A DNA stretch of 43,505 nt from Verrucomicrobiota bacterium (GTDB lineage: Bacteria > Verrucomicrobiota > Verrucomicrobiia > Verrucomicrobiales > DEV007): contig JAJRVS010000045.1 in assembly GCA_024277195.1 (NCBI GenBank), positions 1 to 43,505 on the forward strand, written 5' to 3'. Every line of letters starts with the position of its first letter. The first letter of the stretch is position 1. Below are positions 1 through 43,505 of this stretch, in pieces. The position numbers and the translations under genes were made by a program. A model generated the notes under the pieces. It had not been told where the DNA came from. It saw only the letters and a list, made by a program, of their open reading frames with translations, and searched no databases.

Positions 1-70
1 CTGCTATTATTAAAATCCGTCAGACCCCTACTGCACCCCGACAAACAATAACCCGCTCTTCATTTTCCAT

Positions 71-703
71 TCATTCCTTCACCATCCCCAACTTCTTCAA
101 CTTGGGGTGGATCACCATACGGCAATACCCATTTGCCGGATTGTTGCGATAAAAGTCCTGATGCTCCTTTTCAGCCTGCCAGAATTTCGCCGCCTTGCTG
201 ATCTCCGTCACTGCTGGATTTGGATAGCGCCCCGATTCATCCAGCAACTGCTTTGATTTTTCCGCCGCCGCACGCTGGTCAGGAGAATTGTAGAAAATCA
301 CCGAGCGGTATTGAGTTCCATGATCCGCACCCTGCTGATTCAAAGTAGTGGGGTCATGGGCTTGCCAGAACACATCTAGCAATTCGGAATAAGAAATTTT
401 TTCCCGGTCAAAAGCCACCTGGATCACCTCCGCATGCCCCGTCTCGCCAGTGCAGATATCTTTATAAGTCGGATTCTCCAAAGTCCCTCCCATATAACCC
501 GATTTCACATCCAAAACCCCGCTCATACGCTCCATCACCGCTTCTGTGCACCAAAAACAACCGCCCCCCAAAACGGCAAACTCCACATTCGGGTTATTTT
601 CATAATCATTCATAGCTGTTTTCGAGCAGGACATCAGCAAAAACAACATTCCTGCTGCGGGGATCAATCTCAAGTACTTCATCAATTTAAAAACACTCAT
701 CAT
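71..703 (-). CDS. msrA: Peptide-methionine (S)-S-oxide reductase, lipoprotein form
   Basis: Reduces methionine-S-sulfoxide in proteins using thioredoxin. The signature GGGCFWCTEAV places the catalytic cysteine at about residue 49 of 210. The N-terminus is a lipoprotein signal ending in LMSC (Cys26), so the enzyme is expected to be membrane-anchored outside the cytoplasm rather than the usual cytoplasmic form. No MsrB domain is fused or adjacent. Start choice is uncertain between Met1, Met2 and Met8 (682); none has a clear Shine-Dalgarno. The gene is divergent from the small gene at 867, with 163 bp between them. The family call is firm; the periplasmic or outer-membrane location is inferred from the lipobox. 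Confidence 0.95.
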   Translation of the reverse strand: MMSVFKLMKYLRLIPAAGMLFLLMSCSKTAMNDYENNPNVEFAVLGGGCFWCTEAVMERMSGVLDVKSGYMGGTLENPTYKDICTGETGHAEVIQVAFDREKISYSELLDVFWQAHDPTTLNQQGADHGTQYRSVIFYNSPDQRAAAEKSKQLLDESGRYPNPAVTEISKAAKFWQAEKEHQDFYRNNPANGYCRMVIHPKLKKLGMVKE

Positions 704-812
704 ACGAAAAAAACACCCGTTTTGCTACTGTCATCACCAGCATAAAACAGGATTCCAAGAAAAATCAAAAAATATAAATGATCAAAAAAAATCAAAAAAA
801 ACACCAATATCC

Positions 813-854
813 TTGACTAGTGCCATAATTATAGAATAAGAATGCCATAGTTAT
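813..854 (+). promoter_or_regulatory. Candidate promoter with 12-bp direct-repeat operator
   Basis: TTGACT at 813-818 is a good -35 box; TAAGAAT at 837-843 is the best-spaced -10 candidate (18 bp). Two near-identical 12-mers lie on it: TGCCATAATTAT (821-832) and TGCCATAGTTAT (843-854), 11 of 12 matching and 22 bp apart, about two helical turns. Such paired sites suit binding by ribbon-helix-helix dimers, and the gene starting at 867 encodes a protein of that appearance, so autoregulation is a reasonable inference. The repeats are seen directly; binding is not. Confidence 0.45.
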
Positions 855-866
855 TGAGTTTTATCC

Positions 867-1067
867 ATGGCACGCCCTAAAAATACGCTGGAAACCATCC
901 AGATTACGATCTCGACCACGCCGCAAGTGAAGGAATCCCTTCAGCAGCTGACCGAGACCGGATTTTATGGCAAAAATGCCGCCGACACGGCTCATGCCTT
1001 GCTCAAAGAACGTATCCGGGAACTCATTCAACAGGGACAATTGCCGTCTCCTACTGTGAAACCGTAA
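867..1067 (+). CDS. Small ribbon-helix-helix-like protein
   Basis: 66-aa protein. After MARPKNTLE comes a short beta-prone stretch (TIQITISTTP, residues 8-18) and two predicted helices (about 19-30 and 37-56), the order expected of a CopG/Arc-type ribbon-helix-helix DNA-binding fold. The GFYGKNAADTAH segment (31-43) would be the turn between helices. It is probably a transcriptional regulator or the antitoxin half of a pair; the downstream gene at 1084 is the possible partner, but no toxin fold is recognisable there. The promoter carries a direct repeat that could be its own operator. The fold is inferred from the sequence pattern only. Confidence 0.6.
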   Translation: MARPKNTLETIQITISTTPQVKESLQQLTETGFYGKNAADTAHALLKERIRELIQQGQLPSPTVKP

Positions 1068-1083
1068 GAGCCACCGACCCTCA

Positions 1084-1350
1084 ATGCCCTTAATCCCCGA
1101 ATCAACACAATCAGCCATGCAACACCATAACCCAGATACCTCACAAGATCAGCAAAATTTAAGAGTTCTGACCACCGCCACATTAGCCCCGGATCAGGCT
1201 TACCAGTCCAATTCGGCGGTGCGCGAGGCTTTTGATACCGAATTGCGTGAACTAGCAGAAGAAATCGTCCGTTGCCACCCCAGCCTCACCCAACTGCTCC
1301 TGAGCCTCGGTGACGCCAATGCCTCCAGCCCCGTGCACGGGCGGAATTGA
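1084..1350 (+). CDS. Small protein of unknown function
   Basis: 88 aa, starting 17 bp after the ribbon-helix-helix-like gene and probably co-transcribed. The N-terminal half is polar and low in structure. The C-terminal half has an acidic helix (AFDTELRELAEEIVRCHPSL) followed by TQLLLSLGDA. An alternative start is Met12 at 1117. I do not recognise a family. The pairing with a DNA-binding-like partner is compatible with a toxin-antitoxin module, but I see no catalytic motif. Confidence 0.45.
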   Translation: MPLIPESTQSAMQHHNPDTSQDQQNLRVLTTATLAPDQAYQSNSAVREAFDTELRELAEEIVRCHPSLTQLLLSLGDANASSPVHGRN

Positions 1351-1367
1351 TTTGCAGCTGTGATCAA

Positions 1368-1396
1368 AACCCAGCTGCTTGCGCAGTGCTGGGTTC
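1368..1396 (+). terminator. Hairpin downstream of the small gene pair
   Basis: AACCCAGCTGC and GCAGTGCTGGGTT form an imperfect stem about 18 bp after the stop at 1350. There is no strong T-run, so intrinsic termination is weak or absent. The same 'cccagcgc...gcgctggg' theme recurs in the dispersed repeats at 12021-12321 and 20479-20758, so this may be a repeat fragment. Confidence 0.3.
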
Positions 1397-1469
1397 ATCC
1401 TCCCCCCACCCTAGCTGCGCATTTACCTGCAGGGCTAATGAAGAAACTCTGTCCCCTGCCGCTCATTCG

Positions 1470-1603
1470 TGTCAGGCTAACAGGCCCAAAGGGCCGACGC
1501 TACGACAGCCCGGGGTGAAACCCTGAGTATTTGGGTTCCAATCTTTCAGCCCTGAATGGACGCACTCATCCTCAACGATTCAGTGCCGCCCATTCTCAGG
1601 GCT
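1470..1603 (+). repeat. Palindromic dispersed-repeat cluster
   Basis: A run of palindromic words: GGCCCAAAGGGCC (1483-1495), a GC-rich segment around 1507-1535 in which CCCGGGG and AACCC words alternate, and a long hairpin formed by AGCCCTGAATGGACGCAC (1548-1565) and its near-complement at 1583-1603. These words resemble short interspersed repeats I associate with Verrucomicrobia and Planctomycetes. The last hairpin overlaps the first 16 codons of the ORF at 1556, so the repeat has either been inserted at the 5' end of that gene or supplied its start codon. Confidence 0.6.
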
Positions 1604-2359
1604 AATTGTGATCTATCGGCCAGCCCCAAACCTCGGTGTTTGATATGCGAAGAAACCGAAGTATTGAGTAAGTATGGATTTACAAGAATTACTCTTTCTA
1701 AAGACCTTGGTGCATTTTCTGGCTTTCTGTTTGATATTGGAGTCAAAAAAATATTGGTTGGCGATGAAGTTGCTCTTTCTGAAAAAGAACAATTAAAAAT
1801 TGAGCGACTCCTCAAAAAACGGCACAAAGAAGTTATAGGTGAACAGGAAGAAAAAGATTTACATACTGAAATGCAATATCACCTTCTGAAAATCGGTGAT
1901 TCATTGGGTTATGATGTTATCAGCGCATCAAATGACCGTTCAAGGTGTCATGACGGCAATAACTTTTCCTTCATAAGCTTGCCACGATTTCCAGATATTG
2001 GTATTGATAAAGAAACCAATGCAACCATTGCGCTAATTGATGTGATTTGGTTCGAAAAAGGCACCAATAAAATTGTCGGTGCTTTCGAAGTCGAAAAAAG
2101 CACATCAATATATTCTGGGATACTTAGGTTGACCGACCTACATTTCTCCTTTCCAGAAGATCCATCTTCACTGTTTCTTATTATCCCTGACAAAAGAGAA
2201 AAAGAATTAATAATGCAGTTGAGTAGACCCGCAATTAGAAGCAATAATATTAAAATCCACTACATTCTATTTTCTGCTTTGCGTAAACATTGTGACGCCA
2301 TATGTACGTTTGGTGACAGTAGCGAAACACTGAAGAAAATAGCTAACACGGTTAGTTGA
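1556..2359 (+). CDS. PD-(D/E)XK nuclease-like protein, possibly 5'-truncated
   Basis: 267 aa with A+T-rich codons unlike the flanking genes. The C-terminal half has LIDVIWFEK followed by GAFEVEKSTSIYSGILRLTDL, matching a family I recall as uncharacterised restriction-like proteins; Asp plus Glu-x-Glu-Lys fits the PD-(D/E)XK active-site spacing. The N-terminal part contains CLICEETEV, half of a possible zinc site. The start codon directly follows an in-frame TGA and lies inside a palindromic repeat, so the first 16 or so residues may be repeat-derived and a longer ancestral N-terminus may be missing. It is followed by a zinc-ribbon ORF that overlaps its end. The nuclease assignment is inference from motif and fold memory. 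Confidence 0.5.
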   Translation: MDALILNDSVPPILRANCDLSASPKPRCLICEETEVLSKYGFTRITLSKDLGAFSGFLFDIGVKKILVGDEVALSEKEQLKIERLLKKRHKEVIGEQEEKDLHTEMQYHLLKIGDSLGYDVISASNDRSRCHDGNNFSFISLPRFPDIGIDKETNATIALIDVIWFEKGTNKIVGAFEVEKSTSIYSGILRLTDLHFSFPEDPSSLFLIIPDKREKELIMQLSRPAIRSNNIKIHYILFSALRKHCDAICTFGDSSETLKKIANTVS

Positions 2360-2457
2360 ATCAGTTTATGATGTGTGAACAGCATTCAAACATCCAAAAC
2401 CGCCGCTCGCTCTTCTCTCTATTTCTTGATACTGGTGATCTGCTCGGCTTAAAAATT

Positions 2458-2694
2458 ATGGCTACAATTGATTCTGAAAGCATAGAGGGTAAATATTGCC
2501 TACTGCAATGTGTCAAGTGCGGCAGTCGAAAATTTACCAAAGGAACAACCAATGTAAGCTTTGTTCCGCATGACACTAAATTTTTTAAGTTCAAAACTAA
2601 TACAGTCAATGCACGATCCAAAATGTGCCTTGAATGCGGATTCATTGAATTTTCGGGTGACGTCGAAAAAGCAAAATATTTGACTGAAGAATAG
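2458..2694 (+). CDS. Small zinc-ribbon protein
   Basis: 79 aa from the ATG at 2458. An upstream TTG at 2356 would add 34 poorly structured residues and overlap the nuclease-like ORF. Two CxxC knuckles, CVKCG and CLECG, lie about 40 residues apart in an otherwise beta-rich sequence, giving a likely zinc-ribbon fold used for nucleic-acid or protein binding. It lies directly downstream of the nuclease-like ORF and shares its A+T-rich composition, so the two may have arrived together. No specific function can be assigned. Confidence 0.55.
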   Translation: MATIDSESIEGKYCLLQCVKCGSRKFTKGTTNVSFVPHDTKFFKFKTNTVNARSKMCLECGFIEFSGDVEKAKYLTEE

Positions 2695-2912
2695 GGAGCT
2701 ATTTACCAAACGCCACAAGCCGAGCGAACCGCCTACTCGTCCTGAATTGAAATCCTCAGGAGCATTCTGAGGCAATTATGAAAAACTTGTAATTTAATGG
2801 TAATTATGATAAAATTGCTTTTTATTCTCAATAAAAATCTTCTGCTGCTTGAAAAATAAGATTTTGCCGTTAGGAACGCTTGCTGAAATTTCAAATTCAC
2901 TCTGAAATACCC

Positions 2913-4244
2913 ATGAAAACCACTTCTCGATTCCAATCCAAGCTACGGCAATGGCAAATAGCTGTAATGGCAGTGATCCTCACTACTGGATCAGTTTTGC
3001 TTGTTACACCTGTGATCGCACAAAATGTTTACGTCGATGAAGATCAAACAACCAGCGCGCCCAGCTCTTTCATTCTACCCTATGTCTATAGCTCTGATCA
3101 GACGGATCTAGCCTTTGGCCTGGGCGGTGTTCGCCGGGGCTTTCTGCAACCCCAGGGTGTCTCTGCTGGGGGAATCCAGGCTACGAGTAACGGATCCTAT
3201 GGGCTTTTCCTCGCAGCAATGAATTACCAGATGCCTTTTGCCGAACGCTGGTTTCTCGACCCCCTGCTAACCGTCAATAGGTTTACGGCATTGCGCTCTT
3301 ACCAGGACATCAGCCCCCAGACTGGGAATGACCGTTCGGGCAGCAACGGCTCGGCTGAGGGTGATTATATCGAACACAAAGGTTGGGATGTTTACATGGA
3401 GTTCAGAACTAAATGGCTGCTACCCATTGGCCATGGCAGAGATGACATTCTCCACACCTACCATCTGCGCAACGGCCTGTTGCCGGATGACAAGGATGTC
3501 ACCGGCGGTGTCGCATTCAATCCGTTGGTCAGCGGTCGCAGCTATGTCACCCTCACTCCTTTTTACAGAAGCCAGCAATTTGATAAAGACTCTGATGACA
3601 TTTTGTTATCTTCTTCCAACGGAATTCAGCTTGGCTTGCTTTGGAACAACAAAGACTTCGAAGCAAGCCCGTCAAAAGGTGAGAAAATCGAATTCATCGC
3701 CAAACGTGACTTCGGCTGGTTCGATAGCGATGCGTCCTGGACCACCTGGGAAGCCGAGGTCAGTAAGTTCATTTCATTAGGGAAAACATCATGGGCAAGG
3801 CAACAGGTTCTTGCGCTTGATTTCTGGACTGCCGACACCCCGAGCTGGGATAATAACAATGGAACCATTTCTAATCGAGCACCCGATTTTTATTCCCCAA
3901 AATTAGGTGGCTTCAATCGCATGAGAGCCTTCCCTTTTGAACGCTTCAATGACCGGTCTTCAATCTATTACGCCGCTGAGTATCGAGTGATTCCCGAGTG
4001 GAACCCTTGGGCAGATATCAACTGGATAAACAATTGGCTCGACATCGATTGGTGGCAGATCGTTCCCTTTGCCGAGTTAGGTCGGGTGGCTCCCAGTTAT
4101 GACTTGGGTGAACTGCACAAAGACATGAAATGGGATGCCGGCATCGGCATTCGCTTCATGGCAAAAAAGAGTGTACTGCGCCTCGATTGGGCCGCTTCCG
4201 AAGAGTCCACCGGACTATGGTTCATGTTCGGACAAACTTTCTAA
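2913..4244 (+). CDS. Omp85-type outer-membrane beta-barrel without POTRA domains
   Basis: 443 aa from ATG 2913, chosen because the signal peptide begins there: a basic start, hydrophobic stretch VILTTGSVLLVTPVIA, and cleavage after AQ. The mature protein is rich in alternating aromatic strands and ends in FMFGQTF, a terminal Phe typical of outer-membrane barrels. LGGFNRMRAFPFERFNDRSS followed by an EYR strand resembles the bacterial surface antigen (D15/Omp85) barrel with its GG...RG/RxFP signature. No POTRA repeats fit before the barrel, so this is not BamA itself; it resembles the short Omp85-like barrels. Role unknown: assembly, secretion or porin. Confidence 0.65.
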   Translation: MKTTSRFQSKLRQWQIAVMAVILTTGSVLLVTPVIAQNVYVDEDQTTSAPSSFILPYVYSSDQTDLAFGLGGVRRGFLQPQGVSAGGIQATSNGSYGLFLAAMNYQMPFAERWFLDPLLTVNRFTALRSYQDISPQTGNDRSGSNGSAEGDYIEHKGWDVYMEFRTKWLLPIGHGRDDILHTYHLRNGLLPDDKDVTGGVAFNPLVSGRSYVTLTPFYRSQQFDKDSDDILLSSSNGIQLGLLWNNKDFEASPSKGEKIEFIAKRDFGWFDSDASWTTWEAEVSKFISLGKTSWARQQVLALDFWTADTPSWDNNNGTISNRAPDFYSPKLGGFNRMRAFPFERFNDRSSIYYAAEYRVIPEWNPWADINWINNWLDIDWWQIVPFAELGRVAPSYDLGELHKDMKWDAGIGIRFMAKKSVLRLDWAASEESTGLWFMFGQTF

Positions 4245-4274
4245 GCTGCGTAGCCTTTAGGCTCCCCCCATTCT

Positions 4275-4305
4275 TATCCGCGTAAATCCGTGTGATCCGT
4301 GGTCA
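4275..4305. repeat. Dispersed ACCAC/GTGGT word
   Basis: This stretch, read on the minus strand, is TGACCACGGATCACACGG followed by a similar repeat. Similar degenerate words occur at 29281-29301, 30362-30392 and 33538-33570, all intergenic or at gene edges. I recall this type of sequence as a common intergenic word in several phyla. Function unknown. Confidence 0.4.
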
Positions 4306-4315
4306 AAAACTCCCC

Positions 4316-5170
4316 TTATTCAGCACTCAGCAACTGAATAAGCTGCCCGTCGATATAACTCAGAATATCATTGTGCCCCGCCTGCGGCACCGGATGAAAT
4401 GCCACCAAATTGGTAAATTCTCGTCCCAGTGATTGACCCATCGCATAGGGGATCATCTTATCCTCTTCCCCGTGAAACATCACCACCCGTGCCTGCTCGT
4501 TTTTTTGTAAAGCCTGCAATGACTTCACATTATCAAAGCGGTGTCGCAGCAGGTAAACAATCGGCTTGCCCACCACCCGCTCAGCCATCGCCGTCATCGT
4601 AGTGAAAGGAGAAATCACCACCACCTCCCGCACTCCCCGTTCCACCGCCACCTCAAGCGCCACCGCAGCCCCCAGCGAATGCCCCACGCACGACAAGCTC
4701 TTCTCCAAGTCACTCAGGGGCAGCTCCCATTCATCCGCCAGCAAGCGCAGAGCTCCCGCCACGCTCTGCTGTATCGTGCACGGATCCGGCCGGCCTTCGC
4801 ACCAGCCGTAACCGGGATAATCTATCAGCAAAAATCCCACATCCGCCTCCACTGGCACCCGGTGGATCAGCGCCAACCAATCCAACGCCCGTGCTCCATT
4901 GCCGCCAAACATCAGCCACACCTTCTTCGCCCGATCCTCCCCAAAATACACTGCCTGCTGTTGACCTTGCGATGTTTGAAACGACAACAGCCGGTTCTTC
5001 CTGCCCGTCCTCAACTCCTGCGCCAGAATCTGTCCCGGTGGGCGGGCATAAGCCTGCGGCAAATAGATGATCCTATCCTGGGCGAAGTAGAAAAACGCAG
5101 CAATACTGGTCACTCCGAAAATTACGGTCAATAATACCATCTTCAATAATCTGCGCCACTTTTTTCCCAT
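4316..5170 (-). CDS. Membrane-anchored alpha/beta hydrolase
   Basis: 284 aa, alpha/beta-hydrolase fold of the BEM46/ABHD13-17 type. An N-terminal transmembrane helix (about residues 9-30) anchors it with the catalytic domain outside the cytoplasm. The nucleophile elbow GHSLGA puts Ser165 in place; the likely acid is Asp237 (HGEEDK) and the base His266 (AGHND). LIDYPGYGWCEG corresponds to the region after the oxyanion strand. Substrate cannot be told: esterase, acyl-thioesterase or peptidase are all possible. It is followed downstream by the convergent barrel gene and lies downstream of the HtrA-like gene, separated from it by a terminator. Confidence 0.85.
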   Translation of the reverse strand: MGKKWRRLLKMVLLTVIFGVTSIAAFFYFAQDRIIYLPQAYARPPGQILAQELRTGRKNRLLSFQTSQGQQQAVYFGEDRAKKVWLMFGGNGARALDWLALIHRVPVEADVGFLLIDYPGYGWCEGRPDPCTIQQSVAGALRLLADEWELPLSDLEKSLSCVGHSLGAAVALEVAVERGVREVVVISPFTTMTAMAERVVGKPIVYLLRHRFDNVKSLQALQKNEQARVVMFHGEEDKMIPYAMGQSLGREFTNLVAFHPVPQAGHNDILSYIDGQLIQLLSAE

Positions 5171-5221
5171 CGGCTACTCTCTATTCGCTGCAAACCCGCC
5201 CAGCCCTTTGCCACAAAAACA

Positions 5222-5257
5222 CAAATGCCGGACGCTTAACAAAACGGCCGGCATTTG
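5222..5257 (-). terminator. Rho-independent terminator of the HtrA gene
   Basis: CAAATGCCGG (5222-5231) and CCGGCATTTG (5248-5257) form a perfect 10-bp stem with a 16-nt loop. Read on the minus strand, the stem is followed by TGTGTTTTTG, so it terminates transcription of the protease gene that ends at 5294. Confidence 0.8.
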
Positions 5258-5293
5258 CTTTATTTCAGCAGGTTATTCCATTACCAATTACCT

Positions 5294-6811
5294 TTACTTA
5301 ATTCTAACTGCGATGATATCTCTTCGCCCCTGTTCGTAAACCTGGAGCAACAGCACCTCACCGGTAAACCCCTTCAACTGCTGGGTCGCCTGCGCCACAT
5401 TGGTCACCGCTTTCTGATTGATCTGGGTGATCACCTGACCCGCTCTCAAACCCGATTGCGCTGCCGGGCCACCCTTATCAACCGATTCGACCATCACCCC
5501 TGACACATCAGCTGCGAAACCGAGAGCCTTGGCTGTTTCCGGATCCAAGTCGCGTATCACGATGCCCTCCACCAGTTTCTGCGTCTTCACCTTTTCTTCA
5601 GGTTTTTCCGGTTCGGGTGTCGCCGCACCGAGTTTCTGCGTCCGCACTCCTAGGTCACCGAGTTCCACATCCTTGTTTTCCTTTTTGCCATTGCGCAGCA
5701 ACTCAAAACCTACTTTTTTACCCGGCTCGGTATTACTGATCGCCAAACGGAGTTTGGCCATGCTGTTGACCGCTTGGCCTTGGTATCCAAGGATCAAATC
5801 CCCTGGTCGGAAACCCGCTTTTTCCGCCGGAGTGCCCTGACCCACTTCGGTCACCATCACCCCCTTACGATCATCACGCCCTAGCGCCTTAGCCATGTCC
5901 GCATTGATGTCCTTTAAATAAACCCCGAGGAAACCACGTGGCACACTGCCACCCGAGTCGAGTAGTTTTTCCACAATGCCGAGTGCCATGTTCACCGGAA
6001 TCGAAAAGCCTATGCCGATGTTTCCACCACCCATCCCTGGACGAATCGCAGTATTGATCCCCACCAGGCGGCCCTGCGCATCCATCAGCGCTCCACCGGA
6101 ATTACCCTGATTGATCGAAGCGTCGGTTTGGATAAAATTTTCATATCCTCCACCGGTGATCCCCAGATTGCTACGCCCCAAAGCAGAAACAATACCCATC
6201 GTCACCGACTGTTCAAGACTGAACGGATTCCCGATCGCCAGCATCACATCGCCCACTCTCAATTTGGAACTGTCACCCAGGGTCGCTGGTTTCAATCCGG
6301 TCGCTTCAATTTTGATCAATGCCACATCCGTCTGCGGATCAGCACCCACCACTCGGGCGTCATAATCTTTTTTAGTGCCCGCCAAAGTCACCTTGACCTT
6401 GGTGCCCTTGCCGCCCACCACATGATTGTTGGTCAGAATATAACCATCCGAGGTGATGATGATGCCCGAGCCCAAACCCTCCTGCTTGTGTTGTTCCGGC
6501 ATTTCAAAATCTTCCGGCAAACCGAAAAATTTGCGGAACCGCGGATCCTCAAACATCTGCGAACGCTGACGCGGACGCTTCACTTCCTTGGAAGAAAGAA
6601 TCGTCACCACCGAAGAAGTCACCTGCTCGATGACATCGGCGTAAGAAGTCACGATCCCCGCCTGTTTTTTCAAGGGTGTTTTATCAAACTTCAGGTTTTT
6701 GTTCAGTTCATCGAACTTGACGTCCTTTGCCTGAACCACACTGCCCGCCGCGAGGAAAAAAACCATCATCAGCGCCCCGGTTATTTTTATTAAGTTTTTC
6801 ATCATTTTCAT
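5294..6811 (-). CDS. degP: HtrA/Deg-family periplasmic serine protease
   Basis: 505 aa: signal peptide (residues 1-28, cleavage near VQA-KD), trypsin-like protease domain (about 55-285), and two PDZ domains (about 290-385 and 415-505). The catalytic triad is visible: His130 in TNNHVV, Asp162 in TDVALIK and Ser238 in GNSGG. Family members degrade or refold damaged envelope proteins, and two PDZ domains match DegP/DegQ/MucD architecture. Start is 6811; Met at 6802 is an alternative. It is divergent from the MoeB-like gene and has its own terminator at 5222-5257. Whether it is DegP, DegQ or MucD cannot be fixed from sequence alone, so the symbol marks the family. Confidence 0.95.
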   Translation of the reverse strand: MKMMKNLIKITGALMMVFFLAAGSVVQAKDVKFDELNKNLKFDKTPLKKQAGIVTSYADVIEQVTSSVVTILSSKEVKRPRQRSQMFEDPRFRKFFGLPEDFEMPEQHKQEGLGSGIIITSDGYILTNNHVVGGKGTKVKVTLAGTKKDYDARVVGADPQTDVALIKIEATGLKPATLGDSSKLRVGDVMLAIGNPFSLEQSVTMGIVSALGRSNLGITGGGYENFIQTDASINQGNSGGALMDAQGRLVGINTAIRPGMGGGNIGIGFSIPVNMALGIVEKLLDSGGSVPRGFLGVYLKDINADMAKALGRDDRKGVMVTEVGQGTPAEKAGFRPGDLILGYQGQAVNSMAKLRLAISNTEPGKKVGFELLRNGKKENKDVELGDLGVRTQKLGAATPEPEKPEEKVKTQKLVEGIVIRDLDPETAKALGFAADVSGVMVESVDKGGPAAQSGLRAGQVITQINQKAVTNVAQATQQLKGFTGEVLLLQVYEQGRRDIIAVRIK

Positions 6812-6996
6812 TTATCTACGTTTGTCTGTTTTTATTTATTTCTCCCGGCTGCCCCCTCCTCTTTATCCATTCATCCTAAAAAGCCGGCATCTCTGTTCTC
6901 TGTGCTTGAAAGCGTCGCAATTCCGAGTTCTTGTTTATATTGTCAGCAGGCTTAAAATCTGACTACTTAATTCTGAACTCCAACTTCTTCTGCCCA

Positions 6997-8181
6997 ATGA
7001 ACTCGATTATCGATCCCGCACGACTCGAAGAATGCCAACTGACCCCACAGGAATACCAGCGCTACGCCCGCCACCTCAGCATTCCCGAGGTGGGTGAAGA
7101 AGGCCAGCGCCGCCTGAAGGCTGCCGCCGTCCTGTGCATCGGAGCCGGCGGACTGGGCTCTCCCATCGCCATGTATCTGGCCGCCGCCGGAGTCGGACGG
7201 CTCGGCCTGGTCGATAACGATGTGGTGGATTTTTCCAACCTGCAACGCCAGATCCTGCACGGCACCGCTGACGTGGATCGCCCGAAACTGGACTCCGCGC
7301 TCGACACGCTGCGCGACATCAATCCCGAAGTTACCGTCGACACTTATCAAGAGCGCTTCACCAGCGACAACGCCCGCCAAATCGCCGAACCCTACGACAT
7401 CATCATCGACGGCACCGACAACTTCGCCACCCGTTACCTCAGCAACGACCTCGCCGTGCTCACCGGCAAACCCAACGTCTACGGCTCGATTTTTCGCTTC
7501 GAAGGGCAGTGCTCGGTCTTTGCGCCACATCTCGGCGGCCCCTGTTACCGCTGCATGTTCCCCGAACCACCCGAACCGGGCATGGTGCCCTCCTGCGCCG
7601 AAGGCGGGGTGCTCGGAGTGCTACCCGGAGTAGTGGGAAACATGCAAGCCATCGAAGCGATCAAGCTGATCATCGGCATCGGCACCCCTTTGCTCGGTCG
7701 CCTGATCCACTTCGATGCGCTCAACTTCCGCTTCCGCGATTTCAAACTGCGCCGCGACCCCGAGTGTCCGGTCTGTGGAACCCACCCCAGCATCACCGAG
7801 TTGATCGACTACGACGAATTCTGTGGTGTAGGGCGCGGCAATGCATCCACCGACCAGTTGCCCGAAATCGACGTGCACGAACTCAAAAACCGCATCGAAC
7901 AACGCCAGCAACGCCCCTTTGTATTGCTCGACGTGCGCGAAGCCAACGAACAAAAAATCTGCTGCCTGCCCGATGCGGTCTTAATCCCCCTGGGGGAACT
8001 TGCCCATCGCTTGGATGAACTCGACCGCGACAGCGAAATCATCATTCACTGCAAAGCCGGCGGCCGCAGTGCCAAAGCCCTCGATCTATTGATCAGCAGC
8101 GGTTTCGAAAACAGCAGCCACGTGCAAGGAGGCATCGACGCCTGGTCGAAGCATATTGATCCTCAAGTGCCAAGGTATTAA
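6997..8181 (+). CDS. moeB: MoeB/ThiF-type adenylyltransferase fused to rhodanese
   Basis: 394 aa from ATG 6997, the start at which similarity to the family begins. The E1-like domain (about 15-250) has the nucleotide loop IGAGGLGSP, zinc cysteines C183/C186 and C257/C260, and Cys200 in SCAEGG as the likely thioester residue. The C-terminal rhodanese domain (285-394) has the persulfide loop HCKAGGRS with Cys352. It adenylates the C-terminal Gly of a ubiquitin-like sulfur carrier (MoaD, ThiS or CysO) and thiolates it, as in MoeZ/MOCS3. No carrier gene lies nearby. A Trm112-like gene starts 10 bp downstream and is probably co-transcribed. Confidence 0.93.
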   Translation: MNSIIDPARLEECQLTPQEYQRYARHLSIPEVGEEGQRRLKAAAVLCIGAGGLGSPIAMYLAAAGVGRLGLVDNDVVDFSNLQRQILHGTADVDRPKLDSALDTLRDINPEVTVDTYQERFTSDNARQIAEPYDIIIDGTDNFATRYLSNDLAVLTGKPNVYGSIFRFEGQCSVFAPHLGGPCYRCMFPEPPEPGMVPSCAEGGVLGVLPGVVGNMQAIEAIKLIIGIGTPLLGRLIHFDALNFRFRDFKLRRDPECPVCGTHPSITELIDYDEFCGVGRGNASTDQLPEIDVHELKNRIEQRQQRPFVLLDVREANEQKICCLPDAVLIPLGELAHRLDELDRDSEIIIHCKAGGRSAKALDLLISSGFENSSHVQGGIDAWSKHIDPQVPRY

Positions 8182-8191
8182 AATAACCATC

Positions 8192-8443
8192 ATGAAAATC
8201 TCACCCGATCTCATCAACATCCTTCGCTGCCCCGAATCTCAGCAAGAACTGACGATGGCGGACACTGAACTTCTATCCAAACTCAACCGCGCCATCGATC
8301 AAAAACAGCTTAAAAATCACGTGGGAGAACTTGTTGAAGAACCACTCGAAGCCGGACTGATCCGCTCAGACCGCCAACGCCTTTACCCGGTCAAGGACGA
8401 CTTCCCCATCATGCTGATCGACGAAGCGATCGATTTAAACTGA
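8192..8443 (+). CDS. Trm112-like (UPF0434) small protein
   Basis: 83 aa from ATG 8192, 10 bp after the MoeB-rhodanese stop. It has the typical ILRCPESQQELT start and the RLYPVKDDFPIMLIDEAI end of Trm112-family proteins. The family signature is usually two cysteine pairs; here only one Cys is present (LRCPES), so zinc binding may be lost. Eukaryotic and archaeal Trm112 activates methyltransferases; the bacterial role is poorly known. The length is slightly above the usual 60 aa because of a helical insertion (residues 20-55). Confidence 0.8.
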   Translation: MKISPDLINILRCPESQQELTMADTELLSKLNRAIDQKQLKNHVGELVEEPLEAGLIRSDRQRLYPVKDDFPIMLIDEAIDLN

Positions 8444-8659
8444 AATCAGGTCGAAAATAAGGCTCAAAGGGAAGTTTTTGAAAAAAAACGTTCATTGATA
8501 CACTTTTCCTCCTTGCATCTTGCCCCATCCTACACTTGATAACGATTGCACAAGGCCTTCGTGATCAAAGATAAAATAATATCGATGAATTTCCCATCAC
8601 AATCCAGCTTGATTGCACCAACCGAATACTGAATAGTTCCGAACAACTGTATACACTCG

Positions 8660-10459
8660 ATGAGCGCGACCACCACCTCCGCCCCGAAAGCTAACGCCGA
8701 TGATTCTAACGGTGATATCACCGACGCCGTCATCCGCTTTGCGGGAAATTCACAAGACGGCATTCAAACCATCGGCGGCTTCCTCGCCAAACTAGCCGGG
8801 CGCAGTGCCCGCGAGGTCATGACTTACATGACCATTCCTTCGACCATTTCCGGGGGCGCTTCTATTTTCCAAGTTCACCTGGCCTCCGGCGAGGTGCTCT
8901 CATCTGGAGACGAAGCCGACTTCCTCTTTGCTTTTTACCAGCACAGTTACGACGCCCACCTCAGCTCTTTGCGCGATGGCGGCATCTGTATCTACGACAG
9001 CGACCACGTCACGCCCGATCCCGAAGACAAACGAGTGCGCCACGTTGGTGTGCCCATCACTTCTACCACGGTTGAGGCTCTCGGCGGCACCGCCAAGGAT
9101 CGCGGCAAAAACATCCTCGTGCTCGGACTGGTCACCGCACTATTCCAACTCGATCGCGCCAAACTGGTGAGCCTGATCGAAGGACAGTTTAAACGCAAAG
9201 GCGAAGACGTGCTGCGTAATGCCATGGTCGCTTTTGACGCTGGTTACGCCTATCAGATCGGCGACCTGCACGGTGAATCCTTCAACCTCCAAGCCGGTGC
9301 GGCTGGCGACACCGATCACGTCACCACAGACGGCAATACAGCTCTGGCACTTGGTTTGGTAGCTGGCGGCGTGCGTTTCGGTGCCGCTTACCCGATCACT
9401 CCATGGACCACCATCATGGAGCACTTGCGCTCTGAGCTGCCCAAACATGGCGGACTTTTTGTCCAGACCGAAGATGAACTGGCCGCCGTCACCATGGCGC
9501 TCGGTATGTCTTACGCCGGACATTTGTCGATGACGGGAAGCTCAGGCCCTGGTATTTCGCTGAAAATGGAAGCCCTCGGTTACGGCACCATGGCCGAACT
9601 GCCACTGATCGTGGTCAACGTGCAACGCGGCGGCCCCAGCACCGGACTGCCGACCAGCGTTGAACAAAGTGACCTGATGCAAGCCATCTACGGCTCCCAT
9701 GGCGACGCCCCGCGTGTGGTTCTGGCTCCGATCAATGTCGAAGACTGTTTTCATGTCGCTATCGAAGCTTGTAAGCTGGCAAAAAAATGCAGCGCACCGG
9801 TATTCATCCTCACCGACCAGGCTCTCGCCACCCGTATTGAAGCTTTCCCCGAACCCGATCTCGAACAAGTGGTGATCGCACCCAAGCTCGATACCGAAAC
9901 CCGCGACGAAACTTTTGTTCCTTACCCACTCGAAGGAGAAACCCGCCACGCGCCTCCGGGCACCAAAATGGCTGGTGGCAAATACCCGGTGGTGACCGGA
10001 CTGGAGCACGACGCTTGGGGTCACCCCAACGGCAGCCCGGAAATGCATCAAAAAATGATGGATCGCCGCCGTCAGAAAATCAGCAAACTTGCTGACGACT
10101 ATCCGGTTTCCGAAGTTTTTGGTGACGACAGCGGCGACGTCCTGCTGGTTGGCTGGGGATCTACTTGGGGTCCCATCCGCGAGGCCACGATCCGCGCCCA
10201 GGGAGAAGGTTTGTCCTACTCTTCGATGAGCATCCGCCATCTCAATCCGCTGCCCAATGATCTGGGTGACATCTTTGCCAAATTCAAACACGTCGTTGTG
10301 ATCGAAATGAATGACGAAGGTTTGTATGGTTTTGGCCAACTGGCCACCCTGCTGCGGGCACGCTACGCTAATCCCAGCATCGTCAGTGTCACCAAAACCG
10401 ACGGCCTGACTTTCAAAATCAAGGAAATCCTGCAACGAGTAGACGCTCTGGTCTGCTGA
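8660..10459 (+). CDS. korA: 2-oxoacid:ferredoxin oxidoreductase, fused gamma/alpha subunit
   Basis: 599 aa. The N-terminal gamma domain (about 22-195) opens with VIRFAGNSQDGIQTIGGFLA, and the alpha domain (about 215-595) has GNTALALGLVAGGVRFGAAYPITP, the conserved start of the 2-oxoacid:acceptor alpha subunit, plus TEDELAAVTMALGMSYAG. With KorB it oxidatively decarboxylates a 2-oxoacid, most likely 2-oxoglutarate, to acyl-CoA while reducing ferredoxin. The gamma-alpha fusion and separate beta subunit are the KorAB arrangement. KorB follows after 46 bp. The precise substrate (2-oxoglutarate or pyruvate) is not settled by what I can see. Confidence 0.93.
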   Translation: MSATTTSAPKANADDSNGDITDAVIRFAGNSQDGIQTIGGFLAKLAGRSAREVMTYMTIPSTISGGASIFQVHLASGEVLSSGDEADFLFAFYQHSYDAHLSSLRDGGICIYDSDHVTPDPEDKRVRHVGVPITSTTVEALGGTAKDRGKNILVLGLVTALFQLDRAKLVSLIEGQFKRKGEDVLRNAMVAFDAGYAYQIGDLHGESFNLQAGAAGDTDHVTTDGNTALALGLVAGGVRFGAAYPITPWTTIMEHLRSELPKHGGLFVQTEDELAAVTMALGMSYAGHLSMTGSSGPGISLKMEALGYGTMAELPLIVVNVQRGGPSTGLPTSVEQSDLMQAIYGSHGDAPRVVLAPINVEDCFHVAIEACKLAKKCSAPVFILTDQALATRIEAFPEPDLEQVVIAPKLDTETRDETFVPYPLEGETRHAPPGTKMAGGKYPVVTGLEHDAWGHPNGSPEMHQKMMDRRRQKISKLADDYPVSEVFGDDSGDVLLVGWGSTWGPIREATIRAQGEGLSYSSMSIRHLNPLPNDLGDIFAKFKHVVVIEMNDEGLYGFGQLATLLRARYANPSIVSVTKTDGLTFKIKEILQRVDALVC

Positions 10460-10505
10460 AATTTTTCCCTCAACTGCCACCCAAACATCCACAACTAAGA
10501 TCGCC

Positions 10506-11435
10506 ATGGACTCTGCAAGCACAACTGCTGAACCGGAAAAGCTGACTAAAAAAGCACTCACCGCCGACCATCCCACCTGGTGCCCAGGCTGCGGTGACTT
10601 TGCTGTGCTGGCCTCGTTTTACAAAACTCTGGAAAAGCTCCAGATCCCGCAGGAAAAAATCGTTACCATCGCCGGCATCGGTTGCTCCTCGCGTTTCCCT
10701 TATTTCGTCAACAGTCACGGACTGCACTTCATCCATGGCCGCGCCCTGCCGCTCGCCAGTGGAGTGAGCTTGTCACGTCCCGACCTGCACGTTTTTGCTT
10801 TTGGCGGTGACGGCGACGGTTATTCGATCGGCGGCAATCACCTCGATCACGCCGCGCGTAAAAACGTCAACCTCACTTACGTCATCATGGACAACTTCGT
10901 CTATGGCCTGACCAAAAAACAAACTTCACCTACTTCCCCGCTGGGATTCAAAACCAAAACGGATCCTACTGGAGCAATTGACCAACCGGTGAACCCGATG
11001 AAAAAACTGGTTTACGGTGGCGCCACTTTTGTTGCCCGCACCCACGCCACCCAGGTCAAACACATGATGGCCATGTTCGAGCGCGCGATCAAACACGAAG
11101 GATTTTCCGTCGTCGAAGTGCTCTCCGAATGTGTGATCTTCTTCCCCGGTGCTTTCGACGAAGGTAATCCGCGTAAAGGAGGAGAGTTCACCCTCATCGA
11201 AGAGAAAAAATGGGACGGCACTCCCGAAGACGAAGACCGTCACGACGTCAGCGACAACAGCGCTGCTTTTGCCCTGGCCAATGAAGAGTGGCCCGGTCGT
11301 TTTGGAGTTTATTACGAAACCGACCGCCCCACCAAAAACAAATTGGAACAACGCTGGATCGACGACATGCAAAGCAAAGTAGGCGACGCCTCAACCGCCG
11401 ACCTGCTCAAACAGCGCTTCAGCGCAATGAAATAA
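10506..11435 (+). CDS. korB: 2-oxoacid:ferredoxin oxidoreductase, beta subunit
   Basis: 309 aa. TWCPGCGDF near residue 25 carries cysteines expected to contribute to the [4Fe-4S] cluster, with others downstream (GIGCSSRFPY). The thiamine diphosphate motif GDGDGYSIGGNH followed by NVNLTYVIMDN is complete, and YGLTKKQTSPTSP follows, as in KorB proteins. It pairs with KorA in one operon. A strong hairpin terminator follows at 11496-11525, so the two genes form a closed unit. Confidence 0.94.
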   Translation: MDSASTTAEPEKLTKKALTADHPTWCPGCGDFAVLASFYKTLEKLQIPQEKIVTIAGIGCSSRFPYFVNSHGLHFIHGRALPLASGVSLSRPDLHVFAFGGDGDGYSIGGNHLDHAARKNVNLTYVIMDNFVYGLTKKQTSPTSPLGFKTKTDPTGAIDQPVNPMKKLVYGGATFVARTHATQVKHMMAMFERAIKHEGFSVVEVLSECVIFFPGAFDEGNPRKGGEFTLIEEKKWDGTPEDEDRHDVSDNSAAFALANEEWPGRFGVYYETDRPTKNKLEQRWIDDMQSKVGDASTADLLKQRFSAMK

Positions 11436-11453
11436 AGCGCCCCTGGCGCCACA

Positions 11454-11479
11454 GGAGCGTGGACATTTCTGTCCGTCGC
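11454..11479. repeat. Short palindromic dispersed word
   Basis: GGACATTTCTGTCC (11461-11474) is a 5-bp stem with a 4-nt loop within GAGCGTGGACATTTCTGTCC, a word I recall from intergenic regions of related genomes. It lies between korB and its terminator. No function is assigned. Confidence 0.35.
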
Positions 11480-11495
11480 ACAAAGTAACTTTTTA

Positions 11496-11525
11496 CTGGC
11501 CAAGCAGCTCCGCCTGCTTGGCCAG
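11496..11525 (+). terminator. Rho-independent terminator after korB
   Basis: CTGGCCAAGCAG (11496-11507) and CTGCTTGGCCAG (11514-11525) form a perfect 12-bp stem with a 6-nt loop, followed by TTTTGTG. The stem is preceded by TTTTTA, so it can also act on the minus strand for the small membrane gene that ends at 11582. Confidence 0.9.
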
Positions 11526-11581
11526 TTTTGTGTATACTAGACTGGGCTCTCACCTTTCACCGCCACACCGCAGGCAACCCC

Positions 11582-11869
11582 CTATCCTAATGACACTATT
11601 GCCCCCCATCTAAGAGAAGTGGATATCACCATCGTTGGTAATATAATTAAATAACCCCAACGAATAAACAAACCATCAATTTTAGTGATGGTTCCCAACC
11701 GACGAATAAAAATCAATCCCGCAAGAAACCAAAATGGGATCATCGAAAGCAACACCCATTGCGAACACTGCCCACCATCCATCACAGCAGAAGAAAGCAG
11801 CAACAAAAAGAGTTGCAGCACAAACGCCACACGCAAGTCCTGCCGATAACTTCTTTTCCCCTGACTCAT
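11582..11869 (-). CDS. Small membrane protein of unknown function
   Basis: 95 aa from Met at 11869 (an earlier Met at 11893 adds eight residues). After a basic start (MSQGKRSYRQDLR) there are three hydrophobic segments: about 14-30, 40-58 and 73-92. I recognise no family. It stands alone between the korB terminator and the repeat element, convergent with korAB. Confidence 0.5.
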   Translation of the reverse strand: MSQGKRSYRQDLRVAFVLQLFLLLLSSAVMDGGQCSQWVLLSMIPFWFLAGLIFIRRLGTITKIDGLFIRWGYLIILPTMVISTSLRWGAIVSLG

Positions 11870-12011
11870 TCTACTGCTTTCCGCATAGTTCATATATTAG
11901 CTGAAATTTGAATCACGAAAAAGGAAAAACGGATAGGCAACCCATTCTACTTGGCGTGCAATAACATTCAACCTCTCTCTGCTTCGCCCCCCAACTCAAG
12001 CACCCCGGATA

Positions 12012-12332
12012 ATTGGAAACGGGTGTAGGACAAAAAAGTTAACCATTGCTTATTGAAAGCTATCCTATCACGCCTCAACATCATATCGCCCTTGTAGGGC
12101 TGGCAATAAAACCGATCTAACACCAGCGCTTCACACTAGGCTATTACATTTTGTCCTTACAGGACAGTTTGTTTTCATCTTTTTTGCACCAAAGGTGCTC
12201 AATGATGTAGCCCAGTGCGAAGCGCTGGGTAAAAAATCCAATTCTTCCAGCCCTGCAAGGGCGAAACTCATAGCGGTCAGCAGCTTAGAGCCGCGGCAAA
12301 TAACTATTTTGTCTTACACCCATTGGAAAAAC
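12012..12332. mobile_element. MITE-like element with terminal inverted repeats and likely target duplication
   Basis: The element runs 12021-12321 (301 bp). Its ends, 12021-12041 and 12301-12321, are inverted repeats matching at 19 of 21 positions; the outer ends read GGGTGTA and TACACCC. It is flanked by ATTGGAAAC (12012-12020) on the left and ATTGGAAAAAC (12322-12332) on the right, a probable 8-9-bp target duplication. The interior holds nested stems: 12087-12103 with 12247-12263 (16 of 17 pairs) and 12124-12143 with 12207-12227. No coding capacity is present. An inverted second copy lies at 20479-20758. This occupies most of the 595-bp gap between 11894 and 12488. Confidence 0.75.
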
Positions 12333-12488
12333 TTTCGCATGGTAAAACGCGCTAAACTCCGCTACTCTAAAAGAGTGCAATTTTGACCGCCAACGTCTGA
12401 CGAAATTTATCATCCAGCGTGTCAAAACCGGGCATCTGCGCAGTCTCAACTCGCAGCACTCACTCAATCAAAAAACTTTTTTAACATT

Positions 12489-13658
12489 ATGGCAGGAATC
12501 ATCGTCAAACCCAGATCACGCATCTTTCACGGACACGACTGGGTCTACACCAGCGAAGTTCATAAAACCTTCGGCAAACCCGAACCCGGCGAAGTCATTT
12601 CCGTCAAGGACTTCAAGGACCGCAAACTTGGCACCGCCATCTATAATCCCGAATCGCAAATCATTGCGCGTCGCTTTTCCCGTCGTACCCAGGAACTCAA
12701 TCACGATTTTTTCATCCGCCGTTTCGAACGCGCCTTGGCCCTGCGCAACAGCATGTCTTTTGACGACGACGTTTACCGTCTGACCTGGAGCGAAAGCGAC
12801 GGCCTGCCGGGGGTCATCATCGATCGCTACGGCGACCATCTGGTGCTACAAACCCTGACCCTCGCCATGGATCAACGCAAAGATCTGATCACCCAGGCCC
12901 TGGTGCAGATTTTTTCACCTAAATCTATCATCGAACGCAACGACAGCCCGATCCGCAAAGCCGAAGGCCTGCCGCTCGAAAAAGGCCTCCTCTACGGTGA
13001 AGCTCCTGGTATTTTTCAGGTCACCGTGCAGGGCATCGCCTTTGCGGTGGATCCACTCGACGGGCACAAAACCGGACTCTACCTCGATCAATTCGACAAC
13101 TACCAAGCGGTTGGCGATCTGGCCAAAGGTCGACGCGTGCTGGACTGCTTTTGCAACGAAGCCGGCTTTGCCCTGCATTGCGCTCGCAGTGGGGCGCAGT
13201 CGGTGCAAGCCATCGACAGCAGCGAAACCGCGCTCGACTGCGCGCAGAAAAATGCGAGCAACAACCAACTCGATATTGAGTTCACCAACGCCAACGTCTT
13301 TGATTTCCTCAAAACCACCGACAGCGAAACCCCGCCCTACGACCTGATTATTCTCGATCCACCGTCCTTCACCCGCAATCGCAAATCGGTGAAAGACGCC
13401 ATGCGCGGTTACAAGGAAATCCATCTGCGTGCCCTGAAGTTATTAGATAAAGACGGCATCCTCGCCACTTTCTGCTGCTCGCATCACGTCAATCGGCAGA
13501 TGTTCCTCGATACCATTTGTGACGCCGCCGTGGACGCCAAATCCAGCCTGCGTTTGCTCTCGTCCCACTCCCAACGCCAAGACCACCCAGTGCTGCCCCT
13601 CATCCCCGAGTCCGAATACCTCAAAGGGTTTATCTTTCAAAAAATGGCTGCCTGGTGA
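12489..13658 (+). CDS. rlmI: Class I rRNA methyltransferase, RlmI-like
   Basis: 389 aa. The N-terminal PUA domain opens with IIVKPRSRIFHGHDWVY. A middle segment carries WSESDGLPGVIIDRYG, and the C-terminal Rossmann domain has the SAM loop DCFCNEAGF (residues 219-227) and the catalytic-type motif DPPSF (290-294). This layout matches RlmI, which methylates a 23S rRNA cytosine at C5. The family also contains close relatives of other specificity, so the exact target is inferred. The stop overlaps the GTG start of the next gene (GTGA), implying translational coupling. Confidence 0.9.
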   Translation: MAGIIVKPRSRIFHGHDWVYTSEVHKTFGKPEPGEVISVKDFKDRKLGTAIYNPESQIIARRFSRRTQELNHDFFIRRFERALALRNSMSFDDDVYRLTWSESDGLPGVIIDRYGDHLVLQTLTLAMDQRKDLITQALVQIFSPKSIIERNDSPIRKAEGLPLEKGLLYGEAPGIFQVTVQGIAFAVDPLDGHKTGLYLDQFDNYQAVGDLAKGRRVLDCFCNEAGFALHCARSGAQSVQAIDSSETALDCAQKNASNNQLDIEFTNANVFDFLKTTDSETPPYDLIILDPPSFTRNRKSVKDAMRGYKEIHLRALKLLDKDGILATFCCSHHVNRQMFLDTICDAAVDAKSSLRLLSSHSQRQDHPVLPLIPESEYLKGFIFQKMAAW

Positions 13659-15391
13659 GCGAGTTCGAACAACTGCGGCTGCTGTGCAAAGTCCATGTCA
13701 AGATTTTGCGCCACCGCTTGGTTGCCCATGTCAGCCGCTCGCGGCTGATGAGTGCCACCATCGGCCTGTTCCTCATTCTTTACAGCATCACCGCCTACGT
13801 CATTTTTAGCCGGGGGCTGAAATACATTTCCACCCTGCCTGCCGCTGGCGACCTGCTGACCGACCGCATCATTCACCTGATTTTTTTCTGCTTTTTCCTG
13901 ATGCTGGCCTTCTCCGCTGGCGTCTCAAGTTACATCGCCCTCTTCCGCAGTAAAGAGACCTCGTGGATGCTCACCCTGCCCATCAGTCACCGGGTGGTGT
14001 GTTTGTGGAAATGCCTGGAGGCCTCCCTGTTTTCCAGTTGGGGACTGCTGTTCATCACCGCCCCGCTATTGATCGCCATTGCCCGTCACCGCGATGTCGG
14101 CTTCGATTTTTATCTCAAAACTGCCAGTGCGATGATCCCTTTTGTCATCCTCAGCACTGGCCTCTCTATCACTTTGTTACTGATCACCGTGCGCTGGTTC
14201 CGACGATCACACCTCATCTACGCCACCATCATCATTGCCCTGATCGGCTGATACTCTGCGCTGAAAACCTACCAGTCGGATAAAGAACTCAGCGAAAAAA
14301 CCGGCCTCAATGCCGCATTAACCCTGCAACTCGTCTTGCGACATACTGACATCAGCACCTCCCCTCTGCTGCCCTCGACCTGGCTGGCCAAATCTACCAT
14401 CGACTGGACACATCCCTGGCGACTCAGCAAGGATCCGCTCAACGTATCCTTGTTATACAGCAACGCCTTGATGGTCTTGTTGCTCGCCTCGTGGTTAGCC
14501 AAATATTACTTTTTCCCCGCAAGAAGCCGCAGCCTGCAACACGCCGCCGCCACCGCCGCCCGTCAACGTAAACGCAACTTCAAAGACCTGGATTCCCCCG
14601 ACTCGCTGAACTGGTGGTTCAAACTACCCAAATCTCCGATGATCGCCATCAGCCTCAAGGATCTGCGCAGCTTTGTGCGCGAACCGGGTCAATGGCTGCA
14701 ATTCCTCATCATCTTCGCTTTGCTCTCACTCTATGCCATCAGCCTGCGCCACATGGAATACGACCGCAGTAACTCACAAGAAGCGCAAATGTTCGCTTTT
14801 CTCAATCTGAGCGTCTGCGCCCTCGCCCTGTCCACCCTGACCACCCGCTTTGTATTCCCCCAGTTCAGTCTCGAAGGGCGACGCTTCTGGATCCTCGTCA
14901 TGTCTCCGATCCAACTATCGCGCATCATCATCCAAAAACTGATCCTCAGCACCCTCTTCACCGGCAGTGCGACCTTTGCCATCCTCATTCTCTCCGGCCA
15001 CATGCTGCAACTACCCAGAAGTGATATCACCTTTTTTGCCACCGCCATCGTCCTGCTCAGCATCGGACTGAATGCCATCGCGGTCGGTTTTGGCGCCATC
15101 TTCCCCAACTTAAAAGAAAGCAACTCCGCCAAAATTGTCTCCGGTTTTGGCGGCACGCTCTGCCTGATCACCAGCTTCGCTTATGTCGCCTCGTTCATCG
15201 GCTGCCTTATTTTTGCCCACATCTCCCTTATCAAAACCGGCTCCACCACCCACATTTATTCGATCCTAGCCAACCACAATGCCTTGATCGCCGTATTGGG
15301 CGCTTTTGCCCTAACCATCCTCGCCACCGCTCTACCAATTATTTTTTCCATAAAAACAATAAATAAGCTGGTATTTTTAGACGAATTGTAA
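13655..15391 (+). pseudogene. ABC-type exporter permease interrupted by in-frame TGA
   Basis: The reading frame from GTG 13655 runs 198 codons to TGA 14249-14251, then continues in the same frame to 15391 without further stops, about 578 codons in all. Both halves are hydrophobic with many transmembrane segments, and the second has FVFPQFSLEGRRFWILVMSP, a signature I associate with putative ABC exporters (PF16962). TGA probably replaced a TGG Trp codon or reflects a sequencing error. No ATPase gene is adjacent. If the stop is real, the downstream half could only start at weak sites (TTG 14336). It follows rlmI with a GTGA overlap and precedes two tail-anchored genes. Confidence 0.8.
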
Positions 15392-15422
15392 TATTAATAG
15401 TTCTTAACTAGTTTTAAGACCT

Positions 15423-16052
15423 ATGAGCACCGCAACCAAGTATGATGACCAGGATGTATTGATTCACTTCGATGACAATGCCTTTGAGGCGGTCACCCCT
15501 TATAAAGAGGACTTCGAAGACCAAGTTCATGAAGCTCAGGAGCAACTGCAAGAGTTGCGCCAGAGACAGGAAGCGGTCGAACGCCAAAAAGCCGAACTGG
15601 AAGAACTGCACCGCAAAAAAGATGACTTCCTAAAAGGACGCAGTGAAGTCAGCGACAAACTTTCACGCTGCATCACCTCACTTGACCGAGAGGCCGTCGA
15701 AGCACAAAAACGCGCCGACACCTACCTCGACACCAAAGAGAATTTCGAGCACCAGCTTAAGATTGTGCAAGCCCTGCGTCCTGAAGTCTGGAGCCGTAAA
15801 GAGCTGCGCAATGAGCTCAATCGGGCGATTGAAAAAATCGATGATGCCCAGGAGCAAATCAACAAATCTACTCACATCATGGAAGGCATGAAATCCGCGC
15901 CCAAGCTGAAAACCCAATCGATGAAAAACGCTTTGTCATCCGGTGATGAAAGCAGTTTTTCCTATTGGATGATGCGCGGCCTGGCTTTCACCCTGCCCTT
16001 GATGATCGCAGCCTCACTGTTGATGTTCATCCAGCACACATTGGCCAAATAA
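15423..16052 (+). CDS. Tail-anchored coiled-coil protein
   Basis: 209 aa. Residues about 25-165 form an almost continuous heptad-rich, Glu/Gln/Lys-rich coiled coil (for example EAQEQLQELRQRQEAVER). A single hydrophobic helix at about 185-205 (FTLPLMIAASLLMFI) ends the protein, leaving only three residues after it. With no signal peptide this is a tail-anchored inner-membrane protein with a long cytoplasmic rod. It starts 31 bp after the exporter gene and precedes another C-terminally anchored protein. No family recognised. Confidence 0.75.
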   Translation: MSTATKYDDQDVLIHFDDNAFEAVTPYKEDFEDQVHEAQEQLQELRQRQEAVERQKAELEELHRKKDDFLKGRSEVSDKLSRCITSLDREAVEAQKRADTYLDTKENFEHQLKIVQALRPEVWSRKELRNELNRAIEKIDDAQEQINKSTHIMEGMKSAPKLKTQSMKNALSSGDESSFSYWMMRGLAFTLPLMIAASLLMFIQHTLAK

Positions 16053-16136
16053 GCTTTTTTATCACCCCGATAATTCAAAGCTCACCTTCCTCCCTCCCAC
16101 GATCAGCCTGACAAAAGGTCGCACTCCACTCGCGTC

Positions 16137-16478
16137 ATGAGAAAAAAGCGCATTTCTTCCACAAAAAAATTCACCAAGCCTGGCAACCGCCGCAAAAATC
16201 TGGAAGAAAAAGAGCAAAAGCTCCATGCCCAGATCGGGCGGCTTGAAGAGTTCATCGCCGACTCCCCTTTCCGTGAGCGAAAACACAGAATCGCCACGCG
16301 CAATATTATCTCAGCACCGGAACGTCCCCGCCGCGCGACTTCCCAGAAAAAAAAGCGCCAGAGCCGCAAACATCAAAAAATTGCGCGTCAGGAAAGGCAC
16401 CACCACTTGTTCAATTTTTTCTGCCTGTTCCTACTCTTATGCGCCATGCTCTACTGGTTGTTCCAGACCGCTTTTTAG
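16137..16478 (+). CDS. Small basic tail-anchored protein
   Basis: 113 aa. About 85 residues of strongly basic, Arg/Lys-rich sequence (RRKNLEEKEQKLHAQIGRLEEF has helical character) are followed by one hydrophobic segment LFNFFCLFLLLCAMLYWLFQ (about 91-110) and a short tail. It shares the coiled-coil-plus-C-terminal-anchor plan of its upstream neighbour. The positive charge could bind nucleic acid or the membrane surface. I do not recognise a family. Confidence 0.65.
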   Translation: MRKKRISSTKKFTKPGNRRKNLEEKEQKLHAQIGRLEEFIADSPFRERKHRIATRNIISAPERPRRATSQKKKRQSRKHQKIARQERHHHLFNFFCLFLLLCAMLYWLFQTAF

Positions 16479-16537
16479 GGGAGAGCCCAACATTCAACAT
16501 CTAAAGGTCATCTCGTAGAGACGCGCCTAGGGGAGCC

Positions 16538-16843
16538 TTAGCCCTCTACCGAGCCCGCCAAAGCAAGCCCGCGACAGACGTATTCAGCTAGGTCGCGGTA
16601 CATCTGAACTTTGTCATCCTCCAAACGCTCGTCGGGTTTGGCCATGCGGTAAGCCACATGATTCAACGACACCGAATCCTGAAGCATATCCACCGGATCA
16701 CGATTATCTTTATCGATAAACTCATCGATCACCCCCGCTAAATATTCGGGATTTCTTAACGCAACGTAACCCTGAGGAAAACCTGACCAAATCAGTTCCT
16801 CTATCATCTCACGTTGCGTCTTCATGAAGGATTCTTCAGACAT
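16538..16843 (-). CDS. Small protein of unknown function
   Basis: 101 aa from Met 16843 (MSEESFMKTQ); the longer upstream reading to 16927 adds a low-complexity hydrophobic stretch and is less likely. The sequence is acidic and alpha-helical (EEDKVQMYRDLAEYVCRGLAL). It has no signal peptide or motif that I recognise. It is convergent with the tail-anchored pair and lies 3' of the PQQ propeller gene, with about 108 bp between them. Confidence 0.6.
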   Translation of the reverse strand: MSEESFMKTQREMIEELIWSGFPQGYVALRNPEYLAGVIDEFIDKDNRDPVDMLQDSVSLNHVAYRMAKPDERLEDDKVQMYRDLAEYVCRGLALAGSVEG

Positions 16844-16951
16844 CGTTCTTATTGTGCATGAAAACCCGACCCAAAAGAAAGAAAAATCGAATCCAAAAAG
16901 CATTTTTTTTGCAAAAATGATACTCAATTCCTGATACGTCCTAAAAGCGGC

Positions 16952-18184
16952 TCACTGAACACCTCCCGCACAAATCAAATCCCCCCGGGAATTGCTGCAG
17001 AACACCCGCCCACCCGCTAAAACCGGTGGCGTCCAACAACGCCCACCCAATACCTGCACCCGCTCCTCCAACTCAAACCCGTTCGCCGACACCTTGGCGC
17101 GAATCAATTCCCCGCGTTCAGTCAAAATCAACATTTGATCAGCTGCCACGATCAGCGATCCACAGCCCAGCAACTTTTCAGCTCCCACCCGCCAACGCTC
17201 GGTTCCCGTTTTAAAATCCATGCAAACAAACTCCGTCGGTCGCCCCCGGTGCGCCGTGCCATCAAAACCATACAAGTGTCCCCCCACCCGCACGCTGTTG
17301 TTCATATGATTGCTCATCACCGCCTTTTCGTAAACCGGCTTCAAAACTCCCTGGTGAAAATCAAACAAAGCACAGCCCCTGTCATAACCGCTTGAAATAA
17401 AAACATAACGACCATCCTCTACAATCGGCGTGGTGGCATTGGTATTAAAAGAAGTCTCCCACTTTGCAAACGCCAGGCTTTTGCCATCGACCCTATCCAA
17501 AATAACCAATCCATCCGTTTTTAACACCGCTAGGCATTGCCGCCCGTCCAGCGCCTTGAATGCGCTCGGTGTGCCATAAGCCGGTCGATAGCTTTGACTC
17601 TTCCAGATGACATTACCCGATTTTTTATCCAAACAAAAAGTCGCCCCCGCTTCGATGATCAATTGGTCTTCGATCAGCAAAGGCGAAGCAGAAAAACCCC
17701 ACTCCGGCACTTGTTTCATCCCGGAGGTCTTCATCATATCCACTTTCCAGACAAGCTTTCCCTCCGCTAAAGAATAACACCGCAACTGCCCATCGCGACT
17801 CAAGCTATACACCACCTTTCCATCGATCAGCGGAGTCGCTGCCGGACCTCCGACATGCAGATTGTCCAATAACTCCGCCGCATAAGAATCCGACCACAAC
17901 ACCTTGCCCGTCTTCACATCCAGACACCACACGGTTTCCTTTCCCTCCTGTTTTTCTCCGTTGTGCCCCATGGCCAGCAAACGATCCCCCGCCACCGTCA
18001 TGCTCGAAAAACCGATACCCACCTTTACTCGCCAACTCACCTTGCCCATATCCCCAGCCAACCTTTCAGCTGTGATCCCATTCCTATCCGGTCCCATCCA
18101 GCCCGGCCAATCCGCCGCCAACGATAACGACGACATAAACAAACTCAACTCCACCGCCATCATTAAATAAACACCTGTTTTCAT
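16952..18184 (-). CDS. Secreted PQQ-type beta-propeller protein
   Basis: 410 aa from Met 18184, the start that gives a signal peptide (LMMAVELSLFMSSLSLAA) and the mature start DWPGWMGPDRNGITAE, a hallmark of the PQQ-like repeat proteins of Verrucomicrobia and Planctomycetes. Blades such as WCLDVKTGKVLWS and CLDKKSGNVIW recur; the typical AxDxxTGxxxW pattern is present. No cofactor-binding residues are evident, so it is probably a structural propeller rather than a dehydrogenase. It is divergent from the ceramidase-LamG gene across 102 bp. Confidence 0.85.
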   Translation of the reverse strand: MKTGVYLMMAVELSLFMSSLSLAADWPGWMGPDRNGITAERLAGDMGKVSWRVKVGIGFSSMTVAGDRLLAMGHNGEKQEGKETVWCLDVKTGKVLWSDSYAAELLDNLHVGGPAATPLIDGKVVYSLSRDGQLRCYSLAEGKLVWKVDMMKTSGMKQVPEWGFSASPLLIEDQLIIEAGATFCLDKKSGNVIWKSQSYRPAYGTPSAFKALDGRQCLAVLKTDGLVILDRVDGKSLAFAKWETSFNTNATTPIVEDGRYVFISSGYDRGCALFDFHQGVLKPVYEKAVMSNHMNNSVRVGGHLYGFDGTAHRGRPTEFVCMDFKTGTERWRVGAEKLLGCGSLIVAADQMLILTERGELIRAKVSANGFELEERVQVLGGRCWTPPVLAGGRVFCSNSRGDLICAGGVQ

Positions 18185-18286
18185 CACACACTTCTTTTGA
18201 CCACCTGAGTCTACACCTTTTCCTGCGTATTTTTCAACATAAGTCCATGCAGCTTGTCTATAAAGACTTCCGCTCCCTACCCGTTT

Positions 18287-20416
18287 ATGAAAAAAACATC
18301 CCTCTACCTTCTTACCGTCGCCCTCTTTCTGGTTCCCACCGCCATTAAAGCCGAGAACCCCGCCTTCCAAGCAGGTGCCGCCGTCATCAGCGTGACCCCG
18401 GAGACTTTTCCGGTACTGATCAACGGCAGTATGACCAGTCACAGCGCTGATAAAGTCAAAACCGAGGTCAACGCCCGCGCCCTAGTGCTCGACGACGGCA
18501 ATCCGGCCAACCGCCTCGCCATCGTCATCACCGACTCTTGCATGATGCCGACCAAACTGCTCAACGAAGCCAAAAATCTCGCCGCCAAAACTTGTTCCAT
18601 CGACCCTGATCACATGCTGATCTCGGCCACACATACCCACTCGGCTCCATCCAGTTTTGGCTGCCTCGGCACCGACCCCGATCCAGTTTACCAGAAACTC
18701 TTAGTCAAACGTCTTGCTAAAGCCATCATCGCCGCCGAGAAAAACCTCGAACCCGCCCGCTTCGGTTGGACCGTCGCTCAAGCCCCCGAACACACCGCCC
18801 TGCGGCGCTGGATCCGCCGTCCCGACCGCTTGAAAGTCGACCCATTTGGCAATTTCACCGTGCGTGCCAACATGCACCCCGGTTATCTCAGTGAAGACGC
18901 CACTGGCGAATCCGGTCCCGAGGATCCCGATCTCACCCTCTTGTCCTTCCAATCCAAGGACGGACGCCCGATCGCCGTATTTGCCAATTTCTCCATGCAC
19001 TACTACGGCGACTCGCCCGTCAGCGCCGATTATTTTGGCCTCTTCTCCGAGGGGCTGAAACAAAAACTCGCGCCCAAGGCCGCCCAAGGCCAACCCGACT
19101 TCGTCGGTGCGATGTCCCACGGTGCCAGCGGCGACATCTACAATCGTGACTACTCCAAACCCGCTCCCAAGGAAAAACCCCATGACATCAACAGCTACAC
19201 TGAAGGCCTGCTGAAAATCGCCCTCGATGCCCACGCCAAAATCAAATACCAGGACAACATTTCGCTCAGCATGGCCCAGCGTTTATTGCCCTTGAACTAC
19301 CGCGTGCCTGACAAACAACGGCTAGAATGGGCCCTAGAAGTGCTGGACAAAATGAAAACCGAAGAGCCCAAAACGCTGCAAGAGGTTTATGCCCGCGAAG
19401 CCATCCTGCTGCATGAAAAACAAAAAACCGAACTCATCCTGCAAGCTATCCGTATCGGCGATTTCAGCATCACCACCACCCCCAACGAAACCTACGCCCT
19501 GACCGGTCTCAAACTCAAGGCATCAACCCCACTCGCCGGCAACATGACCATCGAACTCGCTAACGGCGCCGAAGGTTACATCCCGCCACCCGAACAACAC
19601 CCGCTCGGCGGTTATAATACCTGGCCAGCCCGCTCGGCCGGCCTCGAAGTCCAAGCCGAACCCAAAATCGTTGAAACCCTGATCCAATTACAAGAAAGCG
19701 TCGCAGGAAAAACCCGCCGCAACTACGTCGCCTCACGCGGTCCGGCTGCACAAGCCATCGCCAAAAGCCAAGCCGACGCCTGGTGGCGGCTGGATGAATT
19801 TGAAGCGCCGCACGCAATCGATTCCTCACCGAACCACAACGGAGCCCTTTACGAAGCCGGCGTTGTTTTTCACCTCGACGGCCCACGTTCGACCGCTTTT
19901 TGCAAAGACGGCATGCCCAACCGCAGCGCCCACTTTGCCGGTGGCCGCCTGCGCTCACAGATCGCCGGACTAGGCAACGACTACTCCCTCTCCCTATGGA
20001 TCTGGAACGGCATGCCCAACGAGGGACGCCCCTTCACCGGTTGGATGTTTTCCCGTGACAAAGACCATATGCTCGGCACCCAGGGAGACCACCTTGGCAT
20101 CGGTGGCAGTGCTGGAAATACAGGCACACTGGTATTACAACACGGAACAAAAACCCAAGTCGCCGGAAAAAGCGTCATCCCCCGTTGGACCTGGAACCAC
20201 GTCGCCCTGGTGCGCAAAGGCCAACACGTCACGGTTTACCTCAATGGAAAAAAAGAAATCGATACCGACCTGCCCGCTGATTTCCCCGCCAAGTTCGAGC
20301 AAATTTTCATCGGTGGACGCTGTGACAACCAGGACAACTGGGAAGGCCGCCTCGACGAAGTGTCAATTTACAAACGCGCACTGACAGCTGCGGAGGTGAA
20401 AACATTGGCGAAGTGA
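18287..20416 (+). CDS. Secreted neutral-ceramidase-like protein with C-terminal LamG domain
   Basis: 709 aa from Met 18287. Signal peptide at 1-22 (cleavage near IKA-EN). Residues 27-490 resemble the N-terminal domain of neutral/alkaline ceramidases: QAGAAVISVTPE start, ISATHTHSAP (zinc-binding HxH, residues 116 and 118), FANFSMHYYG and HGASGDIY. Residues about 515-709 form a concanavalin/LamG domain (YSLSLWIWNGM, WTWNHVALVRKGQHVTVYLNG, FIGGRCD, GRLDEVSIYKRAL). This suits an exported enzyme acting on a bound glycoconjugate or lipid. Natural substrate unknown. It shares a divergent promoter region with the PQQ propeller protein. Confidence 0.85.
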   Translation: MKKTSLYLLTVALFLVPTAIKAENPAFQAGAAVISVTPETFPVLINGSMTSHSADKVKTEVNARALVLDDGNPANRLAIVITDSCMMPTKLLNEAKNLAAKTCSIDPDHMLISATHTHSAPSSFGCLGTDPDPVYQKLLVKRLAKAIIAAEKNLEPARFGWTVAQAPEHTALRRWIRRPDRLKVDPFGNFTVRANMHPGYLSEDATGESGPEDPDLTLLSFQSKDGRPIAVFANFSMHYYGDSPVSADYFGLFSEGLKQKLAPKAAQGQPDFVGAMSHGASGDIYNRDYSKPAPKEKPHDINSYTEGLLKIALDAHAKIKYQDNISLSMAQRLLPLNYRVPDKQRLEWALEVLDKMKTEEPKTLQEVYAREAILLHEKQKTELILQAIRIGDFSITTTPNETYALTGLKLKASTPLAGNMTIELANGAEGYIPPPEQHPLGGYNTWPARSAGLEVQAEPKIVETLIQLQESVAGKTRRNYVASRGPAAQAIAKSQADAWWRLDEFEAPHAIDSSPNHNGALYEAGVVFHLDGPRSTAFCKDGMPNRSAHFAGGRLRSQIAGLGNDYSLSLWIWNGMPNEGRPFTGWMFSRDKDHMLGTQGDHLGIGGSAGNTGTLVLQHGTKTQVAGKSVIPRWTWNHVALVRKGQHVTVYLNGKKEIDTDLPADFPAKFEQIFIGGRCDNQDNWEGRLDEVSIYKRALTAAEVKTLAK

Positions 20417-20478
20417 TTTTCCAGCCCGCTGTCACTCCTTTCTACTGCCACCTCAATCGCGCTTTTGCCTGCGCTCAT

Positions 20479-20758
20479 GGTGTCGTTTATCGTTTTTTTC
20501 TGACCTCTATGCGTTTCGCCCTTGTAGGGCTGAGAGAATTGGATTTTTTTACCCAGCGCTGCGCACTGGGCTATTTCATTGAACACCGTTGGTGCAAAAA
20601 GACGAAAACAAACTGTCCTGTAAGGACAAAATGTGATAGCCCAGTGCGAAGCGCTGGGGTTAAATCAGTTATATTGCCAGCCCTAAAAGGGCGTAATGAT
20701 GTTGATGGGTGATAAGATAGCTTTCAACAACAATAGCTAACTATTTCGTCTTACACCC
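20479..20758. mobile_element. Second MITE-like copy, inverted relative to 12021-12321
   Basis: The complement of this segment aligns with 12021-12321 through most of its length, including the AGCCCT...AAGGGCG end stems and the CCCAGCGCT...AGTGCGAAGCGCTGG inner stems. The right end 20738-20758 keeps the TACACCC terminus; the left end (GGTGTCG) is shortened by roughly 20 bp and no target duplication is evident. The two copies are about 8.2 kb apart in inverted orientation. This accounts for most of the 405-bp gap between 20417 and 20821. Confidence 0.7.
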
Positions 20759-20821
20759 TGCCCCCCTTTGACCCCACCTTTTTTCTTGCGATTATTTAGT
20801 TTAAATTTGTAGTCTGTCTGG

Positions 20822-21364
20822 GTGATTAAACAAAAAACAAAAAACCTTTTTCTTCTTACAGGATTAATACTTAGCGTACCTGCCTATGCAATCACCACGC
20901 GCTATATCAACAACCATTACTCAGGAATTCGAACAACCTCATCTCTAGAAAAAGCACACACTCGAGCACTCACCTCATTCATGGAAGGTGACAACTTTGG
21001 TGTTTCACGCTTCAAGCGAAGCGTTTACTGGAATGACATGCGCGTATCTTATCGTGACAAGAAATTCGTCTCAAAAACCATCAGTTTAATCGGACTCACC
21101 CCCGAATATGGAGAGCACTATTATCTTGCCAGCCACCCTGACAAAAAGTCCTCACTCTCAAAAAAATCAAACCGCCGCCTCACCTTTCCAGAACTCGAGA
21201 CAATCAAACAGCTACGCAAGCATTCGACCTTTGCCGAAGTCACCCAGGATGAAGAGACTTACATCACACACATCCTCGCTCCTATCCCTGCAAAAAATAA
21301 TGCCTCAAATGCCACGATGTTGAACTCGGCGAATTATTGGGGGCCTTTGATTACCATCTCATAG
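20822..21364 (+). CDS. Secreted protein of unknown function
   Basis: 180 aa from GTG 20822 (no ATG fits the signal peptide better). A signal peptide (KNLFLLTGLILSVPAYA) leaves a mature start ITTRYINNH. The mature part is basic and mixed alpha/beta with no cysteines, no motif I know, and few charged clusters. It has no clear operon partner. Real gene status is supported by the signal peptide and intact length. Confidence 0.6.
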   Translation: MIKQKTKNLFLLTGLILSVPAYAITTRYINNHYSGIRTTSSLEKAHTRALTSFMEGDNFGVSRFKRSVYWNDMRVSYRDKKFVSKTISLIGLTPEYGEHYYLASHPDKKSSLSKKSNRRLTFPELETIKQLRKHSTFAEVTQDEETYITHILAPIPAKNNASNATMLNSANYWGPLITIS

Positions 21365-21469
21365 AGATAGAAGAATAGCCCCTCACCTTCTTCGCCCCTC
21401 CACGACGAACTGAAAAGTCCGCGCTCCTTTGGCCTTTGCTCTTGCTTTCACTGCTAGGCGAAGGCTATA

Positions 21470-21504
21470 TTTTTACCAGCTATGAAAAAAAGAGCTGGTA
21501 AAAA
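21470..21504 (+). promoter_or_regulatory. Hairpin enclosing a start codon
   Basis: TTTTTACCAGCT (21470-21481) and AGCTGGTAAAAA (21493-21504) are a perfect 12-bp inverted repeat with an 11-nt loop. The ATG of the 50-aa ORF at 21482 begins the loop. On the plus strand there is no T-run after the stem, so a terminator is less likely; an mRNA hairpin controlling translation, or a protein binding site, is possible. Confidence 0.4.
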
Positions 21505-21634
21505 AACGACACCTTATGGGATCACCCCTGCCCTCTTCCTCGAACTCGCAGCTCTTGGCGTTTTTTTCGTCCTGGCTTTCATCCAACTATTATTTTTTTC
21601 CACGCTCAATAAAATCATCTCTCTGTTCAACTAA
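21482..21634 (+). CDS. 50-aa single-pass membrane ORF
   Basis: ATG 21482 to TAA 21632-21634, 50 codons. A basic 10-residue start (MKKRAGKKTT) is followed by a hydrophobic segment (LELAALGVFFVLAFIQLLFF, about residues 20-39). It ends 16 bp before the polyphosphate kinase start, so it could be translationally coupled to it. No Shine-Dalgarno is apparent and the start codon sits in a hairpin loop. It may be a real leader or small membrane protein, or chance. No family known. Confidence 0.35.
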   Translation: MKKRAGKKTTPYGITPALFLELAALGVFFVLAFIQLLFFSTLNKIISLFN

Positions 21635-21650
21635 ACCTGCCTCTTTCCCC

Positions 21651-22457
21651 ATGCCATCCAGATACCTCATCAGCCCGGGCTCACCAGCCGACTTTTCTAA
21701 AATCAATACCAAGGACGACAGCCTTTACCCCATCGGCAAGGAACAAGGCAATGCCATGCTGCCTGCTCTCACCACCCGTCTCGGCGAACTGCAAGAGTTG
21801 CTCTACGCCGAGAAAAAACACAAGGTACTGGTCATCCTACAAGCCATCGATGCCGGTGGCAAGGACGGCACCATTCGCAAGGTTTTTGCCGGCACCGACC
21901 CTGCCGGAGTACGGGTAAAATCCTTCAAAAAACCCAGCGAAAACGAACTCGACCGGGACTACCTGTGGCGCATCCACTACCGCGTGCCGCGCAAAGGAAA
22001 AATCGCCATCTTCAACCGCAGCCACTACGAAGACATCCTCGCCGTGCAAGTCAAAAACCTCGCCCCAAAAAGCGTCTGGTCGAAACGTTACGAGCACATC
22101 AACGCCTTTGAAAAAATGCTCAGTGACGAGGGCACCACCATTGTGAAACTCTTCCTCTTGATCTCCAACAAAGAGCAAAAACAACGCCTGCAGGCTCGCC
22201 TCGATGATCCTGAAAAAAATTGGAAATTCAACGTCGACGACCTCGACGATCGCGCCCGCTGGCCCGAATTCATGACCGCCTTTCAGGATATGATCACCCG
22301 CACCAGCACCGATCACGCCCCCTGGCACGTGATCCCTGCCGACCGCAAGTGGCACCGTAATCTGGTGGTGACCCAGCTGATGATCAAAACTCTCGAAGCC
22401 ATGAACATGAACTTCCCCGACATCGATTTTGATCCCGCCAAGATCGTCATCGAATAA
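21651..22457 (+). CDS. ppk2: Polyphosphate kinase 2
   Basis: 268 aa from ATG 21651, where family similarity begins. It transfers phosphate between polyphosphate and nucleoside phosphates. The Walker A-type loop AIDAGGKDG is at residues 65-73 and FNRSHYEDIL, the conserved acidic segment, at 121-130; WKFNVDDLDDRARW and APWHVIPADRKWHRNLVV are further family markers. Length and motif order match PPK2 class enzymes; subclass (nucleoside monophosphate or diphosphate acceptor) cannot be told here. Confidence 0.95.
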   Translation: MPSRYLISPGSPADFSKINTKDDSLYPIGKEQGNAMLPALTTRLGELQELLYAEKKHKVLVILQAIDAGGKDGTIRKVFAGTDPAGVRVKSFKKPSENELDRDYLWRIHYRVPRKGKIAIFNRSHYEDILAVQVKNLAPKSVWSKRYEHINAFEKMLSDEGTTIVKLFLLISNKEQKQRLQARLDDPEKNWKFNVDDLDDRARWPEFMTAFQDMITRTSTDHAPWHVIPADRKWHRNLVVTQLMIKTLEAMNMNFPDIDFDPAKIVIE

Positions 22458-22493
22458 CTTGCCGCCTCGCCCCTTGTCCACTCCACGCCCGTA

Positions 22494-22509
22494 GGTCGGG
22501 CCTCCGACC
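22494..22509. terminator. Hairpin between convergent ppk2 and gspD
   Basis: GGTCGG (22494-22499) and CCGACC (22504-22509) form a 6-bp stem with a GCCT loop. The wider word GTAGGTCGGGCCTCCGAC is one I recall as dispersed in related genomes. It may act as a bidirectional terminator, though no T-run is present. Confidence 0.35.
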
Positions 22510-22520
22510 CGACCACGCCA

Positions 22521-25238
22521 TCAACCATTGCCCGGCACGATGCTCGGCCATTCTGATCGATCAAAAGAATCATTCACCTCCTTGGGGGTTCTTTTTTTGA
22601 ACCAAAGAAACCCCCTTCTCTTTTTCACCTTGGGAGGATTCACCTGAAATGATCGAGCTTGCTCACGGGTCGGTTGCCCCGCTTCAGGAAAACTTCGGGC
22701 AACTTCCTCCCCCACCAAAGTGCGAGCGTCTTCATCACGGCTCGCAGCTTTTAACGATTTTTCATCATCGACAATGGTTGGCTGGATAAAAATCAACAAC
22801 TCCGAACGTTTGTTGCCTCGTCTGGTATTTTTCACCAGATAGCCCAATACCGGAACTCGACTCAAAAATGGCACCCCGGTATCCGCATCATTGTTCTCCT
22901 CGGAAATCAAACCTCCCAAGACGATGGTATGACGATGCGGCACCGTCACCGTGGTATTCAACTCCTGGGTTCCGATGATCGGCACCTCGCTGCCAGCCAC
23001 TATGGTCGTCCCAATCACATTATCATTCACCTGCACAATATCCAAAGTTACCTGATTTTCCCTATTGATCGTCGGCACCACTTCGAGTTTCAAGACCACA
23101 TCCTCAAAATCAATCGTGGTGCGTACCGCCGTGGTATTCACATTATTCGTCGTATCAGACAAACTCTCTCTCGGCACCGGAATTTTCGAACCCGAGGTGA
23201 TCTCTGCCCGCTTACCATTTTGAGTATAAACCACTGGCCGGGACAATACTTTAAAACGATCCGTGCTCTCAAGTGCGGTGATAAACACATCCAGAGAGTC
23301 TCCAAGCTGCCCATAAACATTCAATCCATCTGCTGGGCCAAAGGGCGTGGTCACCACATTACTGCGCAAATCATCCACATTCCGGTTAGTGATCACATCA
23401 CGACGGGAATTGAACAAACTGCTGGCAATGCCCCCGGCTGCCGGGTTTGCTGAATCAAATTGAGTATAACGCTGAAGATAATCAATACCAAACTCTACCC
23501 CCTCCTCCAGCTGCAACTGACCAATCACTGTTGCCAGATAAACCTGTAGGGGTTTGCGATCTAGAATATCAATAATTTTGGAAACCAGCTTCTTGGATTC
23601 ATCTGACCCAATCACAATAATCGCATTGCCATGGCGGTCAGCAATGATCCGCGTTTTGCCCACCAAAACTGAAATAGGAGCCACATCATCCACAGGGAAA
23701 GCCAATTGATCCGCTCTGCCCGAACTGTCAGCCGCATTGCCCTGCACCCGCGTTTGCTGCTGCCTGTTCTGGGTTCCGGTCAAAGCCGATAGCTGTGACG
23801 AAGTGACCGGAGTCGGACGGGTATTGATCTGTCGGCCACCGGGCAAAATCGTCTGCCCCGTTCCTGTATCCTGTAAAATATCGACCACCACCGGCAGAAT
23901 ATCATTAGCTTTCACATAATTCAACGGGCGCTCCAACGCGTCTTCAGAAACCAAGGGTTGATCAAATTCCTTGATCATCTGCAACACATACGCAAGATCC
24001 TGGGGCGATGCGACGACCATGATCCGGTTCAGCCGATCATCAGGAATCAACTGAGCCGCCGGACGTTCCGCCGTGCCGATTCCGTTATTCGCCACCCCTT
24101 GGGTCGAACCTCGAACCAGTTGTCCGCTCGCCGTCCTGACCGTCACCTGCTGGGAGCTCGCTGGGCGATTGGGTTTATTGTTTTTAGTAGCCGTTGCGGC
24201 CTGCACCTTGCCACTCAAAGTCCGCCCGGACTCGCTCATGCGCAGACTTTCCTCCATCCGGGCATCCATCGCCGCTTGAATAATCTGCGACACCACATTC
24301 GCCTCGGCATATTTGATCTTCACAAACTCCGTCATCAGCGGAGCATCTTCCGGCACCACATCGATCAGCTCTTTCAACTTGATAAACTGGCGGATGATCG
24401 ACGCATTTTCTGTGATCAACAAACCCGGGGGCGTAGCGATCGGGGTCACCCGGCCAAACGAATGCAAAGTAACGTGATTGGCAAAAATCGTCGCCAGCTC
24501 CTCCGGATCCATAAAACGAACCCCCATATAATAAGCCACCAAGGTATCTCCATGCGGCAAAGACTCCGGCGTAGTGAACATCAGCAAACCTTCGGTAAAT
24601 GAAGACGCCGGACTTTTTCCCCCTGAAGCCCTCAGTACTTTAACCGTTTTCCCCTCTTCACCCTGAACAAGAACATAACCGTTAGTGATCAGAGAAGCTT
24701 CGATCAAACGTATCGCATCCTCCTTGCTGACCTCCACCGGTGTCACCAGACTGATCTGTGGCCCATCAAAAATAGTGGTATCCTTGATGATCGTCTTTCC
24801 CACCAAGCGCTCGTAAATATTCAAAATATCCGACACCGGATTGAGCGGAAATTGCAAGCTCACCCGATCCCCACCAGGTCGTCGCGAAGTGTCCGGCCGC
24901 CCCCCTCCTATCGGTGGACGCGGGGCTTGATTGTTTGGCTTCGTCTCAGTTGCAGGAGCAGGAACCGTTACGATCGTTTTCCCCTTGGCTTCCGTAGCTT
25001 TCTCCTGCGGTTCTTCTTCGACCTTTTTAACCGCATTCGCCGCCGCTGCCGCCGCTTTCTTGCTTTGAGCCAGAATCTGCAAGTTGCGATTCACTCGGGG
25101 CGCCCTAGCTGTCTGACCACTCGCCACTGCGCCAGTCAAAGCCAAAATACCGCCCAGTAACCAAGCCGCCGCCTGACGCTTGGGATTTCCTCCCAAACGG
25201 TACACCGCTACCTTGAAACTTTTTACACTTACTGCCAT
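22521..25238 (-). CDS. gspD: Type II secretion secretin GspD-like
   Basis: 905 aa. Signal region at the N-terminus, then N-domains: about 130-200 (NPVSDILNIYERLVGKTIIKD) and later segments (PLMTEFVKIKYAEANVVSQIIQAA; DDRLNRIMVVASPQDLAYVLQMIKEFD), followed by the secretin channel domain (about 560-850) with VPVLGYLVKNT near its C-terminal end and GGLISEENND. It forms the outer-membrane gate of a type II system. The start at 25238 has a GGGGAAGA purine-rich sequence about 8 nt upstream. The only apparent partner here is the GspC-like gene directly upstream; other gsp genes are not in the window. Confidence 0.9.
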   Translation of the reverse strand: MAVSVKSFKVAVYRLGGNPKRQAAAWLLGGILALTGAVASGQTARAPRVNRNLQILAQSKKAAAAAANAVKKVEEEPQEKATEAKGKTIVTVPAPATETKPNNQAPRPPIGGGRPDTSRRPGGDRVSLQFPLNPVSDILNIYERLVGKTIIKDTTIFDGPQISLVTPVEVSKEDAIRLIEASLITNGYVLVQGEEGKTVKVLRASGGKSPASSFTEGLLMFTTPESLPHGDTLVAYYMGVRFMDPEELATIFANHVTLHSFGRVTPIATPPGLLITENASIIRQFIKLKELIDVVPEDAPLMTEFVKIKYAEANVVSQIIQAAMDARMEESLRMSESGRTLSGKVQAATATKNNKPNRPASSQQVTVRTASGQLVRGSTQGVANNGIGTAERPAAQLIPDDRLNRIMVVASPQDLAYVLQMIKEFDQPLVSEDALERPLNYVKANDILPVVVDILQDTGTGQTILPGGRQINTRPTPVTSSQLSALTGTQNRQQQTRVQGNAADSSGRADQLAFPVDDVAPISVLVGKTRIIADRHGNAIIVIGSDESKKLVSKIIDILDRKPLQVYLATVIGQLQLEEGVEFGIDYLQRYTQFDSANPAAGGIASSLFNSRRDVITNRNVDDLRSNVVTTPFGPADGLNVYGQLGDSLDVFITALESTDRFKVLSRPVVYTQNGKRAEITSGSKIPVPRESLSDTTNNVNTTAVRTTIDFEDVVLKLEVVPTINRENQVTLDIVQVNDNVIGTTIVAGSEVPIIGTQELNTTVTVPHRHTIVLGGLISEENNDADTGVPFLSRVPVLGYLVKNTRRGNKRSELLIFIQPTIVDDEKSLKAASRDEDARTLVGEEVARSFPEAGQPTREQARSFQVNPPKVKKRRGFLWFKKRTPKEVNDSFDRSEWPSIVPGNG

Positions 25239-25314
25239 GAATTCTTCCCCTAGCTCTTTAACTCATACTACCAACCCGACGCAATTCCTATTTCACAATT
25301 CTTATCCCCAAGCC

Positions 25315-25998
25315 CTACTTGTTGCCCGCCGTTAACCGCTCTACCGCCTGCCCTAACAACGCCCGGCGTTCTTCAGTCGTCATAGCCGGACTCCCCTGCA
25401 TTTTTTTAGTCATGTATTCACGCAATTTACCCCGCTGTTCGTCACTCAAATTTTTTAATTTCGCCATCACCTCAGGCGGCAGCCCTCCATGTTTCCGCCT
25501 GCGCCGTTCACCCTTGCCTTCCTTTTTCTCCCCTCCAGGCCCGGCAGCAGGTTTGGCTTCGCCGGGTTTCAAGCGCGACTCATCAAACCTCACCGTCACC
25601 ACTTCACCTCCCGACAAGGCTATTTTGGCAGCCACTTTTCCCAAATCCTCCCCCTCGTTTATCTCCACCATTTTCCAGCCTTGGGCATTAGGATGCTCTG
25701 AGATCACATAGGTTTCCTTGGTCTCCTTGTTAAGCAAAGTCGCCACCGTTTTTTCATCCACCTTGGCCACCCCTGTCAAAATCAAGGAATCGGATAAATC
25801 CAATGAACGTGTGAACGGCGAATTTTTCATCAATTCACTGAAATCCTTCTTCTCCACCGATGGGGGTAAACCCTCCGAAACAGCTCCTGATGCTGCCCCC
25901 GGCCGCTGGGCATGCAAATGACCGAGCCCCCCCCCAGCTCCTATGCCATATAGAAACAAAGCCCAGGCACGCACCCCTCTTTTACTGAAAAATATCAT
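25315..25998 (-). CDS. GspC-like inner-membrane/periplasmic partner of the secretin
   Basis: 227 aa from Met 25998 (the first 11 residues of the longer frame are dropped). An N-terminal hydrophobic stretch (VRAWALFLYGIGAGGGLGHLHA) precedes SPFTRSLDLSDSLILTGVAKVDEKTVATLL, which resembles the homology region of T2SS GspC. The C-terminal part is a Lys/Arg-rich stretch with a helix (LKNLSDEQRGKLREYMTKKM). It sits 76 bp upstream of gspD on the same strand and likely forms one operon with it. The GspC label is inference from order and homology-region pattern. Confidence 0.6.
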   Translation of the reverse strand: MIFFSKRGVRAWALFLYGIGAGGGLGHLHAQRPGAASGAVSEGLPPSVEKKDFSELMKNSPFTRSLDLSDSLILTGVAKVDEKTVATLLNKETKETYVISEHPNAQGWKMVEINEGEDLGKVAAKIALSGGEVVTVRFDESRLKPGEAKPAAGPGGEKKEGKGERRRRKHGGLPPEVMAKLKNLSDEQRGKLREYMTKKMQGSPAMTTEERRALLGQAVERLTAGNK

Positions 25999-26172
25999 AT
26001 TTGCCCGATCAATTGTCCCCCCGGAAACCATGCAACCCCTGTTACCTTAAAAAGTTCTTCACTAGGAAGAATTAGGTTTTCACACAAATAACCGGCTTCG
26101 TAAAGCTTTCCCTCCACATCTATGAATCTATTTGCCTCAACCTGATCTCTCACTACCCAAGCTGTAGATAAT

Positions 26173-26200
26173 GGAGTTTTTATGAATTTATAAAAACTCC
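26173..26200. promoter_or_regulatory. Perfect 11-bp palindrome upstream of sugar locus
   Basis: GGAGTTTTTAT (26173-26183) and ATAAAAACTCC (26190-26200) with a 6-bp GAATTT centre. It lies 35 bp upstream of the ATG at 26236, where a repressor or activator of the sugar locus could bind. No T-run follows, which argues against a terminator. The binding protein is not in the window. Confidence 0.5.
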
Positions 26201-26235
26201 TTGCAGTGCGGTAATTTTTATTTGATCGTCCTCAC

Positions 26236-27339
26236 ATGATTGATGATTCCACTTCCACCAAACTCACCTCATTTGCTTCTGCATTGATCAACCAAGAAGA
26301 AGCGCGCATCCTCATCCCTGCCCAAGACCCATCCACCGGATTCTGGTTTGGCGGTGGCAATGTGGTTCAAGATAAAGATGGCTCGATCCTGACCTGTGGG
26401 CGCTACCGCAACTTTGGCGATTCCCGTACCGGTACCGGTGCTGGCGCACGCGGCTTGGAACTGGCTATCTTCCGCGCCGATTCTCCTGATGGTGATTTTT
26501 CTAAAATTGTTAGCTTTACCAAAGCCGATCTCACTTGTGAAGCTCGCGAAGTGGTTTCCATCGAGGGCTGTGCCCTGCATCTCACCGATGAAGGCATCGA
26601 ACTGTTCATCTCTACCGAAAAAGACGACACCTACCCCGACAGCCACAAGGACTTTCAAAAGCCCGGCACCGGGGTCTGGTCCATCGACCGTATCCACGCA
26701 GCGACCGTCGATGAGCTTTCACCCTCCAATATCGAGGAAATCATCCCTTTTGGTCCCCCTCCCTACCTGCATGTCAAAGACCCCGTCACCACCGACCTGC
26801 CCGATGGCAGCCTTGGTCTGATCTATTGCACCCACCCTTTTTCCTGGTCCAGCTCCGGCACCTCGGTCATCACCCGCGCGCCGGGTTCGTCCGAATATCA
26901 ACACCGCACCGATACCATGCTCAATCGCGGCCCGGTATGGGACATCGCCGCCGCTAGGGTCACTGATCGTTTGCCGATTCCCAAAATCGGAGCATTTGCT
27001 GCCCAAGCCGATCAATCACTCTATTTTTACGACAGCGCCGAATGCCTGCGCCAACTCGACGACAACCCCAAAGCCGTCGCTCGTCCACGCGGTTGGTCCT
27101 GCGAGGAAATCGGCGGCCTGGCCCTTGGCAACGACGCCGACTTTCCCAACATCGAATCCATCACCGTCGACGCACCGCTTTTCATCTCTCCCATGGGCAC
27201 GGGGTGCTCCCGTTATGTTGGAACCCTGGTCACCGATGACGGCATCTTCGCCACTTGGCAGCAATCCCAGGATGATCTATCCCAACCTCTGGTCGGCCAC
27301 TTCCTCAGCAATCAACAAATCGCAGAACTACTGGCATGA
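26236..27339 (+). CDS. Beta-propeller-like protein of a sugar-catabolism locus
   Basis: 367 aa without a signal peptide. Repeated motifs such as GGGNVVQDKDGSILTCGRYRNFG, DGDFSKIVSF and DLPDGSLGLIYC resemble the blades of five-bladed glycosidase-type propellers (GH43/GH130-like), and paired acidic residues are frequent. Its function is unknown to me. The stop overlaps the start of the isomerase gene (ATGA), so the two are translationally coupled and probably act in one pathway. I recall similar proteins beside sugar isomerases and MocA-type oxidoreductases. Confidence 0.55.
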   Translation: MIDDSTSTKLTSFASALINQEEARILIPAQDPSTGFWFGGGNVVQDKDGSILTCGRYRNFGDSRTGTGAGARGLELAIFRADSPDGDFSKIVSFTKADLTCEAREVVSIEGCALHLTDEGIELFISTEKDDTYPDSHKDFQKPGTGVWSIDRIHAATVDELSPSNIEEIIPFGPPPYLHVKDPVTTDLPDGSLGLIYCTHPFSWSSSGTSVITRAPGSSEYQHRTDTMLNRGPVWDIAAARVTDRLPIPKIGAFAAQADQSLYFYDSAECLRQLDDNPKAVARPRGWSCEEIGGLALGNDADFPNIESITVDAPLFISPMGTGCSRYVGTLVTDDGIFATWQQSQDDLSQPLVGHFLSNQQIAELLA

Positions 27340-28136
27340 AACTCTCCCTCAACGCCTCCACCATCAAAACCACCCCGCTGTTGGACAAGATCCGTGTCGC
27401 TGGCGAAGCCGGCTACGACGGCATCGAACTGTGGGCAACCGAAATCTACCAGCACGTCGGTCGCGGAGGCGAAGTCTCCGATGTAGAAAAAGCGCTCGCC
27501 GACCAGGGGCTTGAAGTTCCCTGCTTCATCGCCGTGCGCAACTGGGGCGAAACCCGTGATTGGGAATACCAACTCGCCCTCGACGAAGCACGGCGACGAT
27601 TCGAACTCGCTGCTCGACTCGGCTCTCCATTGATGGTCTGCACCCCGCCGATGCTGCACGACGACATTTCACAGCTGCACGAAGGTTATAAAGACCTGCT
27701 GCAAATCGGCCGTGAAATCGGTGTGCAGGCCGTGCTCGAATACATCAGCTTTTTTGCCTCGCTCAACAACGTCAAAGACACCGTGACCGTGCTCGACCGC
27801 ACCGGCGATGCCGATGCCTGCACCATCCTCGACGCCTTCCACAACTGGAACAACTCCACCACTCTGGACGACCTGCGCGCCCTTCCACTCGAACGCATCG
27901 CCCACTACCACATCGACGACGCCGATCCAAGCAAAGCCTCTGGCACTCAAACCGACCCCGACCGCGTCATGCTCGGCGAAGGCCAGATCGACCTCCCTGC
28001 CGAAATCAAAATCCTCAAAGAAAAAGGCTACGACAAATGGATCAGCCTGGAACTCTTCAATGCCGATCTCTGGCAAAAAGACCCGCTAGAGGTAGCCAAA
28101 ACCGGCCTAGAGAAAATGCAAAAACTCGTAGGATAG
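27336..28136 (+). CDS. Sugar isomerase/epimerase-type TIM barrel
   Basis: 266 aa of the xylose-isomerase-like family (hydroxypyruvate isomerase, inosose dehydratase, DTE-type). The metal ligands expected for the family are visible: Glu135 (VLEYIS), Asp166 and His169 (ILDAFH), His192 (HYHIDD) and Glu239 (SLELF). The substrate cannot be told from this. It is coupled to the propeller gene by an ATGA overlap and is convergent with the MocA-type gene on the minus strand. Confidence 0.85.
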   Translation: MKLSLNASTIKTTPLLDKIRVAGEAGYDGIELWATEIYQHVGRGGEVSDVEKALADQGLEVPCFIAVRNWGETRDWEYQLALDEARRRFELAARLGSPLMVCTPPMLHDDISQLHEGYKDLLQIGREIGVQAVLEYISFFASLNNVKDTVTVLDRTGDADACTILDAFHNWNNSTTLDDLRALPLERIAHYHIDDADPSKASGTQTDPDRVMLGEGQIDLPAEIKILKEKGYDKWISLELFNADLWQKDPLEVAKTGLEKMQKLVG

Positions 28137-28148
28137 GTTTCCAAACCT
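28135..28148. repeat. Short palindrome at isomerase end
   Basis: AGGTTT (28135-28140) and AAACCT (28143-28148) are inverted with only a 2-bp centre, in the word ATAGGTTTCCAAACCTGTCCC, which I recall as a dispersed word. It overlaps the last base pair of the isomerase stop region and lies between convergent genes. Confidence 0.35.
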
Positions 28149-28216
28149 GTCCCGCGGCTCTAAAAACACCCGAATAACCCAAAAGCAAGCTCCCTACCCC
28201 ACTGACCTTCTTCCCC

Positions 28217-29188
28217 TCACTCCACCGGCACCCCCGCACTTGCCCGCAAAACATCCATCACCCGCATATTCCCCAGTGTATCCTCCTTACTAACCCACGG
28301 ATCCTCCCCATCCAATACCGCAGCCGCAAAAGCATCCGCCTCCACCGCGTAAAGCGGTCGTTCTTCAGCCACCTTCACTACTTCTTTTTTATCCCCCTTG
28401 TTAATCGTAAAACTATTTTCACAAAACCAAAAAGCATCCACTTCAATCACCCCCTCAGTGCCGGCAATATAAGTCCCCTGATCCGAATCCACCGTCATAC
28501 CGCAGGTGAACGTCGTCAGCAAATCATTACCAAAAGACATCACCCCCGCTGCATAATCATCCACCCCGTCGCCTTGATACAAATGCGCCACTGCTTGCAT
28601 TTCCGTCGGTTCTGATCCCGCCAGTTGGCGAATCATATTCACACAATAGGTGCCCACATCCATGATAGCGCCCCCGCCTTGAGACGGGTGGTAACGCGCG
28701 TCATCCATACTCGGCTCCCTGAAAAAAGTGAAATTTGAACGAATCAATCTCAAATCCCCAATCACCCCACCACGCACCATTTCAATCAACTTCTGCGTCT
28801 GCGGGTGCGCCCGATACATAAAAGCCTCCACCAAAACCCTCCCCGTTTCCTCCGCCACCGCAAACATCTGCTCAGCCTCCCCCGCATTGAGGGCAAAAGG
28901 TTTTTCACACAACACATGTTTGCCTGCGCGCATCGCTGCAATCGACCACTCATGATGCAATCCGTTGGGCAGACAATTATAAACCGCCTGCACCTCCGGA
29001 TCATTGATCAAAGCCTCGTAGCCTTCGACTCCCCGCCCGCCGTATTGCCCCGCAAAATGATCCGCCGATTCCTGCGTGCGCGAACCCGAGGCCACCAACA
29101 CTCCCGCATTCGAATTCGGAAGATCCCCGGCAAATTTGCCCGCTATCATCCCCGTCCCCAATACCCCCCATTTTAGTTTAGTGTTCAT
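28217..29188 (-). CDS. Gfo/Idh/MocA-family oxidoreductase
   Basis: 323 aa. The Rossmann start LKWGVLGTGMIAGKFA and the conserved EKPFALN (Glu95-Lys96-Pro97; Lys96 is the family's catalytic lysine) are clear. C-terminal alpha/beta domain from about 125. Members oxidise or reduce sugars, cyclitols or their derivatives with NAD(P). It probably belongs with the adjacent isomerase and alcohol dehydrogenase; the substrate is not known. Confidence 0.9.
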   Translation of the reverse strand: MNTKLKWGVLGTGMIAGKFAGDLPNSNAGVLVASGSRTQESADHFAGQYGGRGVEGYEALINDPEVQAVYNCLPNGLHHEWSIAAMRAGKHVLCEKPFALNAGEAEQMFAVAEETGRVLVEAFMYRAHPQTQKLIEMVRGGVIGDLRLIRSNFTFFREPSMDDARYHPSQGGGAIMDVGTYCVNMIRQLAGSEPTEMQAVAHLYQGDGVDDYAAGVMSFGNDLLTTFTCGMTVDSDQGTYIAGTEGVIEVDAFWFCENSFTINKGDKKEVVKVAEERPLYAVEADAFAAAVLDGEDPWVSKEDTLGNMRVMDVLRASAGVPVE

Positions 29189-29280
29189 TTTTTGTGACTA
29201 TTCAGGCTTAATAAAAAAGGTACACCATCAAATTCAAGCACTGCCGTTTCAAACGAGAGTTCCTCATTCATTTTTTAACA

Positions 29281-29301
29281 TCAGTGTGAATCAGTGGTTA
29301 G
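29281..29301. repeat. Dispersed ACCAC/GTGGT word
   Basis: TCAGTGTGAATCAGTGGTTA, the complement of TAACCACTGATTCACACTGA. It belongs to the same loose family as 4275-4305, 30362-30392 and 33538-33570, and lies between the MocA-type and alcohol dehydrogenase genes. Confidence 0.4.
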
Positions 29302-29309
29302 CAAATATT

Positions 29310-30344
29310 TTACGGTTTTAAGATCACCTTCATCAAACCTTTTTCCCGCGCGTGCAGACGGTCGAACCACTCTCCCCCCTCATGCAAATCCGCCACCGCG
29401 CTCATCAAGGGTTCCACCCGAATGCTGCCATCAGCCACAGCCTTTACCGCATCCCCATACTCTCCCGCCGATGCACAGGAACCAAATACAGACAGCTCCC
29501 GGGTCACCACCGCCTGCAAAGGAAACTGAACTTCCGCCTGCAGATTGCCCACACAGCCCACCGAGCCCCCCTTGCGCACGCAGTTCACCGCCAACTGGAT
29601 CGTCGGGGTGAAACCCACCACCTCCATCGCCACATCAGCCCCGTCTTCATTACCTACTGCCTGGCGTATTTTTTCCAAAGCCCCGTCCCCCGATACCACC
29701 ACCGCATCCGCGCCCAATTCCAAAGCCATCTTCAGTCGATCCTCATCCACGTCCACCGCCACCACCAACCCTGCTCCCGCCGCTTTCAGTGCCTGCACCA
29801 CCAACAAACCAATCAAACCCGCCCCGATCACCACCGCCGAATCACCCGTTTTTAGCGGCACCCGACTCACCCCGTGCAGGGCAATCGATACCGGCTCGGC
29901 AAATGCCGCTTGCTCGTAGGGCAAAGAATCCGGCACAGCATACAGGATATGTTGTGGCACTGATACAAACTCCGCAAACGCTCCATGACGACAGTAATCA
30001 TCACAAGACACCCCCAGCACATTTCGCTTCGGACACAAATTGATCTGTCCGCTTCTACAAGACTCGCACTCTCCACAATAAACCGTCGAATCAAAAGTCA
30101 CCCGATCCCCCACCTGCCAGCCTTCTACCTGCTGTCCAATTTCCACAATCTCCCCCGCCGCTTCATGGCCCATGATGATCGGAGGAATCCTCCTGCCCGA
30201 ACTTCCGTCCATGCCATGCACATCACTACCGCAAATGCCACAAGCCTTCACCCGAATTTTCACCTCACACTTACCCACTTCCGGTTCCGCAGCTTCACCA
30301 AATTCAAATTTTCCGTATTCCGTAAGAGTCAGCGCTTTCATCAT
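29310..30344 (-). CDS. Zinc-dependent medium-chain alcohol/sorbitol dehydrogenase
   Basis: 344 aa. Catalytic zinc ligands appear as Cys38, His60 and Glu61 (CGSDVHG and GHE); the structural zinc cluster is CGECESCRSGQINLC (Cys90, 93, 96, 104). The NAD-binding fold carries GAGLIGLLVVQA. It resembles sorbitol, galactitol-1-phosphate or threonine dehydrogenases; the sugar-locus context favours a polyol or sugar substrate. It lies upstream of the MocA-type gene on the same strand, 121 bp away. Confidence 0.9.
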   Translation of the reverse strand: MMKALTLTEYGKFEFGEAAEPEVGKCEVKIRVKACGICGSDVHGMDGSSGRRIPPIIMGHEAAGEIVEIGQQVEGWQVGDRVTFDSTVYCGECESCRSGQINLCPKRNVLGVSCDDYCRHGAFAEFVSVPQHILYAVPDSLPYEQAAFAEPVSIALHGVSRVPLKTGDSAVVIGAGLIGLLVVQALKAAGAGLVVAVDVDEDRLKMALELGADAVVVSGDGALEKIRQAVGNEDGADVAMEVVGFTPTIQLAVNCVRKGGSVGCVGNLQAEVQFPLQAVVTRELSVFGSCASAGEYGDAVKAVADGSIRVEPLMSAVADLHEGGEWFDRLHAREKGLMKVILKP

Positions 30345-30361
30345 GTTATTAAAAACATGAA

Positions 30362-30392
30362 TAAACCACAGTGAACACCGAGTTCACAGAGG
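30362..30392. repeat. Dispersed ACCAC word
   Basis: TAAACCACAGTGAACACCG followed by AGTTCACAGAGG. It is the clearest copy of the loose ACCAC word set. It abuts the 3' end of a Tsx-like pseudogene and the start of the alcohol dehydrogenase gene. Confidence 0.4.
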
Positions 30393-30409
30393 AAAATTTC
30401 AGGGAGCTG

Positions 30410-30734
30410 TTAGAAGTGATATTTCACCAGAAAACTCACTACATTATCATTGCTATCAAAGGCCTTGGAATTTTTGATTCCATATTTGTTCACCCAATAA
30501 CGGTATTCAATGCCCGCATAAAGCTTACCATCCTCACCCCAAAGCAGTTTCCCCACATTAAATTTCAACTGCGGATTAAAGTGGAAATTGAGTTCGTAAT
30601 TGGAGTTTTCAGTCGTAAATATCCAGTCTTGGACTCAACCCCGGCGGACACTGCAGGAGCAAGCTCATCCGTCCCCGCAGAGCAAAAGGGTGCGACCATG
30701 ATAATCGCCGATATTATAACTAGAAAAGATCTCA
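30410..30734 (-). pseudogene. Collapsed Tsx-like outer-membrane channel remnant
   Basis: Read on the minus strand from ATG 30734, a signal peptide MRSFLVIISAIIMVAPFCSA is followed by a few mature residues. The frame then shifts near 30620, and from there to the stop at 30410 the sequence ends GIEYRYWVNKYGIKNSK and then VSFLVKYHF, a barrel end with a terminal Phe as in Tsx-type nucleoside channels. Start and stop differ in frame by 1, and a full-length channel would be about 250 aa, so roughly 400 bp is missing. It lies beside the RAYT transposase gene. The family call is moderate, from the C-terminal strand pattern. Confidence 0.65.
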
Positions 30735-30795
30735 TCTCAGAATAGGTAACTGTCGTTTTCAGAATAACAAACTATCATCTCCGCACTTCTCCCAC

Positions 30796-31917
30796 TCAGC
30801 GCTTGACCTCCAGCACGCCCCTCTTCAAATCCCGCAGCACCCGCAACTCCCCCCACTGCGCCCCACGCATCTTCCGTCCGCCATCCTTACGCCGCGCACC
30901 AAAGTGATCCCTCTTGCTCTCAAAAAAATCATCCACATACCTCTGACTCCCCAACACCGCCCCATCAGTGAAATACCTCACCCTACATCTTAATGCCTCC
31001 GCCACCGGCAATCGCCCGCCTGATTCCAATACCTCTTTGATCTCCGCCCGACTGAAACCTCCCTTACCTTTGTTGTAACCGTCCACGGTTTCACTCGCTT
31101 TCACCTGTTCTCCCTTCGCATACAGTAAACACCGATACTCCTGCGCCACCTTCTTCCACGCCACCCGACTACGACCCGTCACCGCATAACACAGCCCCTG
31201 CCTCGCCCCGCGCACCCCGGCCACCGCCGCCGCATACGAACACCAACGGTAACCCTCCGGATCCTGCGCCAGCCCCGCACGCACCGGATTCAGATCAATA
31301 TAAGCCGCCACCATGCGCAGCGCATCACTGCTCCCCCCACTGCCTTCATCCGCCCCCCCCGACCGCCGAAGCCCCTTGTTCGCCGTAGCTTTAGCGAAGG
31401 AGGATGGCGAAGGAGGTTGTAAAAGCACACTCTTAAATGGCCCCTCCCACAAAGTCCCCACCCGGCCGTGTTTCCGATTATAAGCCAATGTTATTTTCAA
31501 CTTCAACTCCTTCATAAACATCGAAAGATCAAACAACCGCGCCCTCACCGATTCCACAATTTCGCTCACCTTCTCATCCGCTCCATTCTCACGAAACATC
31601 TCCACCTCATCCAACACCAACTTGCTCGACCACTCGTTCTTAAACACCTCTAGTCGCTTAATATAATCCTCATCCGTCCACCCCTCTGTCGCCAGCTCCC
31701 TATCCGGCACCTCCAACAACAAATGAAAGTGATTGCCCATAAAACACCAAGCCAACGCCCGCAGCCCACTAAATTTCAACTGCTTGAGCATCAAAATCCG
31801 AAAAGTTTCCTTTTCATCATCCTCAAACAAAATATCCCTCCCCGTCGTCCGGCTCACCACATGATAATAATTCGTCTGCCCCTCCGGCCCCAACAAAAAC
31901 TCCCGTATTTTCCTCAT
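30796..31917 (-). CDS. RAYT-type REP-associated tyrosine transposase with in-frame repeat insertion
   Basis: 373 aa from Met 31917 (the longer 5' extension lacks similarity). The Y1/HUH signature GNHFHLLLE (His63 and His65) and AAYIDLNPVRAGL (Tyr206, the likely nucleophile) are both present. Between them, residues about 168-199 (PPSPSSFAKATANKGLRRS and following) look like a repeat read in frame and absent from typical relatives. A C-terminal basic extension (residues about 230-373) follows. RAYTs cut REP palindromes; none was clearly identified next to this gene. A second run of coding repeats is likely inherited from insertion of the dispersed repeat. Confidence 0.8.
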   Translation of the reverse strand: MRKIREFLLGPEGQTNYYHVVSRTTGRDILFEDDEKETFRILMLKQLKFSGLRALAWCFMGNHFHLLLEVPDRELATEGWTDEDYIKRLEVFKNEWSSKLVLDEVEMFRENGADEKVSEIVESVRARLFDLSMFMKELKLKITLAYNRKHGRVGTLWEGPFKSVLLQPPSPSSFAKATANKGLRRSGGADEGSGGSSDALRMVAAYIDLNPVRAGLAQDPEGYRWCSYAAAVAGVRGARQGLCYAVTGRSRVAWKKVAQEYRCLLYAKGEQVKASETVDGYNKGKGGFSRAEIKEVLESGGRLPVAEALRCRVRYFTDGAVLGSQRYVDDFFESKRDHFGARRKDGGRKMRGAQWGELRVLRDLKRGVLEVKR

Positions 31918-32073
31918 AATTAATATCCTTTCCCAATCGCTTCGACTCCCCCGAATATTCCCTCTCCCTCCATAATACAACGACATCCTCCCCATACAAG
32001 AACTATTTTGCATGGGGATCCTCCCCTTTTATAAAAACTCGCAGCGAAATTTTAAGCTCCTACAACTCGCGGC

Positions 32074-33528
32074 TCACGGGCTTGGCCATTGCTCCAACCT
32101 CTCAAGCAACTGGAGGAATGATGCGTCATTATGAATCTTCGCATGACGATCCCACAACTGAACAGCCAATGCCCTGGCCTTCACCGGCTGAGTAGCGGCA
32201 AGGCGTGAGAGCTGCTCTAGATCTCTACTCCATGGAGCATTCTCCTCAGAAGTATCACTCTCAGATTTCACTGCTTTTCTAGGTTGATCTAGGAACTCAA
32301 TCGCTTCGCGAATCGGACCGGGCTCCCGCGGAACCTGATGAGCTAAGCCCGGCACCTCGATGAGGCACGCCGGGATACGGTTTTTCTCCATCCAGCCAAA
32401 AACGTTTTTGGTGTCCTCGTAGTTGGAATCTTCAGGGCCCGTAATCAAGGCAAAATGATTAAGCCGTTTCGCCGTATTCAAAGCATTGCCCTCTGGTGGC
32501 CATCCATAAATTTCAACATTCGCCTTAGAATAATGAGGGATCGCCCTGGCTAGCGCGCTCACGCCACAAAAGTGAATAGTTCCAGTAAAACTTCCAGGAA
32601 ATTTGGCGATCATTCCCGCTGACATTCGACCTCCACCAGAAAAACCACTGAGATACACACGCTGGGGATCAATACGGTAATGGCGTCCCAGATAATTTCG
32701 CGCTTCTCTCGCCAATCGAAACCTACGTCCAGAAGGTTTTTTATTACCTATATCCTTAGCTGTGGCCCAGATGATTTTCTTCTCTTCAAAAACCGACTTC
32801 CATTCAGGACTGAACTGATAGAGTCCATCTCCAGCAGAAATAAAAATCAGCATGCCGTGCGCTTCACCCGTCTTGTAACTCTCTGGAACAAAAACCCGAA
32901 GCGTTTCCTTATTGATGTCAAAACCATCCGTAGGAAACTCCTTATAATCACCCAAATCCCTACGCTCCTCGGGCCATGTATCAAATACTTGCTCAAACTC
33001 CCCCTTTGCAGCGATCTCTTTTCCCTCAATCTCAAATGAGCCGTATCGAATCTCTTCTGAAGAACCTGAAGCTTCCTTTTTTACAACAGGAACGGCTTCC
33101 AGCAAGATCGGAGCTTCTTTGTCCATGCGTGACACAAAGGAATCCGTTAAAAGCCACGCACCAGTCCGTGGAATCAACATCACCTTGCCGTCGGAGACTC
33201 GCCGGTGAAGTTGCAGCGACACCCATTTTCCATCACTCAACCTAAAATGCGTCCATCCAATAAGTGCTGCCTCCTCACCTGTTTTGTCTTCACGCTTAAG
33301 AGTGGTGCGAAAACTTCCCAAAACCTTATTCCCCACATATTGATATACAATCGCGGCTTCATGTTGCCGTTCCTGGATAAAATAATAACTTTCCGGAGGG
33401 TTGCTATCTGTGCTGAAAACGAGAACCTGGGCTGGAGCAGCGCTACCAAGCAATTCCTGCCAGGAATCATTACAAAAACAGGCGGCTTGTGTCATCCCTA
33501 ACAAAAATATAATCGAACATAACTTCAT
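32074..33528 (-). CDS. Secreted alpha/beta-hydrolase esterase
   Basis: 484 aa from Met 33528. Signal peptide MKLCSIIFLLGMTQAACFCN, with possible lipobox-like cysteines. The N-terminal part (about 25-200) has no family I know. The C-terminal hydrolase resembles PHB-depolymerase/feruloyl-esterase types: GFSGG nucleophile elbow with Ser297, then GLAHQVPR near 420 with the likely base His. Substrate unknown. It is divergent from the DUF255 gene across about 227 bp. Confidence 0.75.
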   Translation of the reverse strand: MKLCSIIFLLGMTQAACFCNDSWQELLGSAAPAQVLVFSTDSNPPESYYFIQERQHEAAIVYQYVGNKVLGSFRTTLKREDKTGEEAALIGWTHFRLSDGKWVSLQLHRRVSDGKVMLIPRTGAWLLTDSFVSRMDKEAPILLEAVPVVKKEASGSSEEIRYGSFEIEGKEIAAKGEFEQVFDTWPEERRDLGDYKEFPTDGFDINKETLRVFVPESYKTGEAHGMLIFISAGDGLYQFSPEWKSVFEEKKIIWATAKDIGNKKPSGRRFRLAREARNYLGRHYRIDPQRVYLSGFSGGGRMSAGMIAKFPGSFTGTIHFCGVSALARAIPHYSKANVEIYGWPPEGNALNTAKRLNHFALITGPEDSNYEDTKNVFGWMEKNRIPACLIEVPGLAHQVPREPGPIREAIEFLDQPRKAVKSESDTSEENAPWSRDLEQLSRLAATQPVKARALAVQLWDRHAKIHNDASFLQLLERLEQWPSP

Positions 33529-33537
33529 AGTATTCTT

Positions 33538-33570
33538 TAACCGCAGAAAACACAGGACTCCACTGAGAAA
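33538..33570. repeat. Dispersed ACCGC/ACCAC-like word
   Basis: AACCGCAGAAAACACAGGAC followed by TCCACTGAGA. It is a degenerate member of the ACCAC word set and overlaps the upstream region of the esterase gene. Confidence 0.35.
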
Positions 33571-33755
33571 AACGTAAATCAGTAGTTTAAAGTTAGCATC
33601 AGAAAATACCCTCCCAGCTACCATTTAAACCCATCCTATCCACGCCCATAGGTGCGTATCTTGACTTACCGAAGCTTTAACAGCAGTGATTCGCACCCAC
33701 CTCTTCTCCACATTCATCATTTGTGCTTATCCGGCCTTCATGCGACCCTAGCCCC

Positions 33756-35951
33756 GTGAAAACTCTATCCACTATCAGCCTAGTTCTGCTCTCTCTGCTT
33801 CTACCCGCCATGTCTGCTGAAAAACAAACCTCCACTGACAAGGTCCGCCAAGCCCTGCCCACCCCTGAAGTCATTGCCAAGCTGCCCAAGGACGGTGGCA
33901 AAGAGTTCAACCGCCTCATCTTTTCCCAAAGCCCCTACCTGCTGCAACACGCCCGCAACCCGGTCAACTGGTATCCTTGGGGCGAGGAGGCCTTTGCCGA
34001 AGCAAAAAAACAAAACAAGCCGATTTTCCTCTCCATCGGTTACACCACCTGCCACTGGTGCCACGTAATGGAACACGAATCCTTCGAAGACCAGGAAGTC
34101 GCCGACAAGCTCAACGCAGGTTTCATCTGCATCAAAGTCGATCGTGAAGAGCGACCCGACATCGACGAAGTTTACATGACCGTCACCCAAGGAATGACCG
34201 GCAGTGGTGGTTGGCCAATGACCATCGTCATGACTCCAGAGAAAAAACCGTTTTTTGCCGGCACCTATTTCCCCAAAGAAAACCGAGGCAACCGAACAGG
34301 CTTGATGACCATCCTCGACCAACTCACCTCCGCATGGAAAAACCGCCGCGAGGACATCGATAAATCAGCCAACCAAATCGCCAGTCAATTACTGACCATG
34401 GCCGGAGGAGCTCCCGGCGAAGATCTTCCACCGACCATTCTCGACACCGCCTACGAGCAGTTCGAGGGACGTTACGACGCCACCAATGGCGGATTCTCCA
34501 CCGCCCCGAAATTTCCCATGTCCCCTAACTTGATGTTCCTGATGCGTTACGCCAAACGCAGCGGCAAACCCGCTGCGCTCGATATGGTCAGCAAAACGCT
34601 CATCGAAATGCGCAAAGGTGGTGTTTTTGATCAAGTCGGCTTGGGCTTCCACCGCTACTCCACCGACCCCGTCTGGCTGACCCCGCATTTTGAAAAAATG
34701 CTCTACGACCAAGCCCTGCTGACCATGGCCTACCTCGAAGGTTATCAATCCACCGGTAACGAAGCTTTTGCCCAAACCGCCCGTGAGATCCTGACCTACG
34801 TGCTACGCGACATGACCTCTCCCGAAGGCGGTTTTTATTCAGCTGAAGACGCCGACTCCGAAGGCGAAGAAGGCACCTTTTATGTTTGGACACTTGAAGA
34901 AGTCAAAAAGATCCTCGGCGAAGAAGATGGCACCCTGTTTGCCAACACCTTCAACATCAAAGACAGCGGGAATTTTCAAGACGAAGCCACCGGACGATCC
35001 ACCGGCACCAACATCCCCCACCTCACCGCAGCCATTCCTACCGATCAAGCTGATGAAATTGAAAAACTGAGGCAAAAGCTTTTCACCGCCAGGGAAAAAC
35101 GCATCCACCCTCAGAAAGATGACAAAATTCTCACCGACTGGAACGGACTGATGATCGCCGCCCTCGCCCGCGCTGGGCAAGTGCTCAACGATCCCAGCTA
35201 CACCGCTGCCGCCAAAAAAGCCGCCGACTACGTGCTCAGCACCCTGAGCGATAAAAGCGGCCGCTTACTCAAGCGCTCACGGCTAGGCAAAGCCGGGCTC
35301 ACCGCCCATCTGGAAGACTACGCCTTTGTAGTCTGGGGACTGCTCGACCTCTACGAAGCCAGCTTCGATCCGCACTACCTGTCCGAAGCCATCCGACTCA
35401 ATGACCTGATGATCAAACATTTCAAAGATGACAAGAGTGGTGGCTTTTTCATGACCGCCGACGACGCCGAGCAACTGCTGGTGCGTAGTAAAAAACTCTA
35501 CGGCAGCGCCATCCCCAGCGGCAACGCCGTGGCCGTCCTTAATCTCACCCGACTGCACCGCATGACCGCCAACGATCAATACGAAACAGAAGCCTATGCC
35601 ACCATCAAAGCCTTTTCTGGCGAGATCGGCAAAGCTCCCAGCGCCTTCCCCGTCGCCCTGATCGCACTCGACTTCCTCTTCGGTCCAAGCAATGAAATCG
35701 TCATCACGGGTCAACTCGATCGTAAAGACACCCGGGCCATGCTCGCCGCTGTGAGAAAACCTTTCCTGCCAAATAAAGTGCTCATCTTCCGCCCAGAAAA
35801 GAATCCGAACGCGATAGCCAAGCTGGCTCCCTATACCAAGACCCAGGCTAGTTTGGGCAGCAAAGCCACCGCCTACGTTTGTACCAATTTTGCCTGTCAA
35901 CTGCCCACCACCGATATCAAGAAAATGCTCGAATCCCTGGGAGTAAAATAA
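33756..35951 (+). CDS. Secreted DUF255 thioredoxin-domain protein (YyaL/SPATA20-like)
   Basis: 731 aa from GTG 33756, chosen because it gives a signal peptide ([16 protein letters not shown]) absent from typical members. The thioredoxin-like domain has [19 protein letters not shown] with CHWCH at residues 99-103 and [10 protein letters not shown]. The rest is an (alpha/alpha) barrel-like region with [12 protein letters not shown] and [21 protein letters not shown], typical of the family. Biochemical function is poorly known. The sulfatase starts 36 bp after its stop and may share its transcript. Confidence 0.85.
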
Positions 35952-35986
35952 AGTTTCTGCCCCAGCCTCGGAAAAAAACTCATTCC

Positions 35987-37705
35987 ATGTTACTTCCCCG
36001 ATTCTCGCTTAGCTATTTGTTTTATGCCAGCCTGATTTTCTCAGCTACCACCCAAGCTCAAACCCAGGACAAACGCCCCAACATCATCCTGATTCTGGCT
36101 GATGACCTAGGTTACTCAGACCTCGGTTGTTACGGTGGAGAAATCCACACCCCCAATATCGACCGTCTCGCAGCAGGCGGCCTACGCTTGACCCAGCTTT
36201 ACAACACCGCACGCTGCTGCCCAACCCGAGCCTCTCTGCTAACAGGATTGTATCCACACCAAGCTGGCCTTGGCTTCATGACCGCGGATAACGGCAAACC
36301 TGGCTATCGCGGTTTTTTGACTGATCGCAGCGTCACGCTTCCCAGCTTATTGAAACAAGCCGGTTACCAGACCTACATGTCAGGCAAGTGGCATTTGCGA
36401 GGCGCTGGTGATCCCGACTGCACTCCGATCAATCGAGGCTTTGACGAATTTTACGGACACTACAAAGCTTTTGCCAGCTTCTGGCGCCCCGATCTTTACA
36501 TCCGCTTGCCCCAAGACCGACCCCAGCTCAATTACACTGCTGACAATTTTTACGCCACCGATGCTATCACTGATTATGCCTTAAAATTCATCGATCAATC
36601 CCGTGAAAGCAAAAAACCCTACTTCCTCTACCTGGCATACAACGCCCCTCACTTTCCTCTGCACGCACCCAAAAAGGTCATCGACAAATACATCGACATT
36701 TACAAAAAAGGCTGGGACGAGCTTCGCAAAGAACGCTATCAACGCATGTTAAAATTAGAAATTCTCAAACCCAGCTTTCAGCTTTCTCCAAGAGGCCACG
36801 TGCCAAAAGTCCCCAACCGGAATCGCAACTCCCCCTATTACGACCAACAGATCCCCGCATGGAAGGATCTCGATAAAAAGAGGCAACATGATCTGGCCCG
36901 CCGCATGGCGACCTACGCCGCCATGGTGGAAATCCTCGATGACAATGTCGGCCGAGTAATGGCCAACTTGAAGCAACATGGAGAACTGGAAAATACCCTG
37001 CTGGTATTTCTATCCGACAACGGCGCCTGCTCGGAATGGGATCCCTACGGTTTTGATAACAACCCCTACCCCACCAACCGCTTATATAGTGGGGCCGACC
37101 TGAACACAATGGGCCAAGCCGGCACTTTCCACAGTTATGGCACCGGTTGGGCCAATACCAGCAACACCCCTTTTCGTTTATACAAACACTACAATCACGA
37201 AGGAGGGATCTCCGCCCCCATGATCATCCACTGGCCTACCACCATGAAACGCCAGGGACAACTGGATCGACAACCTGCCCATGTGATCGATCTTAGTGCC
37301 ACCCTGCTCGAAGTAGGGCAGGCAAAGTATCCCAAAACATGGCAAGGCAAAAGCATCATCCCGCTGGCAGGCACCAGCCTGATGCCACTTATCAAAGGAG
37401 AAACCCTGAAAAAGCGTCCGATCTATTTTGAACACGAAGGCAATCGCGCCCTGCGCTTGGGGAAATGGAAAATCGTATGGACCAACTTCACCAAAAAGTG
37501 GGAATTATACGACATCGAAAACGATCGCTCCGAAATGAACAATCTGGCCGCAAAGTATCCCGACAAAGTAAAGCAAATGGACCAAGTCTGGAACGACTGG
37601 GCAGAACGATCCTTCGTCGAAAAAGAAAAAGTAGCCCAACCCGCAAAAGGGATGCCTAAGATTTATTACTTGGAAGACGCTTCCAGTAATCTGCAGCCGA
37701 AGTGA
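35987..37705 (+). CDS. Secreted arylsulfatase (FGly-dependent)
   Basis: 572 aa from ATG 35987, chosen for the signal peptide SLSYLFYASLIFSATTQAQ. RPNIILILADDLGY gives the metal-binding Asp pair (Asp39, Asp40), and CCPTRASLLTG (Cys77) is the C-x-P-T-R motif that must be converted to formylglycine. Substrate not determinable: sulfated polysaccharide is likely in this phylum. No formylglycine-generating enzyme is in the window. It follows the DUF255 gene and is convergent with recQ, with 34 bp between the stops. Confidence 0.93.
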   Translation: MLLPRFSLSYLFYASLIFSATTQAQTQDKRPNIILILADDLGYSDLGCYGGEIHTPNIDRLAAGGLRLTQLYNTARCCPTRASLLTGLYPHQAGLGFMTADNGKPGYRGFLTDRSVTLPSLLKQAGYQTYMSGKWHLRGAGDPDCTPINRGFDEFYGHYKAFASFWRPDLYIRLPQDRPQLNYTADNFYATDAITDYALKFIDQSRESKKPYFLYLAYNAPHFPLHAPKKVIDKYIDIYKKGWDELRKERYQRMLKLEILKPSFQLSPRGHVPKVPNRNRNSPYYDQQIPAWKDLDKKRQHDLARRMATYAAMVEILDDNVGRVMANLKQHGELENTLLVFLSDNGACSEWDPYGFDNNPYPTNRLYSGADLNTMGQAGTFHSYGTGWANTSNTPFRLYKHYNHEGGISAPMIIHWPTTMKRQGQLDRQPAHVIDLSATLLEVGQAKYPKTWQGKSIIPLAGTSLMPLIKGETLKKRPIYFEHEGNRALRLGKWKIVWTNFTKKWELYDIENDRSEMNNLAAKYPDKVKQMDQVWNDWAERSFVEKEKVAQPAKGMPKIYYLEDASSNLQPK

Positions 37706-37738
37706 AACCCCTGGAAAATTTGCGCTAACGGCTAAACA

Positions 37739-39955
37739 TCAACTGCCCCAATTTCTAATCACCTCTAGAAAATCCTCTAGATACCTCTCAGCCTTCACCT
37801 CACCCACTCCGCGAATATTCAAACCTTGCTCGACGGTTTTGGGGCGCAGGCGGGTGAAAAACTCCAGGGTCTGATTCGAAAGAACCACGTAGGGAGGAAC
37901 ATTGCCTGCTGCCACAGCCAACTCAGCACGTTTTTTCTGCAATTTCTGGTACAATTTTTCATCAAAGTTCAACTCGCCCAAATGCACCCCACTGGCAGTG
38001 CCCGCCTCCTCCTTCACTCTAGCAGCCCCACCTGATCTCGCCGAAGCTCCCCCTGCCCCGGATGCTGGGTCAGTTGGCCAATTCAACCGTAAATCCTCCT
38101 GCCTGTCTTTGCCGCGCATAAACGCATCGCCCCGCCGGGTCAGGGTAGTCAGCGGATACTGATCACGTCTCTCCGTTTTGACAAAACCCACTCGCTCCAA
38201 CTCTTTTAACAGCGCATTGACATAAGCCGTGCCCTGTTTTTTTAAAATACCGTAAGTGGTCAGCTGATCGAGGCGCGCACTGATCACTCCCTGCGAGCGA
38301 CTGCCGGTCAACATCGCCACAATCTTGCCCTTGCCAAAACGCCCCTCCCAGTCACCTCCCTTCCCTCCTCGAGACATTCGCGCCACACCGCTCAATAATT
38401 TGCGTGCATTCAAAAGTTCACCTTCATCCCCCGCCCACTGATCTCCCACACTTTCATCCGCAAAACCTCCGCACTGATCACAAGTGCCACAAGGCTGCGA
38501 CTCTTTCTCCCCAAAGTATTTCAAAATCCACTGCTGGCGGCATTCACTGGCATAGGAAAAACTCACCATACCATCGAGCTTGGCACGATCCCGCCGCTCT
38601 TTTTCGATCAAAGCCTCGCGGTCAATATCGAGATCATCCGCCGCCACCTCCGGACGCAACAAACGAGTCCCTTTGGCCCGACTGCCCGACACATCATAAC
38701 GCTGGATATAACCCGCTCTGACCAATGTTGACAAAGCCGATCCCACCCCCATGTCATTTTTAGCTCCCAGAGCCTGGGACATCTCCTTGATCGTCATGAC
38801 CAATTCCCCCTGTTCACCGGCAAAACGCTGCAGCAGCAAATACAAGTCATGGATCAAAGTGTAACCAGGATTATTTCCTTCGATGAAAAACTCCTGCGTG
38901 CGTGTATCCGCATAATTGAACAAAAGCTCACACACCGCGCGTTCACCGTCACGCCCAGCACGCCCCGCCTCCTGATAATAGGCCTCAATGCTACCTGGCA
39001 GTTCATAGTGAACCACAAAACGCACATCCGAGCGATCAATGCCCATACCAAAAGCATTGGTCGCCACCACCACATCACAGCCCCCACTTATAAATTCATT
39101 CTGCGCGTGCTCGCGTGCCTTGTCCTCCATGCCTCCATGATAAGCGATCACTTTGACCCCCAGCGACTCCAGTGACGCGCAAACCTCCTCGACCTTCTTA
39201 CGGGTCGCACAATACACGATGCCCGTGCCCTGTTCATTCACCACCGATTGCAGTCGTGCGTATTTCTCCTTATTGCCCGAACACTGACTCACCCGCAGGC
39301 TCAAATTCGGACGCTCAAAACCGCTGATCGAAACCGCCGGATCCTTCAACTTGAGGTGCTCCAGGATATCCTTGCGCACCTCCGGAGTAGCGGTCGCCGT
39401 AAAAGCCGCCGTTTGCGGATGCCCTAGTTTTTCCAGTGCATATTTCAGGCGCAAATAATCCGGCCGGAAATCATGTCCCCAGGCCGACAGACAATGCGCC
39501 TCATCCACCGCAAACAGCGCAATGTGCACCTGTTGCAAAGCACTGACAAAATTATCGCTGCGGAACCTCTCCGGTGCCACATACACCAACTTATACTCCC
39601 CCTCCCTCATCCTCCGGATGCGGTCACGCTGCTCGGCAGGCGATAAAGTGCTGTTGATCATCGTCACCGCCACCCCCTTTTTCATCAACCCATCCACTTG
39701 GTCCTTCATCAGTGCGATCAGAGGACTCACCACAATGGTGAGGCCATCCATCACCAGAGCAGGCAATTGATAACACAAAGACTTGCCCCCGCCTGTCGGC
39801 ATCACCACCAGTGAATCCCGCCCGCTGAGAATCGCCGAGACCACCTGCTCCTGCCCATCGAGGAACTCGCGAAAGCCAAAATGCTTCTCCAAAGCTTCAC
39901 AAGGATCGTGCGTCACCGTGTTTAAAGCGGTGCCAGACTGTTGTTCATTCGCCAC
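37739..39955 (-). CDS. recQ: ATP-dependent DNA helicase RecQ
   Basis: 738 aa. Walker A MPTGGGKS (residues 52-59), DEAH (151-154), YCATRKKVEEV (motif IV region) and GRAGRDGE (motif VI) are present. The zinc-binding cysteines of the RecQ-Ct domain appear in CRQQWILKYFGE and CGTCDQCGGF. A winged-helix segment and a C-terminal HRDC domain (about 655-738, LPPKTVEQGLNIRGVGEVKAERYLEDFLEVI type) complete the RecQ order. Role: unwinding of recombination and repair intermediates. Confidence 0.96.
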   Translation of the reverse strand: MANEQQSGTALNTVTHDPCEALEKHFGFREFLDGQEQVVSAILSGRDSLVVMPTGGGKSLCYQLPALVMDGLTIVVSPLIALMKDQVDGLMKKGVAVTMINSTLSPAEQRDRIRRMREGEYKLVYVAPERFRSDNFVSALQQVHIALFAVDEAHCLSAWGHDFRPDYLRLKYALEKLGHPQTAAFTATATPEVRKDILEHLKLKDPAVSISGFERPNLSLRVSQCSGNKEKYARLQSVVNEQGTGIVYCATRKKVEEVCASLESLGVKVIAYHGGMEDKAREHAQNEFISGGCDVVVATNAFGMGIDRSDVRFVVHYELPGSIEAYYQEAGRAGRDGERAVCELLFNYADTRTQEFFIEGNNPGYTLIHDLYLLLQRFAGEQGELVMTIKEMSQALGAKNDMGVGSALSTLVRAGYIQRYDVSGSRAKGTRLLRPEVAADDLDIDREALIEKERRDRAKLDGMVSFSYASECRQQWILKYFGEKESQPCGTCDQCGGFADESVGDQWAGDEGELLNARKLLSGVARMSRGGKGGDWEGRFGKGKIVAMLTGSRSQGVISARLDQLTTYGILKKQGTAYVNALLKELERVGFVKTERRDQYPLTTLTRRGDAFMRGKDRQEDLRLNWPTDPASGAGGASARSGGAARVKEEAGTASGVHLGELNFDEKLYQKLQKKRAELAVAAGNVPPYVVLSNQTLEFFTRLRPKTVEQGLNIRGVGEVKAERYLEDFLEVIRNWGS

Positions 39956-40016
39956 AACTCATCCTGCCCGAAAAAAATGTCCACCGCAAGCCACAAGACA
40001 CTTTGCTCGCAGCATA

Positions 40017-40199
40017 TCACCTCCTCTTCTTCGGAGCCGGCCCCGCATCACTGATCGCGGCATAGGCCTCCGATGCCTCGGTCAATACTTTCAGCCATTG
40101 CTGCCGTTTCTGGGTAGGAGTGTTTTTTTCTTTGACGACTTTTGCCGCCTGAACCACCACATTGCCCAATTCCGCCAATACCATCGTTTTTGAAGCCAT
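40017..40199 (-). CDS. Small basic protein of unknown function
   Basis: 60 aa, MASKTMVLAELGNVVVQAAKVVKEK then a helical middle and a basic tail PAPKKRR. The lysine-rich sequence suggests a nucleic-acid or ribosome contact but no family is recognised. It is in the same direction as recQ, 61 bp upstream of the recQ start. Coding status is plausible but not certain. Confidence 0.45.
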   Translation of the reverse strand: MASKTMVLAELGNVVVQAAKVVKEKNTPTQKRQQWLKVLTEASEAYAAISDAGPAPKKRR

Positions 40200-40276
40200 A
40201 TTACCGGCTTATCATTTCAGCAAACCCAAGTCAAGGAAATCAACGCCCCAGGCTCAAAACCCTGTGCTGCGAACAC

Positions 40277-41017
40277 TCACTTCCTCGACATGCCCGGTGG
40301 CAAATACCTTTTGGTAACCGGATCAATCGTCCCCACCCCATTGGAACTCGGCATGGCTTTCACCTCACCTGGCGGAGGCAACAAAGACTCATGCTTCAAA
40401 ATAAGCTTCTCAATTTTTTTGTAAGGGAGCTGTCCCACAAAACGATCCACCTGCTTGCCCCCATAGAGTATCCTGACGTCGGGAATCGAACTGACCCCCG
40501 CTTGTTGAGCCAACTCCCCGTCTGAATCCACGTTCACTTTCAGCACAACCACCTTGTCTCCATGCTCTCTCACCAATTTTTCCAAATCCGGAGCCAGACG
40601 TTTGCAAGGGCCACACCAATCCGCGTAATAATCCACCAATACCAACACATCCTTTCGCTGCGAAGCCTTGGCAAACGACGCTTGATTCACATGCATCGGT
40701 GCAGACGAGGCGATCCGGCGCTTGCTTTTTCCTGCCGCAGCACTTGGTGACTGTTTTTTCTTCTCTGCTGCCCGCTCCCGTGCCTTCTCCACGCCCTGAC
40801 TGAAGCCCTGATCAAAATCTTGTTTCAATTCCGCCATCGTAGGCAAGCCCAGTTTCTCTCGATTCAGATACACCACCCCACCAACAGCCCCCAACAACAA
40901 TAGGCCGACAACCGCCAGCACCAGCATGACCATTACTCCCTTCATGCACCCTCCCATGCAACTCTTCCCACCTGCTTTAGACGATTTAACCTCAATTTTT
41001 GAATACGAATCAGACAT
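40277..41017 (-). CDS. Membrane-anchored thioredoxin-domain protein
   Basis: 246 aa. A single transmembrane helix (VMVMLVLAVVGLLLLGAVGGVVYL, about 28-51) anchors it; residues 60-100 are a charged linker. The thioredoxin domain contains DYYADWCGPCKRLAPDLEKLV with the active-site CGPC at 135-138 and the cis-Pro region SSIPDVRILYGG. It likely handles thiol-disulfide exchange outside the cytoplasm. Two early cysteines (Cys20 and Cys24) lie on the cytoplasmic side. It is divergent from the SHD1-peptidase gene. Confidence 0.9.
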   Translation of the reverse strand: MSDSYSKIEVKSSKAGGKSCMGGCMKGVMVMLVLAVVGLLLLGAVGGVVYLNREKLGLPTMAELKQDFDQGFSQGVEKARERAAEKKKQSPSAAAGKSKRRIASSAPMHVNQASFAKASQRKDVLVLVDYYADWCGPCKRLAPDLEKLVREHGDKVVVLKVNVDSDGELAQQAGVSSIPDVRILYGGKQVDRFVGQLPYKKIEKLILKHESLLPPPGEVKAMPSSNGVGTIDPVTKRYLPPGMSRK

Positions 41018-41151
41018 ATCCTCAATTTATCCTATCCCCATATGAACGCAATCCATTACTCTATTGCCCAACACGGCCGCGAGATCGAGCCTATTCAATT
41101 GCTCAAGAAACGCTTTGCCGCTATCCTTACCCAACTACCACAAACCGCACC

Positions 41152-42411
41152 ATGCATCCTCTCACATTCAAACATTCCCCCCCTGTTTTAATCTCTTGGC
41201 GATTGTTTATGATCACCCTTGCCACTATTTCCACCATTGCCATTTGCCAGCCTTCTGCTCAAACGGCAGAAAAATCCCGCACCTGGACTAGCAACGAAGG
41301 CAAGGAAATCAAGGGCAGCATCGTCTCTTTCGAAAACGATGAGCTCACTTTAAAAACCAGTCGGGGCAACTTCAAGTTTCCCCTTTCGCGGCTGAGCAAA
41401 GAAGATCAAAAATATGTCAATGAGTGGAAATCCAAAACTACTCCATCTTCACCCAACGGCAAAAGTGCAAATAGCGGCAAAGGTTCGATTGGAAATTTTG
41501 ACGATCTTAAATTGGGCGAATGGCCCAAATCTGTCTCCGCCGAATTCGAGCTCGATCAAATCCAGGTCGTCAAAGAAGATAAATCCGGAGAATACATCTA
41601 CCGCAGCCCGCACTTTGAATTTCAAAGCAACGTGCGCTTGTCAAAAAGCGTGGTGCGGGAGTTTTCACGAATTTTTGAAGCCACCTACGAATTGACAAAT
41701 GCCCTCCCTGTTGGACTCAATGCCCAACCTTCAAGCGAGGGGTATTATCTAACCCGGCTCTACGAACTGAAAGAACAATATTTTTCCAATGGTGGTATGC
41801 CAGGAAGCCTAGGAATGTTTGTTTTCAGAGGCGATAAAGGCATGATCCACATACCTCTAGGCAATCTGGGAGTAAAAAATACCGGCACGCGTTTTATCGT
41901 CGATACCAGTAAGCGCAGCAATACCCTCACCCACGAGATCACCCATCAGGTGATGATGCGCTGGTTGCCTCTCATGCCGATCTGGATGGCCGAAGGATTT
42001 GCTGAAGTCACCTCCTCCCAAATCTACAGCAAAGGACGCTTCCGGCTCACCGATACAGGGCGCGCGGTCAAAGATGCGATCACTCGCTACCGCGCCTCAC
42101 AGCGTGACTTTTCCATGCTGAACATCAAAAGCTTGATGACCATGTCTGACCAGAGCTGGAACTCGACCGCATCCCCGCGTGAAGCCGGACGGAACTACTC
42201 TTCAGCCAACTTGTTGCTCTACTATTTCCTCAGGATCGATGGTGATGGCAAGGGCGAACGCCTAGTGGATTATCTCAAGGCGGTGGTAGCAGGAACGGAC
42301 AAACAAGAAGCCTCCGTCGAGATCCTTTTAGCCGGACGCAGCTACGAACAATTGCAGCAAGAAGTCGCCGAAGGCTGGCGCAGCGAAGGGCTCAAGCTCA
42401 CCTTTCAATAA
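41152..42411 (+). CDS. Secreted SHD1-domain gluzincin-type protein, copy 1
   Basis: 419 aa from ATG 41152. Signal region up to about residue 38. RTWTSNEGKEIKGSIVSFEND (residues 43-63) begins a small SHD1-type barrel that ends near 95 (FPLSRLSKEDQKYVNEW). A linker leads to a C-terminal zinc-peptidase-like domain with HEITHQ (residues 261-266) and WMAEGFAEV (Glu281), the spacing of gluzincin HExxH...E ligands; it resembles DUF1570 proteins of planctomycetes. A second, paralogous gene follows 17 bp downstream. The actual substrate is unknown. Confidence 0.8.
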   Translation: MHPLTFKHSPPVLISWRLFMITLATISTIAICQPSAQTAEKSRTWTSNEGKEIKGSIVSFENDELTLKTSRGNFKFPLSRLSKEDQKYVNEWKSKTTPSSPNGKSANSGKGSIGNFDDLKLGEWPKSVSAEFELDQIQVVKEDKSGEYIYRSPHFEFQSNVRLSKSVVREFSRIFEATYELTNALPVGLNAQPSSEGYYLTRLYELKEQYFSNGGMPGSLGMFVFRGDKGMIHIPLGNLGVKNTGTRFIVDTSKRSNTLTHEITHQVMMRWLPLMPIWMAEGFAEVTSSQIYSKGRFRLTDTGRAVKDAITRYRASQRDFSMLNIKSLMTMSDQSWNSTASPREAGRNYSSANLLLYYFLRIDGDGKGERLVDYLKAVVAGTDKQEASVEILLAGRSYEQLQQEVAEGWRSEGLKLTFQ

Positions 42412-42428
42412 TCACTCGTTTATCTCCT

Positions 42429-43505
42429 ATGAAACCAGCACCAGCTCCCAATCCGGTCAAGGTCCACTCCCCCGCGGTGTCCTTGTGCCTCTTGATCTCT
42501 TTGTTCACTTTCTTTTTTACATGTTCCTTATCCGCTCAAGAAGATCGCTACTGGACCACCAAAGACGGCATCAAACACCGCGGCAGTCTCATGTTCATGT
42601 CCACAAAAAACGTGACGATCAAAGGCCCTGCCGGAATGATCTCACTGCCACTCAGCAAACTCAGCGACGAAGATTTGCTTTTCATCAAGCGCAGCAAATC
42701 CAATAGCAAAAAACTGCAAAATCCCGGAATCCCGATGAGCAAATTGCCGCCAGGCTTCAGCCGCGGCAAAGTCCCCCCATCCTCTAAGCCCGTCATGCCC
42801 ACCTCGCTCAAGCCACCCAGCAGCCCTCTACGCCCCTCCTCCTCACCAGCAAGCTCGTCAAAATGGCCAACAAAAGTCAAAACCACCTTCTCCCCCGCCG
42901 ATATCCAAACTGTCAGCGAAAACAAAAAAGAGGGTTACATCTACCGCAGCCCGCACTTCGAATTCCGCAGTCCCTTCCGACTGCCGCATCGGGCAGTACG
43001 CGAGTTTTCGCTGATATTTGAATCCACCTACGACCTTGCCAATGCCATGCCCATCGGCTTGCAAGCCAAACCCGGCGGCAACGGTTATTACATCACCGAA
43101 CTCTATTCCACCAATGAGGACTATTTCAACGCAGGCGGCCCCAGTGGCAGTGCCGGTGCCTTTTTTCCCCTTTTAGGGAAAATCCTGGTCCCCTTACCCA
43201 GCCTAGGAGTCGTACGCTCACAAAATAATGTCAAAGTGATTCGCGGCGCGGCAGGCAATACCCTCATCCACGAGGTCACCCACCAGGTGATGATGCGCTG
43301 GTTGCCGCTCATCCCTATTTGGATGGGAGAAGGTTTTGCCGAAGTCACTTCGGCCATGCCTTACGAGGCCGGTCTGTTCCGTCTTTCACGCATGTCCAAG
43401 TCCGTGCGCGAAAGCACCGGCAGTGGCCCCGGTGCGGGCCGTTCATTTAAAATGGTGCCCGTGCTGCAATTGATGAGTATGTCCCCACAGTCGTGGAGCG
43501 CCGCC
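42429..43505 (+). CDS. Secreted SHD1-domain gluzincin-type protein, copy 2, partial
   Basis: Starts at ATG 42429 and runs to the window edge without a stop, 359 codons visible. Signal peptide (CLLISLFTFFFTCSLSA), then YWTTKDGIKHRGSLMFMSTKN, SHD1-like as in copy 1, a Pro/Ser-rich linker, and the same peptidase-type region: YIYRSPHFEFRS is shared with copy 1, HEVTHQ at 281-286 and WMGEGFAEV. The linker is longer than in copy 1. It is a tandem paralog and the 3' end lies outside the window. Confidence 0.8.
   Translation, partial: MKPAPAPNPVKVHSPAVSLCLLISLFTFFFTCSLSAQEDRYWTTKDGIKHRGSLMFMSTKNVTIKGPAGMISLPLSKLSDEDLLFIKRSKSNSKKLQNPGIPMSKLPPGFSRGKVPPSSKPVMPTSLKPPSSPLRPSSSPASSSKWPTKVKTTFSPADIQTVSENKKEGYIYRSPHFEFRSPFRLPHRAVREFSLIFESTYDLANAMPIGLQAKPGGNGYYITELYSTNEDYFNAGGPSGSAGAFFPLLGKILVPLPSLGVVRSQNNVKVIRGAAGNTLIHEVTHQVMMRWLPLIPIWMGEGFAEVTSAMPYEAGLFRLSRMSKSVRESTGSGPGAGRSFKMVPVLQLMSMSPQSWSAA

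Follow-up and report, generated by a model that had tools for sequence, protein, structure and literature searches.

The nearest published idea that was found for the proteins described here concerns secreted bacterial chromo-like and SH3 domains that are fused to zincin-like peptidases and read as peptide-binding anchors (PMC5906684). According to that idea, peptides of the cell wall or the matrix are the anchoring points to which secreted SH3-fold domains attach their peptidases. P1 and P2, the products of two adjacent genes of a Verrucomicrobiales genome, resemble these proteins in joining a small SH3-fold binding domain to a predicted secreted peptidase. In contrast, the fused module in the published proteins is chromo-like or classical SH3, and SHD1, the module found in P1 and P2, is named there only as a co-occurring domain. 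SHD1 (PF03983) is known from Sla1 of yeast, a eukaryotic cytoplasmic endocytic adaptor, whereas the SHD1 of P1 and P2 is predicted to be secreted and is fused to a peptidase-like domain.

The C-terminal domain of P1 and P2 can be compared with several described families. DUF1570 (PF07607) covers the same HExxH core region and P1 passes its curated cut-off (23.4 vs 22 bits); however, only 14 of the 34 family members match it even at E up to 1, and the truncated P2 is unmatched. To our knowledge, no member of DUF1570 has been tested. The closest solved fold is that of the M9 bacterial collagenases (Z 15.5 over 218 residues of the collagenase unit 7esi, rmsd 3.3), but P1 is only 12–15% identical to them and the Pfam M9 model is weak on the family, reaching 6 of the 34 members with a best E of 0.036. 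M9 membership by sequence was rejected, as the same model matches neither P1 nor P2 even with an E limit of 10. M30 lugdulysin and the M1 aminopeptidases share the gluzincin-like fold (Z 9–12), whereas their identity is 7–15% and the M1 proteins are far larger and multi-domain. The literature searched on Sla1, SHD1 and NPFx comprises fungal, yeast and human-protein work, DUF1570 surfaces in a metagenome paper, and no paper was found that pairs SHD1 with Verrucomicrobi* or treats an SHD1-gluzincin family, in agreement with the claim that the family is poorly described.

The window analysed here has 43,505 bp and is the whole of one contig (C394) of a 5.49 Mb draft genome (G000). The P1 gene is complete (41152..42411, forward strand), running from the ATG at 41152 to a stop codon and encoding 419 residues; translation could alternatively start from another in-frame ATG at 41209. 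The P2 gene (42429..43505, forward strand) begins with an ATG 17 bp past the stop codon of P1, and 359 residues are visible before its frame runs off the contig at 43505. Because the window is the entire contig, P2 is incomplete and lacks its C-terminus. The short distance makes it likely that P1 and P2 are co-transcribed. The gene order is RecQ, thioredoxin, P1 and P2, and a scan for promoters and terminators found no signal above shuffled sequences. Farther upstream on the reverse strand, the window carries a type II/III secretion-type secretin that includes secretin N domains (22521–25238) and an IS200-type Y1 transposase-like protein (30796–32013; 26.5 bits, cut-off 23).

Both proteins begin with a hydrophobic, signal-like segment that was judged by eye and forms a helix in the AlphaFold2 models. 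For P1, the predicted Sec signal region comprises residues 1–39 (41152..41268), with the hydrophobic segment LFMITLATISTIAI and a modelled helix at residues 14–30. The label "secreted" thus stands as a prediction read by eye from the N-terminus, and P1 and P2 would be exported by Sec to the periplasm or the outside of the cell. In P1, the SHD1-like barrel follows at residues 43–95 (41278..41436), then a linker of 26 residues at about residues 96–122 (41437..41517; pLDDT below 50 at 98–111), and finally the gluzincin-type domain at residues 123–419 (41518..42408). The barrel of P2 spans residues 40–93 (42546..42707), with modelled strands at 40–74 and a helix at 80–93, and aligns with the homologues. 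It is followed by a Pro/Ser-rich linker of 51 residues (42708..42863; pLDDT below 50 for most of 94–143). The two linkers differ in length, as had been noted, and the length ranges from 3 to 51 residues over the family.

The evidence for the C-terminal domain comes from conservation and fold. In 34 sequences including P2, all from one order and divergent down to 25% identity, H261, E262, H265, W278 and E281 (P1 numbering) are invariant and form an HExxH-x15-E motif. The motif reads HEITH (261–265) to E281 in P1 (41932..41994) and HEVTH (281–285) to E301 in P2 (43269..43331). The AlphaFold2 model of P1, built with the 34 homologues, is confident in both domains (mean pLDDT 87.4, pTM 0.76), and the model of P2 contains the same two domains (pLDDT 78). 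Foldseek places the M9 peptidase domain of collagenase G first for the P1 model (E 1.7e-4), and VIA-align ranks M9 collagenases first (Z 15.5–12.4), followed by M30 lugdulysin (11.9) and the M1 aminopeptidases and LTA4 hydrolase (about 10). All of these structural neighbours are HExxH zinc peptidases. A match to the NCBIfam flagellinolysin model (18.8 vs 205 bits) was rejected, since it covers the HExxH stretch only. The predicted fold of the C-terminal domain is gluzincin-like in both P1 and P2, and the HExxH...E peptidase-like domain of the original prediction, for which a zinc-peptidase fold was one of the proposed checks, is borne out by the models and by the invariant predicted ligands.

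In this domain, a single zinc ion would be held by H261, H265 and E281, and E262 would activate a water molecule for cleavage of the peptide bond, as the conserved motif and the fold suggest. A tyrosine such as Y349 (42196..42198) may stabilise the transition state; the column contains Tyr in every sequence that reaches it. Likeness of fold is by itself no proof of activity, and the domain could be a pseudoenzyme that keeps the gluzincin fold for binding only. That reading is very improbable given that all the predicted ligands and the catalytic glutamate are retained across sequences as divergent as these. Peptidase activity, taken as a step on its own, is predicted with good confidence from the conservation and the models.

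The SHD1 assignment is confirmed by homologues, profile and predicted fold, and is thin on single sequences. P1 scores 15.5 bits against the SHD1 Pfam model, below the curated cut-off of 23.7, and P2 has no match. However, the SHD1 profile matches 25 of the 34 homologues (best E 2.8e-10), and the family profile in turn detects the yeast Sla1 SHD1 structure (PDB 2hbp) with an E of 8.6e-6. The barrel of the P1 model superposes on the same structure with an rmsd of 1.6 A and a TM score of 0.74 of the target. Profile searches, under which a spurious similarity was expected to vanish, made it stronger, and of the two profiles proposed as a check DUF1570 recognises P1 directly while PF03983 reaches the family through its homologues. 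The pairing of an N-terminal SHD1-like barrel with a peptidase-like domain in P1 and P2 is thereby confirmed, and it goes far beyond chance.

NPFxD is the ligand motif of eukaryotic SHD1, as for Sla1. In the window genome the motif is not enriched (26 DNA matches vs 30 in a reversed control, a weak and indirect test), which gives no indication of a ligand like that of Sla1.

SHD1 had been introduced as best known from eukaryotic adaptor proteins and planctomycete proteins, but it is not special to these. With an E limit of 0.01, the profile finds 15 places in the window genome, seven of them above the cut-off, and the domain is present in 30 of 38 relatives. Its partners in the inspected proteins of the window genome are FGE-sulfatase, PQQ propeller, PSCyt2/PSD1, thioredoxin, HMA, C39-like peptidase and 3-keto-disaccharide-hydrolase-like domains, and some copies have no known partner; in relatives, SHD1 also occurs with leucine-rich and ankyrin repeats. 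Most of these inspected SHD1 proteins begin with a signal-like segment. SHD1 is thus a module that recurs commonly in bacterial proteins with predicted secretion. One further locus of this genome (L033, within L006–L036) encodes an M48-like zincin with an HEVGH motif, in which SHD1 comes from the genome search only.

The position of SHD1 at the N-terminus, ahead of a flexible linker, would also fit a propeptide, a pro-domain that shields the active site for inhibition or assists folding and is cut off once the protein has been secreted. However, SHD1 also stands ahead of PQQ propellers, thioredoxins, FGE-like, PSCyt2/PSD1, HMA, ankyrin and leucine-rich repeat proteins, in which there is no protease to inhibit, and in one thioredoxin protein (L035) it lies on the C-terminal side. 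Its occurrence on many unrelated partners is more in keeping with binding than with the role of a pro-domain, which is accordingly improbable. A different reading treats SHD1 as a sorting or docking tag of many secreted proteins, with the peptidases being just two of many enzymes on a common partner. The number and spread of the SHD1 matches on very different proteins speak for it, but the copies are strongly divergent in sequence and could equally bind different peptides independently, and the partner or scaffold is only hypothetical; we consider this reading possible though unlikely. Its most general form is doubtful: that SHD1 serves in Verrucomicrobiales as a general docking module through which exported peptidases, PQQ propellers, thioredoxins, sulfatase-activator-like and PSCyt2/PSD1 proteins meet one shared surface or periplasmic partner. 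If true, it would be a bacterial parallel to the use of SHD1 by eukaryotic adaptors.

The reading preferred here, with a probability of roughly 60% as a whole, is that P1 and P2 are secreted zinc endopeptidases tethered by a peptide-binding SHD1 domain. The barrel would be non-catalytic and probably peptide-binding, and on its variable linker it would keep the enzyme close to the substrate, or to a partner on the surface or in the periplasm, as Sla1 SHD1 and other secreted SH3-fold domains suggest by analogy. Of the whole finding, it is SHD1 that merits an experiment, and its binding behaviour would bear on the role of many unexplained secreted proteins together.

SHD1-gluzincin genes also occur beside another kind of predicted peptidase gene. 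One of them overlaps a C39-like peptidase gene, as a unit of two genes, in the window genome, in its congener G001 and in another genus, G017 (L003:263–1501 and 1498–2757; L083:2375–3610 and 3607–4848; L080:7698–9116 and 6418–8208, both on the reverse strand). The two predicted peptidases are of different kinds, and their pairing is conserved.

The peptidase domain is present in five copies in the window genome, which lie on four contigs: the P1 and P2 pair, and one copy each on C248, C43 and C163. Only P1 and P2 are adjacent, and the original prediction took the tandem arrangement for a local expansion. Adjacency on one strand and a like architecture would agree with a recent tandem duplication, and in a small tree P1 groups with the P2 clade, albeit at 77/83 support, which is not significant. 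However, identity between P1 and P2 is only 40% across 356 aligned columns, and P1 is closer to genes of other genera (48–53%); a tree constrained to group P1 with those genes is not rejected (p-AU 0.46). Moreover, the P2 clade consists of the window genome and its congeners G001 and G002 (support 100/100), and both congeners have the P2 orthologue at the same locus without P1. In G001, RecQ directly adjoins the P2 orthologue with neither thioredoxin nor P1 between them, and in G002 the start of a relative of the thioredoxin protein lies directly beside it. Within the sample, P1 next to P2 is private to the window genome. P1 is therefore no fresh copy of P2; judging from the sequences, the two are an old and divergent pair. 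A recent duplication is quite improbable, and one specific to this genome is largely refuted. As divergent paralogues, P1 and P2 probably have different targets. Just downstream of the P2 orthologue of G001, a frame on the reverse strand (L070:2–424) resembles by eye the N-terminal part of a phage-type tyrosine recombinase.

Around HExxH, the two genes share a block of DNA with 87% identity, for which gene conversion between P1 and P2 was considered. The rate of identical codons in the block is 0.62 for P1 and P2, 0.61 for P1 and the G002 orthologue, and 0.43–0.57 for P1 and the genes of other genera. Gene conversion was rejected, because rates that are alike across these comparisons mark the block as ordinary active-site conservation. 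The thioredoxin and RecQ neighbours of P1 are absent beside its relatives in other genera and give no clue from neighbourhood. Neighbouring family copies are found elsewhere, adjacent in G040 and 2–3 kb apart in G033 and G017. The adjacent pair of G040 (L079:4693–5982 and 6075–7685), a genome from a different family of the order, lies on very long branches, which indicates that pairing recurs without recent duplication.

Beyond the window genome, the family is widespread in its order. Matches to P1 at E 1e-8 or better were found in 52 of the 57 genomes searched, including the window genome. G025 and G056 are among the few genomes that match P1 at the N-terminal SHD1 part only, so the count for the peptidase is slightly below 52. 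In a phylum-wide sample of 96 genomes, full-length profile matches were confined to the same order, and those in other orders were limited to the SHD1 part or to a short stretch. No relatives of the family were found among viral contigs. The SHD1-gluzincin proteins seem to be an order-wide and undescribed family that combines known domains, and the comparison gives a name to a predicted secreted zinc peptidase family found in most of the sampled relatives in the order. In one relative, a Verrucomicrobiales MAG (L040, JAGPCC010000060.1), the family gene lies in two overlapping frames (503–1620) and is thus either broken or misassembled; the second protein after it, on the reverse strand (2962–5097), is an SHD1-PSCyt2-PSD1 protein.
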